A stretch of 64,000 nt of DNA, taken from NCBI RefSeq assembly GCF_000160135.1, contig NZ_GG729936.1, forward strand, positions 90,961 through 154,960. Direction: 5' to 3'. The notes beneath the pieces were generated by a model. It saw only the letters and a list, made by a program, of their open reading frames with translations. It was not told the origin of the DNA and did no database searches. The stretch is from Oribacterium sp. oral taxon 078 str. F0262. Lineage in GTDB: Bacteria > Bacillota > Clostridia > Lachnospirales > Lachnospiraceae. How positions within the stretch are numbered: the first letter of the stretch is position 1; each line of letters opens with the position of its first letter. The position numbers and the translations under genes were made by a program. Shown piece by piece: positions 1 to 64,000 of this stretch.

Positions 1-14
1 AGGATCGAACTCTC
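1..14 (-). rRNA. Probable 5' end of 16S rRNA (partial, runs off the window)
   Basis: Read on the minus strand, the last bases before the window edge are GAGAGTTCGATCCT. They resemble the conserved start of bacterial 16S rRNA (AGAGTTTGATCCTGGCTCAG) with one difference. A strong promoter lies about 280 bp upstream and a perfect 7-bp hairpin (22-39) lies just before it, as expected for an rRNA leader. A tRNA T-arm would also fit these few bases, but no anticodon arm can be folded upstream. Only 14 bases are visible, so this call is tentative. Confidence 0.5.
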
Positions 15-667
15 ATTCAATGGAGGCCTTCCGGCCTCCTCCTGCTTCGCTCATTCTTAAGCTTGGCTTTTCCTTCTTTTACTGCGAGTTTTCTTCGCTG
101 CACTTTCTGTGCTTTCTGAATCTCTCCTCTGTCCTTCCGCATTCTTCCGCTTCCAAACAGAGACGGCTTTCGCCGTTTCGAATATTCAGGGTCTGTGTAT
201 GATTCGATCTTTGATTTTCAAGGTCCTTTGATCTGCCCTCCGCAAAACCGAGCTCTTTCATTCGGCCTTATTCTTGCGGCGACAGGTACACATGATAGCA
301 GAGATCTCTCCTGCCGTCAAGCACAAATGTCACATTTTTGTAAGGCTTTGTTTCGTCTTTTTTCACAAAAGCCTCGGGATTTTCCGCCGATTCGGGAGGA
401 AAGCCCGGCCTGCCCGCGATTGCGGCGTCCGCCGATCTGTTGCCGGATCGTTTTCCACCGATTTGGAAGGAAAGCCCGGCCCACGGCCCGAGCGAAGCTA
501 CGGATCGAGCGAAGCTTCGATCCAAACGGAGCTCCGCCATCCGATAAAACGGGACCGCAGCCCTTCCGGCATAAGTTCTCCGCGCTCTTTCCGCCCGCCC
601 GAAGCGCCTTCCCTTCAGCGCCATCCTTGTCATCCACGGCAGAGATCTGCCTTCCGGCGGAGCTCCG
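15..667. other. Gene-free region; probable rRNA operon leader and spacer
   Basis: I see no credible gene here. The open frames on both strands have biased, Arg/Pro/Ser-rich translations and no good ribosome binding sites. The right part has an imperfect direct repeat of about 27 bp (near 395-425 and 450-480, sharing GGAAAGCCCGGCC-type sequence) and two copies of AGCGAAGCT-type sequence near 490-525. The left part (15-290) would be the leader of the suspected minus-strand rRNA operon. Confidence 0.5.
292..320 (-). promoter_or_regulatory. Strong sigma-A promoter, probably of an rRNA operon
   Basis: On the minus strand a -35 box TTGACG (315-320) and a -10 box TATCAT (292-297) are separated by exactly 17 bp. 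Each matches the consensus at five of six positions. It points toward the window's left edge, where a 16S-like 5' end is seen. No protein gene lies between, so an rRNA transcript is the simplest explanation. Confidence 0.6.
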
Positions 668-2047
668 CTATCCTCTCTCCGCGATATCCCTCGCCACAAA
701 GATCCCGCTCGCCGAGGCGTGGGAAAGGGAATGGGTGACGCCGCTCCCGTCTCCGATCACATAGAGTCCGGGATGACAGCTCTCGAGATGAGAGTCGATC
801 GCGACCTCCATATTGTAGAACTTGACCTCGACGCCATAGAGGAGCGTATCCTCATTGGCGGTTCCGGGGGCGATCTTGTCGAGCGCATAGATCATTTCCA
901 TGATGCCGTCCAGAATCCTCTTCGGAAGCACCAGGCTCAGGTCTCCGGGCGTCGCCTTCAGCGTCGGGCGGACGAGCCCCTCCTCGATCCGCTTCACCGT
1001 GCTCCTCCTCCCCCGGACGAGATCCCCGAAGCGCTGCACGATGACGCCGCCCCCCAGCATATTCGAGAGGCGGGCGATGCTCTCCCCGTAGCCGTTGCTG
1101 TCCTTAAAGGGCTCTGAAAAATGCTTTGAGACGAGGAGCGCGAAATTGGTATTCTCCGTGCGCTTCTCCTCCCCCTCATAGCTGTGCCCGTTGACCGTGA
1201 CGATTCCATTGGTATTCTCATTTACGACGATTCCGTACGGATTCATGCAGAAGGTCCGGACATTATCCTCAAAGAGCTGTGTGCGGTAGACGATCTTGCT
1301 CTCATAGAGCTCATCCGTGAGATGCGAGAAGATGACGGCGGGAAGCTCCACCCGGACGCCGAGATCCACGCGGTTTGACTTCGTCGGAATCCCGAGCTCC
1401 CGGCAGACCTTCTCCATCCACTTGCTCCCGCTCCTCCCCACGGAGATGATGCATTTGTCACAGGAGAAGCTCTCCCCCGCCGCGCTCTCGATCCGGTATC
1501 CTCCCTCCTTCCGGGCCTCGACCTTCTCGATCGGCGTGTCAAAATAAAAGTCCGTCGCCTCTTTGAGATCGCGGTACAGATTCCTAAGGACAATATAATT
1601 GATATCCGTCCCCAGGTGCCGCACGGAGGCATCCAGAAGCTTCAGGCGATTCTGCATGCAGATCTTCTTAAAATGCGAGCCCGCGGTGGAAAAAATGCGG
1701 CTCCCCTCTCCCCCCTTTGACATATTGATCTCGTCCACATAGTGCATGAGGGAAAGGGCCTTTTCCCGGCCGATGTACTCATAGAGTGTACCGCCGAAAT
1801 CGTTTGTGATATTGTACTTCCCGTCGGAAAAAGCGCCGGCCCCGCCAAAGCCGCTCATGATGGAGCAGCTTTTACAGTGGATGCAGGACGGGATTTTCTC
1901 CCCATCGATCGGACAGTGCCGCTTCTCCAGACTGTGCCCGGCCTCCATGACCGCGACACTGAGATCGCTTCTCCGCTTTTCGAGCTCATAGGCCGCATAG
2001 ATCCCGCCCGGCCCCGCGCCGATGATAATGATGTCATAGTGCTTCAT
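668..2047 (-). CDS. FAD-dependent oxidoreductase (COG2509-like)
   Basis: Predicted flavoprotein dehydrogenase of 459 residues with unknown substrate. The N-terminus has a Rossmann FAD-binding motif (IIIIGAGPGGIYAAYELE). A family-typical segment follows, with clustered cysteines (CIHCKSC) and FGGAGAFSDGK. The C-terminus has a second FAD motif, GLYVIGDGSGVTHSLSHA. An upstream in-frame extension is open, but the ATG at 2047 is preceded by GGAGGAGACGGAGGGGAT and begins the conserved fold, so it is the start. It follows the LRR gene after about 90 bp. The family resembles uncharacterised dehydrogenases related to geranylgeranyl reductases; the reaction cannot be told from sequence. Confidence 0.85.
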   Translation of the reverse strand: MKHYDIIIIGAGPGGIYAAYELEKRRSDLSVAVMEAGHSLEKRHCPIDGEKIPSCIHCKSCSIMSGFGGAGAFSDGKYNITNDFGGTLYEYIGREKALSLMHYVDEINMSKGGEGSRIFSTAGSHFKKICMQNRLKLLDASVRHLGTDINYIVLRNLYRDLKEATDFYFDTPIEKVEARKEGGYRIESAAGESFSCDKCIISVGRSGSKWMEKVCRELGIPTKSNRVDLGVRVELPAVIFSHLTDELYESKIVYRTQLFEDNVRTFCMNPYGIVVNENTNGIVTVNGHSYEGEEKRTENTNFALLVSKHFSEPFKDSNGYGESIARLSNMLGGGVIVQRFGDLVRGRRSTVKRIEEGLVRPTLKATPGDLSLVLPKRILDGIMEMIYALDKIAPGTANEDTLLYGVEVKFYNMEVAIDSHLESCHPGLYVIGDGSGVTHSLSHASASGIFVARDIAERG

Positions 2048-2138
2048 ATCCCCTCCGTCTCCTCCTGAAATCTCCCGCGCGATGCGCTCTTCCCCCGGAA
2101 AATATCGAATCCTCCCTCTGCCGGAAACGCAGCTTCCG

Positions 2139-2888
2139 CTATTCCCCCTCTTTAGAGGCAGCGGTCTCAAGCTCTGAAAGGCCGCTGAGAGAGCTCAGAT
2201 CCGGAAGCTTCTCCCTCGGAACATCGCGGAGCTTAAGCGTCTGAAGAGAGCGGAGACTCGGCAGAAAGCTGTAGTCCGAGATGGGGTTTCCCTCCAGGCT
2301 CAGGCTTATCAGGGAGAGTCTCCCGGAGAGCGGAGAGAGATCCGAAATCCCCGTATTTATGAGGCTGAGCTCCTCGAGCCCACTGAGGCTTCGGAGAAAG
2401 GAGGCATCCTCAAGCTTCGGCGCATCGGAAATCGAAAGACTCCGAAGATGAGGGAGGGCAGAGAGCGCGCTGTAATCAGAGATCTCCGGGCTGTCCCGGA
2501 TGACGAGCTCAGAAAGGCCGGTCTGTCCGAGGAGAGCGGAGAGATCCGTCTGATTTTCGATGGTCATGCTGCTAAGAAGCGCGGCCTCCGTAGTCTTCTC
2601 CACGGGGGAGGGCGCTGGCTTCCTGAAAAGAAGGAGGCCCGCGAGGGGGACAGCGGTCAGGAGGCCAAGAGAGAGCAGGAAGCCCAAAAGGATGGGGCTT
2701 AGCTCCCGGCTTTGCTCCGGACGGGCCGGGCCTCCGAAATTATTGACGGTCTCCTGGATGAAGACCTTGGCCCTCTCCGGTTCCACCGCAAAATTCGCGT
2801 TGCAGTAGGGGCAGTGCGCGCTCTCCGCGCCCTCCTCCCAGCTCAGATTCCCGCCGCAGCGCGGGCATTTCAGATCGATGATTTTCAT
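2139..2888 (-). CDS. Zinc-ribbon, single-TM, leucine-rich repeat protein (short paralogue)
   Basis: This 249-residue protein has a CxxC...CxxC zinc ribbon (C8, C11, C26, C29), one membrane segment (about 64-88) and an acidic internalin-like LRR domain (about 105-240, with LSAL/L..LSI repeats of about 22 residues). The likely topology puts the zinc ribbon in the cytoplasm and the LRR outside. The gene directly upstream (2935-4884) has the same layout, so the pair looks like a tandem duplication. LRRs usually bind proteins, but no ligand is known. No enzymatic motif is seen. Start ATG 2888 follows GGATGGGAAGCT. Confidence 0.8.
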   Translation of the reverse strand: MKIIDLKCPRCGGNLSWEEGAESAHCPYCNANFAVEPERAKVFIQETVNNFGGPARPEQSRELSPILLGFLLSLGLLTAVPLAGLLLFRKPAPSPVEKTTEAALLSSMTIENQTDLSALLGQTGLSELVIRDSPEISDYSALSALPHLRSLSISDAPKLEDASFLRSLSGLEELSLINTGISDLSPLSGRLSLISLSLEGNPISDYSFLPSLRSLQTLKLRDVPREKLPDLSSLSGLSELETAASKEGE

Positions 2889-2934
2889 AGCTTCCCATCC
2901 TCTCTTTCGAAGCGGCCCCGCATATCTCTAAGAA

Positions 2935-4884
2935 TCACGACAGAATAATGTAGAGATCTCCGGAAAGGGCAGAGCGGTTCTGGATCGGATTCCCCGAAGC
3001 GTCCAGCGTTTTCAGAGCCGGGAGATCCCGGAGCGGCAGAAGGTCTCTCACATAGTTCTCGCTGATATCGAGCGTCTCCAGCTCCGAAAGAGCGCGGAGA
3101 GGCTCCAGGTCGGAGATTCCCTCCTTCACCATCTGAAGGCTTTTTAGCCCGTGAAGGGAGGAAAGCGCCGGGAGGATGCTCTGAAGCTCCGTCTCCCCGC
3201 CTTCTATCCTCGTCCCCTGCGCGTCCCGGACTATGAGCTTGGGGGCCCCGATGAGCGAGAGCTCACGAAGCGTCGAATTGTCCGGGGCGAATCCGTCCGT
3301 CCAATAGATATCATAGCTCCCATAGACGATAAGCTTCTGCAGAGCCGGTGCACAGAGCCAGTGATCCAGCGTAATCCCCTCAAAGCTCATATAGCTTCCC
3401 TGAACGGAGAGCTCCTTCAGTCCGCTCAGAGATTCGCAAAGCTCCCGCGACGCTTCGGCGGAGCCGCCACTCCAGATGCAGAGCTTCTCAAGGCTCGTCT
3501 TCCCGGAAAGGATCTCCAGATCCCCGTCTTCCCCTCCGATAAGCGTGAGATCCGAAAGGGCGGGGGCAGAGACCGCAGAGGGGAGAAAGGATTCGTCAAT
3601 CTCCATCCTCACAAGAGAAGAAAGGGCGGAGAGATCCGGCGTCCCGCCGCCGGTATCGGAGAGGCTCAGCCTCTTAAGTCCTGTGAGAGTCCCTAAGACC
3701 GAGAGATCTGCGATGCTTCCGTCTCGGCTCAGGTAGAGCTCCTGGAGCGCGGTATTTCCCGCAAGAGGCGAGAGATCCCGGAGCTCTGAACCCTCTATGG
3801 AAAGCTTCGAAAGCTCCGGCATGGCCGAAAGGAAAGAGAGATCCTTAAAGCCCTTCCCGGAATAAATGCTGAGCTCCTTGAGATGAGGGAGATGGTAGAG
3901 GATCGAGTAATCTGCCCCGCTTTCTTCCCCGGCATTGAGGGCGAGCTCCTGAAGATTCGCGATGGAGAGGAGATAATCATTGTCCTTCAGAAGGTCGGTG
4001 GAGAGGCGGTGAAGAGAGGAAAGCTCCGAAAGCTTTTTCAAGTCAGGCGCCTTCTCCTGGTACTGATAGGAGCTGAAGCTCCCCGGGCTGAATTCCAGCG
4101 TCTCCAGATTCGGAAAGCTGTCTACGATCTCATCCAGCTGCCAGATCGATGCGCCGCGGAGCGCCTTCAGCTCCTTCGGGCTCGCAAAAAAATCCTTCCA
4201 GTCCGTGATTTGGTAGCTCCAGGAGCTGAGCGTAAAATCCTGAAGCTTTGTGAGATTCCTGAGGGAATTCGAGTATTCTCCCGTTTCCTGCGTGATTCTC
4301 AGGCCGAAGTTCGGATTGACATTCAGGGTCTTAAGAGAGGAGAAGGGCTGAAAATCGCTGATCGGGATCTCCCGATCGGAACCCTCTCCGTCAAGCACAA
4401 CGATATAGTTCCGCTCCTCCTCCCCGGAGAGTCTGACATCGATACGGAAGACCGTCTCCCCATTTGCCGCATCAATCTCATCAGAGGATAAGAAGCAAAG
4501 CTTCTCCACCCTGCCGTATTCTTCTGCCGTGAGCAGATCGGGATCCTTTTGAAAGATTTCTGCGCAGAGCCTTTGCATAAAAGGGGATTCCACCTTCTCC
4601 TGAAAGCTTTCCTTCAAAGGCTCCGCCTTTGGGCTCCGGCGGAAAACCCTGCTGCCGAGCAGGGAGAGAATGACGAGAATACCGAGCAGAGGATAGAGAA
4701 GAAAATGGGAGGAAGCGGGCTTCCCGCCTCCCTCGTAGCGGTTTACCGTCATATTGATCCGGATATCCTTCGCCCTCTCCTCCACAAAAAAATCTGCCCG
4801 GCAATGCGGACAGCTTATCTTCCCCGCGCCCCTGATCAAAATCTCGCTCCCGCAATGCGGACAGCGAATCTTCGTCGGATTCAT
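2935..4884 (-). CDS. Zinc-ribbon, single-TM, leucine-rich repeat protein (long paralogue)
   Basis: This 649-residue protein has the same architecture as its downstream neighbour. A zinc ribbon (C8, C11, C25, C28) is followed by a membrane segment (about 60-78), a linker, then a long LRR region from about residue 180 to the end. Many of the repeats carry the SDLSPL/LKELSI signature of internalin-type LRRs. The conserved stretch between zinc ribbon and membrane (RAKxxxxxxTVN) is shared with the neighbour. GCAGGAGGCAGAGG precedes the ATG at 4884. A sensory or adhesive surface role is possible; nothing in sequence fixes it. Confidence 0.8.
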   Translation of the reverse strand: MNPTKIRCPHCGSEILIRGAGKISCPHCRADFFVEERAKDIRINMTVNRYEGGGKPASSHFLLYPLLGILVILSLLGSRVFRRSPKAEPLKESFQEKVESPFMQRLCAEIFQKDPDLLTAEEYGRVEKLCFLSSDEIDAANGETVFRIDVRLSGEEERNYIVVLDGEGSDREIPISDFQPFSSLKTLNVNPNFGLRITQETGEYSNSLRNLTKLQDFTLSSWSYQITDWKDFFASPKELKALRGASIWQLDEIVDSFPNLETLEFSPGSFSSYQYQEKAPDLKKLSELSSLHRLSTDLLKDNDYLLSIANLQELALNAGEESGADYSILYHLPHLKELSIYSGKGFKDLSFLSAMPELSKLSIEGSELRDLSPLAGNTALQELYLSRDGSIADLSVLGTLTGLKRLSLSDTGGGTPDLSALSSLVRMEIDESFLPSAVSAPALSDLTLIGGEDGDLEILSGKTSLEKLCIWSGGSAEASRELCESLSGLKELSVQGSYMSFEGITLDHWLCAPALQKLIVYGSYDIYWTDGFAPDNSTLRELSLIGAPKLIVRDAQGTRIEGGETELQSILPALSSLHGLKSLQMVKEGISDLEPLRALSELETLDISENYVRDLLPLRDLPALKTLDASGNPIQNRSALSGDLYIILS

Positions 4885-5041
4885 CCTCTGCCTCCTGCAA
4901 TTTCTCTTACAATTAAAAGCGAAAGCTCGCCCCTCCCCGAAAGGATTCCCGAAATTTATCCTCGAAAATCATACCATAAAAGCGCCTTCCCAGAAAGACC
5001 TCTCCGCTTCGAAAAGAGCAAAAAGACGAAATTCCTCTCCT

Positions 5042-5632
5042 CTAGCTTTTCTCCCAGAAAAGGAAAATGAGGCCGGCGGTCCCGAGCAAAAGCAGGATAT
5101 GATTTGCGAGCTTTCCGGAGTGAAAGAGATTCAGCTTAAAGCCCTTTGGGATCGGAAAGAGCAGGAAGACGTCTCTTTTATTCAGAAGGTCCAGTGCAAG
5201 GTGAGAGAGGAAGCCAATCTGAAAGGGGAGAACGAGAGGAGCACAGAAGGCATTCAAAGAGATGCTCAGAAGAAGCAGGGCCAGCAGAGAATGGCTGAAG
5301 GTCCGGTGCTTTGTCAGCATGCCGAAGACGCAGCAGAGCGAAAAACCGAGGAGGCCGAGCACAGAGCTCTCCCCCCAGTGAGAGAGCACATAGCGGCAGA
5401 TCCCCGTCTTCATCTTCCAGTCCAGGATTATGCTCACTGCCGCGACTCCGAGCGCGATCTCTCCGCTGTAGAGGGTATCCCGGAGGAATCTCCCCGGCTT
5501 CGTATCGACATCGCAGATCATCCCGCCGAGGGCTCCTCCGGCGGCGGCCTTCAAAAGGCCCAGCCGATCGCCGGGATTTACGAAGAGCATCGCGCTCCCG
5601 ATCCCATATACAAGATGCGTATAGCCAAGCAT
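5042..5632 (-). CDS. YdjM-like membrane-bound metal-dependent hydrolase family protein
   Basis: A 196-residue polytopic membrane protein of the YdjM/DUF457 family. It starts with MLGYTHLVYGIG, where the His sits in the family's first motif. It also has GGMICDVDTKPGR (Asp pair) and TKHRTFSHS (the HRxxTHS-like His motif), then a late FLSHLALDLLN motif. These His and Asp residues are thought to bind metal. The family is known from E. coli ydjM, a LexA-regulated gene of unclear role. It lies downstream of the infC-rpmI-rplT operon, separated by a terminator-like hairpin. Confidence 0.8.
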   Translation of the reverse strand: MLGYTHLVYGIGSAMLFVNPGDRLGLLKAAAGGALGGMICDVDTKPGRFLRDTLYSGEIALGVAAVSIILDWKMKTGICRYVLSHWGESSVLGLLGFSLCCVFGMLTKHRTFSHSLLALLLLSISLNAFCAPLVLPFQIGFLSHLALDLLNKRDVFLLFPIPKGFKLNLFHSGKLANHILLLLGTAGLIFLFWEKS

Positions 5633-5650
5633 GATTCTCCGTCCTCATAA

Positions 5651-5688
5651 GAAAAGCCGGAGCGGTCCGCCATCCGGCCCGTCCGGCT
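5651..5688 (-). terminator. Possible terminator after rplT
   Basis: On the minus strand, 7-bp arms AGCCGGA and TCCGGCT enclose a loop that can pair further and are followed by TTTTCTT. It sits between the end of rplT and the ydjM-like gene. The large outer loop makes it weaker than a classic terminator. Confidence 0.5.
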
Positions 5689-5742
5689 TCAGGGTAGCGC
5701 CCGGAGGGTCCGCCCCGCAGAATCACTCCCTATCCTCTTTTC

Positions 5743-6099
5743 TCAGTCCGCGAGCTTTCCCTTCGCCTCCTCGCAGAGCTTCGCAAAGCTCTCCGGATCC
5801 GCGATCGCGATCTCCGAAAGCATTTTCCGGTTCATATCGATGCCGGCGCTCTTCAGACCATACATCAGCCTGCTGTAGGACAGGGAGTTCAGTCTCGCCG
5901 CCGCGTTGATCCGCGCGATCCAGAGCTGTCTGAACTGCCTCTTCCTCTCCTTCCGGCCGCGGTAGGACTCGGTCAGAGCTCTCATGACGCTCTGCTTCGC
6001 CACTCTGTACTGCTTGGAACGGGCGCCTCTGTAGCCCTTGGCCAGCTTCAGTACCCTGTTATGCTTCTTCTTAGCGTTTACACCGCCCTTGATTCTCAT
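5743..6099 (-). CDS. rplT: 50S ribosomal protein L20
   Basis: Ribosomal protein L20, 118 residues, the normal length. The basic N-terminal extension ([21 protein letters not shown]) and the C-terminal globular domain ([16 protein letters not shown]) are both intact. L20 is an early 50S assembly protein. In Bacillus it represses its own operon by binding the infC leader RNA. It is the last gene of infC-rpmI-rplT, 33 bp after rpmI. Confidence 0.98.
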
Positions 6100-6132
6100 G
6101 ATAAATTCCTCCTCTTTCTACCGACCCGGCGC

Positions 6133-6336
6133 TTACAGATACGGAAGGATCTTCTTCATCGTCTTGACATTCGTCTGATCTGTCACGATGTCCTTCCGAA
6201 GTCCTCTCTTGCGCTTGGTGCTTTTCTTGGTAAGGATATGAGACTTGTTCGCTTTATTTCTAACAAGCTTTCCCGTAGCGGTCATCTTAAAGCGCTTCGC
6301 AGCTGCCTTTTTTGTCTTCAGCTTGAACTTTGCCAT
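6133..6336 (-). CDS. rpmI: 50S ribosomal protein L35
   Basis: Ribosomal protein L35, 67 residues, with the typical [16 protein letters not shown] start and the KSHIL...KRKRGLRK core. An upstream in-frame ATG exists, but the ATG at 6336 is preceded by CAGGAGGCAATT, so it is the true start. A TTGACA sequence at 6377-6382 and a hairpin in the 145-bp gap to infC could give partial independent control. This is not certain. Confidence 0.97.
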
Positions 6337-6480
6337 AATTGCCTCCTGTAAGTTTACTCTATCAGTCCCCATCAGATGTCAAAACGGACGCCATGCCTGT
6401 ATGAGCGCGGCAAAAAGGCAGCGCCGCCTTTGCAGCCTCCCGGCATTTTGTCCGTTTAAGAGCAGGCCGTTCGGCGTCCC

Positions 6481-7002
6481 TTACTTTTTCGGACTCAGAA
6501 CCACAGCCATATTTCTGCCTTCCACCTTTGCCGGCTTATCCAGCACCGCAATGTCTGAAAGCTGCTGGCCGAAGTCATCCAGGATATATTTGGACTGGTT
6601 CATCCTGGACATCTCCCTCCCGCGGAAGCGGAGAGCAATCTTCACCTTGTTTCCCTTTTCGAGGAACTTCCTCGCCGCCGCAAGCTTTGTATTCAGGTCA
6701 TTCGTGTCGATGTTCGGCGTCATGCGAATTTCCTTCAGCTCCGTCGTGCGCTGGTTTCTTCTGGCTTCCTTCTCCTTGCGCAGCATCTCATAACGATACT
6801 TGCCGTAGTCCGTGATCCTGACCACCGGCGGTGCCGCCGTCGCGGCGATCTTTACCAGATCGAGATCCAGCTCTCTTGCGATCCGAAAGGCATCCCGCGA
6901 AGACATGATGCCAAGCTGCTGTCCGTCCGCGCCGATCACCCGGACCTCTCTGTCCCTGATCTGTTCGTTAATTTCGATTTCTGTGCCTTTTCTGCTTGCC
7001 AT
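6481..7002 (-). CDS. infC: Translation initiation factor IF-3
   Basis: IF-3 of 173 residues. It binds the 30S subunit and checks initiator tRNA pairing. The N-domain (INEQIRDREVRVIGADGQQL), the Lys-rich linker and the C-domain (KEIRMTPNIDTND, KVKIALRFRGREM) are all present. The frame stays open for about 450 bp upstream through tandem 37-codon repeats. The ATG at 7002 is chosen because AGAGGAG lies 3 bases before it and MASRKG begins the normal IF-3 N-terminus. If the repeats were translated in this frame they would give an N-terminal extension, but a frame break in the first repeat copy argues against it. Confidence 0.96.
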   Translation of the reverse strand: MASRKGTEIEINEQIRDREVRVIGADGQQLGIMSSRDAFRIARELDLDLVKIAATAAPPVVRITDYGKYRYEMLRKEKEARRNQRTTELKEIRMTPNIDTNDLNTKLAAARKFLEKGNKVKIALRFRGREMSRMNQSKYILDDFGQQLSDIAVLDKPAKVEGRNMAVVLSPKK

Positions 7003-7032
7003 AAGCTCCTCTCTGTAGAATTTGCTGTGTCC

Positions 7033-7534
7033 TGTATCCGTCTCAGTCTCAGCGTATCTTCCGCCCCTCGGATGCCTGCCGGAGTAAAAGCCTCTGATGC
7101 CGGTCTTTTGCGCATTGCTCTTCAGCCCGGAATCCCGGTTGGCATACCGTGTATCCGTCTCAGCGTCTCTTCGCTTCTTCGAAGCTTCCGCGACGCTGCC
7201 GTCCTTGATACCGGTCTTTTGCGCGTTGCTCTTCATCCCGGAACTCCGGCCGGCATGCCGTGTATCCGTCCCAGCGTCCCTTCGCTTCTTCGAAGCTTCC
7301 GCGACGCTGCCGTCCTTGATGCCGGTCTTTTGCGCGTTGCTCTTCATCCCGGAACCCCGGTTGGCATACCCTGTATCCGTCTCAGCGTCTCTTCGCTTCT
7401 TCGAAGCTTCCGCGACGCTGCCGTCCTTGATGCCGGTCTTTTGCGCGTTGCTCTTCATCCCGGAACCCCGGTTGGCATGCCCTGTATCCGTCTCAGCGTC
7501 TCTTCGCTTCTTCCGAAGCTTCCGCGACGCTGCC
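7033..7534 (-). repeat. 111-bp tandem repeats in the infC leader
   Basis: Copies begin at 7033 (117 bp, diverged), 7150, 7261, 7372 and 7483 (partial, about 52 bp, with one inserted base). The three middle copies are nearly identical and exactly 111 bp. They lie between the leader hairpins and the infC start codon. As 111 is divisible by three, several frames are open across the array. In the infC frame each unit reads as 37 residues beginning MKSNAQKTGIKDGSVAEASK. Confidence 0.95.
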
Positions 7535-7582
7535 AGGAATTCGCATTCCGGGCCTGCGGTCCTGCATGCTCATTCCTGTTGT

Positions 7583-7643
7583 CCTCTCAGATGCCGGAGC
7601 GGCCGCCCGTGTAAACACGGCGTCTGCTCCGGCGCCTGAGAGG
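7583..7643 (-). other. Long stem-loop in the infC leader RNA
   Basis: Arms 7583-7600 and 7626-7643 pair over 18 positions as RNA, with 16 Watson-Crick pairs, one G-U and one mismatch. The enclosed loop contains a second self-complementary segment (CCGTGT/ACACGG). It follows the attenuator-like hairpin and precedes the 111-bp repeats. It could be part of an L20-responsive leader structure, but no homology test was possible. Confidence 0.7.
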
Positions 7644-7655
7644 GACTGATACACT

Positions 7656-7685
7656 AAAAATGGCGGATCTGAGTCTGATCCACCA
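7656..7685 (-). terminator. Attenuator-like hairpin in the infC leader
   Basis: On the minus strand TGGTGGATC and GATCCGCCA form a 9-bp stem (one G-U pair) with a 7-base loop, followed by TTTTTA. It lies about 110 nt after the predicted promoter and about 650 nt before infC. An upstream CCATT could pair with AATGG at the 5' edge and compete with the stem. In Bacillus the infC-rpmI-rplT operon is controlled by L20-dependent premature termination, which would fit. Confidence 0.65.
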
Positions 7686-7799
7686 TTGAAAATTCGCGAA
7701 TGGAAATTCGCGAAGTAAAGCTTCAATCTTAACCCGGGTTCAGAGCTTTGTCTGCCAAGGTGAGGTGGATACCTGCTTTTCTGTCTGTGCGACTATCTC

Positions 7800-7828
7800 A
7801 GTTTAGCGCAGATCCGGGCCTCTGTCAA
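7800..7828 (-). promoter_or_regulatory. Promoter of infC-rpmI-rplT
   Basis: TTGACA (7823-7828) and TAAACT (7800-7805) are spaced 17 bp apart on the minus strand. The -35 box overlaps the last codon and stop of engB. Starting here, the leader before infC would be about 790 nt, much longer than needed for translation. Confidence 0.7.
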
Positions 7829-8508
7829 TCCTCTTTTGTCCGCTTCCGCTCCGTCATTCCGGCAGCTTCTCCCCTATGATTGACAGCTCCCTCCCCATGG
7901 TCCGCTTCCGAAGCTGTTTCTTCTGTGAGGAGGCTGTCGAAGATCTCATAGATCTCTTCCAGGCCCTGCCGGCTCCGCGCGGAGAAGGGGATCAGGCGGC
8001 AGGCATCGGAGGCGCCGAGGACGGCGCGGATCGAGCTCTCTCTTTTCTCAAGCTGTGTCTTTCCGATCTTGTCCGACTTCGTCAGGATCACAATCGGCTC
8101 GTAGCCGGTCGCATCCACGATCCAGCGGAACATCTGGATATCCTGTTTCGTGGGATCATGCCGGATATCCACAAGGAGTATGACCTCCTCGATGCTCTCG
8201 GAGCCCCTCAGATATTTCCGGATCATGCGGTCCCACTTCTCCTGCTCCACTGCCCCGGTCGCAGCATAGCCGTAGCCGGGCAGATCTACCAGATAGAAGC
8301 TTCCGTTTACGTAATAAAAGTTGATGGTCCGGGTCTTCCCCGGGGTAGAGGAGATCCTCGCATAGGATTTCCTCCGGATAAAGGAGTTGATAAAGGAGGA
8401 CTTTCCGACATTGGAGCGGCCCGCCATCACAAATTCCGGCTCCCGGCTCCGGAAAAGCTCCGATTTCACCCCCAGGACCTTCGCAAGCTCCACCGATCGA
8501 ATCTTCAC
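7825..8508 (-). CDS. engB: Ribosome biogenesis GTP-binding protein EngB/YsxC
   Basis: GTPase of 227 residues that acts in late 50S subunit assembly. G-motifs are complete: GRSNVGKSS (30-38), the STPGKT switch, DLPGYGYA (75-82) and TKSDK (143-147). The C-terminal 25 residues after the GTPase fold are hydrophilic and not conserved. It overlaps the end of clpX by 4 bp and is the last gene of the tig-clpP-clpX-engB cluster typical of Firmicutes. Confidence 0.96.
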
Positions 8509-9821
8509 GCTCCCTCTCCGCTCCTTCCGGGCCGTCGCCCCCGGCCGCCGCGCCGGGCCGCCGTATCGGAGGCTGCGGCGCTGAGTGCGCTCTCATCACG
8601 GCTCAGCACAGGCTCCCCCCTTCCCTCTACGACCTCTCTTGTGATCTCCACCGCGCTGATCGAGGGATCGGAGGGGATCTCATACATAAGCCCCATCATG
8701 ATGTCCTCCATGATGGAGCGAAGCCCCCGCGCCCCGGTCTTTCTCTGGATCGCCTTCTCCGCGACTGCGCGGATCGCGTCCTCTGTAAAGCTTAATTCCA
8801 CGCCGTCAAGCTCGAAAAGCCTCTGATATTGGCGGATCAGCGCATTCTTCGGCTCGGTCAGGATGCGCTTTAAGCTCTCCACATCGTGGCTCTCCAGTTC
8901 GACGTCGATCGGGACACGGCCGATGAATTCCGGGATAAGGCCGAATTTCACCAGATCCTCGGGCTGCACCTTTTTCAGGAGCTCGTCATAGCTGTTTCGA
9001 TTCTTCTCCACGATCTCCGCTCCAAAGCCGATGGAGCCGGAGGCAATCCTCTTTTCGATGATCTTTTCCAGTCCGTCGAAGGCTCCTCCGCAGATAAAGA
9101 GGATATTCTTTGTATTGATCTGGATCAGCTCCTGCTGCGGATGCTTCCTGCCGCCCTGGGGCGGAACGGAGGCGACGGTTCCCTCCAGAATCTTTAAGAG
9201 CGCCTGCTGAACTCCCTCTCCGGAGACATCCCTCGTGATCGAGACATTCTCCGACTTCTTTGTGATCTTGTCGACCTCATCGATGTAAATAATGCCGTAC
9301 TCCGCCTTCTTCACATCGAGATTCGCCGCCTGGATGAGCTTTAAAAGAATGTTCTCCACATCCTCTCCGACATATCCCGCCTCTGTGAGCGCCGTGGCGT
9401 CCGCGATGGCAAAGGGGACACCCAGGATCTTCGCGAGAGTCTGCGCGAGGTAGGTCTTCCCGGTCCCCGTCGCTCCGATCAGCAGGATATTGGATTTCTG
9501 GACCTCGATATCCTGAATCCGGGAGCTGATTCTCTTATAGTGATTGTAGACCGCGACGGAGAGCACCTTCTTCGCCTCGTCCTGACCGATGACATACTCA
9601 TCGAGAAAGCCCTTGATCTCCTTTGGCTTTAGGAGCTTCGGGGTGATTTCCGCCTGTGCCTCCGCCTCTTCCCTCCGATAGTCCTCCGCCAGGATCTCGC
9701 TGCTCAGCTCGATGCACTCATTGCAGATCAGGGCACCGTTATTGCCCCGGAACATCTTCTTTACCTGATCATAGCGTCTTCCGCAGAACGAGCAGCGCTC
9801 CCTCATATCCATCTTTTGCAT
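8505..9821 (-). CDS. clpX: ATP-dependent Clp protease ATP-binding subunit ClpX
   Basis: AAA+ unfoldase of 438 residues that feeds substrates to ClpP. The N-terminal zinc-binding domain has C10, C13, C33 and C36. Walker A is GATGTGKT (116-123) and Walker B ends in DEVD (181-184). An RxxPEFIGR-type segment and the IGF-type ClpP-binding loop (SGSIGFGAE) are present. The C-terminus has a short Gly/Arg-rich tail that is not conserved. It starts 6 bp after clpP, with AAGGGG before ATG 9821. Confidence 0.98.
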
Positions 9822-9827
9822 AGCCCC

Positions 9828-10457
9828 TTACGCCTTTCCCTCCGACTCCCCTCTGGAGCGGAAGATCCGATCGACCAGTCCGTACGAGAGCGCCTGCTCC
9901 GCATCCATCCAATGGTCTCTCTCCGTATCCTCCAGCACCTTTTCCAGGCTCTGACCGCAGTTTTCGGCGAGGATCTCCGCCATGTGCTTCTTCGTCCGGA
10001 GGATCCATTCCGCGGTGATCTGAATCTCCGTCGCCTGCCCCTGGGCGCCTCCGGAGGGCTGATGAATCATGACCTCCGCATTCGGAAGAATCATGCGCTT
10101 CCCCTTCGTGCCGCCGGCGAGGAGGAAGGCCCCCATCGAGGCCGCCATACCCACACAGATGGTGGAGACATCGCATTTGATATACTGCATCGTATCGTAG
10201 ATCGCCATACCGGCCGTGATCACTCCGCCCGGGGAATTGATATAAAGGCTGACATCCTTGTCCGGATCCTCTGACTCGAGATAGAGAAGCTGAGCCACCA
10301 CAAGGGATGCGGTATCGTTATTCACCTCGTCTCCGAGAAAGACGATGCGCTCATTCAGGAGGCGGGAAAAGATGTCGTAGCTCCGCTCTCCGCGCGATGT
10401 GGACTGAATGACATAGGGGATCGTGGCAATGCCTCTCGGATCGGAAAAATCTCTCAT
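9828..10457 (-). CDS. clpP: ATP-dependent Clp protease proteolytic subunit ClpP
   Basis: Serine protease of 209 residues forming the tetradecameric ClpP chamber. The catalytic triad is visible as Ser107 (GMAASMGA), His132 (MIHQPSGG) and Asp181 (ERDHWM). The hydrophobic-pocket and handle regions look normal. The leader contains the SD region in tandem copies (10464-10501). It lies upstream of clpX, with which it is probably co-transcribed. Confidence 0.98.
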
Positions 10458-10463
10458 CTTATT

Positions 10464-10501
10464 TTCTCCTTCTATCTTCTCCTTCTATCGCCCCTTCTAT
10501 C
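10464..10501 (-). repeat. Tandemly repeated SD segment before clpP
   Basis: Three direct copies of a 12-13 bp unit (GATAGAAGGAGAA type on the minus strand) lie at 10464-10476, 10477-10489 and 10490-10501. Two carry AAGGAG, so the ribosome binding site itself is duplicated just upstream of the clpP start at 10457. Confidence 0.8.
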
Positions 10502-10611
10502 GCCAAGGGAAACGCTATGCCGCTATGCTACCATGTTTTCCCTGAAAGAGGAATAAACTGCCGGTTGAAAGTCTCCAGGGAAGCGATTCTCAAATCCTCT
10601 GATCCTCTCTC

Positions 10612-10641
10612 AAAAAAGGAGCGCGGCTTTCGCAGCGCTCC
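10612..10641 (-). terminator. Terminator after tig
   Basis: On the minus strand, GGAGCGCTGC and GCCGCGCTCC form a 10-position stem with one mismatch and a GAAA loop, followed by six T residues. It lies about 25 bp past the tig stop codon. It should separate tig from clpP, or act as a partial terminator if the two are co-transcribed. Confidence 0.85.
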
Positions 10642-10664
10642 AAAATCTCTTCCGGAGATCTTAA

Positions 10665-12032
10665 TCAGGACTTCTCTCCCTCTTCCTTCTTCTCCGAAGA
10701 CTTCTTTTCGGACTTCTTTTCGGATTTCTTCTCGCTTTTCTTCTCCGGCTTTGTGAGCTTTGCCTCGGAAAGCAGCATATCGACCGTCGCCTGAAGCTCG
10801 AGCTCTCTCCGGACGGATGCCTTCTGGGACTCGCTGACCGTCTTCATGAGATCCTCATACTTCATCTTGTACTGATCCGCGATTTTCTGAAACTCCTCCT
10901 CGACCCGCTCGTCCGGTACCGTGATATTCTCCTTCTTCTGGACCGCCTCGAGCACCAGGGAATTTCGGATGCTTCTCTCCGCGCCCGGCTTCATCTGCTC
11001 CTTCAGCTTCTCCTCGGTCTGTCCGGTGATCTGCATGTACTGCTCGATGGGAATTCCCTGCTGCTGAAGCCGCATCGCGTAGTCCCGGTACATCTGCTCC
11101 AGCTGCTCCTCGAGCATCGGCTCCGGGATATCCAGCTCCGCATTCTCAGCGACCTTATCGATGACGCGGTTCTCATTCTGCAGCGCGGCCTGCTTCTCCT
11201 TCTCCTCCCGGAGTCCCTTCTCGAGCTCCTTCTTGTACTCCTCCAGGGTATCGAACTCGGAGACCTCGGAGGCGAATTCATCGTCCGCCTCCGGAAGCTG
11301 CTTTTCCTTTACGGATTTGATGCTGACCTTGAAGAGCGCCGCCTTTCCGGCGAGCTCCTTCGCCCCGTAATCCTCGGGGAAGCTCACATTGACATCGACC
11401 TCTTCCCCCGCCTTATGGCCGATCAGCTGATCCTCAAAGCCCGGGATAAAGGTCCCGCTCCCGATGGTGAGCGGATAATCCTCTCCCCTTCCGCCGGCGA
11501 ACTCCTCCCCGTCCACAGAGCCCACAAAGTCAATGGAGCTGATATCTCCCTTTTTGATCTCCCGGTCGACATCGATCATGCGGGCGTTCTTCTCCAGCTC
11601 CTGTCTGAGACGATCCTCGACTTCCTTTTCCGTCACCGAAGAATCCGCGCCCTCGACGCCCACTCCCTTGTACTCTCCCAGCTTCACTTCGGGCTTCAGG
11701 GCAACCGTCGCGGTATAAATCAGATTCTTCCCCTTCTCAATCTGCTCCACGGAGATCTCCGGACGGGAGACGATGGAAAGGCCGGACTCCTTCGCGGCAT
11801 CCGGATAGCTCTTGTCCAAAAGCCCGTTCAGGGCATCCTCATAGAAGACCTGCGGACCATACATCTTTTCGATCATCTGCATCGGCGCCCTGCCCCGGCG
11901 AAAGCCCGGAAGATTGAATCTGCCCTTATTCTTTCTGTAGGCCTCCGTAAGCGCCTGATCGAAATCCGCGGCATCCACTTCCACGGTGAGCTTCGCCATG
12001 TTTTTTTCTAAATTTTCAACTTTAACACTCAT
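10665..12032 (-). CDS. tig: Trigger factor (ribosome-associated chaperone, PPIase)
   Basis: Trigger factor of 455 residues. The ribosome-docking signature is GFRRGRAP (near residue 45). The FKBP-type PPIase domain carries VDFVGSVDGEEF...GSGTFIPGFEDQLIG, and a helical C-terminal chaperone domain follows. The last 30 residues are a Lys/Ser/Glu tail with KKSE repeated, which is unusual but not disruptive. ATG 12032 is preceded by GGAGGTG; the in-frame upstream extension is not conserved. A good promoter lies at 12098-12126. Confidence 0.97.
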   Translation of the reverse strand: MSVKVENLEKNMAKLTVEVDAADFDQALTEAYRKNKGRFNLPGFRRGRAPMQMIEKMYGPQVFYEDALNGLLDKSYPDAAKESGLSIVSRPEISVEQIEKGKNLIYTATVALKPEVKLGEYKGVGVEGADSSVTEKEVEDRLRQELEKNARMIDVDREIKKGDISSIDFVGSVDGEEFAGGRGEDYPLTIGSGTFIPGFEDQLIGHKAGEEVDVNVSFPEDYGAKELAGKAALFKVSIKSVKEKQLPEADDEFASEVSEFDTLEEYKKELEKGLREEKEKQAALQNENRVIDKVAENAELDIPEPMLEEQLEQMYRDYAMRLQQQGIPIEQYMQITGQTEEKLKEQMKPGAERSIRNSLVLEAVQKKENITVPDERVEEEFQKIADQYKMKYEDLMKTVSESQKASVRRELELQATVDMLLSEAKLTKPEKKSEKKSEKKSEKKSSEKKEEGEKS

Positions 12033-12097
12033 CCAAGAGCACCTCCACAAATCTTCTGTCATGATCCCCGCCGAATCCACGGCGCACCCGGTTATGC

Positions 12098-12126
12098 AGT
12101 ATAACACTGAAATACAGCGCTGGCAA
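12098..12126 (-). promoter_or_regulatory. Promoter of tig
   Basis: TTGCCA (12121-12126) and TATACT (12098-12103) are spaced 17 bp apart on the minus strand, about 65 bp upstream of the tig start codon. The leader between them and the gene has no obvious operator. Confidence 0.7.
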
Positions 12127-12206
12127 GCCGCACATCGTAAAAGCGCAGCCGACCCGTAAATGCTCCTTCCCGCTTTCGCTCACCGGCCGAAGGCATAAAT
12201 GGAGAC

Positions 12207-12674
12207 CTACAAATTACTGTCTAACCATGCTTTCAGTTCATCAAAGCTGTAGTCCCCTTTTAACGCTATCCCGTCTTTGATGATGGAATGCTTACATTCC
12301 TCTTTATAGTCCTCAATCATTCTCCCAAAGCCGCCTCCGCCATGCGTACAAAAGGGAATGATCGTCTTTCCGCTCAAATCCACCGTTCTTAAAAACGAGC
12401 GAACGGGTGGGGCAAAGGTTTTCAGCCAATTCGGAGAACCTATAAAAATCAGCTCTGCATTCTCAATCGCTTCCGCCCCCTGAACCTGAATAAGAGGAGG
12501 ACAATATCCCTTTTCAATTTCTTCTCTCGCTTCCTTTACCGCTGTATTATACGAAAAGGAATAAGGCCTTTCCGGTTTCAGTTCTCTCAATTCCCCATCC
12601 GTAATCAAGGCAATATCTTCCGCTAATCTTCTTGTTATCCCTGAATAGGAATAATATATAATGAAAGGCTTCAT
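12207..12674 (-). CDS. Flavodoxin-family protein
   Basis: A 155-residue flavodoxin-like protein that probably binds FMN and carries electrons. The N-terminal phosphate loop is YYSYSGITRRLAE (6-18). The isoalloxazine-loop regions are IGSPNWLKTFAPP and PFCTHGGGGFGRM. Start ATG 12674 has AAAGGAGGTTTTT before it. The coding sequence is clearly richer in A+T than its neighbours, including third codon positions, which suggests recent transfer. It stands between the tig promoter and a CYTH gene with no functional link visible. Confidence 0.9.
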   Translation of the reverse strand: MKPFIIYYSYSGITRRLAEDIALITDGELRELKPERPYSFSYNTAVKEAREEIEKGYCPPLIQVQGAEAIENAELIFIGSPNWLKTFAPPVRSFLRTVDLSGKTIIPFCTHGGGGFGRMIEDYKEECKHSIIKDGIALKGDYSFDELKAWLDSNL

Positions 12675-12675
12675 A

Positions 12676-12705
12676 AAAACCTCCTTTGGCAAAACCTCCT
12701 TTGGC
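12676..12705 (-). repeat. 15-bp tandem duplication of the flavodoxin SD
   Basis: Two perfect copies of GCCAAAGGAGGTTTT (minus strand) lie at 12676-12690 and 12691-12705. Each carries AAAGGAGG. Only the one next to the ATG at 12674 is well placed for initiation. Confidence 0.9.
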
Positions 12706-12716
12706 AAAGTGCGGCC

Positions 12717-13217
12717 CTATCGTGATTCCTGAGAAAAAAGGGCAGAGGCGGGCGGTCTCCCGAGCCGCGCTAGGCGGGAGTTGGCATATTCCCCGCTCTC
12801 CGTCACATCCTCAGAGAACCAGTCCGGTCCCTGAAACCGCCTCGCCTCCTCCACGCTCGGAAACTCGACCTCCGCGATCCAGAGCCCCTCCAGCTCGCCC
12901 AGGAAGCGGTCCAGCTCAATCCGGTATTCCCCAAAGGGGATGAGACTGCGCCTCTTTCGAATGATGATCCCCTCCGCCTTCTTTAAGAGGGAATCATAGG
13001 ATTCCCTGTCCAGCGGGAGATTCACCTCCTCGTGGGAGAGGAGTCCGGAGCCCTTATAGCTCATGCTGTAGTGCTCCTTCCCGTCCAGCCGGGAGCGGCG
13101 CACCCGGATCGCAGGAGAAAAGTTCAGGTAGCCCTGCTCGATCTCCTTTACCGGATATTCCAAGAGCCGTTCCGGAAGTCTCCGGATCCGCCACTTCCTC
13201 TCGATCTCCAGTGCCAT
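12717..13217 (-). CDS. CYTH domain protein (triphosphate tunnel enzyme family)
   Basis: A 166-residue CYTH/triphosphate tunnel metalloenzyme-type protein. The ExExK-like signature is EIERKWRI at residues 4-11. Charged tunnel residues follow, with RVRRSRLDGKEHYSMSYKG, EVNLPL, RKRRSLIPFGEYRIELDRF and WIAEVEFPS. Relatives hydrolyse inorganic triphosphate or thiamine triphosphate; the substrate here is not shown. CAAAGGAGGGGGAC precedes ATG 13217. It lies downstream of rpsA after a terminator. Confidence 0.88.
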   Translation of the reverse strand: MALEIERKWRIRRLPERLLEYPVKEIEQGYLNFSPAIRVRRSRLDGKEHYSMSYKGSGLLSHEEVNLPLDRESYDSLLKKAEGIIIRKRRSLIPFGEYRIELDRFLGELEGLWIAEVEFPSVEEARRFQGPDWFSEDVTESGEYANSRLARLGRPPASALFSQESR

Positions 13218-13365
13218 GTCCCCCTCCTTTGTCCCGGGATGCTTTTCCGGCGAACTGCCTCTGCCCTTTTCAAAATGTCCCTGTTTTGCTGCCGCAGGAA
13301 ATGCGGATTCCCTCTCCGCGGAAAAACGGGCCGCGTCTTTCTGTCCCGGGGCATTCCGCTCCTCG

Positions 13366-13400
13366 GAAAAGGAAAGGCCGGGCAGCTATCCTGCCCGGCC
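13366..13400 (-). terminator. Terminator after rpsA
   Basis: GGCCGGGCAG and CTGCCCGGCC (13376-13400) form a perfect 10-bp stem with a 5-base loop. The minus strand continues as TTTCCTTTTCC. It lies 35 bp past the rpsA stop codon and closes the cmk-ispH-rpsA transcript. Confidence 0.75.
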
Positions 13401-13434
13401 GCAAAGCCCTTCTCAAACGGCGCTTTCCGATGCT

Positions 13435-14568
13435 CTACTGCTCATCGTCCGCTTCCGCTCTTCCGACCGCCTCGATATCCACATCGGCTACATCGGCATC
13501 CTCTCTCCTGCCCTCCTCCGGGAGAAGGACCTTCATAGAAAGAGAGATTTTGTGGTTATTCACATCGAGATCCACGACCTTTGCCTCGATCTCCTGTCCC
13601 ACCGAAAGGACATCCGAGGGCTTGTTGACATGCTCTCTGGAAATCTGAGAGACGTGGAGCAGGGCGTCGATCCCCTTATCCAGCTCGATGAAGGCGCCAA
13701 AGTCCGTCATGCGGGCGACCCTTCCTCTTACGATCTGCCCGGCGGCATACTTCGTATCCGCATCCTTCCACGGGTTCTCATCCGGGAACTTTCTCGTCAG
13801 CGCGATTCTCTCGCCGTTGATCTCCTTGACCAGAACCTTGACCTCCTGCCCCGGCTTAAAGAGCTTCTTCGGATTCTCGATGCGTCCCCAGCTCATCTCG
13901 GAGATATGGAGAAGTCCGTCCGCGCCGCCGAGATCGATGAAGGCACCGAAGTCGGTGAGATTCTTCACGACGCCGGTCCTCACGTCTCCCTCCCGGAGCT
14001 CCGCAAAGAGCTTGTCGTGCTGCTCCTTCTTCAGGGCGAGCATGATCTGCTTCCTGTCTCCGATCACTCTTCGCTTCTGCGGATTGAACTCCGTGATCAC
14101 AAACTGAATGTCCTGCCCCTGATACTTGTTCAGATCCCTCTCGAAGCTGTCGGAGACCAGAGAGGCCGGCACGAAGACTCTTGCTCCGTTCACCTCGACA
14201 TTGAGTCCGCCCTTGACCACCTGGATCACGCGTCCGGTGAGGACCGCGCCCTCCTCGAAGGCCTTCCTGAGCTCCTCGGAGGCCTTGGACTGCAGTGCGT
14301 CCCTGTGAGAGAGGATGACCTGCCCCTCGCCGTCATTTACCTTCTTCACCTTGCACTCGATCTCATCTCCGATATTGACAACCGTCGTGAGATCCAGGGA
14401 ATTGTCGGTGCTGTAGTCGCTGCGGGTCAGGATCCCGTCGGACTTGTAACCGATGTTCAGAGCGATTTCATCCGGTTTGACGCTGATGACCTTGCCTGTT
14501 ACGATCTCTCCCGCATGAATTGATTTCAGTGATCCCTCCAGCATTTGTTCAAAACTCATTTCTGACAT
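13435..14568 (-). CDS. rpsA: Ribosomal protein S1-like, four S1 domains
   Basis: S1-family RNA-binding protein of 377 residues with four S1 domains (about 20-90, 107-175, 190-262 and 277-350). The last two carry the classic LTDFGAFIDLGG...LLHISEMS and MTDFGAFIELDKG motifs. The C-terminal tail is acidic. In Clostridia this gene follows ispH and is sometimes fused to it. Here it is separate and overlaps ispH by 20 bp in another frame. AAGGAGG lies 9 bases before ATG 14568. It may act in translation of structured mRNAs. Confidence 0.96.
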   Translation of the reverse strand: MSEMSFEQMLEGSLKSIHAGEIVTGKVISVKPDEIALNIGYKSDGILTRSDYSTDNSLDLTTVVNIGDEIECKVKKVNDGEGQVILSHRDALQSKASEELRKAFEEGAVLTGRVIQVVKGGLNVEVNGARVFVPASLVSDSFERDLNKYQGQDIQFVITEFNPQKRRVIGDRKQIMLALKKEQHDKLFAELREGDVRTGVVKNLTDFGAFIDLGGADGLLHISEMSWGRIENPKKLFKPGQEVKVLVKEINGERIALTRKFPDENPWKDADTKYAAGQIVRGRVARMTDFGAFIELDKGIDALLHVSQISREHVNKPSDVLSVGQEIEAKVVDLDVNNHKISLSMKVLLPEEGRREDADVADVDIEAVGRAEADDEQ

Positions 14569-15436
14569 AAGTTAGAACCTCCTTAATGATTTCTTTCGGG
14601 GTACTGGCCCCTGCTGTAATAGCTACGTTGCGAATCGCTTCATCCGAGTAGAGTTTAAGATCTTTGACCGTTTGTATCAGCTGCGTGTTCCGACATTCCG
14701 ACTGGCAAATCTCAAATAGCTTCTTCGTGTTTGATGAACTGCTTCCTCCAATGACGATCATGGCATCGGAGCTCCCTGCAAGCTTCTTGGCCTCTTCCTG
14801 TCTTTCGAAAGTTGCGTTGCAAATCGTATTTATAACGTTAGTATGATACCGCTTTTTCTCTAAAATATCAATAAGCAACTTGAATTTGTCCACATTAAAT
14901 GTGGTCTGCGCCAGCACAAGGACCCGCTCTCCCCCTCCGTCCGGAAGCTTTTCCGCCTCCTCCGGACCGGGAAGCGCCGTGATTTCTCCTCTGGCCCAGC
15001 CCATGATGCCGATGATTTCCGGGTGATGAGGATCCCCGACGATGAAGCATTTCTCCCCTCTCCCCGTGTGCTCCTCCGCAAGGCGCTGAATCTTCCGGAC
15101 GTAGGGGCAGGACGCGTCCACCGTCTCGATCCCCCTTTCCCGGAGGAGCTCATAGATCTCCCTGGGAACTCCGTGCGCCCGGATAATGACGATGCCCCCG
15201 GAAAGCGCCTCGAGCTCCTCCCTTGTCTCCAGCACGGATACGCCTCGCTCCTTCAGGGCAGTGACCACGGTATCGTTATGTACGATCGCCCCGTAGGTAT
15301 AGATCGGCTTCCTCTCGGAGGGGGGCTTTTCCTCCTCCCTCTCCGCGATCCGGAGGACCTGATCCACCGCGCGCTGTACTCCGAAGCAAAATCCGGCGCT
15401 CTTTGCGACCACTACCCTCTTCCCCGATCCCGCCAT
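14549..15436 (-). CDS. ispH: 4-hydroxy-3-methylbut-2-enyl diphosphate reductase
   Basis: IspH/LytB, 295 residues, catalyses the last step of the MEP isoprenoid pathway, giving IPP and DMAPP. The three Fe-S cysteines are C17 (GFCFGV), C110 (DASCPYV) and C206 (NTICNAT). Substrate-binding motifs IVHN, RAHGVP and GDPHHPE are present. It is directly downstream of cmk (15-bp gap) and overlaps rpsA by 20 bp, so translation of the two is likely coupled. Confidence 0.98.
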   Translation of the reverse strand: MAGSGKRVVVAKSAGFCFGVQRAVDQVLRIAEREEEKPPSERKPIYTYGAIVHNDTVVTALKERGVSVLETREELEALSGGIVIIRAHGVPREIYELLRERGIETVDASCPYVRKIQRLAEEHTGRGEKCFIVGDPHHPEIIGIMGWARGEITALPGPEEAEKLPDGGGERVLVLAQTTFNVDKFKLLIDILEKKRYHTNVINTICNATFERQEEAKKLAGSSDAMIVIGGSSSSNTKKLFEICQSECRNTQLIQTVKDLKLYSDEAIRNVAITAGASTPKEIIKEVLTYVRNEF

Positions 15437-15451
15437 AGGAAAGCTCTCCTC

Positions 15452-16114
15452 TCAGCCCTTTGAGAGAGCGAGGATCGCATCGACCGTCCCCTCGATCGTA
15501 AGATCGGAGGAGTCCAGAAGCAGCGCGTCCTCCGCCCTCTTAAGAGGTGCGATCTCCCGGTGCATATCCCGGTAATCCCGCTCCTCCACCTCTCTCTTCA
15601 CTGCAGCGTAATCCGCCTTCTCCCCCTTTTCGAGAAGCTCCCGCATCCTCCGGCGGGCTCTGACCTCGGAGGATGCCGTGAGATAGATCTTAAGATCCGC
15701 CCCGGGGAGAACCCTCGTCCCGATATCCCGGCCGTCCATGACCACGGAATGCTTCTCTCCGAGCTCTCTTTGCAGGGAGAGGAGCTTCGTGCGGACCGCG
15801 CCGTAGCAGGAGATCACAGAGGCGGCATCCCCGACCTCCTGCGTCCGGATCTCCCCGGAGACATCCTCCCCGTCAAGCTCCACCCTCTGTCCCCCTTCCT
15901 CCTCGGGGCGAAGGGAGACAGAGACCCCTTCCACGGCCTTCGAGACAGCCTCTTCGTCGTGAAGCGGAATCGCATGCCGGAGGCAAAAAAGCGAAAGAGC
16001 GCGGTACATCGCACCGGTATCCACATAGAGACAGCCGAGCCTCCGCGAAAGAGCGCGGGCGACCGTAGACTTCCCCGCACCAGCGGGACCGTCGATTGCG
16101 ATAGTATAGGGCAT
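15452..16114 (-). CDS. cmk: Cytidylate kinase
   Basis: CMP/dCMP kinase of 220 residues. The P-loop is DGPAGAGKST (8-17), and the CMP-binding region includes VDTGAMYRA and GRDIGTRVLPGADLKIYL. The lid region with SSEVRARRR is intact. ATG 16114 follows CGGAGGTTTCT; a longer in-frame start lacks an SD. It belongs to the usual clostridial flavoprotein-cmk-ispH-rpsA cluster. Confidence 0.97.
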   Translation of the reverse strand: MPYTIAIDGPAGAGKSTVARALSRRLGCLYVDTGAMYRALSLFCLRHAIPLHDEEAVSKAVEGVSVSLRPEEEGGQRVELDGEDVSGEIRTQEVGDAASVISCYGAVRTKLLSLQRELGEKHSVVMDGRDIGTRVLPGADLKIYLTASSEVRARRRMRELLEKGEKADYAAVKREVEERDYRDMHREIAPLKRAEDALLLDSSDLTIEGTVDAILALSKG

Positions 16115-16219
16115 AGAAACCTCCGAAATCCGCGGCATTTTCTGCCGCAAGCTGACAAAAGCGCTCCCTCCCGGAAGGTGGGGAAGTGCGGATGGATTCT
16201 CGATGAAATCCGCGTCCTC

Positions 16220-17488
16220 CTATCTTTCCTCCGCCGCGGATCTCCCCGCGAGAAAGCCTGTGGAAAAAGCCGCCTGCATGTTATAGCCCCCGGTAGAAGC
16301 ATCGATATCGAGGAGCTCCCCGGCGAAGTAAAGGCCGCGGACCCTCCGGGACTCCATGCTCTTTGGGGAGATATCTCGGGTATCGACCCCTCCCCTTGTG
16401 ATGATGGCCTCCCGAAAGGAGGCAGTGCCCCGGATCGTAAAGCAAAAATCCCGAAGGAGAGTCTCGATCTCCCTCCTCTTTTCCCGGGAGAGCTCCCCCG
16501 CCTTCTCCCGGCGGGAGATCCCCCTTTTCTCCAGTCTCCTCAAAAAAACTGGAAGAAATCGGAGCGGAAGAAGGGCGGAGAGCACCCGCTCCAGCCCTCC
16601 GCCCCCGGCGTTTTCCAGCTCCCGGATCAGTCTCCCCTCCAGCATCTTTTCCGTGAGGGCAGGCTTTAGGTCGATGTGCGCTGTGAGAAGAAGGCCCCGC
16701 TTCGCCTCTTCAGAATGCAGAAGCTCTGTCAGCTCGGCGGAAGCGGATAGGATGATCGGCCCGGAAAGCGCATCCGGGAGGAAATCGATCTCTCCGAAGG
16801 ACTCATAATAAGACCTTCCCTCCTCGTCCCGGATCGAAAGCCCTGCATTCCTTAGCTTCAGCCCCTGGAGAAAGCGGCAGTCCCCCTCCTCTACGAGGAG
16901 CGGAACGAGGGAGGGGAGGCATTCCCGCAGCCGGTGTCCCGTCTCCCCGGCAAAGCGATAGCCGTCCCCCGTAGAGCCGGTGGAGGGATAGGAAAGCCCC
17001 CCCGTGGCGACGATGATCCGATCCGCTGAAATCTCTCCCTCCCGGCAGCAAACGGAAGAGACTGCTCCGTTTCGAAGCCGGATTTCTCTTGCCTCCGTCC
17101 GATAAAGAAGCTTCACTCCCGCCTTCTTCAGGGCGCGCTTCAGAGCGTCTGTGATCGAAAAAGCGTGGTCAGAGAGGGGAAAGACCCTGCCTCCCCGCTC
17201 CTCCTTCAGGGGACAGCCGTTTTCCTCCACGAGCCTCCATAGGTCCCGGTTGGAAAAGGCGGAGAAGGCGGAGTAGAGAAAGCGGGGGTTTCTGAAAAAG
17301 TGCTGCGGAAAGTCCCCGATATCCGCGGAATTTGTGAGATTCCCGCGGCCCTTTCCGCTGATAAAGATCTTCTTTCCGAGTTTTTCGTTCTTCTCCAGGA
17401 GCAAAACCTCGGCCCCGGGATTCGCTCTCTTTGCGGAGAGCGCTGCCATCATTCCGGCGGCTCCTCCGCCGATCACTGCGATTTTCAC
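16220..17488 (-). CDS. HI0933/BaiN-family flavoprotein
   Basis: FAD-binding protein of 422 residues in the family that includes HI0933 and YhiN. The FAD motif is KIAVIGGGAAGMMAAL, and GKKIFISGKGRGNLTN is the family signature. Other family motifs are VATGGLSYPSTGSTGDGY and, at the C-terminus, GLYFAGELLDIDASTGGYN. The substrate is not known with certainty. The start is taken as GTG 17488, preceded by GAGGGGGG; an upstream frame overlaps lysC and is not conserved. It lies between lysC and cmk. Confidence 0.92.
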   Translation of the reverse strand: MKIAVIGGGAAGMMAALSAKRANPGAEVLLLEKNEKLGKKIFISGKGRGNLTNSADIGDFPQHFFRNPRFLYSAFSAFSNRDLWRLVEENGCPLKEERGGRVFPLSDHAFSITDALKRALKKAGVKLLYRTEAREIRLRNGAVSSVCCREGEISADRIIVATGGLSYPSTGSTGDGYRFAGETGHRLRECLPSLVPLLVEEGDCRFLQGLKLRNAGLSIRDEEGRSYYESFGEIDFLPDALSGPIILSASAELTELLHSEEAKRGLLLTAHIDLKPALTEKMLEGRLIRELENAGGGGLERVLSALLPLRFLPVFLRRLEKRGISRREKAGELSREKRREIETLLRDFCFTIRGTASFREAIITRGGVDTRDISPKSMESRRVRGLYFAGELLDIDASTGGYNMQAAFSTGFLAGRSAAEER

Positions 17489-17507
17489 AGCCCGAAGCCC
17501 CCCTCTT

Positions 17508-18824
17508 CTATGACGCGGAAAGCACAAACATATTGTAGATCGCGCGGATCGCCGCCTCAAAGTCCTCATTCCGGACCCCGATGATGATATTATATTCACT
17601 CGATCCCTGATCGATCATCTTGATATTGATGTAGTCATGCGCCAAAGCGCTCATGACGCGGCCCGCAACGCCCCGGGCGGACTTCATGCCGCGCCCGACG
17701 ACCGCGATCAGGGCCAGATCCGCCTCCAGCTCGATGAGATCCGGATTCACCGCCCTCTGTATCCCCTGCAATACCTTCTGCTCATTCGATATCAGCTCCT
17801 CCTGATGGATGAAGAGAGTCATCGTGTCGATGCCGGACGGCGTATGCTCCACGCTGATCCCGTTCTCCTCGATCACGGAAAGGACCTTCCGGATAAATCC
17901 GATCTCCGAGTTCATCATCGCCTTTTCGATATTGATGGAGCAGAAATTCTTCTTCCCCGCGATCCCCGTGATGATGAAGCGCGGCTTCTTCAGGGTATTT
18001 GCGACGATCATCGTCCCATGATCCCCGGGGCGGTTGGTGTTTTTGATCTGGATCGGGATGCCCTCCTTCCGGACGGGGAAGATCGCGTCCTCATGGAGCA
18101 CGCTCGCCCCCATATAGCTCAGCTCCCGAAGCTCCCGATAGGTGATATAGTCGATCACCTCCGGCTTTCTCACGATCCGGGGGTCAGCGACCAAAAAGCC
18201 GGATACATCCGTCCAGTTCTCATAGAGATCCGCGTGAAGTCCCGCCGCGATCAAGGAGCCTGTCACATCGGAGCCGCCCCGGGAGAAGGTCACGGTCCTT
18301 CCCTCCGGGTCCAGACCGTAGAAGCCGGGTATGACCGCCTTCTCCATGTCCCGGAGTCTCTCCCCGACCCTTCTCTCCGTCTCCCGGAAGTCACACTCCC
18401 CGTCCGGGCGGAATGCGATGAGCTCCCCGGCGTCTAAAAAGGGGAAGCCGAGATACTCCGCCATGAGCTTCGCATTCAGATACTCCCCGCGGGAGGCCGC
18501 GTAGGCACAGCTCTCCCCGGCGAGAAGTCTCTCCCGGATCTCCCTGAAGTCCTCTTCGAGGCTCAGGGAAAGGGAGAGGCCGTCTATGATTTCCCGATAG
18601 CGCCTCTCGATCTTCGAGAGCTGCCGCTCCATCCCCCTCCCCTCCCGCAGATCCTCATAGAGAAGATAGAGAAGGTCCGTGACCTTCTCATCCTTCGGGA
18701 AGCGCTTCCCCGGCGCGGAGACGACGACATAGCGCCTCGCGGGATCCGAGAAAACAATCTCCCTGACCTTTTTAAACTGCTCCGCGGAAGCACAGGAGCT
18801 CCCGCCGAATTTCACAAGCTTCAT
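17508..18824 (-). CDS. lysC: Aspartate kinase
   Basis: Monofunctional aspartate kinase of 438 residues, catalysing the first step to lysine, threonine and methionine. The N-terminus has the KFGGSS motif (5-10). The catalytic domain has FSRGGSDVTGSLIAAGL, and two ACT domains follow from about residue 300 (VLSVIEENGISVEHTPSGIDTM; ALIAVVGRGM), which usually give feedback control. ATG 18824 follows GATGAGGGGG. A possible promoter is embedded in the hairpin upstream (18890-18918). Confidence 0.95.
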   Translation of the reverse strand: MKLVKFGGSSCASAEQFKKVREIVFSDPARRYVVVSAPGKRFPKDEKVTDLLYLLYEDLREGRGMERQLSKIERRYREIIDGLSLSLSLEEDFREIRERLLAGESCAYAASRGEYLNAKLMAEYLGFPFLDAGELIAFRPDGECDFRETERRVGERLRDMEKAVIPGFYGLDPEGRTVTFSRGGSDVTGSLIAAGLHADLYENWTDVSGFLVADPRIVRKPEVIDYITYRELRELSYMGASVLHEDAIFPVRKEGIPIQIKNTNRPGDHGTMIVANTLKKPRFIITGIAGKKNFCSINIEKAMMNSEIGFIRKVLSVIEENGISVEHTPSGIDTMTLFIHQEELISNEQKVLQGIQRAVNPDLIELEADLALIAVVGRGMKSARGVAGRVMSALAHDYINIKMIDQGSSEYNIIIGVRNEDFEAAIRAIYNMFVLSAS

Positions 18825-18889
18825 AAAAATCCCCCTCATCCTCTCCGGGGCAGGGAAATCCGGTCTTCCCTCCCCGCGGAATGAGAAGG

Positions 18890-18918
18890 ATTATAACACC
18901 GGGACGGCTCTTCTACAA
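18890..18918 (-). promoter_or_regulatory. Possible lysC promoter inside a terminator hairpin
   Basis: TATAAT (18890-18895) is a perfect -10 box. The best -35 candidate, TTGTAG (18913-18918, spacing 17), lies in the loop of the upstream terminator hairpin. The -35 is weak, so the assignment rests mainly on the -10 box and its position about 65 bp before the gene. Confidence 0.4.
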
Positions 18919-18934
18919 GAAGAGCCGTCCCGGT
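18898..18934 (-). terminator. Hairpin after the AIM24-type gene
   Basis: ACCGGGACGGCTCTT and AAGAGCCGTCCCGGT form a perfect 15-bp stem with a 7-base loop. It lies about 33 bp after the stop codon of the AIM24-type gene. The T-rich tail is poor (GTTATAAT), because this stretch also carries the -10 box of the next gene. Confidence 0.6.
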
Positions 18935-18966
18935 GCATCCATTTTCCCCTTCGAAAATCCGCTTCT

Positions 18967-19644
18967 CTACTTTTTCTGTACGATATAGGGAGACAGAATC
19001 CCGCCCAGGTGAGCGAGGGACATCGTCTGGATATAGGCCTTCCCCGGGCCGATGATGACGGTGTCCACAAGACCCTCTCCGCCAAAGAGCTTGTTCTTTA
19101 GGCCCTTTACCATCCGGATATCCATCTTGCAGCTCGCATCCATCAGCGCGAGCACCCCGGTATCGCAGACAAGCTCCTCCCCCGCCGCAAGGTCATATTC
19201 CTTGACATAGCCGTCCAGCTCCAGGAAGACCACTCCCGGTCCCGTGACCTTCTGCATGATGAAGCCCTCTCCTCCGAAGAAGCCGGCCCCCAGCTTTTTC
19301 TGGAAGAAGATCGACAGATCAACGCCGGACGTAGAGCAAAGGAAGGCGGACTTCTGGCAAATCAGGCTCTCTCCGGGCCCGAGCTCTCTCGCGATGATGC
19401 TCCCCGCAAAGGAGGAGGCGAAGCCGATCTCCGCCGGTCCCTTCGCGGTATAGTGACTCATGAAGAGGCTCTCTCCAGAAAACATCCTCCCGATGCTCTT
19501 CCCGATCCCGCCGGTCCCCCTCGTCTCCGTCTCTATGGGTCCCTTGGCCCAGGTCCTCCCCGCGAGCTCGCTCATGATCGTCTCTCCCGCGTCCAGCTGG
19601 ATGACAACCGCCGGAAGACTTCCTCCCTCGATCTGATAACGCAT
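18967..19644 (-). CDS. AIM24 family protein (TIGR00266 type)
   Basis: A 225-residue protein of the AIM24/TIGR00266 family, a beta-rich fold of unknown biochemical role. The family pattern is visible: a MRYQIEGGSLPAVVIQLDAGE start, MSELAGRTWAKGPI, FFQKKLGAGFFGGEGFIMQKVTG and GLVDTVIIGPGKAYIQTMS. Start ATG 19644 follows AGGAGGAAGCAGT. It stands alone between two terminator/promoter regions and has its own promoter with a perfect 20-bp palindrome over the -10 box, so it is probably under specific control. Confidence 0.9.
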   Translation of the reverse strand: MRYQIEGGSLPAVVIQLDAGETIMSELAGRTWAKGPIETETRGTGGIGKSIGRMFSGESLFMSHYTAKGPAEIGFASSFAGSIIARELGPGESLICQKSAFLCSTSGVDLSIFFQKKLGAGFFGGEGFIMQKVTGPGVVFLELDGYVKEYDLAAGEELVCDTGVLALMDASCKMDIRMVKGLKNKLFGGEGLVDTVIIGPGKAYIQTMSLAHLGGILSPYIVQKK

Positions 19645-19691
19645 ACTGCTTCCTCCTATCTTCTGCTTTTCATGTTTCTCTCCGCGCTGCA

Positions 19692-19731
19692 CTGATAGTT
19701 TAAACTATCAGGACCACGGCCCTTCTGTCAA
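19692..19731 (-). promoter_or_regulatory. Promoter and palindromic operator of the AIM24-type gene
   Basis: On the minus strand TTGACA (19726-19731) is followed after 18 bp by TAGTTT (or GATAGT after 16). The -10 area is covered by CTGATAGTTTAAACTATCAG (19692-19711), a perfect 20-bp palindrome. A palindrome here would block RNA polymerase if a repressor bound it. A near copy sits at the same place in the promoter of the ABC transporter operon (23471-23509). Confidence 0.7.
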
Positions 19732-19926
19732 TTCGTTTTTATCAATTTTTCAGAGAAATGTAAATGGTCCGACAGATAGTATTTCATTCTTTCACGTTTT
19801 CAGAGAAGGCATCTCCCTCCCGGGGAGGAATTTTTCGGTCTTTCCCGGGATGCCCCCGCAGCCTGCGCTTCTTATCTCTCAGATAAGGCACAGCGTTTGG
19901 AGGCGGTTTCTAAAATTATGAGAGGA

Positions 19927-20823
19927 TCAATTCTTTACAGCCTCTCCGCCCTCGACCACGATGGAATCCGGGTCCGTGTCGTCCCCGAAAACCGGCTTCA
20001 GGGTCTCCTCATAGTCCTTATGGAAAAAATTCTCCTTCCCGAGCGCCCGGATCTCCTCATTTAGGAAATCCAGAAGCTCCGTATTGCCCTTCGCGACCGC
20101 GGCCGCAATCGTGTCGTAGTCCCCGAGAGTTTCGATCCCCACCACATAGCCGGGATTCGTCTTCGCCCAGGCTATGACCTCGGTGTTGTCCGTGGAGAAG
20201 GCGTCCCCTCTCCCGTCTAAGAGCGCATTATAGGCGTCCGCGTAGGCATCGTACTTTTGGAGCTTTACCTCGGGATGATTCTTCTCAAAATAAGTCTCCG
20301 CCGTCGTGCCCTTTGCGATGATCAGGGTCTTTCCCTTCAGCTCCTCGACGGATTTGATCTCCTTGTCCTCCGGGGAAACCACGCCGAGCGCGACCTTCAT
20401 ATAGGGAAGCGCGAAATCCACCTGCTCCGCCCTCTCCTTTGTGACCGTAAAATTCGCGAGAGTGATGTCAATCTTTCCGGTGCTCACATATTCCACGCGG
20501 GAGGCCGGGTCCAGGGAGGTAAACTCCGCCTTCACCCCGAGATCCTCCGCGATGCGCCTCGCATAGAAGACATCATAGCCCTGATTCTCCCCCTTCGAAT
20601 CGATATAGCCAAATGGAGCCTTGTCCGTAAAGACACCGATCCGGATCACTCCGGAATTCCGGATCTCCTCCACCGTGCGAAAGGATGCGGATCCCTCCTT
20701 CTTCCCCTCCGCCGCGCTCTGCGCGCTGCTCCCGGTCTTTTCGCTCTGAGAGGCACAGCCGGACAGGGCCCCCGCAAGAAGAAGCGCCGAAAGAAAAACT
20801 GCCGCCGCCATTGATTTTTTCAT
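19927..20823 (-). CDS. Amino acid ABC transporter substrate-binding lipoprotein (probably cysteine type)
   Basis: Substrate-binding protein of 298 residues. A signal peptide ends in the lipobox LSGC (Cys at about residue 23), so it is membrane-anchored outside the cell. The SBP_bac_3 fold is complete (IRIGVFTDKAPFGYID, ITLANFTVTKERAEQVDFALPY). The C-terminus (LKPVFGDDTDPDSIVVEGG) resembles that of cysteine-binding CjaA-type proteins, from memory rather than a search. It is the last gene of the operon. The Cys-rich leader peptide upstream supports a cysteine or cystine substrate. Confidence 0.92.
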   Translation of the reverse strand: MKKSMAAAVFLSALLLAGALSGCASQSEKTGSSAQSAAEGKKEGSASFRTVEEIRNSGVIRIGVFTDKAPFGYIDSKGENQGYDVFYARRIAEDLGVKAEFTSLDPASRVEYVSTGKIDITLANFTVTKERAEQVDFALPYMKVALGVVSPEDKEIKSVEELKGKTLIIAKGTTAETYFEKNHPEVKLQKYDAYADAYNALLDGRGDAFSTDNTEVIAWAKTNPGYVVGIETLGDYDTIAAAVAKGNTELLDFLNEEIRALGKENFFHKDYEETLKPVFGDDTDPDSIVVEGGEAVKN

Positions 20824-20966
20824 ACTGTCTCTCCCTTTCTCCGGATCTCATCCTCTCATCCGGCACTGATCCAAAAAGCTTTCCCATCCATCGTCGGAAA
20901 ATGCGGATCCTGTCGAAATTTTAATCGGGGCAGGACTCAATCCGCTTCTTCCGAAAGCCTCCCTTC

Positions 20967-21734
20967 TCACTCTCTTCCCTTCTTTTTGGAGGAGAAGAGG
21001 AAGTTCCCGAGGAAGTCTCTCGCCCTCTCCGTCTTCGGAGCCGTAAAAAAGGCTTCGGGCTCCCCGCTCTCCGCGATATTCCCCTGATCCATGAAGAGGA
21101 TCCTGTCCGCGACCGCCCGGGCGAAGGCCAGCTCATGCGTGACGATCAGCATCGTCATCCCCCGCTCGGAGAGCTCCATCATGACATCGAGAACCTCCCT
21201 GACCATCTCCGGGTCCAGCGCGGCCGTGACCTCATCAAAGAGCATCATCTCCGGGTGCATGGCCAGGGCCCGCACAATTGCGACCCTCTGCTTCTGCCCT
21301 CCGGAGAGCATCCTGGGGTAGGCCTTCTCCTTCTCCGACAGATTCACCCTGAGGAGAAGCTCCCTCGCCTCCCGCTCGGCCTCCGCCCTCCCCTTTCTCT
21401 GCACCCGGATCGGCGCGAGCGTGATATTCTCCAGGACTGTCATGTGGGGGAAAAGCTCGTAGCTTTGGAATACCATGCCGAGCTTCTGCCGGATCTTCGG
21501 AAGCTCCCTCGGGTTCCCGCTGATGAGCTCTCCGTCCAGGCGGATGCTCCCCCCGTCGATCCTCTCCAGACCATTGATGCAGCGGAGCAGGGTCGACTTC
21601 CCGCAGCCGGAGGGCCCGAGGAGGACGAGCACCTCTCCCCTTTTCACATCCAGATCGATCCCTCTGAGAATCGCATTTCCCGACTCATAGCTCTTATGGA
21701 GATTTCTGATAGAAAGAAGAACATCTTCCGTCAT
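20967..21734 (-). CDS. Polar amino acid ABC transporter ATPase
   Basis: ABC ATPase of 255 residues energising the adjacent transporter. Walker A is GPSGCGKST (40-48). The Q-loop ([15 protein letters not shown]), signature [15 protein letters not shown] and Walker B ([14 protein letters not shown]) are intact, with the H-loop in IVTHEL. It belongs to the polar amino acid uptake subfamily. ATG 21734 follows GAGGGGAAGGGAAATC; a longer frame is open but lacks an SD. It lies between the second permease and the binding protein. Confidence 0.96.
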
Positions 21735-21822
21735 GATTTCCCTTCCCCTCTTCCCTGAAATTTTCCGCTCCCGCAGACTGAAGCTGCCTCTTCCCCGTCC
21801 CATCCAAAGCGCACAGAGCGCA

Positions 21823-22563
21823 TCAGTCCCTCCACCTTTTTTCCAGACAGCCCGCGAAAAGAGAGATCGGCCAGCACACCAGAAAGTAGAGGAGGAAGAT
21901 CACGCCATAGATCGGAAGCGCCGCCGTCGGGTAGCGGAAGCGGTTCGCATCGATGATCTGCTGCCCTGTCTTAAGGACCTCCACGACTCCGATCAGGACG
22001 ACCAGGGAGCTCGTCTTTACCATTCTCGTCACAAGATTGATGGCGAGAGGGATCAGACGCCGGACCGTCTGGGGTATGATGATGAAAAATGCGGTCTGAA
22101 GCGGCGTCAGGCCGAGTGCCGCAGCGCTCTCATACTGTATCCTCGGTATGCTGACAAGCGCCCCTCTCACAAGATCCCCGAGCTCCGCCGTCCCCCAGAG
22201 GACGAAGACGATGACCGCACTCAGCTCCCCGGAGAGGCTCAGAGCGAAGGCCCGTGCCGTTCCGAAATAGACCAGGAAGAGGAGCACAAGCTGCGGCATG
22301 ATCCGGATAAAGTCGAGATAGATCCGGCTCAGCGCCTTTGTAAGGGGATTCCTTCTCGTCATGAGCATGCCAAAGAGGATGCCGAGCGGAAGGGAGAGCG
22401 CCGCGGAGAGGAGGCTGATCCGGATCGTCACAAAAAGCCCCCCCATCAGCCTCTCGAAATTATTTCCGTCAAAGAGGATGCCGATGCCCCGCTCTCTCCC
22501 GCCCGTATTTTGCAAAGAGAGAAGCGAAGAAAGAGAAAAGAGCTCAATCGCCGAAGCCCGCAT
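21823..22563 (-). CDS. Amino acid ABC transporter permease (second)
   Basis: Permease of 246 residues with about five membrane segments. The HisM-type EAA loop is [21 protein letters not shown], which docks the ATPase. Start ATG 22563 follows GGAAAGGAGGCTTCGCT. It overlaps the end of the first permease by 20 bp, so the two are translationally coupled. They probably form a heterodimeric channel. Confidence 0.94.
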
Positions 22564-23203
22564 AGCGAAGCCTCCTTTCCAGGAGAGTTCCGAGAATAGA
22601 GATCGGAAGCAAAAGCACAAGATAAGAGAGGACCAGCATAAAGAGCGCCTCCTCGGTCTGATAATAAAGGCCGATCAGATCCTTCGCCACATACATAAGA
22701 TCCGCCAGAGCAATCGCGGAGAAGACGGAGGTCTCCTTGATGAGGAAGATCACATTCGCGACGAGGGAGGGGACAGAGAGCGCGAGAGCCTGCGGGAAGA
22801 TCACATAGCCCATGCTCTGAAGCGGCGTGAGCCCAAGAGACAGCGCCGCCTCCCTCTGGACCCCCTCCACGGCCTCCAGCCCCGCCCGGAAGCTCTCCGT
22901 CATATAGGCTCCGCCCAGAAAGCTCAGTCCCACGACGCCGCAGAGGGCGGAGCTCATCCGGATTCCAAGCTTCGGAAGTCCGAAATAGAGAAAGAAGAGC
23001 TGGACGAGGAGAGGGGTATTCCGAGACAATTCCACATAGGCCGAAGCGATCCGGCGGAGGATGGGAAGCTTATAGTATTCTGTGACACTGCAAAGCGCTC
23101 CGATCAGAACGGAAAAGAGGATGCCGAGCGCTGCGATCCCCAGAGTCAGCCTCGCCGCGTCAAAATACATCGGTGCAAATCTTCGAATAAATGAAAAATC
23201 CAC
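22544..23203 (-). CDS. Amino acid ABC transporter permease (first gene of operon)
   Basis: Permease of 219 residues, HisM/GlnP type, with ELSRNTPLLVQLFFLYFGLP and the EAA loop EAALSLGLTPLQSMGYVIFPQ. The start is GTG 23203, preceded by GGAAAGGAGGCAGC. No ATG is available near the conserved N-terminus. It is the first structural gene after a 270-nt leader that contains a short Cys-rich ORF and a terminator-like hairpin. Confidence 0.93.
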   Translation of the reverse strand: MDFSFIRRFAPMYFDAARLTLGIAALGILFSVLIGALCSVTEYYKLPILRRIASAYVELSRNTPLLVQLFFLYFGLPKLGIRMSSALCGVVGLSFLGGAYMTESFRAGLEAVEGVQREAALSLGLTPLQSMGYVIFPQALALSVPSLVANVIFLIKETSVFSAIALADLMYVAKDLIGLYYQTEEALFMLVLSYLVLLLPISILGTLLERRLRYAGFGD

Positions 23204-23273
23204 GCTGCCTCCTTTCCGATTGCTTATCTTCCCCGCGCCGGAGAAATGGGTCCGTAATGAAGAGCTGATACGT

Positions 23274-23307
23274 AAAAAGGGAGGAGCAGGTCCTGCCTGC
23301 TCCTCCC
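23274..23307 (-). terminator. Attenuator/terminator hairpin before the ABC transporter operon
   Basis: GGGAGGAGCAGG and CCTGCTCCTCCC form a perfect 12-bp stem with a 5-base loop, followed on the minus strand by TTTTTACG. It lies 35 nt after the stop codon of the leader ORF and about 70 nt before the first permease. It could also just terminate the sortase transcript. But a strong promoter lies between the two, which favours a leader attenuator. Confidence 0.8.
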
Positions 23308-23342
23308 TGGAATACGCGAAATCCGCGCGCGGCAAAGGCCTC

Positions 23343-23402
23343 CTATGCGTCACACATACGGAGGCAACAAGAAAAGATCATCTCTTTTTTCTGCTTTGCC
23401 AT
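23343..23402 (-). CDS. Cys-rich leader peptide of the ABC transporter operon
   Basis: A 19-residue ORF, MAKQKKEMIFSCCLRMCDA, with ATG at 23402 and TAG at 23343-23345. AGAGGAG lies 6 bases before the ATG, so it should be translated. Three of nineteen codons are cysteine (TGT, TGC, TGT), two of them adjacent. The codons overlap a hairpin, and a terminator-like hairpin follows. This is the arrangement expected if slow Cys-tRNA supply stalls the ribosome and changes RNA folding. The downstream transporter is of the cysteine-binding type. Function is inferred. Confidence 0.65.
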   Translation of the reverse strand: MAKQKKEMIFSCCLRMCDA

Positions 23403-23470
23403 GCTCTTCTCCTCTTTCTCTTCGCTGCCGGACCCGGGCACAAAACGATACGCTCCAAAATCCCCGCCGA

Positions 23471-23509
23471 CTGATAGAGATTCTATCATCTGCCGCCCTC
23501 TCCTGTCAA
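23471..23509 (-). promoter_or_regulatory. Promoter and operator of the ABC transporter operon
   Basis: TTGACA (23504-23509) and TAGAAT (23480-23485) are spaced 18 bp apart. The -10 box is inside an inverted repeat (TGATAGA 23472-23478, TCTATCA 23482-23488 on the plus strand). Half-sites and distance from the -35 box are the same as in the AIM24-type promoter, which suggests one shared regulator. Confidence 0.7.
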
Positions 23510-23545
23510 GTCAGGCCCGAAAACAAGCTCCCCTTCCCAAAAGTC

Positions 23546-24391
23546 TCACTGCGCATCCCCCTCCTGCCACTGCTCCACCAGCGCCGCCTGGACGAGAAGT
23601 CTCTTCCCCGCACTTCCCGGACCGGAGCAGGTGGAGAGGGTGAGGAGCTTTGGCTTCTCCGTGAAGTCGATGCCGGTCTCTGCCTGCTCCGGGGCGGCGG
23701 AGCGCTTCAGGCTCCGCTCCACATAGCTCTCATAGTCCGCCTCCGTCACATCCTGATAGACCGCATCCTCTACGTCGGTGACGAAATAGGAGAAGATCCG
23801 GTATTTCCGGATGCCGTCCGGCCGACAGAGGTAGAGATAGGGATTGGAGGATGCGAGCTCGGGGTCCTTCAGGAGAAGCTTCAGCTTTCCGAACATGGAG
23901 CCGTTTTTCATATTGTGTCCGAAGACAAAGGTATTGAGATCGCTGTAGTCCTTTGAGGCCGCCGCATCCAAAAAGATCGAGCCCGCCGCATTGGACTTTC
24001 CCTCGAAGGATCGGTGCATATAGTCCTCATTGTCCTTTCCGGCCGCAATCGGATAGCGGAGGTCCAGAGCGGGAAAATAGAGAACCGCGGAGAAGTCCGG
24101 ATTCACCTTCTGGAGGGCCGCATAGTCGATCTTAAGCTCCGGGCGCTCGCTCTCTCCGCTCTCTGCCTTCTCCGTGCTCTCCTCCGTCTCTCCGCTCTCC
24201 GTTCCGACTTCGATATGTTCGCGAAGCGATGCGTACTCCTGATCCGCCGCCCTGTACTCCCTGTACTCCTTCAGAAAAAGGGAGCCAAAGAGAAGGATCC
24301 CCGCGGCAGACAAAAGGAGCAGCAGCCGGAAGATCCAAAGATTTCTTCCCCGAAGCTGCTTCTTCCCTCTGCTCCTCTTCCTCTCATCCAT
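23546..24391 (-). CDS. srtB: Class B sortase
   Basis: Sortase of 281 residues with an N-terminal membrane anchor (about 18-41), an acidic Ser/Glu linker (62-85) and a class B catalytic domain. Catalytic residues are His159 (VFGHNM), Cys255 (TLSTC) and Arg264 (SAGKRLLVQ). It attaches proteins to peptidoglycan or other amine acceptors. The ATG at 24391 is chosen over the one at 24409, because the sequence from 24409 itself provides the SD GGAGGAGG. No sortase substrate is seen nearby. Tandem 33-bp repeats lie just upstream. Confidence 0.93.
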   Translation of the reverse strand: MDERKRSRGKKQLRGRNLWIFRLLLLLSAAGILLFGSLFLKEYREYRAADQEYASLREHIEVGTESGETEESTEKAESGESERPELKIDYAALQKVNPDFSAVLYFPALDLRYPIAAGKDNEDYMHRSFEGKSNAAGSIFLDAAASKDYSDLNTFVFGHNMKNGSMFGKLKLLLKDPELASSNPYLYLCRPDGIRKYRIFSYFVTDVEDAVYQDVTEADYESYVERSLKRSAAPEQAETGIDFTEKPKLLTLSTCSGPGSAGKRLLVQAALVEQWQEGDAQ

Positions 24392-24414
24392 CTTTTTCGC
24401 CTCCTCCATGCGCC

Positions 24415-24579
24415 GATCTGACTTCCGCTGCCTGGTCCGGGCCTTTCGATCTGACTTCTGCTGCCTGATCCGGGTCTTCCCGTCCGGCTTCCGCTGCCTG
24501 ATCCGAGCCTTTCGATCTGACTTCTGCTGTCTGACCCGGGCCCTCCGATCCGGCTTTTTGCTGTCTGATCCCCGTTTTC
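24415..24579 (-). repeat. 33-bp tandem repeats upstream of the sortase gene
   Basis: Five imperfect copies of a 33-bp unit (plus strand GATCTGACTTCTGCTGCCTG plus 13 bases) fill most of the gap between the YitT gene and sortase. The unit length keeps frames open, and 11-residue repeats appear in translation. No ATG, GTG or TTG in the sortase frame lies upstream, so they are probably untranslated leader or spacer. Confidence 0.9.
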
Positions 24580-24618
24580 TTTTCCCTCTCCGTTCTCCCC
24601 GGCTCCTCTGAAGAGAGC

Positions 24619-25551
24619 TTAGCCTCGGTCCTTCTCTCCCTCTGCCCCGGAGGAAGGACCCGGGATCCGCTCTCCGGGAGGAGGAGAGAGCGGCCCCTTC
24701 GGGATATAGTGCATCTCCGTGACCTGGTAGACCGTGATAAAAGCCTCCTTATCGATCTCCCGGAGGAAGCGCATGAGCCGCTGGAATTCCTGGCGGTTCA
24801 CAATCGTAACCAGCTCCTGCCGCTTCTCAAGCTGATAGGCCCCGATGATATCGTAGACCGTAGCACCGCTGTGGAGCTCCCGGAGGATGAAGCTCCGGAC
24901 TCTCTCCTGCTCCTTTGAAATGATGCAGACCTTCTTTTTCATCGTCTGTCCGAAGATGAAATGATCCAGGATGATGCCATTGAAATAGGTCCCCAAGATA
25001 GAGAGAACCAGCGTTTTTTTATCCGAGACCAGCGCCGAGGAAAGGGCGATGCACATCCCCGCAAGAGACATCGCGGCTCCGATCTCCATGTGGAGATAGC
25101 GGTTCATGATCTTTGCCACGATGTCGAGACCGCCGGAGGAGGCATTGTCATTAAAGAGGATGCAAAGGCCGATGCTCACGGTGAAGATGTAGGATACCAC
25201 ATCCAGAGTCTGATCCCCCGTGAGGGAGCCCTGCGCCGGAAAAAGACGCTCGAAAAATCCGAGGAAAAGCGGAAGCAGGATCGAGGCATAGACCGTCTTT
25301 GCCCCGAATTCTCTGCCGCAGGTCAGAAATCCAAGGAGCAGGAGGGCGATATTCAGAAGCATCGTGAGCTCCGAAATGCTGCGCCCGGTAAAGTGCCGCA
25401 GAATGATCGCAAGCCCTGAGATACTGGAGACCGACGTCCCGCTCGGAATCAAAAAGAAATAGACGGACGCCGCGACGATCAAAAGCGCGGCACTCATCTT
25501 CAGAAGATCCAGCAGGATCTCCAAAATGCGATGGCTCACAGCCTTTCCCAT
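24619..25551 (-). CDS. YitT family membrane protein (DUF2179 domain)
   Basis: A 310-residue protein with about five or six membrane segments in the YitT domain (residues 10-205; family motifs include NDNASSGGLDIVAKIMNRYL). A cytoplasmic DUF2179 domain follows (about 215-290, ITVYQVTEMHY). The role of the family is not known; it occurs in many Firmicutes. A Pro-rich tail ends it. ATG 25551 follows GAGGAGCTTACC; the longer open frame is not conserved. Confidence 0.9.
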   Translation of the reverse strand: MGKAVSHRILEILLDLLKMSAALLIVAASVYFFLIPSGTSVSSISGLAIILRHFTGRSISELTMLLNIALLLLGFLTCGREFGAKTVYASILLPLFLGFFERLFPAQGSLTGDQTLDVVSYIFTVSIGLCILFNDNASSGGLDIVAKIMNRYLHMEIGAAMSLAGMCIALSSALVSDKKTLVLSILGTYFNGIILDHFIFGQTMKKKVCIISKEQERVRSFILRELHSGATVYDIIGAYQLEKRQELVTIVNRQEFQRLMRFLREIDKEAFITVYQVTEMHYIPKGPLSPPPGERIPGPSSGAEGEKDRG

Positions 25552-25580
25552 GGTAAGCTCCTCTGCGGGAGGGCCGTAAA

Positions 25581-25616
25581 GCCGAAAGAGCGCGCTCTCC
25601 GGCGCGCTCTTTCGGC
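25581..25616 (-). terminator. Hairpin after the 3D-domain gene's downstream end
   Basis: GCCGAAAGAGCGCGC and GCGCGCTCTTTCGGC form a perfect 15-bp stem with a 6-base loop, followed on the minus strand by TTTA. It lies between the 3D-domain gene and the YitT gene, as a terminator of the former. The T-run is short. Confidence 0.6.
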
Positions 25617-25662
25617 TTCGCAAAGCTCCTGTCCCGCTTATTCGAGAGAGCGGAAGAAAAGC

Positions 25663-26295
25663 TCAGCGGATCAGGTACAGATTCTTCCGCTGTCTTCCGA
25701 AGGCTTCCGTCTCCTCGTGCGTATCAAAGTAGACGTCGATGATGCGCCCCTTGATCTTCCCCCCCGTGTCCTCCGCCGTATAGACGACACCGTCAAATTC
25801 GATCCGGGAGCCGAGCGGAATGACAGTCGGGTCCACGGCTATGGTATGTCCCGCCTGCGGTATCGTGCCGGTACAGGTCCGGTTCAGATTCCCCTCCTCG
25901 TCGAGGCACTCCGTCCTGTCATAGGCCGTCAGCTCAAAGACTCCGAGATCAATGACGCCGCCCTCTCCCGTGATCGGACCGAAGTCAGAGATCATGGGCG
26001 AATCGGAAGAGCGGGCGGGGCGAATCGATCCCACCGGGCTCTGATAATCCAAAACCTGAGTTCCCCCCTCTGCCTTTGCGCTCTCTCCGGAGGAGCTTCC
26101 GTTTCTGGTGACAGCCTGCGACTGCATCCTCTTTCCGGCGCCAAGAAGATTTATACTGACGAGAAGAAGGGCCAGCGCCGGGGCAAACAAATGCCCTCTT
26201 CCCCCTTTTTGTACTCTCCGGTATCCCGCGGGAAGCTCGATCACCGCCCCGCCCGCCTTTCTCCGGGACTGCCTCCTAATCCCATTCCTTTTCAT
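25663..26295 (-). CDS. 3D domain-containing protein (putative cell-wall hydrolase)
   Basis: A 210-residue protein with an N-terminal membrane/signal segment (about 36-52) after a basic leader. A low-complexity linker follows, then a C-terminal 3D domain (about 105-210). The three Asp positions are seen in AVDPTVIPLGS, AEDTGGKIKG and IDVYFDTHEE. Such domains occur in lytic transglycosylase-like cell-wall enzymes (YocH, YabE). ATG 26295 follows AAGGGGGATCGGT. A strong promoter lies at 26358-26386. Confidence 0.85.
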   Translation of the reverse strand: MKRNGIRRQSRRKAGGAVIELPAGYRRVQKGGRGHLFAPALALLLVSINLLGAGKRMQSQAVTRNGSSSGESAKAEGGTQVLDYQSPVGSIRPARSSDSPMISDFGPITGEGGVIDLGVFELTAYDRTECLDEEGNLNRTCTGTIPQAGHTIAVDPTVIPLGSRIEFDGVVYTAEDTGGKIKGRIIDVYFDTHEETEAFGRQRKNLYLIR

Positions 26296-26357
26296 ACCGA
26301 TCCCCCTTGCTCCAAAGCGATAGAACAAGATCTTCTTCCGTTGCTCTGTCTTCTCGC

Positions 26358-26386
26358 ATTATGTCAAAATCGACCCGTTTTGTCAA
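26358..26386 (-). promoter_or_regulatory. Promoter of the 3D-domain gene
   Basis: TTGACA (26381-26386) and CATAAT (26358-26363) are spaced 17 bp apart on the minus strand, about 60 bp before the gene. The -35 is a perfect match and the -10 matches at five of six positions. Confidence 0.75.
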
Positions 26387-26403
26387 CTCCGGCTCAGCCT
26401 TTC

Positions 26404-29400
26404 TCAGCTGATCTGCCAGCGGACATGGCTCCCCTCCGCGTCCTTTGTGACAAGGAGCTGATCCTCGATCTCCTGCTTCAGCTCGGAGACATGGGATATA
26501 ATGCCAAGAAGCTTTCCCCCGCCGGACATATCGCGGAGCACGCGGACCGCCTGCTCTCTCGCGTGCTCATCCAGTGAGCCGAAGCCCTCATCTATGAACA
26601 TAAGCTCCAGATGCACCGAAGCAGAGCTCTCCTGGATCTGATCCGCCATCCCCATCGCAAGGGAGAGAGCCGCCATAAAGGACTCCCCGCCGGAGAGCGT
26701 GCGGACCTCCCTCTCCTTCCCCGTCACATAGGAATATACCGTCAAGTCCAGGCCCCGGTTCCTCCCGTCCCCGGCCTGCTCCTCCGGGATCATGCGAAGC
26801 TCGTACTGTCCAAGGCTCATCTCCCGGAAGCGAAGATTCGCATTTCGAAGGATGCGCCTTAGGAAATATCTCTGCACATAGGTCTCGATATCCATGCGGG
26901 AGCCGCTCCTTTTCCCGGAGAGACGCCGGTAAAGTCCCTCCAGGTGGGAGGCCTCCTTCGAGAGCTTCTCCCGCTCCTCCATCCTGGGAAGGAGCGCCCG
27001 GGAGAGAGCGCGGTCCGAGAGGAGGAGCATCGAGAGCTTCTCCTTTTTTTCCGAGAGAAGGAGAAAGCGCCGCTCTGCCTCCTCCCTCTCCCGGAGAAGC
27101 TCTGAAAGCTCCGGCTTTTCCCTCCCTTCTGTGCTTTTTTTCGCGGCGAGGATCCTCCCGGAAAGCGCTGCCTTCCGTTCCGCATGTCTATTAAGCTCTG
27201 AGGCGAGCGCATCGCTCTCCTCCCTTCGATGTGCTCCGCAGACCTCCATCCACTCTTTTTCAGAGAGCTTCCTTTCGATGAGGAGCCCCTCATAGGCCGC
27301 TCTCCTCTCCTTATGCTCCGCATCACAGGCAGGAAGCTCCGATCGAATGCTGGAAAGGAGACTCTCCGAGGCCGCCCTTTTCTCCCTCAGCTCTCTAAGT
27401 CTCTGCTCCTGCTCTAAAAGCCTCCTCTGTCCCTCCTTCCGCTTCTCCGAAGCCCTCTTGAGATCCGCCTTCGCGGCCTCTTCATCCGGATAGAGCCTCC
27501 TGAAAAGGCAGCTCTCCCGCTCCGCCTTCGCCGCACTGAGCTCCTCTTTCCGGGAGAGAAGCTCGCTCTCGGCCTTCTTCTCCTCCTCTGCGGCTTTCTC
27601 TAGGATCTCTGAAAGCTTTTTGATCCCTTCTTCCAAAGAGGCCGCCCTCTCCCCCTCTTTCCGAAGCCGCGCTCTCTCTCTCAGCAGTCTCTCCTTTCCC
27701 AGGAGGAGCTTAGAGGAGAAGGCGGAGAGCTCCTCTTCCCTTTCCATGCTCCCTTCCTCCGCAAAAATCCTCCCGCGAAACTCCTCGACCGCTCGGGAAT
27801 ATGCCCTCGCTTTCTCCTCCCGGAGCTTCTCCGAAGCCCCGGCCTCTCCGGAGAGCTCCTCCTGCTCCTTTTGCAGGAGAAATACACTCTCCCTCAGCTT
27901 CTCGAGCTCCTCTCTCCCCGGAATCCTCTTCTCCTTCGGAATCCTGCAGGGAGAAGGATGCTCCAGGGAGCCGCAGACAGGGCAGGGGGAGCCGGGACAT
28001 AGCTTCTCCCTCGCGAGAATTCCCGCCTGCGCATCGAGAAAGGCCTCCCTCGCCTCCTGATAGAACTTATTTCTCCTTCGAACCTCTCCGCAAAGCCTGT
28101 CATAGCGCTCCCTGAGCTCCTTCGCCCTCTTTTCCTGCAGGCTCAGCTCCCGAAGCGCTCTCTCCAGATCCCGAAGCTCCTCCTCTCTCTGCTCTGCCTC
28201 CTTCCACTCCCCTTTCCAGCGCTCCTGCCGGACCTCAAGATCCGAGAGCTCCCGGAGCTCCCTCTCCGCCTCCTCCTTCTTCCCGGAGAGCTCTGCTCTT
28301 TTTCCCGCAAACTCCAAAAGGCTTTTTTCTGTCTTTCTGAGGGCATCCTCCGCCAAAAGGAATTTTTTCTCCGCTCTTTTTCTTCTCTGAAAGCTCTCGA
28401 TCGCTTCCTCTGCCCTCTCCTTGATCTTGGCATAGTCTCTCGTCGCCTCCTCGAAGGCGAGCTTCCGCCTCTCGTGCTCCGCTTCCTCTGCCCTCTCCCT
28501 CTCGAGAAAGCCCGGAAGAGCCTCCCTCTCCCGCGTCTCCTGCTCCCGGAGAAGAGAAAGCCTCTTCTCACTGTCTCTTAGGCGGAGAAAGAGGGAGGAG
28601 ATCTCATAGGAGAAGCGGATCTTCCGGGAGAGAAGCTCTTTTTCCGAAAACTCAGGATCAAGTCTCTTAAGCTCGGACAGCTCCTTCTCTGCATCCGAGA
28701 GCTCGGTGAAGGCCCGCGCCAGAGCCTCCCCCTCCTTATAGCGGTCCCGTTTTTCATTTCTCTCCCGGGAGCAGCTCTCATAGCGTGAAAGGATCTCTCT
28801 GTTCTCCTCCTCCAAGGAGGAGAGCAGCGCCTCCAGTCCCCGGAGAAAGTCGTCCATCAGTGCGGCGGAGAGGCCATCCTCTGAGAGGAGACGCTTCTGA
28901 AGATCCAGAAGTCTCTGCCAGCTCCCCCCCTCCGGGACGAGAAGGTGGGAGAGCTCTGTCCTGCTCTCCGTACAGAGGGCGGCCAGTCCTCTCTCCTTCT
29001 CCCGGAGGCGCCCTAAAAGCTCATCCGTCAGTCTCTGATAGAGCTCCGTCCCGAAAAGCTTTCGAAAGATCAGCTTCTTCTCCTCAGAGCGCGCCCGGAG
29101 GAGCTCCATGAATTCTCCCTGCGCGATCATCGCGACCTGCATGAACTGTGTCTTGCTCAGCCCTACAAGCTCGACAAGCTTTCGGTCCGCCTCCTTCTCC
29201 GGATACTCGCTCCCGTCCGGAAGAAGGAGGGATACCCTTCCGCTCTCCTCCTTAAAGCCCTGTCCTCTTTTTAAGGGGCGGATATGGCGGGGAACGCGGT
29301 GCACCGTGTAGATCTCCTCCCTCTCCCCCCTCCTCTCCGAAAAGCGAAGCTCCGCAAAGGGCTCTAAGGAAAGCGGCGCATACTGACTCTGAAGCTCGGA

Positions 29401-29592
29401 TCCGCTCTTTTTATTCGCCCCGGAGCTCGCTTCTCCGTAGAGGGCAAAGACCAGGGCGTCAAAGATCGAGCTTTTCCCGGAGCCGGTATTTCCGCTCACG
29501 AGGAATAGCTCCTGATTGGGCTTTGTAAAATCGATGGTCACGGCCTTCCCGTAGGAGGAAAAGGCCTGGAGCTTAAGCTGCAAAGGGCGCAT
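26404..29592 (-). CDS. sbcC: Exonuclease SbcC (SMC-like ATPase)
   Basis: SbcC/Rad50-type ATPase of 1062 residues that works with SbcD to process DNA hairpins and ends. Walker A is SGNTGSGKSS (33-42), and long coiled coils flank a zinc hook (CPVC, about residue 540). The ABC signature is TLSGGESFMAALSLAMG, and Walker B is LELMFIDEGFGSLDE. ATG 29592 follows ACGGAGAATCTT. The upstream in-frame extension crosses the 18-bp repeats and is not conserved. It lies downstream of sbcD. Confidence 0.95.
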   Translation of the reverse strand: MRPLQLKLQAFSSYGKAVTIDFTKPNQELFLVSGNTGSGKSSIFDALVFALYGEASSGANKKSGSELQSQYAPLSLEPFAELRFSERRGEREEIYTVHRVPRHIRPLKRGQGFKEESGRVSLLLPDGSEYPEKEADRKLVELVGLSKTQFMQVAMIAQGEFMELLRARSEEKKLIFRKLFGTELYQRLTDELLGRLREKERGLAALCTESRTELSHLLVPEGGSWQRLLDLQKRLLSEDGLSAALMDDFLRGLEALLSSLEEENREILSRYESCSRERNEKRDRYKEGEALARAFTELSDAEKELSELKRLDPEFSEKELLSRKIRFSYEISSLFLRLRDSEKRLSLLREQETREREALPGFLERERAEEAEHERRKLAFEEATRDYAKIKERAEEAIESFQRRKRAEKKFLLAEDALRKTEKSLLEFAGKRAELSGKKEEAERELRELSDLEVRQERWKGEWKEAEQREEELRDLERALRELSLQEKRAKELRERYDRLCGEVRRRNKFYQEAREAFLDAQAGILAREKLCPGSPCPVCGSLEHPSPCRIPKEKRIPGREELEKLRESVFLLQKEQEELSGEAGASEKLREEKARAYSRAVEEFRGRIFAEEGSMEREEELSAFSSKLLLGKERLLRERARLRKEGERAASLEEGIKKLSEILEKAAEEEKKAESELLSRKEELSAAKAERESCLFRRLYPDEEAAKADLKRASEKRKEGQRRLLEQEQRLRELREKRAASESLLSSIRSELPACDAEHKERRAAYEGLLIERKLSEKEWMEVCGAHRREESDALASELNRHAERKAALSGRILAAKKSTEGREKPELSELLREREEAERRFLLLSEKKEKLSMLLLSDRALSRALLPRMEEREKLSKEASHLEGLYRRLSGKRSGSRMDIETYVQRYFLRRILRNANLRFREMSLGQYELRMIPEEQAGDGRNRGLDLTVYSYVTGKEREVRTLSGGESFMAALSLAMGMADQIQESSASVHLELMFIDEGFGSLDEHAREQAVRVLRDMSGGGKLLGIISHVSELKQEIEDQLLVTKDAEGSHVRWQIS

Positions 29593-29718
29593 AAGATTCT
29601 CCGTTCTCAGCACTTTGGGGATTTTTCCCCGCTTTTTTTCTCCGCCATAAAAGCGGCGCTCTCCCGATAAAAGGACAATGCTTCCGGCGCACTCCTTCCC
29701 AAAAAGGAGGCACAGCAG

Positions 29719-29807
29719 ACGCCAAATCACGCTGCGCGCCAAATCACGGCTGCGCACCGGATCACAGTCGCGCGCTAAATCATAGCTGCACGCCAATTCA
29801 CGGCTGC
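29719..29807 (-). repeat. 18-bp tandem repeats between sbcD and sbcC
   Basis: About five imperfect copies of an 18-bp unit (type GCGCCAAATCACGGCTGC on the plus strand) lie at 29719-29735, 29736-29753, 29754-29771, 29772-29789 and 29790-29807. They start right after the sbcD stop codon. Their frame toward sbcC is open (6-residue repeats), but no good SD/ATG pair precedes them, so they look untranslated. Confidence 0.85.
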
Positions 29808-29819
29808 ACTCCGAATCTC

Positions 29820-30941
29820 TCAGATCAAATTCAGGGCATCCGCGAGAATCCTCTTTTCCTCCTCATCCGGATCCCCGAGGAAGGCGCAGCAGAGCGAAAA
29901 GGGATCGCTCTCCTCCTCGAGCGGGAGAGACTGCCTCGTCTTCTCCTCCGGGAGAAGGCGGCGAATCTCCAAAAGATTCGGAAAGGCAGCGCGCAGTCTG
30001 TCCCGAATGTCCGGAGACTCCTCGCTCTCCGCCGTGAGGAGAAGCGTGACATAGTCCGTCGTAGGGGACTCCAGAAGCTCCGCCGCGTTCCCTTGGAGAA
30101 CACGGAGCTCCCGGAGCGGGTGAAGCGGCAGCCGCTCTGTGCGGATCTCTCCCTTTTTCTCCATCTCCACCAGGATGACAGCCTTTTCCTGCCCCGCCTC
30201 GCTCACGGAAAAAGCGAGGGGGGAGCCGGAGTAGCGGAAAAACTCCGACCCCACCCGCATGGGCTTATGGATATGTCCGAGTGCCGCATAATCAAAGCGC
30301 TCCAGAAGATCGGCCTTTACCGCATCGATATTTCCGATCGTCCGGATCTCGGAATCCATCCTCTCGATCTCCCCCGCCTTCTTCGAGGACGGAAGGTAAA
30401 ACTGGTGGCTGAGAAGGACATTTCTCTCCTCCTCCCGGATCTTCTCCCGGGAAAAAAGACGGTGGAGGCAGTCGTCGTAGCTGAGTGCCTCCTCGCTTTT
30501 GAAGAGCTTCGTCAGCATGGAGGGCCGGACGAAGGGGAGGAGATAGAAGTTGACCGCCCCGAAGGAATCCTCCAGGCGGACCCTCTCCATAAACTCGTCC
30601 TCCCTCCTCGGAGGCTGACCGATCATGTGGACATGCTCCCTCCGAAGGATGCTCCGAAAGACATTGAGCCTCGGCGCACTATCGTGATTTCCGCTGATCA
30701 GCATAAGCTCCGTCCCCGGGGCGGCCTGAAGGAGCATGCCGAGAAAGCGGTCAAAGAGCTCCACGGCCTCTGCGGAAGGGACCGCTTTATCGTAGATGTC
30801 CCCCGCGATGAGAATCGCGTCCGGCTTCTCCCTCTTCGCGTAATCCGCGATCTCCGAAAAGATATATTCCTGATCCTCCCGGAGATCCCGGTTAAAAAGC
30901 TTGAGTCCGATGTGCAGATCGGAGAGGTGAAAAAATCTCAT
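29820..30941 (-). CDS. sbcD: Exonuclease SbcD (Mre11-like nuclease)
   Basis: Metallophosphoesterase of 373 residues, partner of SbcC. Metal-binding motifs are DLHIG (8-12), GDIYD, GNHD and GHIH. It cuts hairpins and covalently blocked DNA ends in the Mre11-Rad50-type complex. It lies upstream of sbcC, separated by a 227-bp gap with tandem repeats. ATG 30941 has GGGAG about ten bases upstream, a weak site. Confidence 0.95.
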   Translation of the reverse strand: MRFFHLSDLHIGLKLFNRDLREDQEYIFSEIADYAKREKPDAILIAGDIYDKAVPSAEAVELFDRFLGMLLQAAPGTELMLISGNHDSAPRLNVFRSILRREHVHMIGQPPRREDEFMERVRLEDSFGAVNFYLLPFVRPSMLTKLFKSEEALSYDDCLHRLFSREKIREEERNVLLSHQFYLPSSKKAGEIERMDSEIRTIGNIDAVKADLLERFDYAALGHIHKPMRVGSEFFRYSGSPLAFSVSEAGQEKAVILVEMEKKGEIRTERLPLHPLRELRVLQGNAAELLESPTTDYVTLLLTAESEESPDIRDRLRAAFPNLLEIRRLLPEEKTRQSLPLEEESDPFSLCCAFLGDPDEEEKRILADALNLI

Positions 30942-30978
30942 CTTATTCCAAGCTCCCTTCCTCTAAGCATTCTTCCTT

Positions 30979-31050
30979 CATCCTCCCTTCTATCCGCTTT
31001 TCTGTCCGACTTTCTGTCCGGCTTTTTATCCGCCCTTCTGTCCATCTTCC
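30979..31050 (-). repeat. 12-bp tandem repeats across the 3' end of glpK
   Basis: Five to six copies of a 12-bp unit (type TGTCCGACTTTC on the plus strand) run from inside the last codons of glpK into the gap before sbcD. The glpK stop codon TAA (31026-31028) is formed by one variant copy. Expansion or loss of copies could change the enzyme's last few residues. Confidence 0.85.
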
Positions 31051-32546
31051 TCGTCCTTTGCCCAGCCAAAGCAGGACGAGACCGCCTTGTTCCAGCCTCG
31101 GATCTGCCTTCCTCTCTCCTCCTCCGTCATCTTCGGATGAAATTCCCGGTCTATGCCCCAGCTCCTTTTCACCTCCTCCCGGGATTCCCAGAAGGAGACC
31201 GCAAGCCCTGCAAGATAAGCCGCCCCCAGCGCCGTCGTCTCGACACAGAGCGGGCGCCGCACCGGGGAGCCGCAGATATCGGCCTGAAACTGCATGAGGA
31301 AATCATTCCGGCATGCCCCGCCGTCCACGCGGAGGGAGGAGAGATGGATGCCGGAGTCCATCTCCATCGCGCGGAGGACGTCATTACTCTGAAAGGCGAG
31401 AGATTCCAGGGTCGCCCGGATAATATGGTACTTATTTACCCCCCTCGTAAGGCCGGTGATCGCGCCTCTCGCATAGGGATCCCAGAAGGGCGCGCCGAGC
31501 CCGGTGAAGGCCGGCACCACGTAGCAGCCGTTGGTATCGCTGACTCTGGTCGCAAAGTACTCGGAATCCGGCGACTGATCCAGGATGCGGAGCTCGTCCC
31601 GGAGCCACTGGATCGCAGCCCCCGCGACATAGACGGAGCCCTCCAGGGCATAGTTCACCTTCCCGTCTATCCCCCAGGCGATCGTCGTCAGGAGACCGTT
31701 TTTCGAATCAATCGGCCTCTCCCCGGTATTCATGAGCATGAAGCAGCCGGTGCCGTAAGTATTCTTCGCCTCTCCCTCCAAAAAGCAGGTCTGCCCGAAA
31801 AGCGCCGCCTGCTGATCTCCCGCCGCGCCGGCGATCGGGACCTCTCCCCCGAAAAACTCCGGCTCGCTCTTCCCGTAGAGGAAGCTCGAGGGTCTCGCCT
31901 CCGGGAGAAGCGCCATGGGAATTTCCAGGAAATCACAGAGCTCCCGGTCCCAGGAGAGAGTATTGATGTTGAAAAGAAGAGTCCGGGAGGCGTTGGAATA
32001 GTCCGTCACGTGAACCCTGCCCTTTGTGAGCTTATAGATCAGCCAGGAATCCACCGTACCAAAGCAAAGCTCCCCTCTCTCCGCCCTCTCTCTGGCCCCC
32101 TCCGTGTGGTCTAAAATCCAGCGGATCTTTGTGCCCGAGAAATAGGGGTCCAGAAGGAGCCCGGTCTTTTTTCGAAAAAGCTCCGCGCTCTCCGGATGCT
32201 CCGCCCGGAGGCGCTCCGTCATGTCCGCAGTCCTCCTGCACTGCCAGACGATGGCGGGGCCGATCGCCTGTCCCGTTTTCCGGTCCCAGAGTATCGTGGT
32301 CTCCCGCTGATTCGTGATCCCGATCGCGGCGAGCTCCCGCCAGCTGATTCCGAGCTTCTTCATGGCCTGCCTCGCCGCGGAGAGCTGTGCCTGCCAGATC
32401 TCCTCCGCGTCGTGCTCCACCCAGCCGGGCTTCGGATAATGCTGCGTGATCTCCCGCTGCGAAAGCGCGGCAGTTTTCCCCTCCCGGTCAAAGAGGATGC
32501 AGCGCACACTGCTCGTACCGGAATCCAAAGCCATGATATACTTCAT
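31026..32546 (-). CDS. glpK: Glycerol kinase
   Basis: FGGY-family glycerol kinase of 506 residues, making glycerol 3-phosphate from glycerol and ATP. Motifs include [30 protein letters not shown] and [14 protein letters not shown], and [12 protein letters not shown] and [13 protein letters not shown] follow. Its ATG at 32546 overlaps the TGA of the GH3 gene (ATGA), so translation is coupled. Its C-terminal codons run into 12-bp tandem repeats. No glycerol facilitator gene is seen nearby. Confidence 0.97.
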
Positions 32547-35164
32547 CGCTGCTCCCCGCCTTTCCTTCCCTCCGCCCGGACAGCTTCCGCTCCTGTCTCC
32601 GTCTTCCCCGCGGCTTCCAGGATTCTCGATGCGGAGAGTCGAAGGAGCTCAAGACTGAGCTCTCCCTTCCGGAGGGCCTCCCTCATATTCTCAAGATCCT
32701 CCGGAGCTCCCGGCATGATGAGATCATTCCCCGCCCTGATGCAGCCGCTCGCCGTGCAGAGCGCGGCATCTGTACTCATATTCGTCGTTCCCCAGTCGCT
32801 CATGATGAGCCCCCGGAAGCCCCATTCCTTTCTCGCGATCTCCGTGCAGAGCGCGCGGTTATTCGCGCTGTGCACTCCATTGATGAGATTATAGGAGCTC
32901 ATGATCGCCCCCGGAGCCGCATTTTTCACGGCGAGCTCAAAGCCGCGGAGATAGATCTCCCGGAGAGCCCTCTCGGAGACGATATCGTCGGAGCCCATGC
33001 GGTTGTCCTCCTGATTGTTCCCCGCAAGATGCTTGATCGTCACAAAATGCCCCTTCCTCTCCTGTACCCCCAGAGAAAGGGAGGCCGCCATGACGCCGGA
33101 GAGAAGCGGATCCTCGGAATAATATTCGAAATTTCTCCCGCAGAGCGGATTCCTGTGAATGTTCATACCGGGCGCAAGCCAAATCGCGATATGGAAAAGC
33201 TCCATCTCCTCGGAAACCGCCTCTCCGATCTCCCGGAGGAGCCGGGGGTCAAAGCTCTGCGCAAGGAGAGTCCCCACCGGAAAGGCCGTGCAGTACTGAT
33301 AAACGATGCGCTCCGCGGGATCCCTCTCCTCCGCTTTCCGAAAGAAGCCGCACTCCAGCGCGGAAATAAGTCCGCCGGAGAGAAGTCTTCCGTCCTTTTC
33401 CCTCGGCTCTGCCTCCAGGCGAAGCCCTGCCGGGCCGTCCGCGAGCATCATCGACTCCACTTTCCCAAACGCAGTATCCAGAGCGATCGTCTCCCCGGCG
33501 GCGCCGGGCACGGACTGCGGGAAAGCCTCCTTCCCGTCCTGTTCTCTGATCCTCCCCGTCACAAGATGAAGGAGCTCCTCCTCCGAAAGCCCCGCCGCGA
33601 TTTCCGCGGCCCTCCTTCCGGGCAAGGGTCCCTCTTCCCGATAGGAGAGCTCGCGAAGACAGAGCTTCTCCGCCGGAAGCTCCGTCTCCGGAAGCGAAAG
33701 CTCCTCCCAGGCCGCGCAGAGCTTCTCCTGCATTTCCCGGCTCCGTCTGATCTCGGAGAGCTCCTCCCGGATCGAAAGCTCCGGGCGAAGCTTCAAAAGC
33801 ACAGCCTCTCTTCCGAGCCGAAGCTTCCAGACCGCCTTCGACGCCCTGAGGCTTCCGCCGATCCAGATCCCGTAGCAGCCTCTCTCCAGGAGATAGGCAG
33901 AGCGCTTCTCCTCGTAGGAAGCGAGAAGATAGATCGGAATCCGAAGCAAAAATTCCTCACTCTCCCCCGGGGAGAGCAGGGCAGTCTTTCGAAAGCCGAT
34001 CAGTCTCCTGTGCTCCTTCTCCAGCTCTCCGGCAGGAAGGGAAGCATAGATCTGGACGCACTCCCTCCCCGCATAGCGGGAGCCGGTATTCTCGACCCGG
34101 ATCGAAAGCTCCAGGGCCGGCTCCACCCCCGCAGACTCCGCCTGCTCCCTCCGATTTTCCTGATCCCCGGATTGCAGGCCAAGTCCGGAGAGAAGCGTGG
34201 ATCCATAGGAGAGCGCGGACTCCGCCTCCCCCTCCAAAAAGCGAAGCGACTCGAGGCGGATACCGAAATCCGTATAGGAAAGCCCCTCTCCAAAGCCGTA
34301 GCGAAGCGGAACGGAGAAGCTGTCAAAATAGCGGTAGCCAACATAAATCCCTTCCCTGTATTCCTCCCGGGAGAGATCGCCGCTCAGATAGGAAAAGGAC
34401 TCCGCGTTCGGATAGTCCTCATAGCGAAGCGCCCAGCTGTCTGTGAGCCTTCCGGAGGGAGAGACCGCGCCGGATAAGATATCCGAGACGGCATTCCCCC
34501 CTTCCATACCGGGCTGAGAAAGGAAGAGAATCGCGCGGATATTCGGAAGCCGCTCCGTAAAGGAGAGATCCACGGGACCCCCGGTATTCAGAAGGAGGAT
34601 CAGATCCCGGTAGAGCTCTGAAAGCTCCGAGAGCTCCCGCTCCTCCTCTTTACTCAGAAAATAGTCTCCCGGCTCTTTCCTCCGGTCTTTTCCCTCTCCG
34701 GCGGTCCGGCTCAGGACATAGATCGCGCAGTCCGCCTCTGTCTTTACGATTTTTCCGCCGCTTGGGCTGCGGAATGGATTTTTCGTATAAATCTCAAAAA
34801 ATTCCGCATCATTCCCATTCCCTTCCTCAAACTCCGAGAGAATCCTATCTCGCCAGGAAAGCCTCGCCTCCTGGAAGCGCTTCTCATAGTCGGAGAGCCA
34901 GTCCTCATTTTCGATTGTAAAGCCGGCGCTTTTCAGCCCCTGCCAGATGTTCACAGACTCCCGCGCATTGACATCTCCCGAGCCGCTTCCTCCCTTTACG
35001 GTCCCCACTGCGCCCGCGCCATAGAGAGCGAGACTCTGCCCCGCAGCAAGCGGAAGGATTCCCTCATTTTTCAAAAGCACGATTCCCTCTGCCGCGGCTC
35101 GCCTCGCCAAAGCCCGGTGTCTGATCTCATAATCCAAAAGCTTCCGCTCTGCTCTTTCTCCCAT
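32543..35164 (-). CDS. Glycoside hydrolase family 3 with permuted domain order
   Basis: GH3 beta-glycosidase of 873 residues. The usual second domain comes first ([35 protein letters not shown], about 20-310). An Fn3-like region (about 410-500) comes next and the TIM barrel comes last. The barrel carries [42 protein letters not shown] and the nucleophile Asp790 in MSDWG. Permuted GH3 enzymes are known in ruminal and gut Clostridia. No signal peptide is seen, so it acts in the cytoplasm. It overlaps glpK by 4 bp. The aglycone or sugar is not told by sequence. Confidence 0.93.
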
Positions 35165-35362
35165 CAAAAGCCCTCCTTCCGTCTCCGTTCGCCCTCTCTC
35201 CTTCCACTTCTCCTCCGCAAGGGATGCCGCAGAGCGTGAACGCCTTCGAAAAAGACCGCCCCCTCTCTTTCCGTCCCCCCGCCGGAGGAATACCGCAGGG
35301 CGGATCCTCTCCCAGTCAGTCCCAGACATAATGTCGGCCCCGCTGTGCCGCTTTTCTCCCTC

Positions 35363-36301
35363 TTAGAGCCAGTCCCAGTCCGGGATAAAGCTCTCCTTCG
35401 CCGCGCCCTCCTCCTGGATAAAGGCGTGCTCTATTCCGAGGGAGAGCGCATAGTCCAAGAGCCGCCCGTACTCCCGCTTTGTCACACAGCGATTGATCTC
35501 CGGATAAGCCGAGAGGCCCGGAACGGGAGTGTACTGCTGCATGAGGCTGAGATATACCTTCTCCCCATAATGCTCGTGGACATAGCGAACGATTGCCTTC
35601 CCGTCCCGCACCATACCGGGCATCAGAAGATGGCGGACGATCACGCCCCTCCTCATCATCCCCCGGGAATCAAAGACCGCTTCCCCGCACTGCTCCGTCA
35701 TCTCCCTGAGGCTCTCCTTCGCTCTCTTTGGATAGTCGAAGGCAGCAGAATAGCGCTGAGCCTTCTCAGGATCCATATATTTAAAATCCATGAGATATAT
35801 GTCTGCGAGTCCCTTCAGGAGCCGAAGCTGAGGTCTGCACTCATAGCCCGAGCAGTTGATCACATAGGGAATCCGGAGCCCTCTCTCCCTCGCCTCCCTC
35901 ATCGCGGGGACCAGCAGAGGGATCTCGTGATCCGGACTCACGAGATTGATATTGTTTGCCCCCTCCTTCTGCAGCCGGAGAAAAAGCTCCGAAAGCTCCG
36001 ACGGGCGAAGCGCTCTCCCGCCCTCTCTCCGGGAAATTGCAGAATTCTGGCAAAAAACGCAGCGAAGGGCACAGCCTGTGAAAAACACGGCCCCGCTCCC
36101 CTCCTTACCGGAGATGCACGGCTCCTCCCAGAAATGGAGAGCGGCCCTCGCCACAAAAAGCTTCGCGGAGGCCCCGCAAAAGCCCCTCTGCCCGAGGAGG
36201 CGGTTCACAGCACACTGCCTCGGACAGAGACGGCAGGAGGACAGAATCCCGGAAGGATCCTCGGAAAAACACCTCTCTCCTTCTTCCCTCTTCTCTTCCA
36301 T
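35363..36301 (-). CDS. PflA-like radical SAM protein
   Basis: Radical SAM protein of 312 residues (COG1313 type, related to pyruvate formate-lyase activating enzymes). The [4Fe-4S] motif is C77xxxC81xxC84 (GCALRCVFC). An extra N-terminal cysteine cluster (C23, C26, C30, C42) could hold another cluster or zinc. The substrate is unknown. ATG 36301 follows TTTGGGGAATAGA. It is transcribed away from the rhodanese-PP-loop gene across a 341-bp gap. Confidence 0.9.
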   Translation of the reverse strand: MEEKREEGERCFSEDPSGILSSCRLCPRQCAVNRLLGQRGFCGASAKLFVARAALHFWEEPCISGKEGSGAVFFTGCALRCVFCQNSAISRREGGRALRPSELSELFLRLQKEGANNINLVSPDHEIPLLVPAMREARERGLRIPYVINCSGYECRPQLRLLKGLADIYLMDFKYMDPEKAQRYSAAFDYPKRAKESLREMTEQCGEAVFDSRGMMRRGVIVRHLLMPGMVRDGKAIVRYVHEHYGEKVYLSLMQQYTPVPGLSAYPEINRCVTKREYGRLLDYALSLGIEHAFIQEEGAAKESFIPDWDWL

Positions 36302-36642
36302 TCTATTCCCCAAAGACTCGCGCCGATACTTCCGCCCTGATACTTAAACGCTCCGAGTCTGACGCCCCGGCCATTTTGTCTGTCCGCGCTGCCGCCCCGG
36401 CGACTCGGCTTCGCCCGGGAGGCTTCAGCCGATCTCCCTTCGGGAGACACTTCTCTCCGAGAAGTGGTCAAGGACGCTCCGAGTCTGCCTGATGGCAGAC
36501 TTCTACGCTATGATAACAAGCAGGCTCCTGCCTGGCAAGATTGGTGTCTTTTCTTTCCGAAAAAAAACTGTTATGCTGTCCGGAGGATTTGAAAGAAAGA
36601 TAGAAGAAAATAGAAAGCTGCGGTCGGGGAGGGAAGGTATCG
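36302..36642. other. Divergent intergenic region with several hairpins
   Basis: This 341-bp gap lies between divergently transcribed genes and should hold both promoters. No clear -35/-10 pair was found for either. It contains two exact copies of ACGCTCCGAGTCTG (36348-36361, 36474-36487). Three perfect small hairpins also sit in the middle: TCTCCCTTCGGGAGA (36433-36447), ACTTCTCTCCGAGAAGT (36449-36465) and GTCTGCCTGATGGCAGAC (36483-36500). These may form a structured leader for the plus-strand gene. Confidence 0.5.
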
Positions 36643-37806
36643 ATGGAGGATCTTACAAGGGAAGTCAGCGCGGAGGAACTGGAGAGCTGGCCGCGCTCCT
36701 CATACAGAAGCATCGACATCCGGGACGAGGAGGATTTCCGGCAGGGAAAGCTTCCCGATGCCGTCCGGATGGATATCGAAAGGATCGCCGATGGGGAGCA
36801 TGGACTCCCGAGAGACCGGCGTCTTCTTCTCTACTGCAAATACGGCTCCCTCTCCCGGCAGGCCGCGGAGCTGCTCCTTGAGCAGGGCTATGACGCCTGG
36901 AGCCTGAGGGGAGGCTATGGGGAATGGCTGCTCCGGAAAATACAGAGGGAGCTCTGCCCGGAGGAGCGCCGGAGAGAGATAGAGGAAAGCATCCGAAAGC
37001 GCTTTCGAAGAAGGCTGTACACCCCCTTCGCAAAGGCCTTGAATGATTATGAGCTTGTGGAGGAGGGAGACCGGATCTGCGTCTGCATCTCGGGCGGGAA
37101 GGATTCCATGCTCATGGCGAAGCTCTTTCAGGAGGTAAAAAGGCATAATAAGTTCCCCTTTGAACTTGTCTTTTTATGCATGGACCCCGGCTACAATGAG
37201 GCGAACCGCCGCATCATCGAGGAAAACGCCGCCCTCCTCGGCATCCCGCTCCGCTTTTTCCAGACAGAGATCTTCGACGCGGTTTTTCACATTGAAAAAT
37301 CCCCCTGCTATGTCTGCGCCAGGATGCGGCGCGGCTGGCTTTACAGGAGGGCCCGGGAATTGGGCTGCAACAAGATTGCGCTCGGCCACCATTATGACGA
37401 TGTGATCGAGACCGTACTGATGGGCATGCTCTACAGCGGCCAGTTTCAGGCCATGATGCCGAAGCTCCGCTCCACAAACTTCGAGGGCATGGAGCTCATC
37501 CGCCCCCTCTACCTGATCCGGGAGGAGGATATCCTCCGCTGGCGGGACGAAAACCATCTGAACTTTATCCAGTGCGCCTGCAAGTTCACCGAGAGCTGCA
37601 GCAGCTGTCAGACCGACGGCACGAGCAGCTCCAAGCGGCTTGAGACAAAGAGGCTCATCGCAAGTCTCAAAAGGACGAACCCCTTCATCGAAAAAAATCT
37701 TTTTAAATCCATGGAGAACGTATCCTTAAATACGGTTCTCGCCGTCCGGGAAAACGGCGTAAAGCACAGCTTCCTGGAATGGTACGGCAAAAAGCGGAGC
37801 TTCTGA
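36643..37806 (+). CDS. Rhodanese fused to a TtcA-like tRNA thiolation ATPase
   Basis: A 387-residue two-domain protein, the only clear plus-strand gene. Residues 1-100 form a rhodanese-like domain with a likely catalytic Cys65 in LLLYCKYGSLSRQ. Residues 120-387 form a PP-loop ATPase of the TtcA type with SGGKDS (150-155), C222xxC225, GHHYDD, and C311, C313, C319, C322 near the end, which may hold an Fe-S cluster. A sulfur carrier fused to its acceptor enzyme would pass persulfide to a tRNA base such as C32. The exact tRNA site is not known. GGAGGGAAGG precedes ATG 36643. Confidence 0.9.
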   Translation: MEDLTREVSAEELESWPRSSYRSIDIRDEEDFRQGKLPDAVRMDIERIADGEHGLPRDRRLLLYCKYGSLSRQAAELLLEQGYDAWSLRGGYGEWLLRKIQRELCPEERRREIEESIRKRFRRRLYTPFAKALNDYELVEEGDRICVCISGGKDSMLMAKLFQEVKRHNKFPFELVFLCMDPGYNEANRRIIEENAALLGIPLRFFQTEIFDAVFHIEKSPCYVCARMRRGWLYRRARELGCNKIALGHHYDDVIETVLMGMLYSGQFQAMMPKLRSTNFEGMELIRPLYLIREEDILRWRDENHLNFIQCACKFTESCSSCQTDGTSSSKRLETKRLIASLKRTNPFIEKNLFKSMENVSLNTVLAVRENGVKHSFLEWYGKKRSF

Positions 37807-37810
37807 ACGA

Positions 37811-38575
37811 TCAGGTGCGGAAACCGCTTTTCTTCATGAGCTCTCCCAGCGTCGTTGTGACGGCGCCGCTCTCACGGTAGTTCTCGCGGAAGTTCTCCCG
37901 CTCTCTCCTCTCCTCCCTGTCCGCTCTCTCGCTCTCCAGCTCCTTCATGGAGAGACTGATGCGGCCGTCCTTCATCGCCGTGATCTTGACTGTGACGCTC
38001 TGCCCCTCCTTCAGGACATCCGCCGGCGTCTTGATCCTCCTCTGGGAGATCTGGGAGACATGCAAAAGCCCGGTCACGCCGTCCCCGATATCGACAAAGG
38101 CGCCGTAATCCTTCAGGCTCTCAACCTTCCCCTCCAGCACAGATCCGACCTCCAGCTTCGCGGCCTTTTCCGCCCGCAGTTTCTCGGCCTCCTCCCGGAG
38201 AAGCTCCTTTGCGGAGAGAACAAGCCGGTTCCCCTCGGGTTCCGCGGTGACGACTCTCACCGTAAGCCGCTTTCCGACCCAGTTCGGGAGATCCTTCTCC
38301 TCCACAAAGGAGAGGGAGAGCTTAGAGGCCGGGATGAAGGCGCGAATCCCCTCGAGAGTCGTGGTCACGCCGCTCTTCACCGCTTCCTGGATCTCTACCT
38401 CTACCGGAATCTTATTCTCATAATCATCCAGGATCTTCTCCCACTGGGCCATGTCCGCTCTCTTTTGCTGCCTGTGGCTGCGGAGGGACTCCTCCAGCTC
38501 CTCCTTATAATCCTCCATGGAGGGAATTTCCTTCCCGTCCGATGTCATCATCTCTTTCTCCCGCTCTTCTTCCAT
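37811..38575 (-). CDS. S1 RNA-binding domain protein
   Basis: A 254-residue protein with two S1 domains. The first (about 55-125) is divergent; the second (about 142-212) is classic (LKDYGAFVDIGDGVTGLLHVSQIS). The N- and C-terminal arms are charged. Related proteins in Firmicutes are paralogues of ribosomal S1 and may act in RNA binding or decay. ATG 38575 is preceded by GGTGAGGTAGAAGTG; later Met codons are possible starts. Its end is only 4 bp from the convergent rhodanese-PP-loop gene, with no room for a terminator. Confidence 0.88.
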   Translation of the reverse strand: MEEEREKEMMTSDGKEIPSMEDYKEELEESLRSHRQQKRADMAQWEKILDDYENKIPVEVEIQEAVKSGVTTTLEGIRAFIPASKLSLSFVEEKDLPNWVGKRLTVRVVTAEPEGNRLVLSAKELLREEAEKLRAEKAAKLEVGSVLEGKVESLKDYGAFVDIGDGVTGLLHVSQISQRRIKTPADVLKEGQSVTVKITAMKDGRISLSMKELESERADREERRERENFRENYRESGAVTTTLGELMKKSGFRT

Positions 38576-38686
38576 CACTTCTACCTCACCTTTCCAGCCT
38601 GAGCCGGCTGACAAAAAATTCTCACTTCGGATATCCTAGCACAGAGCATAGGAAAAGTCACCTTTCATTTCCCGCTCTCCGGCGCC

Positions 38687-40309
38687 TCAGTCTCCGATGA
38701 CATTTCGGATCGCCACCGGCGTCCGGTAATTCCAGCGATAGATCCGGATCCCCGATCTTCTGGACGCCGCGTTTACGACCTGCCCGTTTCCGATATAGAT
38801 CCCGACATGGTTCACCCTCCCGGAGCGGTTTGCGTAGAAGATGAGATCGCCCGGCCGCATGCTGCCGCTGTCCACCTTGACACCGGTCCTGGCCTGCTCC
38901 CTCGAAACTCTCGGAAGGTAGATATCAAAATTCTTCATGACGGACTGCGTAAAGCCCGAGCAGTCCGCGCCATGGGTGAGGGATGTCCCTCCCCAGACAT
39001 AGCGGTTCCCGACAAACTGGCAGGCGAAGTTTACGATCTGGTTCCGCCTCTCCATCGCCGCATTCGCCGCCTCCAGCGCCGGATGATATTCTACAGCCTC
39101 CTGGAGCCCGTAGGTGACGGAGACATTGTTGTCCCTCGTAGAGACATAGGCCCCCTGCTCCCCATCGTCGTCATCCCCGCTGTCCAGGTCGAGCTGCACC
39201 CATCCGTCGAGCTGATTGACGACCAGATACCTCTGATCCTTTGTGATCTGCGTCCAGGCCCTGGACTCCGTGCTCGGCTCGGAGCGGACATTGAGGGAAT
39301 TCGTATTGACGATCGCCATGACCTGCGCATTGTCAACGGCGAGTCTCTCCGCCTCCGCCCCGGTCGCAACGAGCTCCGCCTTCACATAGCCCGTCACGGC
39401 TCCCGACTGGATCTTGTACCAGCCGTTCTCCTCTCCCAGAATATTGCCCCCCGCAAAGCCCGGGAATTTGCCGACGATATTTCGTATGCCGTCCTCCTCC
39501 GGACTCGAACGGATATTGATATAATCCCCCGCCTTTGAGACCCCGAGACGGTCATAGAGATTTAAGACCTTTTGCTTTAAGTTGAGAGACCTCGCCTCGT
39601 CGAGACCGTAGTCCAGGGAGACATTCTCCGGGTCCGCGGACATGTAGGCGGAGGAAATGCCGTCGATATTATCCACGGTGATCTCAACCCAGTCCCGGCC
39701 CGCTCTCCCGATCAGCTGGTAGGTCTCTCCCGCCGCAGCGGAGCCCACCGTATTTCCGTCGCTGATCTCCGGTGTGGAACGGATCCTGAGCTTATCCGCG
39801 AGAACCTTCGCCCTGGGGGCGAGCAGCGTCTTCGCCTTCTCCTTCGCCTCTTCTCCGCCCAAGAGGAAGGAGGTCGAGATATAGCCGTCCATCCCTCCGG
39901 ATCTCACATGGGCCCAGCCCTGCGCGCCCTCGGGATCGATCTCCTCGATATCCACAGCCGCTCCGTCCTTCAGCATGCCCATGATATTTGTGATATCCGT
40001 CTGGTTCGGCTTCGAGCGGAAGTTAATGTAAGACGCGCACTGTATGATGCCAAGATTTTGGTAATTAGAGAGCGCCTGCTTCATCTCCTCCGCGAGAAGC
40101 TGCCCGGAAAGTCTCTTGATCTCCGAGGCGGTCGCAGGCCCCTCCCGGGAGGAGAGTGATCCGGCCTCCTTCCCTGCGCCTCTCCCGGAAAGCGCCCCTC
40201 CCCGGACGAGGAAGAGGAGTATAAGGAAAAGAAGGGTGAGGAAAAGGGAGGCGGGAAGCAGCGGCCTGCCGGTCCCCCCGAAACGAAACCTGATCCTTGG
40301 TATCTTCAT
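38687..40309 (-). CDS. SH3b and NlpC/P60 cell-wall endopeptidase
   Basis: A 540-residue exported or membrane-anchored peptidase with an N-terminal hydrophobic segment (18-36) after a basic start. Four SH3b-like repeats (about 90-155, 165-230, 255-325 and 330-405) bind cell wall. A C-terminal NlpC/P60 domain has catalytic Cys450 (GADCSGF) and His501 (VNHVGIYIGNG). It likely cuts peptide cross-links of peptidoglycan during growth. A possible promoter lies at 40408-40437. Confidence 0.93.
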   Translation of the reverse strand: MKIPRIRFRFGGTGRPLLPASLFLTLLFLILLFLVRGGALSGRGAGKEAGSLSSREGPATASEIKRLSGQLLAEEMKQALSNYQNLGIIQCASYINFRSKPNQTDITNIMGMLKDGAAVDIEEIDPEGAQGWAHVRSGGMDGYISTSFLLGGEEAKEKAKTLLAPRAKVLADKLRIRSTPEISDGNTVGSAAAGETYQLIGRAGRDWVEITVDNIDGISSAYMSADPENVSLDYGLDEARSLNLKQKVLNLYDRLGVSKAGDYINIRSSPEEDGIRNIVGKFPGFAGGNILGEENGWYKIQSGAVTGYVKAELVATGAEAERLAVDNAQVMAIVNTNSLNVRSEPSTESRAWTQITKDQRYLVVNQLDGWVQLDLDSGDDDDGEQGAYVSTRDNNVSVTYGLQEAVEYHPALEAANAAMERRNQIVNFACQFVGNRYVWGGTSLTHGADCSGFTQSVMKNFDIYLPRVSREQARTGVKVDSGSMRPGDLIFYANRSGRVNHVGIYIGNGQVVNAASRRSGIRIYRWNYRTPVAIRNVIGD

Positions 40310-40407
40310 AGAAAGTTCTGCTCCGAATCTTCTCTGTTCTTCTCTGCCGCCGGGCGCTTTGAAGGAATATCAGAGCCTGCCGCGGAGGAGAGAGCTTCGA
40401 CACCGGA

Positions 40408-40437
40408 ATCATAACATAATTCTGCGGACTTTTTCCA
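40408..40437 (-). promoter_or_regulatory. Possible promoter of the SH3b-NlpC/P60 gene
   Basis: TATGAT (40408-40413) and TGGAAA (40432-40437) are spaced 18 bp apart on the minus strand, about 100 bp before the start codon. The -10 is good and the -35 matches at four positions. Confidence 0.4.
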
Positions 40438-40471
40438 GTCCTCCTTCCTTTCGCCCCTTCCCTTTCTTTCT

Positions 40472-40507
40472 GCCGCTTCCTTTTCTTCCTTAGGAAAAGG
40501 AAGCGGC
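40472..40507. terminator. Perfect 14-bp hairpin downstream of the TrpXYZ-type operon
   Basis: GCCGCTTCCTTTTC and GAAAAGGAAGCGGC pair perfectly across an 8-base loop. Neither strand has a T-run directly after it. It lies about 175 bp past the ABC ATPase stop codon. It may end that transcript without an ideal tail or be a different structure. Confidence 0.4.
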
Positions 40508-40682
40508 AAGCTGCGGCATACTATATGGCCCCCTTAATAAGATAAACTCGATGAGCTCTGCCTGTCCGCATATTTTATCAGCTGCGCTCCGAGTCTCCCC
40601 GCCGAAAAACAGGGCCGTCGGAGTGATAGCGTGCTGCGTCGGACAGGAAAACATCAGGAGCAAATATAAGGACCGCTCTTTC

Positions 40683-41480
40683 TCATTTTGAGAGGATCAT
40701 ACGGTCGTTCGCGAAGCTTCCGCCGGAGGCCTCTTCGAATTTATGGAGGAGTTCCTCCACCGTGAGCCTTTTCTTTTCCTCTCCGGAGACATCGTAGAGG
40801 ATGGACCCGCCGTGCATCATGATGAGGCGGTTCCCGATCGCGATGGCATCCCGCATATTATGCGTGACCATCAGCGCCGTGAGCTTGTCCTCCTCGACGA
40901 TCTCCCTCGTAAGCTCCAGGACCTTCGATGCGGTCTTCGGGTCCAGAGCCGCCGTGTGCTCGTCGAGGAGCAGCAGTTTCGGCCGCTTCAGCGTCGCCAT
41001 GAGGAGGGTGAGCGCCTGCCTCTGTCCCCCGGAGAGAAGCTTCACCTTCGTTCCCATCCTGCCCTGGAGTCCGAGCTCGAGCCTGCCCAGTGCCTTCCGG
41101 TAGAGCTCTCTCTCCTTCTCCTGCACGGCCCAGCGGAGGCCTCTCCTCTCCCCCCGCCGATAGGCGAGGGCGAGATTCTCCTCGATCTGCATATCCCCCG
41201 CGGTCCCCTTCATCGGGTCCTGAAATACTCTTCCGATATATTTCGCCCTCCGGTGCTCCGGCATCCTCGTGATATTCGTCCCGTCGATCTCGATCACGCC
41301 GGAATCCGGCTGGTAAACGCCCGCGATCATATTTAAGAGAGTGGATTTCCCCGCGCCGTTTCCCCCGATCACCGTCACGAAATCGCCTTCCTTAAGACAA
41401 AGGCTCACGCCGCAGAGCGCCATTTTCTCATTGACCGTCCCTCTGTGAAAGGTCTTCCGGATCTTCGTTATCCTAAGCAT
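40683..41480 (-). CDS. ABC transporter ATPase (TrpZ type)
   Basis: ABC ATPase of 265 residues partnering the fused binding-protein/permease upstream. Walker A is GGNGAGKST (39-47), the signature is LLSGGQRQALTLLMA, Walker B is LLLLDEHTAALDPK and the H-loop is VTHNMRD. The DEHTAALDPK form is typical of TrpXYZ-like, non-branched-chain systems. ATG 41480 overlaps the end of the previous gene by 8 bp. The longer open frame upstream lies within that gene and is not real. Confidence 0.93.
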   Translation of the reverse strand: MLRITKIRKTFHRGTVNEKMALCGVSLCLKEGDFVTVIGGNGAGKSTLLNMIAGVYQPDSGVIEIDGTNITRMPEHRRAKYIGRVFQDPMKGTAGDMQIEENLALAYRRGERRGLRWAVQEKERELYRKALGRLELGLQGRMGTKVKLLSGGQRQALTLLMATLKRPKLLLLDEHTAALDPKTASKVLELTREIVEEDKLTALMVTHNMRDAIAIGNRLIMMHGGSILYDVSGEEKKRLTVEELLHKFEEASGGSFANDRMILSK

Positions 41481-43578
41481 TTTCCCCGACTCCTTCCGCT
41501 TCCTCTTCATCCTCCGCGCTGTACTCCCGATAGGACTTTTTCTCCCGCCACTTCGACAGAGCGACCGGCACACAGAGCGCAAGTCCGACGATGAAGGCCG
41601 AGAGCAGCTTCATATCGTTGGCCCGCATTCCAAGCCGCAGCACGAGAGCGCGGATCATAAAGTAAATGATGCAGCCCAGAACGGAGCAGCCCAGCTTCAG
41701 CCCGAAATTTCGAACCTTCCGAAAGAGCACCTCACCGATGACGATCGCCGCAAGTCCGATGACGATCGCGCCGGTCCCCATATTGACATCCGCATACTTC
41801 GTGGACTGCGCTACCAGGGCACCGGAGAGCCCGACGAAGAGATTCGCGATGACGAGCCCGAGAAGCTTCACGCTGTTTGTGTTCACCCCGAGAGCCCGGA
41901 TCATGTCTTCGTTGTTCCCGGTCGCCCGGAGAGAGGAGCCAATCTCCGTCCCAAAGAACCAGTAGAGAAGGAGAACAGCGAGGATGGCAGCGAGGAGGCC
42001 CACGACGAGCGTCGCTTCCGACTGCGTCAGTCCGAAGCGTCCCGCGAAAAAGGTGATGTCCGAGGCGATCCGGTTCACAGACTGATTCGACTTGTTTGCC
42101 ATAATGCGAAGATTGATCGACCAAAGTGATATCTGCGTCAGGATCCCCGCGAGGATCGCCGGAATTCCGAAAAAGGTGTGCAAAACTCCGGTCACTGCCC
42201 CGGCGAGGCCCCCGGAAAGCGCGCCCAAGAGCAGGGCGATCGTCGGATCCACTCCCGAAAGCATCAGCATGGCGCAGACACAGCCGCCGAGCGTGAAGGA
42301 GCCGTCCGTCGTCATATCCGCGATATTCAGAATCCGGAAGGTAATGTAGACGCCGAGCACCATGAGAGACCAGATCAGACCCTGGGCGGCCGCGCCGAGG
42401 AGAGAGGCGAGAAAGCCGTTCCCGCTCCTTTGCTCCGAAAGCTTCGTGACATGGAGCTCATCATCGATCGAGAGCCCGAGAAGCTTCGCCTGCTCCTGAT
42501 TGATCTTGAGCTTGAGCTTCTCCTCCGGGAGCTGCTCGATCGGGATATCTCCCGGCTTCTTCCCATCCTTTAGGATGGAGATCGCCTGCTGTCCCGCGAG
42601 ATAGCCGAGCTCGTAGTAGTCCACGCCGTAGGTCGCGAGCCCTCCTCCCACAAGCTCTCCCTCCTCCCCGACGATGATCGGAATCCCATGGTCCGTCGTG
42701 ACAGCGGCTACCGTCGCGATTCCGGCCGAAATCATATTGTCCGTCGGAACATAGAGCACATCGATCTTTCCGATCATGGACTCTGTCACCGTCTGAATCT
42801 CATTGGAGGAGGAGACGGAAAAGCTCTTCGTCTCGAGACCGAGCTCCGCGCAGCTCTTCTCCGCAAGCTCCACCTGGATCGCGGAATTCGCCTCCGAGCT
42901 GCTGGAGAGAATCCCCACCGTCCTTGTCTCCGGAAAGAGCTTCTTCAAAAGCTCCATCTGCTTCTCCACGGGCGTGAGATCCGAGGTCCCCGTGACATTT
43001 CCTCCCGGATGCTCATTGCTCTGTACCAGTCCGGAGGCCGCGGGATCCGTCACCGCGGAAAGGACGATCGGGATCTCCGTCGTCGCGGCCGCGGCGGCCT
43101 GCGCCGCCGGTGTCGCAATCGCATAGATCAGATCATCCCGATCCCCCACGAACTTATCGGAGATCGTCTGACAGGCCGACTGATCCCCGGAGGCATTCTG
43201 CTGATCGATGTGAAAGCGGAGGCCGGAATCCGAGAGCGCCTGCACAAAGCCCTCATTGGCGCGGTCCAGAGCGGGGTGCTGAATGAGCTGCAAAATCCCG
43301 ACCCGGTACTCCCTCTCTCCGCCGTCTTCCGATGTCCCGCTCTCTCCGGTCTGCGGCCTCTCCTCCTCTCCCCGCTCTCCCGAAGATAAAGCTCCGCTCT
43401 CCTCTTCTCCCGCGGAGCTCTTCTCTTCCCGCTGCTCCTCCGAAGAGAGCGTCTCCTGGCCCTTCGAAGAAAGAACCTCCTGTCCCGCCGAAAAACCGCA
43501 AAACGGCGAAAGCCCGAGCAAAAGCGCTGTCAATGCCAGGGATAAAAGCGGCAGCGCCGCCCGTCTCCGTAAATCCAT
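41473..43578 (-). CDS. ABC transporter substrate-binding protein fused to its permease
   Basis: A 701-residue fusion. After an N-terminal hydrophobic segment (about 8-30) and an acidic Ser/Glu-rich linker (35-88), residues about 90-390 form an ABC_sub_bind (TrpX-like) binding domain. Motifs are VGILQLIQHPALDRANEGF, IPIVLSAVTDPAASGLV and NVTGTSDLTPVEKQ. Residues about 405-690 form a multi-spanning permease of the branched-chain/TrpY type. In relatives these are separate genes. The substrate is probably tryptophan or a similar compound; this is inferred from family only. A strong promoter (43652-43680) precedes it. Confidence 0.92.
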   Translation of the reverse strand: MDLRRRAALPLLSLALTALLLGLSPFCGFSAGQEVLSSKGQETLSSEEQREEKSSAGEEESGALSSGERGEEERPQTGESGTSEDGGEREYRVGILQLIQHPALDRANEGFVQALSDSGLRFHIDQQNASGDQSACQTISDKFVGDRDDLIYAIATPAAQAAAAATTEIPIVLSAVTDPAASGLVQSNEHPGGNVTGTSDLTPVEKQMELLKKLFPETRTVGILSSSSEANSAIQVELAEKSCAELGLETKSFSVSSSNEIQTVTESMIGKIDVLYVPTDNMISAGIATVAAVTTDHGIPIIVGEEGELVGGGLATYGVDYYELGYLAGQQAISILKDGKKPGDIPIEQLPEEKLKLKINQEQAKLLGLSIDDELHVTKLSEQRSGNGFLASLLGAAAQGLIWSLMVLGVYITFRILNIADMTTDGSFTLGGCVCAMLMLSGVDPTIALLLGALSGGLAGAVTGVLHTFFGIPAILAGILTQISLWSINLRIMANKSNQSVNRIASDITFFAGRFGLTQSEATLVVGLLAAILAVLLLYWFFGTEIGSSLRATGNNEDMIRALGVNTNSVKLLGLVIANLFVGLSGALVAQSTKYADVNMGTGAIVIGLAAIVIGEVLFRKVRNFGLKLGCSVLGCIIYFMIRALVLRLGMRANDMKLLSAFIVGLALCVPVALSKWREKKSYREYSAEDEEEAEGVGENA

Positions 43579-43651
43579 AATCCTCTCCTCCTGCCTTCCT
43601 CTCTGCTCGCTTGTATGCTTAAAAGCTTTAAATCGCTAAAGTACATCCCAG

Positions 43652-43680
43652 ATTATAGCGCTCCCATCGGAAAATAGCAA
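43652..43680 (-). promoter_or_regulatory. Promoter of the fused ABC transporter operon
   Basis: TTGCTA (43675-43680) and TATAAT (43652-43657) are spaced 17 bp apart on the minus strand, about 75 bp before the gene. The -10 is perfect. Confidence 0.75.
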
Positions 43681-43688
43681 GACTCTGC

Positions 43689-43727
43689 AAAAAGGGAGGC
43701 ACAGCCGCCAAAGCGGCCATGCCTCCC
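43689..43727 (-). terminator. Terminator after the 2-hydroxycarboxylate transporter gene
   Basis: GGGAGGCA/TGCCTCCC and the inner GCCGC/GCGGC arms form a long hairpin with one internal loop, followed by TTTTT on the minus strand. It lies about 90 bp past the stop codon and right before the next promoter. Confidence 0.85.
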
Positions 43728-43815
43728 TGAGAAACCGTATCAGTGAGGAGGAAGTGAAGAAGGTTCCGAAACAGCCGACCCGCCCCGAAACTCCGAAGGG
43801 GGACCGGGAAATTCC

Positions 43816-45183
43816 TCACTTCAGAAGCAGTCCGAAGATAAAGGATCCGATGACCAGGACGATCCCTCCTCCCAGACGGCTGGAGAGCTGCGCATAGGGG
43901 ATCAGAGACATCCGATCCGCCGCGCCGAGCACAGCGAGATCTCCGGAGCCGCCCCGGTTTGCCATGCAAAGTCCGGCAGTGACCGCGGTGTCGATCGGGA
44001 AAAAACCAACCAGATAACCGATGAGCGCAGAGCCGATGATACAGCCGAGCACGATGAGCGCTGCGATCACCACATTGGAAAAGGTACAGGCGGCGAGAAG
44101 ATCATGGATATTCGTATCCACCGCAACTCCGACCATGATGATATTGATGAGATTCTTCGTGAAGAAGCTCTGAAGCGTCTTCGCGGCGTTTCGGATATTG
44201 TCCGGTATGATGCCGGTCAGAGCGGCGAGCGCGACAAAGAGAATCACATAGGCAAACTGGTGGATCGGAGCGCCTCCGATCTCCGGGAGAATGGCCTTCG
44301 CGAAGAGTCTTCCGAGGGCATAGAAGGCGCAGGCCAGGAGGATCGCTCCGCCGTAGTCCCCGAGGCTGGGCTTTGCGAGCTTGGAATCATCCGCGTCGAA
44401 GTGCCCCTCCCGCATCAGCCGGGCCTTCGCCCCATCTCCTCCGGTCAGATCGGGCTTTGCCTCGCCGAGCTTCTTTAAGAGCGCACCGGAGATGATCGCA
44501 AAGACATTGGCGATCGTCAGGATCGCGATCGCAAAGCTGTAATAATTCGCCGCATTATCCCCGGTCACAGACTCATAGATCTGGGAGAGCGGCACAGCGC
44601 CCGCTCCGTTTCCGCCTCCCATGACGGGAAGCACATACTTAATGAGGATCATGGCCGGCGTGACACCAAAGAGCAGCCCCCCGAGAACCCCGAAGACCGC
44701 TGCTCCGATCAAGCCTCCGAAGATGGAGGGGATGTAGCCGATAAAGGATTTGATCATAAGCTTCCGGTCCAAGGAGATGATGGAGCCGGTGATCAAGAAG
44801 ATAATGAAGAAGGAGAGAAAGTCCGATCCGACCGCCTTCGCCTCCGTCCCGTTCACCAGCATTTTCACGGAATCATCCATCAGGGTGCTGATCGCCGTGA
44901 CATACTTATCCGGAATGCAGTTATAGCTGAACAAAACGGCGGAGACGATATAGGTCATAACGATGCCGCCTCCGACATAGGTATTCCAGATCGGAAGCCG
45001 GTTTCCGATCTGATCGCAGACGATCCCGATGCTGAGCATCAGAAGGAAGCAGCCCGCAAGATCCGTGGACAGGGTGCCGCGGTTCACACTGATATATGTG
45101 AGTACCACGATGATAAGTGCAAGCCACCAGGGAAGTCCCATGGGCTTGCACGGCGCAAGTAAAGCCTTTTTGTACTCTTCCAT
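43816..45183 (-). CDS. 2-hydroxycarboxylate transporter (CitS/MleP family)
   Basis: Secondary transporter of 455 residues with about 11 membrane segments. The two family GGxG-type loops are seen as MGGGNGAGAVPLSQIY and MANRGGSGDLAVLGAA. Substrates in this family are citrate, malate or lactate, taken up with Na+ or H+ or by exchange. The substrate here cannot be told. ATG 45183 follows AAGGGGATAAG; the upstream ATG contains that SD. No citrate or malate enzymes lie nearby. Confidence 0.92.
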   Translation of the reverse strand: MEEYKKALLAPCKPMGLPWWLALIIVVLTYISVNRGTLSTDLAGCFLLMLSIGIVCDQIGNRLPIWNTYVGGGIVMTYIVSAVLFSYNCIPDKYVTAISTLMDDSVKMLVNGTEAKAVGSDFLSFFIIFLITGSIISLDRKLMIKSFIGYIPSIFGGLIGAAVFGVLGGLLFGVTPAMILIKYVLPVMGGGNGAGAVPLSQIYESVTGDNAANYYSFAIAILTIANVFAIISGALLKKLGEAKPDLTGGDGAKARLMREGHFDADDSKLAKPSLGDYGGAILLACAFYALGRLFAKAILPEIGGAPIHQFAYVILFVALAALTGIIPDNIRNAAKTLQSFFTKNLINIIMVGVAVDTNIHDLLAACTFSNVVIAALIVLGCIIGSALIGYLVGFFPIDTAVTAGLCMANRGGSGDLAVLGAADRMSLIPYAQLSSRLGGGIVLVIGSFIFGLLLK

Positions 45184-45405
45184 CTTATCCCCCTTTGATA
45201 GCATAATGGAAAGTTAAGTTCAGAGTATCATGCACGGATTTCTTTGACAATGTGCAGATACGACAAGCAAAAGAAGGATCCTGCAAAACCAGGGTGCAAT
45301 TTGACCGCAGCTCGGAAATTTTCTGTCGAATCTGTCAGATCAGAACCTAAAAAAATGTCTTTCTGCCTTAAGAGCCCGGCCGAGGAGAAGATAGGATCTG
45401 CCGCA

Positions 45406-45915
45406 TTATCCGGAAAACGGAGGAAGGCTCAAAATCTCCTCCCGGATCTCCTCCGGACTTCTCCCGTCTGTCGCCACCAGAAAATCCGCCGCCGCCCGGT
45501 AATGCTTCTCCCGGCTTTCCATGAGGCTTCGGATCTCGGAAAGCCCGGCCCCTCCCCGGAGGAGCGGGCGTTCTTCCCTCCCCCTCTCGAGCCTTTTCAG
45601 GATCGTCTCCGGGGCGGCCGTGAGGTAGATCACCCTCCCGCTCTCCCGCATCATTCTCCGATTCCCCAAAAGGAGCGGAAGCCCGCCCCCGCAGGAGACG
45701 ACATAGCTTTTGTCTCCGAGCTCCCGGAGAAGCCCGCTCTCCCGCATCCTGAAATCCTCCTCCCCGAAGCGCTCAAAGATTTCACGGATCGTCATCCCCG
45801 CCCTCTCCTCGATCTCCCGGTCCATCTCCATCACGGGAAGACCCAGGCGCTCGGAAAGAAGCGGTGCCTGGGAGGACTTCCCGCATCCCATGAAGCCGAT
45901 GAGAAAAAGATTCAT
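45406..45915 (-). CDS. aroK: Shikimate kinase
   Basis: Shikimate kinase of 169 residues, step five of the shikimate pathway. The P-loop is GFMGCGKSS (7-15), and substrate-binding motifs are EMDREIEERAGMTIREIFERFGE, FRMRES and VVSCGGGLPL. The lid includes RPLLRGG. ATG 45915 follows AAGGAAAGGAGCGGAGG. It is downstream of aroD with a 36-bp gap, so both are likely on one transcript. Confidence 0.94.
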   Translation of the reverse strand: MNLFLIGFMGCGKSSQAPLLSERLGLPVMEMDREIEERAGMTIREIFERFGEEDFRMRESGLLRELGDKSYVVSCGGGLPLLLGNRRMMRESGRVIYLTAAPETILKRLERGREERPLLRGGAGLSEIRSLMESREKHYRAAADFLVATDGRSPEEIREEILSLPPFSG

Positions 45916-45951
45916 CCTCCGCTCCTTTCCTTCCAAAGAGATCAGGCGGAC

Positions 45952-46740
45952 TCAGCGCTCCAAAAGAGAGAGCATGCTCTCCATCTCCTCCAGTCTCCAC
46001 TGCCCCGGGGCCGATGGGGCGAAGAGGGAGGCGAAGCTGTAATCCGAGCCGGAGAGCTGTCCCGCGATGCGGGAAAAACGCCCAAGCTGCCCCATGGAGA
46101 CCGCGATATACTCGTGCCTCTCCCTGTCCTCCTCCCGGAAAGCCCGGCAGGCGGAGAGAAGAGAAAGTACATCCTCCGGCTTCCTCGGCATAAGAGAAAG
46201 CTTCAGGATATCCCCGCCGAGTGCTCTTAGATCCCGGTAGATCTGAAGGAGCTTCTCCCTTCCCTCTGTTTTCTCAAAATCATGATAAGAGGCAATCGCC
46301 CGAAGTCCGCGCGCCTTCGCTCTCTCAAGAAAGAGGCGGATCCTCTCTCTCCGGGAGCTCTCCGTCTCTTCCTGCTGTCTCTCCCGCCCCTTCTCCTCCT
46401 TCCGAGCATCCCGCGGGAGCTCAAGATCGATGAGACTAATCCCCTCTGCTTTCAGCGCCGCCTCATTTCGGAGAAGGTAAGCCTCGAAGTCTCCCGGAAA
46501 GGCGCCCCCCTGCGCCGCGCTTCGAAGTGTGAAGAGGAGACTCTTCCCGGGGAGCCTTTCGGAGAGCGAGTGAAGAAAGTCCGGGAGAGCCTCATCGGAA
46601 ATCCCCGCGGAGAGATCGTCCCGAAATTCCACAATAGAGATAAGGGGGGAGAGGGGATGCGCGGAGAGAGCCTCTGCCTCCCGCAAAAGCTCTTCTTCTC
46701 TCCCGCCCTTCAGCGGAATGCAGATCTTTGTCCTTCCCAT
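45952..46740 (-). CDS. aroD: Type I 3-dehydroquinate dehydratase
   Basis: Class I dehydroquinase of 262 residues, step three of the shikimate pathway. The Schiff-base Lys180 (GGDILKLSLMP) and catalytic His153 (ASYHDF) are present, as are EFRDD and SMGQLGRFSRI. An insertion of about 20 charged residues (112-133) replaces a short loop in most relatives. ATG 46740 follows GGGAGGGGAG. It lies between yqeG and aroK. Confidence 0.93.
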   Translation of the reverse strand: MGRTKICIPLKGGREEELLREAEALSAHPLSPLISIVEFRDDLSAGISDEALPDFLHSLSERLPGKSLLFTLRSAAQGGAFPGDFEAYLLRNEAALKAEGISLIDLELPRDARKEEKGRERQQEETESSRRERIRLFLERAKARGLRAIASYHDFEKTEGREKLLQIYRDLRALGGDILKLSLMPRKPEDVLSLLSACRAFREEDRERHEYIAVSMGQLGRFSRIAGQLSGSDYSFASLFAPSAPGQWRLEEMESMLSLLER

Positions 46741-46762
46741 CTCCCCTCCCAAAATCCAAAGC

Positions 46763-47371
46763 CTATTTCCGAGCTCCGTCCTCCTCTATCCGGATTCCCT
46801 CCCGGTACTCCCCAAAATGCCGGTACAAAAAGAGAATCGGGCGTTCCAAAAGACGCTTCAGCCGGATGTGGAAATACTTTTCCCTTCCCCGGGGTCTCAC
46901 CAGCGCATTGGGAATCCCTGCGTTCCTCGCCCCCCAGATATCGGTGAAGAGCTGATCCCCGAAAAAGAAAAGAGCCCTTCCCGGGAGCCCGAGCTCCGCT
47001 CCCGCCCTCCTATAGGCCTTCGGCGAGGGCTTATGCGCATCGCAGAAGTAGAGGTCGGCCCCGCATTCCCTCGCGAAGCTCCCGACCCTTTTCTCCTGGT
47101 TGTTCGAGAGGAGGGCGATCCGAAGTCCCGCCCCGTGAATCCTTCGGAAAAGCCTCTTCGCCTCTTCTGTCGCCGGCTCATCGTGTAAGACGAGGGTATT
47201 GTCGATATCGTAGAGCACCGCCCGGACGCCGGAGCGGTAGAGCCTGTCGTAGTCGATCTCGTAGACGGAATCCACTACACAGTCCGGAAAGAGGCGGCGG
47301 AGAAGCCGCAGTCCTCTCCCCCTCCTCTTCCCTGCGGGGGCAGCCTCTCCCCTCCGGCTCTCCCGCTTCAT
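46763..47371 (-). CDS. YqeG family HAD-type phosphatase
   Basis: HAD-superfamily protein of 202 residues (YqeG, IIIA type). The catalytic motif is YDIDNTL with Asp55 and Asp57. Motif II is LSNNQ, and the later KPSPKAYRRA and FFGDQLFTDIWGARNAG motifs complete the HAD core. The substrate is unknown. In Bacillus yqeG is next to aro genes and yqeH. It overlaps nrdR by 4 bp. Confidence 0.93.
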   Translation of the reverse strand: MKRESRRGEAAPAGKRRGRGLRLLRRLFPDCVVDSVYEIDYDRLYRSGVRAVLYDIDNTLVLHDEPATEEAKRLFRRIHGAGLRIALLSNNQEKRVGSFARECGADLYFCDAHKPSPKAYRRAGAELGLPGRALFFFGDQLFTDIWGARNAGIPNALVRPRGREKYFHIRLKRLLERPILFLYRHFGEYREGIRIEEDGARK

Positions 47372-47838
47372 ACGCTCTCTCCCTCCCTGCTCTTTAATAG
47401 CTTTCCGATTTCATCCACAAAGGTATTGATATCCTTAAACTCCCGGTAGACCGAGGCGAAGCGGACATAGGCGACCTGGTCGGTCTCCTTCAGCTTCTCC
47501 ATGACGAGCTCTCCGATCCGCTCGGTGCAGATCTCCTTCTCCGCCGCGGAGAATATCTCGTTCTCGATCGCATCGACCATACGCCCGATCTGTGCGGTGG
47601 AGATGGGCCTTTTGTGACAGGAGCGGAGAATTCCGGCCTCGATCTTGCTCCTCTCATAGGGCACGCGGCTTTGATCCTTTTTGATCACCATGAGCGGCAT
47701 GGTCTCAAGCTTCTCGTAGGTCGTAAAGCGCCTGCCGCAGCTCTCGCACTGCCTCCTTCTCCGGATGGCGGTATTTTCATCCGCGGGGCGGGAATCGATC
47801 ACTCTCGTTCCCTCCGCACTGCAATAGGGGCACTTCAT
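47368..47838 (-). CDS. nrdR: Transcriptional repressor NrdR
   Basis: NrdR of 156 residues, a repressor of ribonucleotide reductase genes that senses (d)ATP. The zinc finger is C3, C6, C31, C34, and the ATP-cone domain (about 49-139) has MVIKKDQSRVPYERSKIEAGILRSCHKRPIS. NrdR boxes were not found in this window. It overlaps the upstream membrane-protein gene (ATGA) and yqeG downstream. Confidence 0.96.
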   Translation of the reverse strand: MKCPYCSAEGTRVIDSRPADENTAIRRRRQCESCGRRFTTYEKLETMPLMVIKKDQSRVPYERSKIEAGILRSCHKRPISTAQIGRMVDAIENEIFSAAEKEICTERIGELVMEKLKETDQVAYVRFASVYREFKDINTFVDEIGKLLKSREGESV

Positions 47839-49181
47839 TCCTCTTCCTCCGGCGCTCTTCCGCCCTCCTCCGATCCCCCGGAAAGGGGCGCGCTCTCCCC
47901 TTCCCCGGAAGGAATGGGCCTCTCTCCTTCCCCTGAATGGGGAACATCCTCTCCTTCTTCTGAATGGGGAGCATCCTTCCCCTCCTCGGAAGAAGCGGAA
48001 GAACTCGGGGAAGCGGGCGGACAGGCGGAGGCGGGAAGAGCGGGAAGAGGCGCATCCTCTCTCTTTTCTTCAGAGCTCTCTTCCTCCGCGCGAGTACTTT
48101 CTATCCCCTCCGCGGTATAGCGAAGCCGAAGCTCCTCAAAGCTTCGCTTCCTCATCTCCGGACTCTCTTCCGCTTCTCCGCTCTCTCCCCTATGCTCCTG
48201 ATCTCCCGGAAGCTCCTTCGCCTCCGGCTTCTCCTCAGAGATCTCCTCCCTCTGCTCCATGTCTCCCGAAAGCTCCTCCTTCGCCCCCGGGCTCTCCTCA
48301 AAGACCTCCTCCCTCCGTTCCCCGCTCTCTTCCTCTTCCTGCCTCTGCTCCCCGTCTTCAAAAAACTCCTTCTCTTCTCTCAGGCTCTCTCCCCCGGGCT
48401 CTGTTCCGGCGGGCTCTGTTCCGGCGGGAAAGTCCTCACTATAGGCGGAGAGGAAGAAGACTGACACGATGGTATTGACAAGGGGGACGAAAAAGATATT
48501 GAAAAAACCATGGAAAATAAGGGAGAGGAGATACATGAGCACAGCGAAGGGCAGAAGAAGCGCGAAATATTTGAGCTTTCGCCGGCTCATCATCCGGATG
48601 GAAAGCCTGAGGGAGGAAATCGCCGTCAGCCGCTCGTCATTCGCCGAAGCAAGAGCGGCCATCGCGAGGAAGAGAGTTACCACGGTGAAAAAGATCAGTC
48701 CAAGGAGCTCAAGGATCCAAAGATTGATCGAAATTCCCTTCAGCTTCTGGATCAAAAGCGGGATCAGGAAGGGGCAGGACAGAAGAACAACCAGAAGATT
48801 GACCCCCGCAAAGCGAAGGAAATGGTCTCTATGTGAAAAGCCGTAGAAGAGCTCGAAAAGATTTAGTTCCCTCCCAAAGGCCAGCTTCAGATAAAAGCGA
48901 TAGGAGCCAAGGGCACAGGATATCGTAAAAAAGAGGAGCAGCAAAGCAAAGAAAGCGATAAAAATCGCGATGAAGGAGAGAATCGCAACGCGCACGGTCC
49001 CCGAGTTCCGGGCCTCAGCGAACAGGAAAAGCGGGCGGCAGATTAAAAGGCCTATTCCCGCAAAAAAGAGACCGGCGAGGAAGAGAGAAAAGACATGAAG
49101 CAGCTGAAAGCCCAGGGTAATCCCCAGATTCTCCCGAAACTGCCGAAGGCCAAAGCGAATAATCTCCCTGTTTCCCAGCAT
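47835..49181 (-). CDS. Membrane protein with long acidic tail (DUF975-like)
   Basis: A 448-residue protein with about six membrane segments (20-245). A hydrophilic, Glu/Ser/Pro-rich C-terminal tail of about 200 residues follows, with imperfect repeats such as EEGEDVPHSGEGE and EELSGDMEQREE. The membrane part resembles DUF975-type proteins, but this is uncertain. ATG 49181 follows AAGGAG; a GTG at 49190 is too close to the SD. It heads the nrdR-yqeG-aroD-aroK transcript. No function is known. Confidence 0.75.
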   Translation of the reverse strand: MLGNREIIRFGLRQFRENLGITLGFQLLHVFSLFLAGLFFAGIGLLICRPLFLFAEARNSGTVRVAILSFIAIFIAFFALLLLFFTISCALGSYRFYLKLAFGRELNLFELFYGFSHRDHFLRFAGVNLLVVLLSCPFLIPLLIQKLKGISINLWILELLGLIFFTVVTLFLAMAALASANDERLTAISSLRLSIRMMSRRKLKYFALLLPFAVLMYLLSLIFHGFFNIFFVPLVNTIVSVFFLSAYSEDFPAGTEPAGTEPGGESLREEKEFFEDGEQRQEEEESGERREEVFEESPGAKEELSGDMEQREEISEEKPEAKELPGDQEHRGESGEAEESPEMRKRSFEELRLRYTAEGIESTRAEEESSEEKREDAPLPALPASACPPASPSSSASSEEGKDAPHSEEGEDVPHSGEGERPIPSGEGESAPLSGGSEEGGRAPEEEE

Positions 49182-49228
49182 CTGCCGCACTCCTTCCGTT
49201 CTCCAATCAACCGGCTTTTACAGCCGCT

Positions 49229-49257
49229 ATCATAGCACGGCTTTCCGATCCTGTACA
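49229..49257 (-). promoter_or_regulatory. Promoter of the membrane protein-nrdR-yqeG-aroD-aroK cluster
   Basis: TGTACA (49252-49257) and TATGAT (49229-49234) are spaced 17 bp apart, about 50 bp before the first gene. The -35 matches at four positions and the -10 at five. Confidence 0.5.
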
Positions 49258-49354
49258 GTGAACGTCCCTCGCAAAGGAAGCCAAGAACAGCACCGCCGTA
49301 ATTGGAAAGGTCGAGAAACAGCTGTGATACTCCTCCCGAAAGGACGGCGCGATC

Positions 49355-50119
49355 TCAGACAATTTCCTTTAAGGCCGCGATCTCGATCCCCTCTTCCGAG
49401 AGGGCACGGCGGATCCTCTCCACAAAGAGCAGGGCCTTCTCCCCGTCTCCATGGACGCAGATCGAGTCAGCGCGAATCGGGATATCCTTCCCCGTAATGC
49501 TCTTTACCTTCCCCTCCTTTACCATACGGACCACTCTCCTGACGGCGAGCTCCTCATCCTGGATCAGGGCTCCCTCCTTCCGGCGGCTGACCAGGCTCCC
49601 GTCCGCTTCATAGGCCCGGTCCGCGAAAACCTCCGCCGCCGTGCGGAGGCCGAGCTTCTTCGCCGCCCGGTAGAGCTCTCCTCCGGAGAGCGCGAGGACG
49701 ATGAGTCCGGAGTCAAAGTCCCGGATTGCAGCGCAGATCGACTCCGCGAGCTCGCTGTCCTTCGCCGCCATATTATAGAGTGCGCCGTGCGGCTTCACAT
49801 GCTGGAGCTTCACGCCGTAGGGATGGAGGAAGGCCGCAAGGGCTCCGAGCTGATAGAGGGTGTAGGCTCTCGCCTCCTCCGCGGAGAGCGAGAGATTTCT
49901 CCTTCCAAATCCCATGAGATCCGGAAGCCCCGGATGGGCCCCGATCTGCACGCCGGCATCCGCCGCGAGGCGCACGGTCTTCTCCATGACGACGGGATCC
50001 GCCGCGTGAAAACCGCAGGCAGCATTGGCGGAGCTGATCAGAGGGATCAGACGCTCATCCATTCCGATCTTATAGCGTCCGAAGCTCTCCCCCACATCAC
50101 TGTTCAGATCCACTCTCAT
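49355..50119 (-). CDS. pxpA: 5-oxoprolinase subunit A (LamB/YcsF family)
   Basis: PxpA of 254 residues, with PxpB and PxpC an ATP-dependent 5-oxoprolinase (5-oxoproline to glutamate). Family motifs are VDLNSDVGESFG, SANAACGFHAADP, IGAHPGLPDLMGFGRR, VKPHGALYNMA and SICVHGDGEKA. ATG 50119 follows GGGAGGGAAAAATC and overlaps the end of accC by 23 bp. It is the last gene of the operon. A longer in-frame reading inside accC is not conserved. Confidence 0.95.
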   Translation of the reverse strand: MRVDLNSDVGESFGRYKIGMDERLIPLISSANAACGFHAADPVVMEKTVRLAADAGVQIGAHPGLPDLMGFGRRNLSLSAEEARAYTLYQLGALAAFLHPYGVKLQHVKPHGALYNMAAKDSELAESICAAIRDFDSGLIVLALSGGELYRAAKKLGLRTAAEVFADRAYEADGSLVSRRKEGALIQDEELAVRRVVRMVKEGKVKSITGKDIPIRADSICVHGDGEKALLFVERIRRALSEEGIEIAALKEIV

Positions 50120-51470
50120 GATTTTTCCCTCCCAGCGTAAACGCTTCGATGAAGCCGGTGTCCGCTTTGCCCCGGCAGAAGGTCTCGGACTGCATGATCT
50201 TGTACTGGAAATCAAGATTCGTCTCTATTCCCAGGATCAGCGTCTCATCCAGGGCAGAGCGCATTTTCCGGATCGCCGCCTCCCGGTTCTCTGCGTGTAC
50301 CAGGATCTTCGCGATCATGGAATCAAACTCCGGGGGGATGCTGTAGCCCGCGTAGAGCGCGCTGTCGATCCTCACCCCGTTTCCCCCCGGGAAATGGAGT
50401 GAAGTGACCTTCCCGGGGCTCGGCATGAAATTCTGCTCCGGAATCTCCGCATTGATGCGGCACTCTATGGCGTGTCCCCGGAGCAGGATATCCTCCTGCC
50501 GAAAGCTTAAGGGCTCCCCGGACGCGATTCTGAGCTGCTCGATGACGAGGTCGGTCCCGCTCACAAGCTCCGTCACTCCGTGCTCGACCTGGATCCTCGT
50601 ATTCATCTCCATAAAATAAAAGGCTCCGCCTTGGTCCATGATAAATTCTATCGTGCCGGCCCCGGTATAGTGCACTGCCTTCGCCGCCCGGACCGCCGCC
50701 TCCATCATCTTCCGCCTCGTCCCGTCCGATACCGCGGGGGAAGGAGATTCCTCGATCAGCTTCTGGTGATTTCTCTGTACGGAGCAGTCCCGCTCCCCTA
50801 AGGATACCACATTTCCGAAGGAATCCCCCATGATCTGCACCTCGACATGCCTTGGGTGGAGGATCAGCTTTTCGAGATACATGGAGTCATCCCCGAAGGC
50901 GTTCGCGCTCTCCCTCTGCGCCGTGTTGAACTCCGCCTCGAAGTCCTCCTCACTCAGGCACTCCCTCATGCCCTTTCCGCCGCCGCCGGAGCTCGCCTTG
51001 ATCATGATCGGAAAGCCGATCTCCCGTGCCCGCTCAAGCGCCTTCTCCGCGTCATAGACCGGCTCCTTCGTCCCGGGGACGACGGGGACTCCCGCCTTCT
51101 CCATCCTGCTTCTCGCCGCGGATTTATTGCCCATCTCATCGATGACCTCTGCCTTCGGACCGACGAAGAGGATCCCGTTCTCTTCGCAGCTCCTGGCGAA
51201 GGCGCTGTTCTCCGAGAGAAAGCCGTAGCCCGGGTGAATCGCGTCACAGTCCATATTTCTCGCGGCAGTGAGAATCGCATCCATATTCAGATAGGAATTC
51301 CTCGCCGGTCCCTCCCCGATGCAGACTCTGCTGTCCGCGAGCCTCGCGTGGAGCGCCGTCCTGTCCTCCTTCGCATAGACCGCGACAGAGGGAATCCCCA
51401 TATCCCGGAGAGCGCGTATGATGCGGACCGCGATCTCTCCCCGGTTAGCAACCAGTACCCGTTTCAGCAC
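50097..51470 (-). CDS. accC: Biotin carboxylase
   Basis: Biotin carboxylase of 457 residues. The ATP-grasp core has IKASSGGGGKGMR, EKLILHPRHVEVQI and MEMNTRIQVEHGVTE, with a standard N-terminal (VANRGEIAVRIIRALRDMG) and C-terminal domain. The start is GTG 51470 after GGGAGGGAAAG. It carboxylates biotin on the accB product. Here the pair sits inside the 5-oxoprolinase operon rather than with fab/accAD genes, so its acceptor may be an acyl-CoA or the Pxp system. Confidence 0.95.
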   Translation of the reverse strand: MLKRVLVANRGEIAVRIIRALRDMGIPSVAVYAKEDRTALHARLADSRVCIGEGPARNSYLNMDAILTAARNMDCDAIHPGYGFLSENSAFARSCEENGILFVGPKAEVIDEMGNKSAARSRMEKAGVPVVPGTKEPVYDAEKALERAREIGFPIMIKASSGGGGKGMRECLSEEDFEAEFNTAQRESANAFGDDSMYLEKLILHPRHVEVQIMGDSFGNVVSLGERDCSVQRNHQKLIEESPSPAVSDGTRRKMMEAAVRAAKAVHYTGAGTIEFIMDQGGAFYFMEMNTRIQVEHGVTELVSGTDLVIEQLRIASGEPLSFRQEDILLRGHAIECRINAEIPEQNFMPSPGKVTSLHFPGGNGVRIDSALYAGYSIPPEFDSMIAKILVHAENREAAIRKMRSALDETLILGIETNLDFQYKIMQSETFCRGKADTGFIEAFTLGGKNHESGSEQ

Positions 51471-51482
51471 CTTTCCCTCCCG

Positions 51483-51926
51483 TCAAAGCTTCTTCACGCG
51501 GAAGAGCGGCTGCCCGTACTCCACCTTCTGCTCATTGGAGACGAGCACCGCCTCGATCTCGCAGTCGAATTCCGCCGTGATCTCATTCATCATCTTCATC
51601 GCCTCGAGGATGCAAACGGTGTCTCCCGCCTTTACGCTGTCCCCGACCTTCACATAGGGCGGAATCTGCGGCCCGGAAGCGGAGTAGAAGGTCCCGACGA
51701 TCGGGCTTATAATGTTGACCTCCTTCTCCTCAGCCTCCCCCCCTGCTTCCGCGCTCCTCTCCTCATAGGAGACAGCCGGGGCCGTCCCTATGCCGGAAGC
51801 CGAAATCAGCGCGGAGGGGCAGAGCTTGCTCATCGAAATCTTGAAATCCCCGTCCCGGATCGTCATCTCATTCAAGGAGGAGCTCTCCAATATCTTCACC
51901 AGTCCCTCGATCTTCTCTAAATCCAT
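51483..51926 (-). CDS. accB: Biotin carboxyl carrier protein
   Basis: BCCP of 147 residues. The C-terminal biotinyl domain carries EAMKMMNE, with the biotinylated Lys111. The N-terminal 65 residues form the usual variable region. ATG 51926 follows GAGGGAGATAAG; the earlier start lacks a separate SD. It lies between pxpC and accC. Confidence 0.94.
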   Translation of the reverse strand: MDLEKIEGLVKILESSSLNEMTIRDGDFKISMSKLCPSALISASGIGTAPAVSYEERSAEAGGEAEEKEVNIISPIVGTFYSASGPQIPPYVKVGDSVKAGDTVCILEAMKMMNEITAEFDCEIEAVLVSNEQKVEYGQPLFRVKKL

Positions 51927-52008
51927 CTTATCTCCCTCAGACATGGATATTTATCCATGGAAACTCTGCTCCGAACCTTCTCTGCTTCGATTTCATCCTA
52001 CCCTTTGA

Positions 52009-53028
52009 TCAGAGCTGAAGCTCCCGGAAAAGCTTCTCCAGGCGCTTCGCCGCGAGTCTGCACTCCAGCACCTCACGGCAGGGCCTGTGAATCCGGTCCC
52101 GCATGAACTGCAGTTTCTGCTCCTCCTCCCGGAGCAGACGCTGCGCCTCCGTCACGGAAATCTTCCGGAAGCGGATCCTGTCATCCATCCGCCTCTGGGC
52201 GAGGAGCGGAAGATCCACCGAAGCGACCGTCGCGATCTTCGCATAGCCCCCCGTCGTCTGCCGGTCCGAGAGGAGGATGATGGGCTTCCCGTGGCTCGGC
52301 ACCTGGACTGCCCCCAGAGCGATGCCGTCAGAGATGATGTCGGAGCCCTTCTTCGTCTCGATGAAGGGTCCCTCCAGGCGAAGCCCCATCCGGTCAAACT
52401 GGCTGGAGACCGTGTACTCCTCCGAGAGGAAGTTCTCGATCCCCCTCCGGGAAAAGTAGTTCTCCTGCGGACCCATGATGACGCGGATCGTCACGCTGCT
52501 CTTCTCATAGTCCCGGATATCCAGCGTCCGGGAGAGGAAGTAGGGCAGATAGATCCTTCGGTTGATCCTGCTGTCGAGAAAATCCCCGTCCTCCAGCTTC
52601 CGGCCCTTGAAGCCCCCGATCCCGCATCTTAGATTCGTGGAGCGCGAGCCCATCACGACAGGCACCTTGATATAGTTTGAGAAGGCGAGGTAGCAGCTCC
52701 TCCCCGTCCTCGCGGATCCCACCTTCAGGACATCGCCCTTTTTCACATAGATCGCCGTGTACATCGGGATCGGCTCATCGTTTAGCTCCGGACGGAAATC
52801 CCCTCCCGTGATCGCTATGATCTGCGCCGCGGTGAACTCCAGCACCGGTCCGATCAGGGTGCACTCCAGCACCGCCTCGTTCTCCGGATTATCGAGGAGG
52901 AGATTTGCGATCCGGAAGGAGCGCACATCCATGACGCCGCCCACATTGAAGCCCTGGCTCTGATAACCGCTCCTTCCGAGATCCTGAACCGTCGTGAGCA
53001 TACCGCCCTTCAGAACTCTGAATCCCAT
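52009..53028 (-). CDS. pxpC: 5-oxoprolinase subunit C (biotin-dependent carboxyltransferase-like)
   Basis: PxpC/KipA of 339 residues. Family motifs include GGMLTTVQDLGRSGYQSQGF, GGVMDVRSFRIANLLLDN and SQFDRMGLRLEG, then SDGIALGAVQVPSHGKPIILLSD and RQTTGGYAKIATV. It works with PxpB, whose gene is directly upstream (2-bp gap). ATG 53028 follows AAGGAGATTAGG. Confidence 0.95.
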   Translation of the reverse strand: MGFRVLKGGMLTTVQDLGRSGYQSQGFNVGGVMDVRSFRIANLLLDNPENEAVLECTLIGPVLEFTAAQIIAITGGDFRPELNDEPIPMYTAIYVKKGDVLKVGSARTGRSCYLAFSNYIKVPVVMGSRSTNLRCGIGGFKGRKLEDGDFLDSRINRRIYLPYFLSRTLDIRDYEKSSVTIRVIMGPQENYFSRRGIENFLSEEYTVSSQFDRMGLRLEGPFIETKKGSDIISDGIALGAVQVPSHGKPIILLSDRQTTGGYAKIATVASVDLPLLAQRRMDDRIRFRKISVTEAQRLLREEEQKLQFMRDRIHRPCREVLECRLAAKRLEKLFRELQL

Positions 53029-53029
53029 C

Positions 53030-53755
53030 CTAATCTCCTTCTCGCACTGTGAGCTGATAGCTTCCCTCAGACACCGCCCCCCGGATCTCCTCGTACTCCG
53101 GGGCGGAAACCGGCCGGAAGCGGATATAGTCCCCCGCTTCGACCAAAATCGGCCTCTCCCTCCCGGGATCATAGGTTCTGACCGGCGTGATCCCCATGAG
53201 CTGCCAGCCGCCCGGAGAATCCACGGGGTAGATCCCCGTCTGGGAGCCGCCGATCCCCACTGAGCCCGCCGGGATCCGGACCCTGGGATTCGGAAGCCGC
53301 GGCGTGTGTATCCTCTCGTCGAGCCCGCCCAGGTAGGTAAAGCCCGGCAGGAAGCCCAGCATATAAATGAGATAATCCCGCCCCGAATGAATCGCGATCA
53401 CCTCTTCCTCTGAGAGCCCTGCGTGAGAGGCGATCGCCGGGAGATCCGGCCCCCCCTCTCCCCCGTAGAGCACCGGAATCTCGAAGATCCTCTTCCGGAC
53501 GGACTCCACCTTCGTATCCATCCTCGCGATGGAGCTGATCCGCTCATGGATCTCCCGGTAGGATATCACGAGCGGATTATAGCTTATGAGGAGAGAACAG
53601 TAGGTCGGGATCATATCCACGATCCCCTCGATCTGCTGCTGCCGGATCAGCTTCACCACCGCCGCAATCCGCCGGTTTACCTCCGGACTGATTTTCTGCT
53701 CGAATTCGACCAAAAGAGAGGAATCCCCTTCCGCCGTCACCCTGATATTGTTCAT
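53030..53755 (-). CDS. pxpB: 5-oxoprolinase subunit B (KipI family)
   Basis: PxpB/KipI of 241 residues. Motifs include EGDSSLLVEFEQKIS, YLIYMLGFLPGFTYLGGLDERI and PAGSVGIGGSQTGIYPVDSPGGW. In Bacillus KipI also inhibits the sporulation kinase KinA; whether this is so here is unknown. It sits between the NRAMP-like gene and pxpC. Confidence 0.95.
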   Translation of the reverse strand: MNNIRVTAEGDSSLLVEFEQKISPEVNRRIAAVVKLIRQQQIEGIVDMIPTYCSLLISYNPLVISYREIHERISSIARMDTKVESVRKRIFEIPVLYGGEGGPDLPAIASHAGLSEEEVIAIHSGRDYLIYMLGFLPGFTYLGGLDERIHTPRLPNPRVRIPAGSVGIGGSQTGIYPVDSPGGWQLMGITPVRTYDPGRERPILVEAGDYIRFRPVSAPEYEEIRGAVSEGSYQLTVREGD

Positions 53756-53873
53756 CTCCGTTCTCTATCACCCTTCTGTTCTTTAATCCCGGCCCCGGGA
53801 GGACTCCCGCTCCCCCGGGGAAACACCGCTTTACATCATGGCAGACTTCTGCGCTCTTTCCTACCACCCTTCC

Positions 53874-55073
53874 CTAGAAGAGCGCGGAGAGCTTTGACAG
53901 GGACTGAAGTCCGACATAGGCGGTCAAGAGAACCACCAGGATGCCGATCAGGAGAAGCCAGAGCGGATGCCTGTAATCCTCCCCCATAATGGACTTCTTC
54001 CCCGAGGCGACGAGACTGATCCCCAGCGTAATCGGAAGAATCAGGCCGTTCAGAGAGCCTGCGATGACGAGCAGCACCGCCGGATTCCCCATAATCGCCA
54101 TGACAATGGTGGAGAAAGCGATGAAGCCGATGATGAAGAGATTTTCGCGCTCCGCGATCGCACTGTGGAAGGTCTTCAGGAAGGAGACCGAGGTATAGGC
54201 CGCTCCGATGATCGAGGTGATCGCGGCGCAGAGAAGCACAAGTCCCGCAAAGCGGTAGCCGAGCTGCCCCGCCCCCTGGAGGAAGGCATCCGCCGCCGGA
54301 TTCTTCGCATCAAGGCTGACTCCTCTCGCCACGACACCGAGAACCGCGAGGAAGAGAAGAATCCTCACAAGCGCCGCAACAAAGAGTCCGAGGATGGAGC
54401 TTCTGTCGATCTCCGCGAGCTTTTCCCTGCCCGTGATGCCGGCGTCAATGAGACGGTGCGCGCCGGAAAAGGTGATGTAGCCCCCCACGGTGCCGCCGAG
54501 CAGAGTGAGAATCGCGGGAAAGAGCACCGCATAGCCCTTCTCCGGGAAGAGGCTGTTCTTCGCCGCTTCCCCGACCGGGGGCTTCACCACAAAGATCACG
54601 ATCAGGATGACCAGGATCATCAGAGCGCCGAGGAGCTTCACAAGGCGGTCCATGATGCCCTTGGCGTCCTTCGAGAGAAAGACAAGGATCGCGACCCCTC
54701 CGGCCAGAAAGTAGCCGATCCCCGTCGGGATACCGAGCAGGGTCTGAAAGCCCAGCGCGCCTCCCCCCACATTCCCGATATTAAAGACAAGCCCTCCCAG
54801 AACGATCAGAAAGGAGACGAAGTAGCCAAGGCCGGGCAGAAGCCTGTTTGCGATGTCCTGTCCTCTGAGTCCGCTGATGCAAAGCACTCTCCAGATGTTA
54901 ATCTGGGCGATCGCCGCAAGCAGGACCGATGAGAGGATGACAAAGCCGAAGCTTGCATGAAAATCGCCGGTGAATTTGGCGGTCTGGGTCAGAAAGCCCG
55001 GGCCGATCGCCGAGGTGGCCATCAGAAATGCCGCGCCGAGAAGCGCTCCGCTGTTCTTCTTTTTCTCGCTCAT
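53874..55073 (-). CDS. NRAMP-like transporter without metal-ligand motifs (YcsG type)
   Basis: A 399-residue membrane protein with about 11 segments in the NRAMP fold. Canonical NRAMP Mn/Fe transporters have DPGN in TM1 and MPH in TM6. Here TM1 reads ATSAIGPGFLTQTAKFTG and TM6 reads PAILTLLGGTVGGYITFSGAH, so neither motif is present. The gene heads a pxp operon as ycsG does in Bacillus, which suggests it imports an organic substrate such as 5-oxoproline rather than a metal. This is inference. AAAAGGAGGGGATT precedes ATG 55073. Confidence 0.9.
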   Translation of the reverse strand: MSEKKKNSGALLGAAFLMATSAIGPGFLTQTAKFTGDFHASFGFVILSSVLLAAIAQINIWRVLCISGLRGQDIANRLLPGLGYFVSFLIVLGGLVFNIGNVGGGALGFQTLLGIPTGIGYFLAGGVAILVFLSKDAKGIMDRLVKLLGALMILVILIVIFVVKPPVGEAAKNSLFPEKGYAVLFPAILTLLGGTVGGYITFSGAHRLIDAGITGREKLAEIDRSSILGLFVAALVRILLFLAVLGVVARGVSLDAKNPAADAFLQGAGQLGYRFAGLVLLCAAITSIIGAAYTSVSFLKTFHSAIAERENLFIIGFIAFSTIVMAIMGNPAVLLVIAGSLNGLILPITLGISLVASGKKSIMGEDYRHPLWLLLIGILVVLLTAYVGLQSLSKLSALF

Positions 55074-55164
55074 AATCCCCCTCCTTTTCCAAAAGACGCA
55101 GCGGCAGTTCTTTTTTATAAAGACTTGTCCATCCATGTCTTATTTCTGCGTCTCTTATCTGCTA

Positions 55165-55193
55165 GGATAACCTGAAAAAGAGGATTCGTCAAT
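55165..55193 (-). promoter_or_regulatory. Promoter of the 5-oxoprolinase operon
   Basis: TTGACG (55188-55193) and TATCCT (55165-55170) are spaced 17 bp apart on the minus strand, about 90 bp before the NRAMP-like gene. An inverted repeat, TTATC-6-GATAA (55156-55171), covers the -10 box and may be an operator. Confidence 0.65.
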
Positions 55194-55266
55194 AAAAATC
55201 TGAAAAAGATTCCTCGGAGCGAGAGCGTCCTCCGCCGAAAAAGGCAGGAAGCAAAAAAGGCGCCGG

Positions 55267-55311
55267 AAAAGATTTTGAGCGGCACATAAACCTCATGTGC
55301 CGCTCAAAATC
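55267..55311 (-). terminator. Terminator after the SseB-ADP-ribosylglycohydrolase gene
   Basis: GATTTTGAGCGGCACAT and its exact complement form a 17-bp stem with a 7-base loop, followed by TTTTCC on the minus strand. It starts 6 bp past the stop codon. The A-rich side could allow it to work in both directions. Confidence 0.85.
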
Positions 55312-55316
55312 CTTCC

Positions 55317-57281
55317 CTAGGCGCCGAGCCAGTTCCGGACAAAGCCTCCGAGAAGTCCCTTTCCGTCTGCCGTGAGCTGGATCTGCAGCCGCCCCTGCTC
55401 GGGGAGGCGGCTTAAGCCAAAGCAGCAGCCCGCAAGTCCCCCCGCAATGGTGGCGAGGGCCGCTCCCCCCTCCCCGGCGGGAAGCTTCGAAAGAGTCTCC
55501 AGATAGGTCCCGCTGTTTAAAAGCGCCCAGACAGAGAGAATCAGGCTCTCCGCCGCATCCCTTCCCTTCGGAAGCTCCTGCTCCGGCAGGGAGCGAAGCT
55601 CTGATATTGAGAGGAGAGCCGAGAAAGCCGGAAACGCACCCCGCAGTCTGTCATAGCCTGGGACATCCTCCCTGTGGGCATCCATGGCCTCCTCGTTCTC
55701 CCTCTTTTCCCTCTCCGAAAGCCCTTCCTCCTCCTCGAAGAAATAGAAGAGGGCTGCGTCCCGAACCGCGGCTTCCAGCTGCTCCTCCAGACTTTCCCCG
55801 CCGTTTTTCCCGAGGATGTTCCGGATCATAAGAGAGTAGAGCTCACAGGCGAGCTCCGCCTTCGGGGAGGCGTTTGTGAGAGAAGAGGCGTCATGCAGCA
55901 TCCTCCTGTCATTTTCCGTAAAGAGGTGCTGAGGACTGCAGAGCAGGAGGGAGAAGGGAAGAATGCGGGCGAGAGACTCATTGCCATCCCCCTTTTCTCC
56001 GCTCTCTCCGCAGCGGACGGGCTCCACGCCGCGCGCATTCCTCATGATCGCCTGCGTATAGGCAGGCTCCGTCTCAGAGCCGTCCTCTGTCAGAGTGTAT
56101 TTGCCGTGCATCCCCCATTCATAGAAGCGGTCCATGATATCCGCGTAGTCGAGCTTCCGCTTTTCATAGAGGCTCTCCAGCTCCGCAAGGAGCAGGCTTC
56201 CCCCCGCGCTCACTCTCTTTAATTCTCCGATCTCCCCCTCCGAAGGGGCAGTCCCGCCGTTTGCGAGGAGGAGAGATCCCCCGAGCAGGGCTCCGTAGAT
56301 GGCTCCGAGCCCCCTCTCCCGGTTCTCCAGCTTCCTCCCTGCGAGAAGCGCTCTCCTCTGACTCTCCCCGAGCAGCCACTCAATGAGCTGCATATTCAGG
56401 AGGAAGGACCTTCCGAAGGCATTCATGGCGATTCCGTCGAGCTTTCCGCTCTTTGCGATCTGAAGGGCACTGTTCATGATATCGGAGAGCGGCATCAGCA
56501 CCGCCTGCGTATTCTGTCCTTCCCTCCGGATCTCCTCTCCGCTGGTAAATATCGCGAGAACATCCTGCCCATCTCCGGTCCGGAGATGATTCAAAGTCAG
56601 GGTCCTGCTCCCGTCCTCATTCTCCTCCTCCCCCTCCGAAGGGCGGAGGACGGCGACCAGGACCTGAGCCTTTCTGGAAAGGGAACGGAGAAGGCTGTCC
56701 AGGACATTCTGAAGCAAGGCCCTCCGGATGCTTTCCGCCGCCTCCTTCTCTTCGGGAAGGCTCTCCTGTCCCTGATAGAACTTCTGAATCGCCTCCTCGA
56801 TCTCCTGATTTTCCTCAGAGAGAAGCTGCTCCATCTTCTCCGTCCGCTCCTGGTTAAAGATCGCCTCGATCGCCTCTCTCACAAGGAGAAAGCTGTTCTC
56901 TGAAAAGGGATTGAGCGCCAGCCCCGCGAGCGTCTTATTCTCAAGCACAAGGTTCAGGATATAGCGGAGAGAGAGAAGCTGAGGTTCTGCGTCCTTTTCC
57001 GCGCTCCCCCTCCGGCTCTCGGAGCGCTTCGTAAAGGCGAGCGCGTAGCTCTGCCCGTTCTCCAGCTTCAGCATCCGAAGCTCCGGCTTCTCCCGGCCCG
57101 GTTTTTCGGAGGAAGCGAGAAAAAGCTCCTTCCCGTCCTTCATCTGGGCGGAAATCGCCTCGAAGACCTTCGCCGCAAGCTCCGGCTTCCTGTTCTTCGA
57201 AAAGTCCGCGATGGCTTCCTCGATCCTTTCATTTCCGGCGAGAAGCCCCTGCTCCAGCTCCTCCCTCTCCTTTAATCTCAT
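55317..57281 (-). CDS. Two SseB-like domains fused to a degenerate ADP-ribosylglycohydrolase
   Basis: A 654-residue protein. Two SseB N-terminal-like domains (about 10-150 and 155-315) share the patterns ALAFTKRSE/VLAIFTSGEE and LAGLALNPFSENSFLL/LDGIAMNAFGRSFLL. A C-terminal ADP-ribosylglycohydrolase fold (about 320-654) is recognised by GAIYGALLGGSLLL, GDGNESLARILPFSLLL and ALATIAGGLAGCCFGLSRLPE. The metal-binding residues of active enzymes are missing: GDALG is GGSLL, TDDT is TEDG, and GGDTDT is GEGGAA. It may be a non-catalytic binder of ADP-ribose. AGGAGGGGAAGG precedes ATG 57281. Confidence 0.8.
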   Translation of the reverse strand: MRLKEREELEQGLLAGNERIEEAIADFSKNRKPELAAKVFEAISAQMKDGKELFLASSEKPGREKPELRMLKLENGQSYALAFTKRSESRRGSAEKDAEPQLLSLRYILNLVLENKTLAGLALNPFSENSFLLVREAIEAIFNQERTEKMEQLLSEENQEIEEAIQKFYQGQESLPEEKEAAESIRRALLQNVLDSLLRSLSRKAQVLVAVLRPSEGEEENEDGSRTLTLNHLRTGDGQDVLAIFTSGEEIRREGQNTQAVLMPLSDIMNSALQIAKSGKLDGIAMNAFGRSFLLNMQLIEWLLGESQRRALLAGRKLENRERGLGAIYGALLGGSLLLANGGTAPSEGEIGELKRVSAGGSLLLAELESLYEKRKLDYADIMDRFYEWGMHGKYTLTEDGSETEPAYTQAIMRNARGVEPVRCGESGEKGDGNESLARILPFSLLLCSPQHLFTENDRRMLHDASSLTNASPKAELACELYSLMIRNILGKNGGESLEEQLEAAVRDAALFYFFEEEEGLSEREKRENEEAMDAHREDVPGYDRLRGAFPAFSALLSISELRSLPEQELPKGRDAAESLILSVWALLNSGTYLETLSKLPAGEGGAALATIAGGLAGCCFGLSRLPEQGRLQIQLTADGKGLLGGFVRNWLGA

Positions 57282-57318
57282 CCTTCCCCTCCTAATTTTC
57301 CGATCCGCCCCCAAGGGC

Positions 57319-58071
57319 TCAGCGGGAGATACTTGCCTGCCCATCCGACGAGGCCATGACCCTGACAGAGGGCTGAGAGACTCCCTCCTCCGTCATGCGA
57401 TCCGTGATCCGCTCGATCAGGCTGTCGTGCACAGCGCGAAAATCCGAATTCCTCACCCAGACTCGGGCGGAAAACTCCATACTGTAAAGGTCGAGATCCG
57501 TGAGTCCGAAAAAGGGCTCCGGCTCTCTGAGCACCTTCTCCTCCTTCATGCACTCCTCCCGAAGGAGCTCCTTCAGTCTGCGGCTCTCCTCTCCTCTTCC
57601 GCACTGAAAGACAAGGTCCACCCTGCGCCTTGGCTCCGCGCTGAAATTCACCACATTACTGTTCATCAGAACTCCGTTTGGGATCATGATCCGCCTGTTG
57701 TCCAGTGTGACGAGCACCGTATAAAAGAGACGGATGGAGCGGACGATCCCCTCTGTGCCCGCCGTAGAGATATAATCCCCTACATTGAACGGGCGGTTCA
57801 GGAGAAGCATCAGCCCTCCCGCGAGATTTCCGAGCGCCCCCTGAAGGGCCAGTCCCACAGCGATGCCGGCACTGGCGAGAACAGTGATGACGGAGGCGAG
57901 CGGCACCCCCAGGATGCCGATGATGGTGATCCCGAGAATCAGATAGAGGAGCAGAGAGATCAGATTCCCGAGGAAGCTCCGGAGCGTGGAATCCATGCGG
58001 TTCAGCGCCCCGGCGGTCTCAAATATGCGGGTGAGCTTCCGGACCAGGATGCGTCCGATCAAAAAGATCAA
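57319..58071 (-). CDS. Small-conductance mechanosensitive channel (MscS family)
   Basis: MscS-type channel, 250 residues from TTG 58071. The pore helix TM3 is GIAVGLALQGALGNLAGGLMLLLNRPFNVGDYI, followed by the beta domain (IPNGVLMNSNVVNFS). The frame stays open up to 58188 and would add an extra membrane helix (GILILLLEFSGKLVLSALIF) that MscS needs. No ATG or GTG lies in that stretch, so the true start is unclear: a rare codon, or coupling to the upstream gene whose TGA overlaps this frame. Confidence 0.88.
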   Translation of the reverse strand: MIFLIGRILVRKLTRIFETAGALNRMDSTLRSFLGNLISLLLYLILGITIIGILGVPLASVITVLASAGIAVGLALQGALGNLAGGLMLLLNRPFNVGDYISTAGTEGIVRSIRLFYTVLVTLDNRRIMIPNGVLMNSNVVNFSAEPRRRVDLVFQCGRGEESRRLKELLREECMKEEKVLREPEPFFGLTDLDLYSMEFSARVWVRNSDFRAVHDSLIERITDRMTEEGVSQPSVRVMASSDGQASISR

Positions 58072-58177
58072 AGCGGATAGGACGAGCTTCCCCGAAAATT
58101 CCAGGAGCAGGATCAGAATTCCGCTCCAAAGCCGCTTAAAGCTCTCGTTCTGAAGCTGCTCTATCAGCCCCGCCGTC

Positions 58178-58651
58178 TCAGTTCTCCTCTACTACGGGCT
58201 GAAAGCGCGCGTCTCTGTGGAGGAAGAGGTAGATCGGAAGCACCACGGCGAAGATGACGGAAAAGATAGTAAGAGGGATCGGATCCACGACGCCGAACAT
58301 GCGATAGAACCTCCGGTAGACATAGAAGTTCAGGATCAGGCACAGAATCCAGGCGATCCAGCCGATCCCCTGCACCAGGGTGAGAAGCGGCAGAACGACG
58401 AGGAGGACCGCGACGTGCATCCCCTTTAACTCAAATCCGAAAATCTTCATGTCCCCGACGAAAATCCCGATGAGGGCCTGGTTCACGGCGGGAATGAAAG
58501 CGATCGGCGCCTTCTCCTGCTCCCCGTTATTCTTTGCAAGGCAGTAGAGCCCATAGGCTCCGAGCCCCCAGATCACGATACCGATGAGCAGGATGATAAT
58601 CAGAACCGCAAAATACCCGGCGAGCATCTCAAATAAAAAGCTGTAATTCAT
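58178..58651 (-). CDS. Small membrane protein (DUF5684-like)
   Basis: A 157-residue protein with four membrane segments (about 10-30, 73-92, 93-112 and 130-147). Conserved-looking pieces are GLYCLAKNNGEQEKAPIAFIPAVNQALIG and NFYVYRRFYRMFG, seen in a common Firmicute family of unknown function. ATG 58651 follows GGAGGAATTATCT. It is upstream of the MscS gene and its last codons overlap the open frame of that gene. Confidence 0.75.
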   Translation of the reverse strand: MNYSFLFEMLAGYFAVLIIILLIGIVIWGLGAYGLYCLAKNNGEQEKAPIAFIPAVNQALIGIFVGDMKIFGFELKGMHVAVLLVVLPLLTLVQGIGWIAWILCLILNFYVYRRFYRMFGVVDPIPLTIFSVIFAVVLPIYLFLHRDARFQPVVEEN

Positions 58652-58873
58652 AGATAATTCCTCCATCCCTTTCTGCCTCCTCTGCCCCATGGGCCGGAAG
58701 CCACAAGTCAGTCTACTTGTATCAGTCTCCGTCAAAAGGGCAAATGCGATACAGGCTCGCCTGCAAAAGCATTTGGATCCTCGACGAAGGAAGAGCTATG
58801 AGCGTGAAGCACCGGGGAAAAGGCGGCTCGGGCAAAAGACCGGAATGCAATTCCCCGGCAGAAGCATGCCTTT

Positions 58874-60199
58874 CTACTGCTGTTTTTCTCCGCCGATCGG
58901 GGAGCCGCAGTTCGGACAGAACTTCGGCGGATTTTCCAGGTCCTTTGCCTCCCAGCCGCACTGAGCGCACTTAATGCTGCTCTGTGCGAGAGGACGGGGC
59001 TTTCCGCAGTTGGAACAGAATTTTCCGGTATTTCCGCTCTGGCCGCATTCACAGCTCCAGCCGTTTTCCTCCGGGCGGGGCTTTCCGCAGTTGGAGCAGA
59101 ACTTCCCGGTATTTCCGCTCTGACCGCAGTCACAGCTCCAGCCCGCAGAAGAAGCAGCGGCTCCGGCTCCGGCTTTTTCGCTCTCTTCCTTAGAAGCCAT
59201 GCTGAAGAGATCCTTTGCGTTCATTCCCCCGGCATTCTGAGCCATGTTCATCCCGGCGAAGGCCATCATCGGGCCGGCTGCCTTGTTCTTCGCCGCATCT
59301 CTCATGGCATCCATCTGCGCGCTGGCGATTCCCGCTCCCGCCATCCTCGCGTTCTGGAAGACCGCGGTTCTCTCCATATCCTGGATCATCTTCGCATCTT
59401 CAGGCGGAGCCGTGGCCTCGATTCCCACGGAGCGGATCTCGATTCCCCGGATCTTCTTCCACTTCTCGGAGAGAATCTGGTTCAGGACATCCGCGAGCTC
59501 CTGGGTATGGTTTGTGATCTGATGGTAGCGGATCCCCATGTCGGAGAGCTTCCCGAGGGCGGGAGCCAGAGCCGTGACAAACTCCGACTTCATCTGGGAA
59601 CTCAGCAGCTCATCGATGGTATACTCCTCCTCTACATTGCCGGATACGTTCTTATAGAAAAGAATCGGGTCCGTGAGAACGATGGAGTATTCGCCGTGGC
59701 AGCGGAGCGCGATCGTTATATCCAGACCGATGGCATTATTCACCGCACGGAACGGAATCGGATTCGAGCTTCCAAAGCGGTTTCCCGGGATCTCCTTTGT
59801 ATTGAAGAAATAGACTCTTTGGTCATTTGCGGTATCTCCTCCAAAGGTGAAACGCTTTACGAAGAGCTTGAAGCTGTCCATGAGTCCCGCGCCGAGTCCC
59901 CCGTAGAAGATCGTCGGCTCCGTGGAGCTGTCGAAGAGAAAGGCACCCGGCTCCGCGGAGACCTCGACGATCGCGCCCTGCTCCACGATGATCATACACT
60001 GACCTTCCTGAACCGCGATGACAGAGCCGTTCGAAATAATGTTTTCACTCCCCTTGGTATTGGAGCTCCGCTTTGACTGATGCTTGCTCCCCTTCCTCAC
60101 AAGCACGCCATTGGGAAGTGAATCACAATAGAAATACTCCCTCCACTGATCCGCCAAGACTCCATTCAGCGTATCAGCGGCCACTCTGATAAGTCCCAT
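58874..60199 (-). CDS. SPFH-domain protein with three zinc ribbons
   Basis: A 441-residue protein of the YdjI/virion-core-like SPFH family. The SPFH region is about 25-300, with NTKEIPGNRFGSSNPIPFRAV as a family mark. A Gly/Ala/Met-rich stretch follows, then three C-terminal zinc ribbons from about 354. The first two are near-identical copies (GWSCxCGQSGNTGKFCSNCG); the third is different (CAQCGWEAKD...FCPNCGS). Relatives form membrane-associated assemblies; the exact role is not known. GAGGAGGAAAATGG precedes ATG 60199. Confidence 0.88.
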   Translation of the reverse strand: MGLIRVAADTLNGVLADQWREYFYCDSLPNGVLVRKGSKHQSKRSSNTKGSENIISNGSVIAVQEGQCMIIVEQGAIVEVSAEPGAFLFDSSTEPTIFYGGLGAGLMDSFKLFVKRFTFGGDTANDQRVYFFNTKEIPGNRFGSSNPIPFRAVNNAIGLDITIALRCHGEYSIVLTDPILFYKNVSGNVEEEYTIDELLSSQMKSEFVTALAPALGKLSDMGIRYHQITNHTQELADVLNQILSEKWKKIRGIEIRSVGIEATAPPEDAKMIQDMERTAVFQNARMAGAGIASAQMDAMRDAAKNKAAGPMMAFAGMNMAQNAGGMNAKDLFSMASKEESEKAGAGAAASSAGWSCDCGQSGNTGKFCSNCGKPRPEENGWSCECGQSGNTGKFCSNCGKPRPLAQSSIKCAQCGWEAKDLENPPKFCPNCGSPIGGEKQQ

Positions 60200-60462
60200 C
60201 CATTTTCCTCCTCTTTTTCAGAAGCTCTCTCATGCATAAGATTGCAGATCTTATAACACATCCCCCATCATAACATATAAATTTCTCTCATACTATAGAA
60301 AACGTCAAATAGCCCTGCCCTTTTCCCATCGGAAGCAGGCTGCGCCCGCGGCGCTTCCCGCTCCTAGAAGAGCAAAGCCTTCTCCGTCTTCGATAAACGG
60401 AGGAAAAGCGGCGCTCCGATCCGGAAGCTCCAAATCCCCGGGGGAGGGAGAGAAAGAGAGGA

Positions 60463-61848
60463 CTAGCGGGACTTAAATCCGAGGCTTAGCTCGCCTTCCT
60501 CATCGATATTCAGCGTCATGGTCTTCAAATAGCGCTCTGTGAAGTAGCGCCTCTCCTCTTCACTCAAATTGATCCTCGTCTGGTAGAGCGCGCTGTCCAG
60601 CATCTCATTGATATTAAAGTGGAATCTGTCGTCGGCCCAGCGCTTCATTTCCCGGAGAATCGCATCCCTCTTGATATCCTCGCTGTTTCCCGTATAAAAA
60701 TCGTCCAGATAGCAATAGAAAATCCCCCTCTCCTCGAGGGCGCTCTTCATATCCGGCCCGCACTTTGTGTGCTCGATCATAACGAGGAATTCCGCCTCCG
60801 GGAGCGCGGAAATCAATCCCCAGTAGTCGGAATCGCTGGAGACGAGGACGAAGGCATTGACCTGATTCTGCCAGTGCTCCTTGCAGACTCTGGTCGTAAG
60901 GCGGATATCCACCAGGGACTTGTCCTGCTTGATTCTTTCTATGAGGAGATACTCCACGGGAATCCGGATATAGCTCTCCAGAATGCTCCAGGTATCCGTC
61001 GTGTGTACATCGTCAAAAAGGATGATTCGGGAAATCTTCTTTATGATTTCTCGGTCCAGATTCCGGAGTGCCGCACAGAACTTATAGGGATCCGAATTCT
61101 CGCAGTCCACCACGAGCACCGTATTCTCATTTTCATTGATAAAATCGTAAATGCTGTTTTTAATGTAGGCCCCCGCGTCGGAGACCTTGCTGCCCTCCAT
61201 AAAGCGGTCATTATGCCAGCTGTAGAGAAGCGTCGCAAATTTTTTGTCGTTATAGAGAATATTGCCCTCATCCTTCGGGGGCCAGTTGATATACATCTGA
61301 TAGGGATAGAAGGGAAGATTTGCGTAGTAGATATCCGCAGCTGTCTTTGTCCCGGCCTCTGTCAGGCCGTTTGGCATGAGGAAAAGCTCTTTGATATAGT
61401 CCCACTTGATCCAGACCGGAAAAATATTTTTACAATTATGAATTCTCTGAGAAATGATGCGGTTGATCTCGATTACGTGATGACAGAGCTTGGTACTGGA
61501 ACGCTTGATGAAGTCTACGCCGTCCTCGCCGAGCTGTTTCAGGCACTCGGGATAGATGTACTCCGGTATGGAGTAGAGTCCCTTATATTCCATTCGCATG
61601 AGGTCATTGATCTTTTTAAAATTTCTCTCGATGGAGGTCCGCAAAATGCATAGATTCCGGATAATTCTCGCCGATTTATCGAGCTCCAGCCGCTCATAGA
61701 CGGATAGCTGCGGAGATTCGAAATCATTTTCAAAGATCCGTTTCGGTACTCCGATGAGATAGGCGACCTCGGAGACGAGATCATAGACGCTGTCCTTATA
61801 GGCCGGTACAGGCGCCGGGGATGAAATCCCAAGAGAAGTGAGATCCAT
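60463..61848 (-). CDS. NYN (PIN-like) domain putative ribonuclease
   Basis: A 461-residue protein. The N-terminal half (1-235) is helical and not recognised. The C-terminal half has a NYN/PIN-like nuclease core with the acidic residues in order: Asp248 and Asn251 (VLVVDCENSD), Asp314 (KSLVDIRLTT), and Asp339 and Asp341 (LVSSDSDYWGL). Such proteins are usually RNases. The region is less G+C-rich than its neighbours, hinting at acquisition. ATG 61848 follows AAGGAGAAAAAG; a longer open frame upstream is unlikely. Confidence 0.8.
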   Translation of the reverse strand: MDLTSLGISSPAPVPAYKDSVYDLVSEVAYLIGVPKRIFENDFESPQLSVYERLELDKSARIIRNLCILRTSIERNFKKINDLMRMEYKGLYSIPEYIYPECLKQLGEDGVDFIKRSSTKLCHHVIEINRIISQRIHNCKNIFPVWIKWDYIKELFLMPNGLTEAGTKTAADIYYANLPFYPYQMYINWPPKDEGNILYNDKKFATLLYSWHNDRFMEGSKVSDAGAYIKNSIYDFINENENTVLVVDCENSDPYKFCAALRNLDREIIKKISRIILFDDVHTTDTWSILESYIRIPVEYLLIERIKQDKSLVDIRLTTRVCKEHWQNQVNAFVLVSSDSDYWGLISALPEAEFLVMIEHTKCGPDMKSALEERGIFYCYLDDFYTGNSEDIKRDAILREMKRWADDRFHFNINEMLDSALYQTRINLSEEERRYFTERYLKTMTLNIDEEGELSLGFKSR

Positions 61849-62052
61849 CTTTTTCTCCTTTCTGGCTTTCTTTGCCGTATTGCAAAGCATATTATCTTTT
61901 TCCGTGTCATAAAGTCCCTCCGACCCTCTCCTGCACGCGCAGTGCGGCAAAGGGAGTTCATAACACTGGCATCATAGCATATATTCCCGCGGAGTCCTAG
62001 GGCAGTGCGGGGCGGGGAATCTGACGTTTTTCTTTTTTCTTTCTGAGAAAGT

Positions 62053-62098
62053 AAAAAAGGTCCCGCCGCAGCAAGGCGGCGAAACCGGGCTCCGGGAC
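62053..62098 (-). terminator. Terminator after the small genes of the spike locus
   Basis: On the minus strand GTCCCG and CGGGAC with inner CGCCGC/GCGGCG arms form a branched hairpin followed by TTTTTT. It lies 27 bp past the stop codon of the 83-residue gene and ends the VgrG-side transcript. Confidence 0.75.
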
Positions 62099-62124
62099 AC
62101 GGATTCGCCCTGTATTTTCCTGAT

Positions 62125-62376
62125 TCAGGCTTCTCTGTTCCCTGTTTTCGGATTCTGCGTTTTTGCTTTCTTTTGAAGCTTCGGCTCCCCGGAAGGAAAG
62201 CCCTTTCTCCGTATGGATTGCTCCGCGCGGTAGGCCAAAAGCCCTTCCCGCGCCGGATTTCCCGCGCCGCTTCGCATCCCTTCTCCCGTAAAGTAAAGGC
62301 AATAGGCGCGGTAGGCCCCATAGGAGAGCTCCTCACAGCGGTACAGGTCCTCCTGAGCGCGGATCAGTTCCATCAT
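62125..62376 (-). CDS. Small hypothetical protein (spike locus)
   Basis: An 83-residue hydrophilic protein. The N-terminal half looks helical with Tyr-rich pieces (MMELIRAQEDLYRCEELSYG, YRAYCLYF), and the tail is basic. GGAAAGGAGAAAGG precedes ATG 62376, a very strong site, which argues that it is a real gene despite its size. It is the last gene before a terminator in the same orientation as the VgrG-like gene. I do not recognise it. Confidence 0.55.
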   Translation of the reverse strand: MMELIRAQEDLYRCEELSYGAYRAYCLYFTGEGMRSGAGNPAREGLLAYRAEQSIRRKGFPSGEPKLQKKAKTQNPKTGNREA

Positions 62377-62425
62377 CCTTTCTCCTTTCCCATATCCCGG
62401 CGGCCTTCCCCGCCCGCCGCCTTGG

Positions 62426-62797
62426 CTATCTTCTTCGCATCCTTCTTTTCTCAAAGTCATAGGAGGAGAGGCTCTGCATATTCCCGGAGGAGAGCGGGAT
62501 GCTGCCGAGCATTCGAAGAAGGATTTTCCTTCGGATGCTCTCGTTCAGACTCCCCGCCTCTTCTGTCTTCGGAAGACACTCTCCTTCCTTACGAAGCTGC
62601 TCTCCTTCCCTCTTCGGAAGTTCCGGAATCGAAGAGAAGGCCCGCTTCCAAAGAATGTGAAGGGGCAGCTTCCTCCTAAAAGGCTGCCTGCTCTCCCCCT
62701 CTTCCTCTCTCAGCTTCTCTCCTTCTTCGGAGAGAAGCCGCAGAGCACCGCATTGGAAGGAAAGCTTCCCCTCCCGGATTTTAAGTCTCGTTCCCAC
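62426..62797 (-). CDS. Small hypothetical protein (spike locus)
   Basis: A 123-residue charged protein with no recognised domain. The start is GTG 62797, preceded by GGAGGGAGGGGAGATCT and overlapping the end of the upstream gene by 17 bp, so the two are translationally coupled. Hydrophilic, Glu/Lys/Arg-rich, no membrane segment. An adaptor or accessory role for the adjacent spike gene is possible but unsupported. Confidence 0.55.
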   Translation of the reverse strand: MGTRLKIREGKLSFQCGALRLLSEEGEKLREEEGESRQPFRRKLPLHILWKRAFSSIPELPKREGEQLRKEGECLPKTEEAGSLNESIRRKILLRMLGSIPLSSGNMQSLSSYDFEKRRMRRR

Positions 62798-63362
62798 AGA
62801 TCTCCCCTCCCTCCAGACTTTCAAAAATCATAAGGGCTGCCCTCTCCCATTCCTCCCTCTCCCGGTAGGGACAGTTGAAGGAGGCATGCAGGAGCTGTCC
62901 TCCGGCGGAGAGGAGCGCGCCGAGGTGAAAGCAGTCCTCCTCCAGTCCGGGGCTTCTGAGCGCAAGCAGCGCCCCTCCCCCGGGAAGCGCTTCCCCGCTC
63001 CTCTCAAAGAGAAGCTCATATCCTCCATTCCATTTGAGGAGAAGCTCCCGCACCGCCGCCATCGCGAGAGCCGCATCCCCTCCCGCATCCCTCCCCAGAC
63101 GGGAAAAGGCGAGGTTTGCCATCGTATCCCTGCTCATATAGATCTCCTCCGGTCTCGAAGACAAAAGATATCTCTCCCCGGAAAGCTCCTCCGGCATCCT
63201 GATAAAGCTCTCCGGCATGGCGATCCGAAACGCTCCGAGCAGGACTTTCTTTCTCTGAAAGCGGCAAAGCTCCCCCCGGATATAAAGCCCCTCTTCCAGA
63301 TTCCCCAGTACATCTCTTCTTTTAAGCTGCCTGCGGAGAATGATTTCCTCATCATAATACAT
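62781..63362 (-). CDS. Hypothetical protein, possibly DcrB/PsbP-like (spike locus)
   Basis: A 193-residue cytoplasmic protein. The pattern FRIAMPESFIRMPEELSGERYLLSSRPEEIYMS and the ending FNCPYREREEWERAALMIFESL resemble DcrB/PsbP-like folds that occur beside VgrG genes, but this is weak. GGAGAGCGCG precedes ATG 63362. It lies 12 bp after the VgrG-like gene, so the two are in one operon. Function unknown. Confidence 0.6.
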   Translation of the reverse strand: MYYDEEIILRRQLKRRDVLGNLEEGLYIRGELCRFQRKKVLLGAFRIAMPESFIRMPEELSGERYLLSSRPEEIYMSRDTMANLAFSRLGRDAGGDAALAMAAVRELLLKWNGGYELLFERSGEALPGGGALLALRSPGLEEDCFHLGALLSAGGQLLHASFNCPYREREEWERAALMIFESLEGGEICGNET

Positions 63363-63374
63363 CGCGCTCTCCTA

Positions 63375-64000
63375 TCAAAGCTTCTGAAAATCCACATCCC
63401 TTTCCGAGCGGATGCGGATTTCCTTCCCATAAACGAGAGCTCTTCGGCCCGCGCTGAGGTGAATCCCCTGCCCGCTCCTCCCGAAAAGGCCGGAATCCGC
63501 AAGGAGAAGACGGTCCTCGGAGAGAAGCTCTGTCCCTCCTCCCTTTAAAAGAAAATGCTGTCCGTTCTGCGTCCGAAGGCCGATCTCCCCCGCCCCATCG
63601 GCTCCCTCCGCATGGCAGCAGTCCAGCGCAAAGCATTTCTTCCGCTCATCCCTGTCCCCGAAGAAAAGCCGGACTCCGGCGCCGATCTCCGGCATGCAGT
63701 ACATCACATTCCCGCTGATCGGCATCCAGGGATAGAGCTTCTCTCCTCCCCTTCCCGTGTCCTCCGGGAAGGAGAGAGCGAGGCTCTCCTCCTCCGCCCG
63801 AAGCACCTTTCCGCAAAGAGAGAGCCCGGCGATCCCTTCGTTAAAGCGTTCCCGAATTCTCATCCTCTCCGGGTACAGGCCATAGCGGAAGATCAGGCTC
63901 CCTCCTGAGAGCTCCGCCCGGACCTCTCCGATGAAGAAGCGTCCTCCCCGAAAGAAAAGGCGCTCCCCCAAGCGGGCACTCTCACGGGAGGAGAGGAAGA
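63375..64000 (-). CDS. VgrG-like spike protein, C-terminal part
   Basis: The window holds the last 208 codons of a gene that continues past the right edge; the frame is open to position 64000. The VgrG/Pvc8-type pattern is clear: an FFIGEVRAEL-type segment, the OB-fold-like GKVLRAEEESLALSF, then YPWMPISGNVMYCMPEIGAGVRLFFGDRDE (compare WYCMPEVGDxVRLYFP in clostridial VgrG). A beta-rich end follows (GQHFLLKGGGTELLSEDRLLL). It probably forms the spike tip of a contractile injection system. The neighbours beyond the window would settle the type. Confidence 0.7.
   Translation of the reverse strand, partial: FLSSRESARLGERLFFRGGRFFIGEVRAELSGGSLIFRYGLYPERMRIRERFNEGIAGLSLCGKVLRAEEESLALSFPEDTGRGGEKLYPWMPISGNVMYCMPEIGAGVRLFFGDRDERKKCFALDCCHAEGADGAGEIGLRTQNGQHFLLKGGGTELLSEDRLLLADSGLFGRSGQGIHLSAGRRALVYGKEIRIRSERDVDFQKL

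Follow-up and report, generated by a model that had tools for sequence, protein, structure and literature searches.

Cysteine metabolism in Firmicutes is usually described as regulated through CymR repression and T-boxes. In the trp-type attenuators of enterobacteria, a leader ORF with codons for the regulated amino acid is combined with a terminator and a mutually exclusive antiterminator. For cysteine, leaders of this general kind are known from Mycobacterium, where a short cysteine-sensing ORF with runs of Cys codons precedes sulfur-assimilation genes (Seliverstov et al. 2005, PMC1262725); the portion of that paper at hand reports no conserved terminator hairpin, and the polycysteine leaders of Mycobacterium are leaderless according to the title of Canestrari et al. 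2020 (cited in PMC13236596). Furthermore, as far as the available parts of these sources go, ribosome-mediated attenuation has been proposed for the uORFC-8-2 motif before cysS in Rhodobacterales (PMC8632094), and hisS/hisZ in bacilli possess a histidine leader-peptide attenuator (PMC2965389). A literature search that covered few subscription journals found, among the papers listed, no cysteine leader or attenuator in Firmicutes, Clostridia or Lachnospiraceae.

Here we analysed a stretch of 64,000 nucleotides from Oribacterium sp. oral taxon 078 str. F0262 (the window), in which a short Cys-containing ORF and an intrinsic terminator precede an amino acid ABC transporter operon. This arrangement quite likely represents a cysteine-responsive ribosome-mediated transcription attenuator before a probable L-cysteine importer operon. 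Judged from the sequences, cysteine-responsive attenuation appears well supported at the level of the family (Lachnospiraceae) and probable for the window copy. The features concerned are the following:

23546-24409, minus strand: sortase-like gene, upstream of the leader
23480..23509, minus strand: sigma-70-like promoter TTGACA-18-TAGAAT, with a TG preceding the -10 element (11 of 12 matches)
23413-23409, minus strand: Shine-Dalgarno sequence AGGAG of the leader ORF, 6 nt 5' of the ATG (from the sequence)
23343..23402, minus strand: leader ORF MAKQKKEMIFSCCLRMCDA, 19 codons, ATG at 23402, TAG at 23345-23343 (from the sequence)
23360..23371, minus strand: sole candidate antiterminator strand CUUGUUGCCUCC, which could pair with 23306-23296
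23364..23369, minus strand: tandem Cys codons 12 and 13 (TGT TGC), proposed sensing codons (from the sequence and the Cys runs in relatives)
23352..23354, minus strand: third Cys codon TGT (codon 17; from the sequence)
23338..23365, minus strand: first hairpin, GCCUCC-G-UAUGUG/CGCAUA-GGAGGC (folding, -16.6 kcal/mol)
23274..23308, minus strand: intrinsic terminator, 13 bp perfect, 5-nt loop, T tract (folding, -26.8 kcal/mol)
22544..23203, minus strand: ABC permease 1 (BPD_transp_1), GTG start (domain match)
21823..22563, minus strand: ABC permease 2 (BPD_transp_1; domain match)
20967..21734, minus strand: ABC ATPase, polar amino acid type (domain match; tested one codon longer, from 21737)
19927..20823, minus strand: solute-binding protein (SBP_bac_3; closest solved structures 1xt8 and 2yjp)

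The initial annotation had described a 19-codon ORF with a strong Shine-Dalgarno sequence, Cys-Cys and one further Cys, overlapping a hairpin, and our analysis agrees: Cys occupies codons 12, 13 and 17, and the first hairpin, which holds the stop codon in its 3' strand, includes most of Cys codon 17 in its 5' strand and reaches into Cys codon 13. Downstream of the ORF, the hairpin followed by a T tract was found as annotated, but with 13 instead of 12 bp and a gap of 34 instead of 35 nt to the leader stop (hairpin 23308-23278, T at 23278-23274); among 40 terminators examined it is the strongest. The leader keeps Cys-Cys-x-R-M-Cys, after which the frame soon ends. The promoter-type match was found once versus 0.2 times expected in shuffles of the region, and a transcription start would be expected near 23473. 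The 161-nt leader folds with -69.4 kcal/mol (shuffle mean -48.6, z -5.5), a value equalled by none of 200 shuffles. When the 450 nt upstream of the first operon gene were shuffled by mononucleotides, a Cys-dense ORF (SD-preceded, ATG start, 8-30 aa, at least three Cys in eight residues) appeared in 11 of 2000 cases; each strand of the entire window carries one such ORF, namely the leader ORF (minus) and an ORF at 11035 (plus). The window therefore possesses a leader ORF with a Shine-Dalgarno sequence (translatable by sequence), a concentration of Cys codons in it, and a terminator before the first gene. Note that a 33-bp tandem repeat (4.2 copies, 24413-24571) lies directly upstream of the start of the sortase-like gene.

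The resemblance of the solute-binding protein to cysteine-binding CjaA-type proteins, also suggested in the initial annotation, was borne out at the sequence level. Its best matches among solved structures are 1xt8 (E 8e-87) and 2yjp (E 1e-77), described in the accessible parts of the respective papers as the cysteine-binding protein of C. jejuni (PMC4757695) and the L-cysteine binding protein of N. gonorrhoeae (PMC7170509); the next best reaches 1e-39. As none of the four operon proteins reached an NCBIfam equivalog cut-off, the ligand is deduced from relatedness, and the operon probably encodes an L-cysteine ABC importer.

A DNA-similarity search with the window leader returned only its own copy in the genus (1 of 17 genomes), and conservation was therefore read from orthologous operons. 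Permease 1 gave 42 close matches including its own (E 4e-68 or better) in 200 family genomes searched; in the genus, 7 of 17 genomes gave matches (own included). We examined the 450 nt 5' of the first operon gene at 48 orthologous loci (47 relatives and the window). An SD-preceded Cys-dense ORF (at least three Cys in eight) was present upstream of 21 of them, compared with a mean of 0.85 and a maximum of 3 in shuffles; at a threshold of at least four Cys in eight, 15 of 48 operons were positive and none in 20 shuffle rounds. The check named in the initial annotation, conservation of the ORF and its Cys codons, thus gave Cys-dense ORFs at the same place in part of the relatives. With the lower threshold, the other two-codon residues gave 9 (Lys), 5 (Glu), 3 (Asn), 2 (Phe), 2 (Tyr), 1 (Asp), 1 (His) and 1 (Gln) of 48 loci, and the highest values for the remaining residues were 14 (Leu), 11 (Arg) and 10 (Met). 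A Cys-dense leader is absent from 27 of the 48 operons, and three of the 21 positive loci (L055, L063, L079), with scattered Cys and GTG/TTG starts, are probably due to chance.

Within the genus, five of the seven permease-bearing genomes (the window's included) have a Cys-dense leader, e.g. MTFRSNRNMNTCCCCCCCMACHRASLMC (L080) and leaders ending in NQACCCCCCCMDIHIAALACR (L081), NCCCCCCRMHSHRAFCRAS (L083) and CCTLCCMCCCTHASFC (L082). These four relatives carry 7 to 9 Cys per leader versus 3 in the window, and runs in relatives' leaders reach seven consecutive Cys codons. In L080 (-11.0 kcal/mol), L081 (-14.4 kcal/mol) and L083 (-8.9 kcal/mol), but not in L082 (-3.9 kcal/mol), the Cys run ends at a hairpin similar to that of the window. 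The nearest relatives found have 74% identity. The leader of L081 is the same as that of Oribacterium sp. UBA6992 (L188). The operon order varies among genomes, with the solute-binding protein gene first or last, and the Cys leader is located 5' of the first gene. In named genomes, 17 of 80 loci (77 with at least 250 nt upstream) possess a Cys-dense ORF, one of which (L189) is probably a chance occurrence; the cultured Anaerocolumna sedimenticola and Lacrimispora xylanisolvens are among the carriers, both without a match to the canonical model described below. No Cys-dense ORF was found in the 10 Streptococcus records among these 80 loci.

Several leaders share a motif, from which we derived a DNA pattern for C-R-M-x-x-S-R/Q-A; the canonical nucleotide form is UGU-CGA-AUG-N5-CUCCCRGGCA. 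A search of 397 family genomes with this pattern gave 49 matches, distributed over 42 genomes; the backwards control gave 5. Of the 46 matches that were read, at least 32 are situated in leaders with at least two Cys, in at least 28 genomes and with at most three per genome. The first ORF downstream of the 26 newly found leaders is, by appearance, an O-acetylhomoserine sulfhydrylase (14), a related enzyme (1), a cystathionine lyase (1), cysK (1), MetQ (2), a cysteine-type binding protein (4), a cyclase (1) or an unnamed protein (2). Seven downstream proteins of pattern-found leaders and one from the covariance search (L288) were checked against NCBIfam and Pfam. CysK (L089) and O-acetylhomoserine sulfhydrylase (L105) passed NCBIfam cut-offs; Pfam or NCBIfam matches below the cut-off identified an MetQ/NlpA lipoprotein (L095), Cys/Met metabolism PLP enzymes (L102, L109), MetN with a NIL domain (L288) and SBP_bac_3 with NlpA (L094), and L113 is a cyclase by Pfam alone. 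In L094, a single ORF (1728-3023) combines a cysteine-type SBP_bac_3 domain with the beginning of an NlpA/MetQ lipoprotein domain; either two binding proteins are fused here, or the sequences were joined during sequencing.

Among 391 genomes of the class, 7 contain a stricter pattern, which had no backwards matches; these genomes belong to three genera, all outside the window's family, and all eight places read as C-R-M leaders. Another family of Clostridia also has a canonical Cys leader (L181), located 5' of several genes, one of which appears to resemble glutamate-cysteine ligase. A covariance model defined here (R1, Clostridial C-R-M / S-R-A cysteine attenuator RNA) has matches in 24 of 200 family genomes; among 18 sources (the window and 17 loci) it matched five at E up to 1, all of them loci. 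No Rfam 15 family reached its gathering score at 20 relative loci of both leader kinds. With these counts, the assumption of the initial annotation that such attenuation is rare in Firmicutes fails for the window's family. Cys is found within the last two residues in 14 of 52 leaders, often as CGA-UGU-stop (e.g. L105, L111, L115, L183, L184, L186), and this terminal Cys codon at the leader stop is possibly a second sensing codon.

The S-R-A or S-Q-A codons of canonical leaders are complementary to the 5' arm of the terminator; 39 of 40 such leaders had a terminator recognisable from its hairpin and U tract. In these 39 unselected leaders, placed in the best-matching register, the Arg/Gln position forms a G-C pair in 29, a G-U pair in 3 and an A-U pair in 7, and it is never unpaired (Fisher p 8e-6). 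The antiterminator helix, CUCCCRGGCA/UGCCYGGGAG plus AUGGC/GCCAU, was evaluated in an alignment (A2) of 32 of the 39 canonical leaders with terminator, omitting L045, L046, L089, L109, L120 and L181 (fewer than 9 of 10 matches) as well as L095; the 100% pairing of helix 1 in A2 is a consequence of this selection. It comprises 15 pairs with 93.3% of cells paired and compensatory changes on both sides at seven pairs; none of 500 shuffles equals it, and slid versions are 21-48% paired. In single leaders, the segment pairs better than shuffled segments with p below 0.05 in 23 of 40. These canonical relatives thus possess an antiterminator that would exclude the terminator, and the conserved peptide S-R-A is best explained by RNA pairing, considering its covariation with the terminator arm.

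Taking the first base of the last Cys codon as reference, the antiterminator strand of canonical leaders starts 14 nt further 3'. This spacing is fixed by the search pattern in pattern-found leaders, but it is also present in four leaders predating the pattern (L047, L070, L072, L077). A ribosome with a codon in the A site covers ~12 nt beyond the first base of that codon, and the strand would therefore start where the mRNA leaves the stalled ribosome. All 32 rows of A2 share an identical CGAAUG directly after the last Cys codon (columns 4-9), although the family search pattern permitted other Arg codons; no pairing accounts for it. A protector hairpin P1 (CGAAUGC/GCGUUCG plus CCCGG/CYGGG), with which the switch would be purely structural, folds in single sequences (e.g. 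L108, L117, L127) but was rejected, as its covariation was unsupportive (128 of 500 shuffles equal).

From these features we infer stalling at Cys codons, antitermination and cysteine as the signal. While RNA polymerase transcribes the leader, a ribosome would translate the Cys-containing ORF. With ample Cys-tRNA it would move on, the terminator hairpin would form and the transporter genes would be off. If charged tRNA-Cys is scarce, the ribosome would stall at the Cys codons, and in the canonical relatives the following S-R/Q-A codons (CUCCCRGGCA) would be left free to pair with the terminator 5' arm UGCCYGGGAG; the terminator could then not form, and the operon would be transcribed. Masking of CUCCCGGGCA in a canonical leader would favour termination. 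The window copy may still work in this way, through a putative antiterminator of its own. We consider it likely that one undescribed attenuator RNA family controls a cysteine/methionine regulon in Lachnospiraceae and some other Clostridia, that the S-R-A codons of the leader double as the antiterminator, adjoining the edge of a ribosome that has stalled at the last Cys codon, and that the Oribacterium-like lineage of the window has a rewired form without the canonical antiterminator. The proposed regulon comprises cysteine import, cysK, O-acetylhomoserine sulfhydrylase, cystathionine lyase and MetQ/MetN, i.e., targets that concern the same amino acid as the leader codons, as does the cysteine-clade binding protein of the window.

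The alternative pairing could not be made out by eye in the initial annotation, and computation did not reveal a significant antiterminator in the window either. The RNA following the Cys codons pairs with the terminator no better than shuffles (p 0.95, 0.84, 0.60). The candidate pairing of CUUGUUGCCUCC with GGAGGAGCAGG has -15.2 kcal/mol and is the first of 15 leaders on the window terminator arm; its longer form reaches -17.0 kcal/mol (p 0.116), and tests of the best overlapping strand against shuffles gave p 0.116 and 0.176. This candidate strand would be masked by a stalled ribosome, since it overlaps the Cys codons. When terminator arms were combined with leaders of other species, the own leader came first in 4 of 15 cases (including the window) and took the second or third place in 3, with a lower rank in the remaining 8. 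The canonical helix is also missing in the four genus relatives, where the best p for RNA after the Cys codons was 0.066 (L081), 0.124 (L080), 0.138 (L083) and 0.493 (L082). With model R1, the window was not matched up to E 1, and scoring 16 of the 424 first-look candidates in its genome yielded no hit at E 0.001; the canonical C-R-M pattern is absent from this genome. The window copy may work like a canonical attenuator RNA but lies outside the canonical class as delimited by R1. Two distant O-acetylhomoserine sulfhydrylase-like genes of the genome have no Cys ORF upstream, and no cysK homologue was found in it at E 1e-40; in the genus, an SD-preceded Cys-dense ORF is located at 1 of 30 O-acetylhomoserine sulfhydrylase-like loci and 2 of 11 cysK loci.

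Structure prediction for both states, another check named in the initial annotation, did not separate them. In an equilibrium model with a ribosome mask, the value was higher for the stalled ribosome in 20 of 40 leaders (by more than 0.2 in 4, the reverse in 2), and 'stalled on Cys' and 'at the stop' were not distinguished, because upstream RNA largely occupies the terminator arm under every mask in most leaders. The choice between the two states would thus have to be kinetic. For the window, the terminator probability was 0.96-0.99 at every codon. Note that the automatic choice of the Cys cluster in the terminator scan and the mask model took the late cluster in L102 and L104 and the early one in L129a.

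The cysteine-sensing ribosome-mediated attenuation put forward in the initial annotation is accordingly supported in the relatives by Cys leaders, terminators, the covarying antiterminator, target genes and the binding protein clade, but not by an antiterminator or an R1 match in the window. For this reason attenuation by the window copy is regarded as probable, and decay or rewiring is its main rival. The leader would then be a remnant of a polycysteine attenuator, the terminator of which merely lowers or insulates expression without cysteine sensing. The smaller number of Cys residues than in the four genus relatives and the stop codon soon after Cys-Cys fit such a remnant, as do the missing antiterminator and model match. 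However, the tandem Cys codons, the strong Shine-Dalgarno sequence, the promoter, the hairpin containing Cys codons and the very strong terminator have all been retained, and the shuffles make such an ORF unlikely to arise by chance; we regard loss of sensing as unlikely. That the ORF stands by pure chance beside the terminator of the sortase-like gene, which is indeed encoded upstream on the same strand (24409-23546), is very improbable, given a good promoter between the stop codon of this gene and the leader and the presence of Cys leaders at the same place in relatives.

Alternatively, the leader peptide could be a regulatory arrest peptide or act on translation of the first gene instead of termination, which might explain the invariant CGAAUG and the four of 44 leaders in which the scan found no terminator. 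As the other 40 of 44 have one and the leader strand covaries with the terminator arm, this explanation appears improbable. Control of the operon by a cysteine T-box (RF00230) or another riboswitch, with the ORF being incidental, is the least probable of all: T-boxes are common in the genus (17 of 17 genomes, E 0.001), but neither the window leader nor the 20 relative loci gave an Rfam match at gathering score, and none of the three T-boxes found in the window's genome (L135, L136, L137) is located at cysteine genes. Named by the look of their translations, the genes following these T-boxes are a bile-acid/Na+-symporter-like gene (after a ThrS-like end), a TrpX-like binding protein gene and trpB/trpA-like genes. 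The only Rfam gathering-score match in the window is a Clostridiales-1 RNA (RF01699; 7486-7650, minus strand, 78.2 bits).

Cysteine-responsive attenuation thus remains the preferred reading, and the richer leaders before many cysteine genes in related gut bacteria suggest a little-known ribosome-based sensing of cysteine shortage. Gut Clostridia would then possess a separate system for sensing cysteine, namely a family of leader-peptide attenuators in which the antiterminator is defined. The genes taking part in their cysteine response can be predicted from this family, and ordinary reporters would suffice to test it.

Among the known systems, the mycobacterial polycysteine leaders, as far as they are described in the parts of the sources used, are alike in having a short ORF with Cys runs and in sensing cysteine before sulfur genes. 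In contrast to them, the window has a Shine-Dalgarno sequence and an intrinsic terminator, which rules out a leaderless polycysteine uORF of the mycobacterial type, and the relatives add a covarying antiterminator. The uORFC-8-2 motif, compared here from its partial description only, is similar in its tandem Cys codons in a short ORF, the stem holding these codons and the U run; it belongs to a different phylum and has cysS as its target, whereas the relatives of the window have such leaders before several cysteine and methionine genes. The attenuator of hisS/hisZ, also compared by description in part of the source, is likewise a Firmicutes leader-peptide attenuator replacing a T-box, but for another amino acid and other genes. 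With the trp-type attenuators, the leaders share sensing codons in a leader ORF, a terminator and an exclusive antiterminator. However, the antiterminator strand of the canonical relatives is located inside the leader ORF, after the sensing codons, and its partner is the 5' arm of the terminator.
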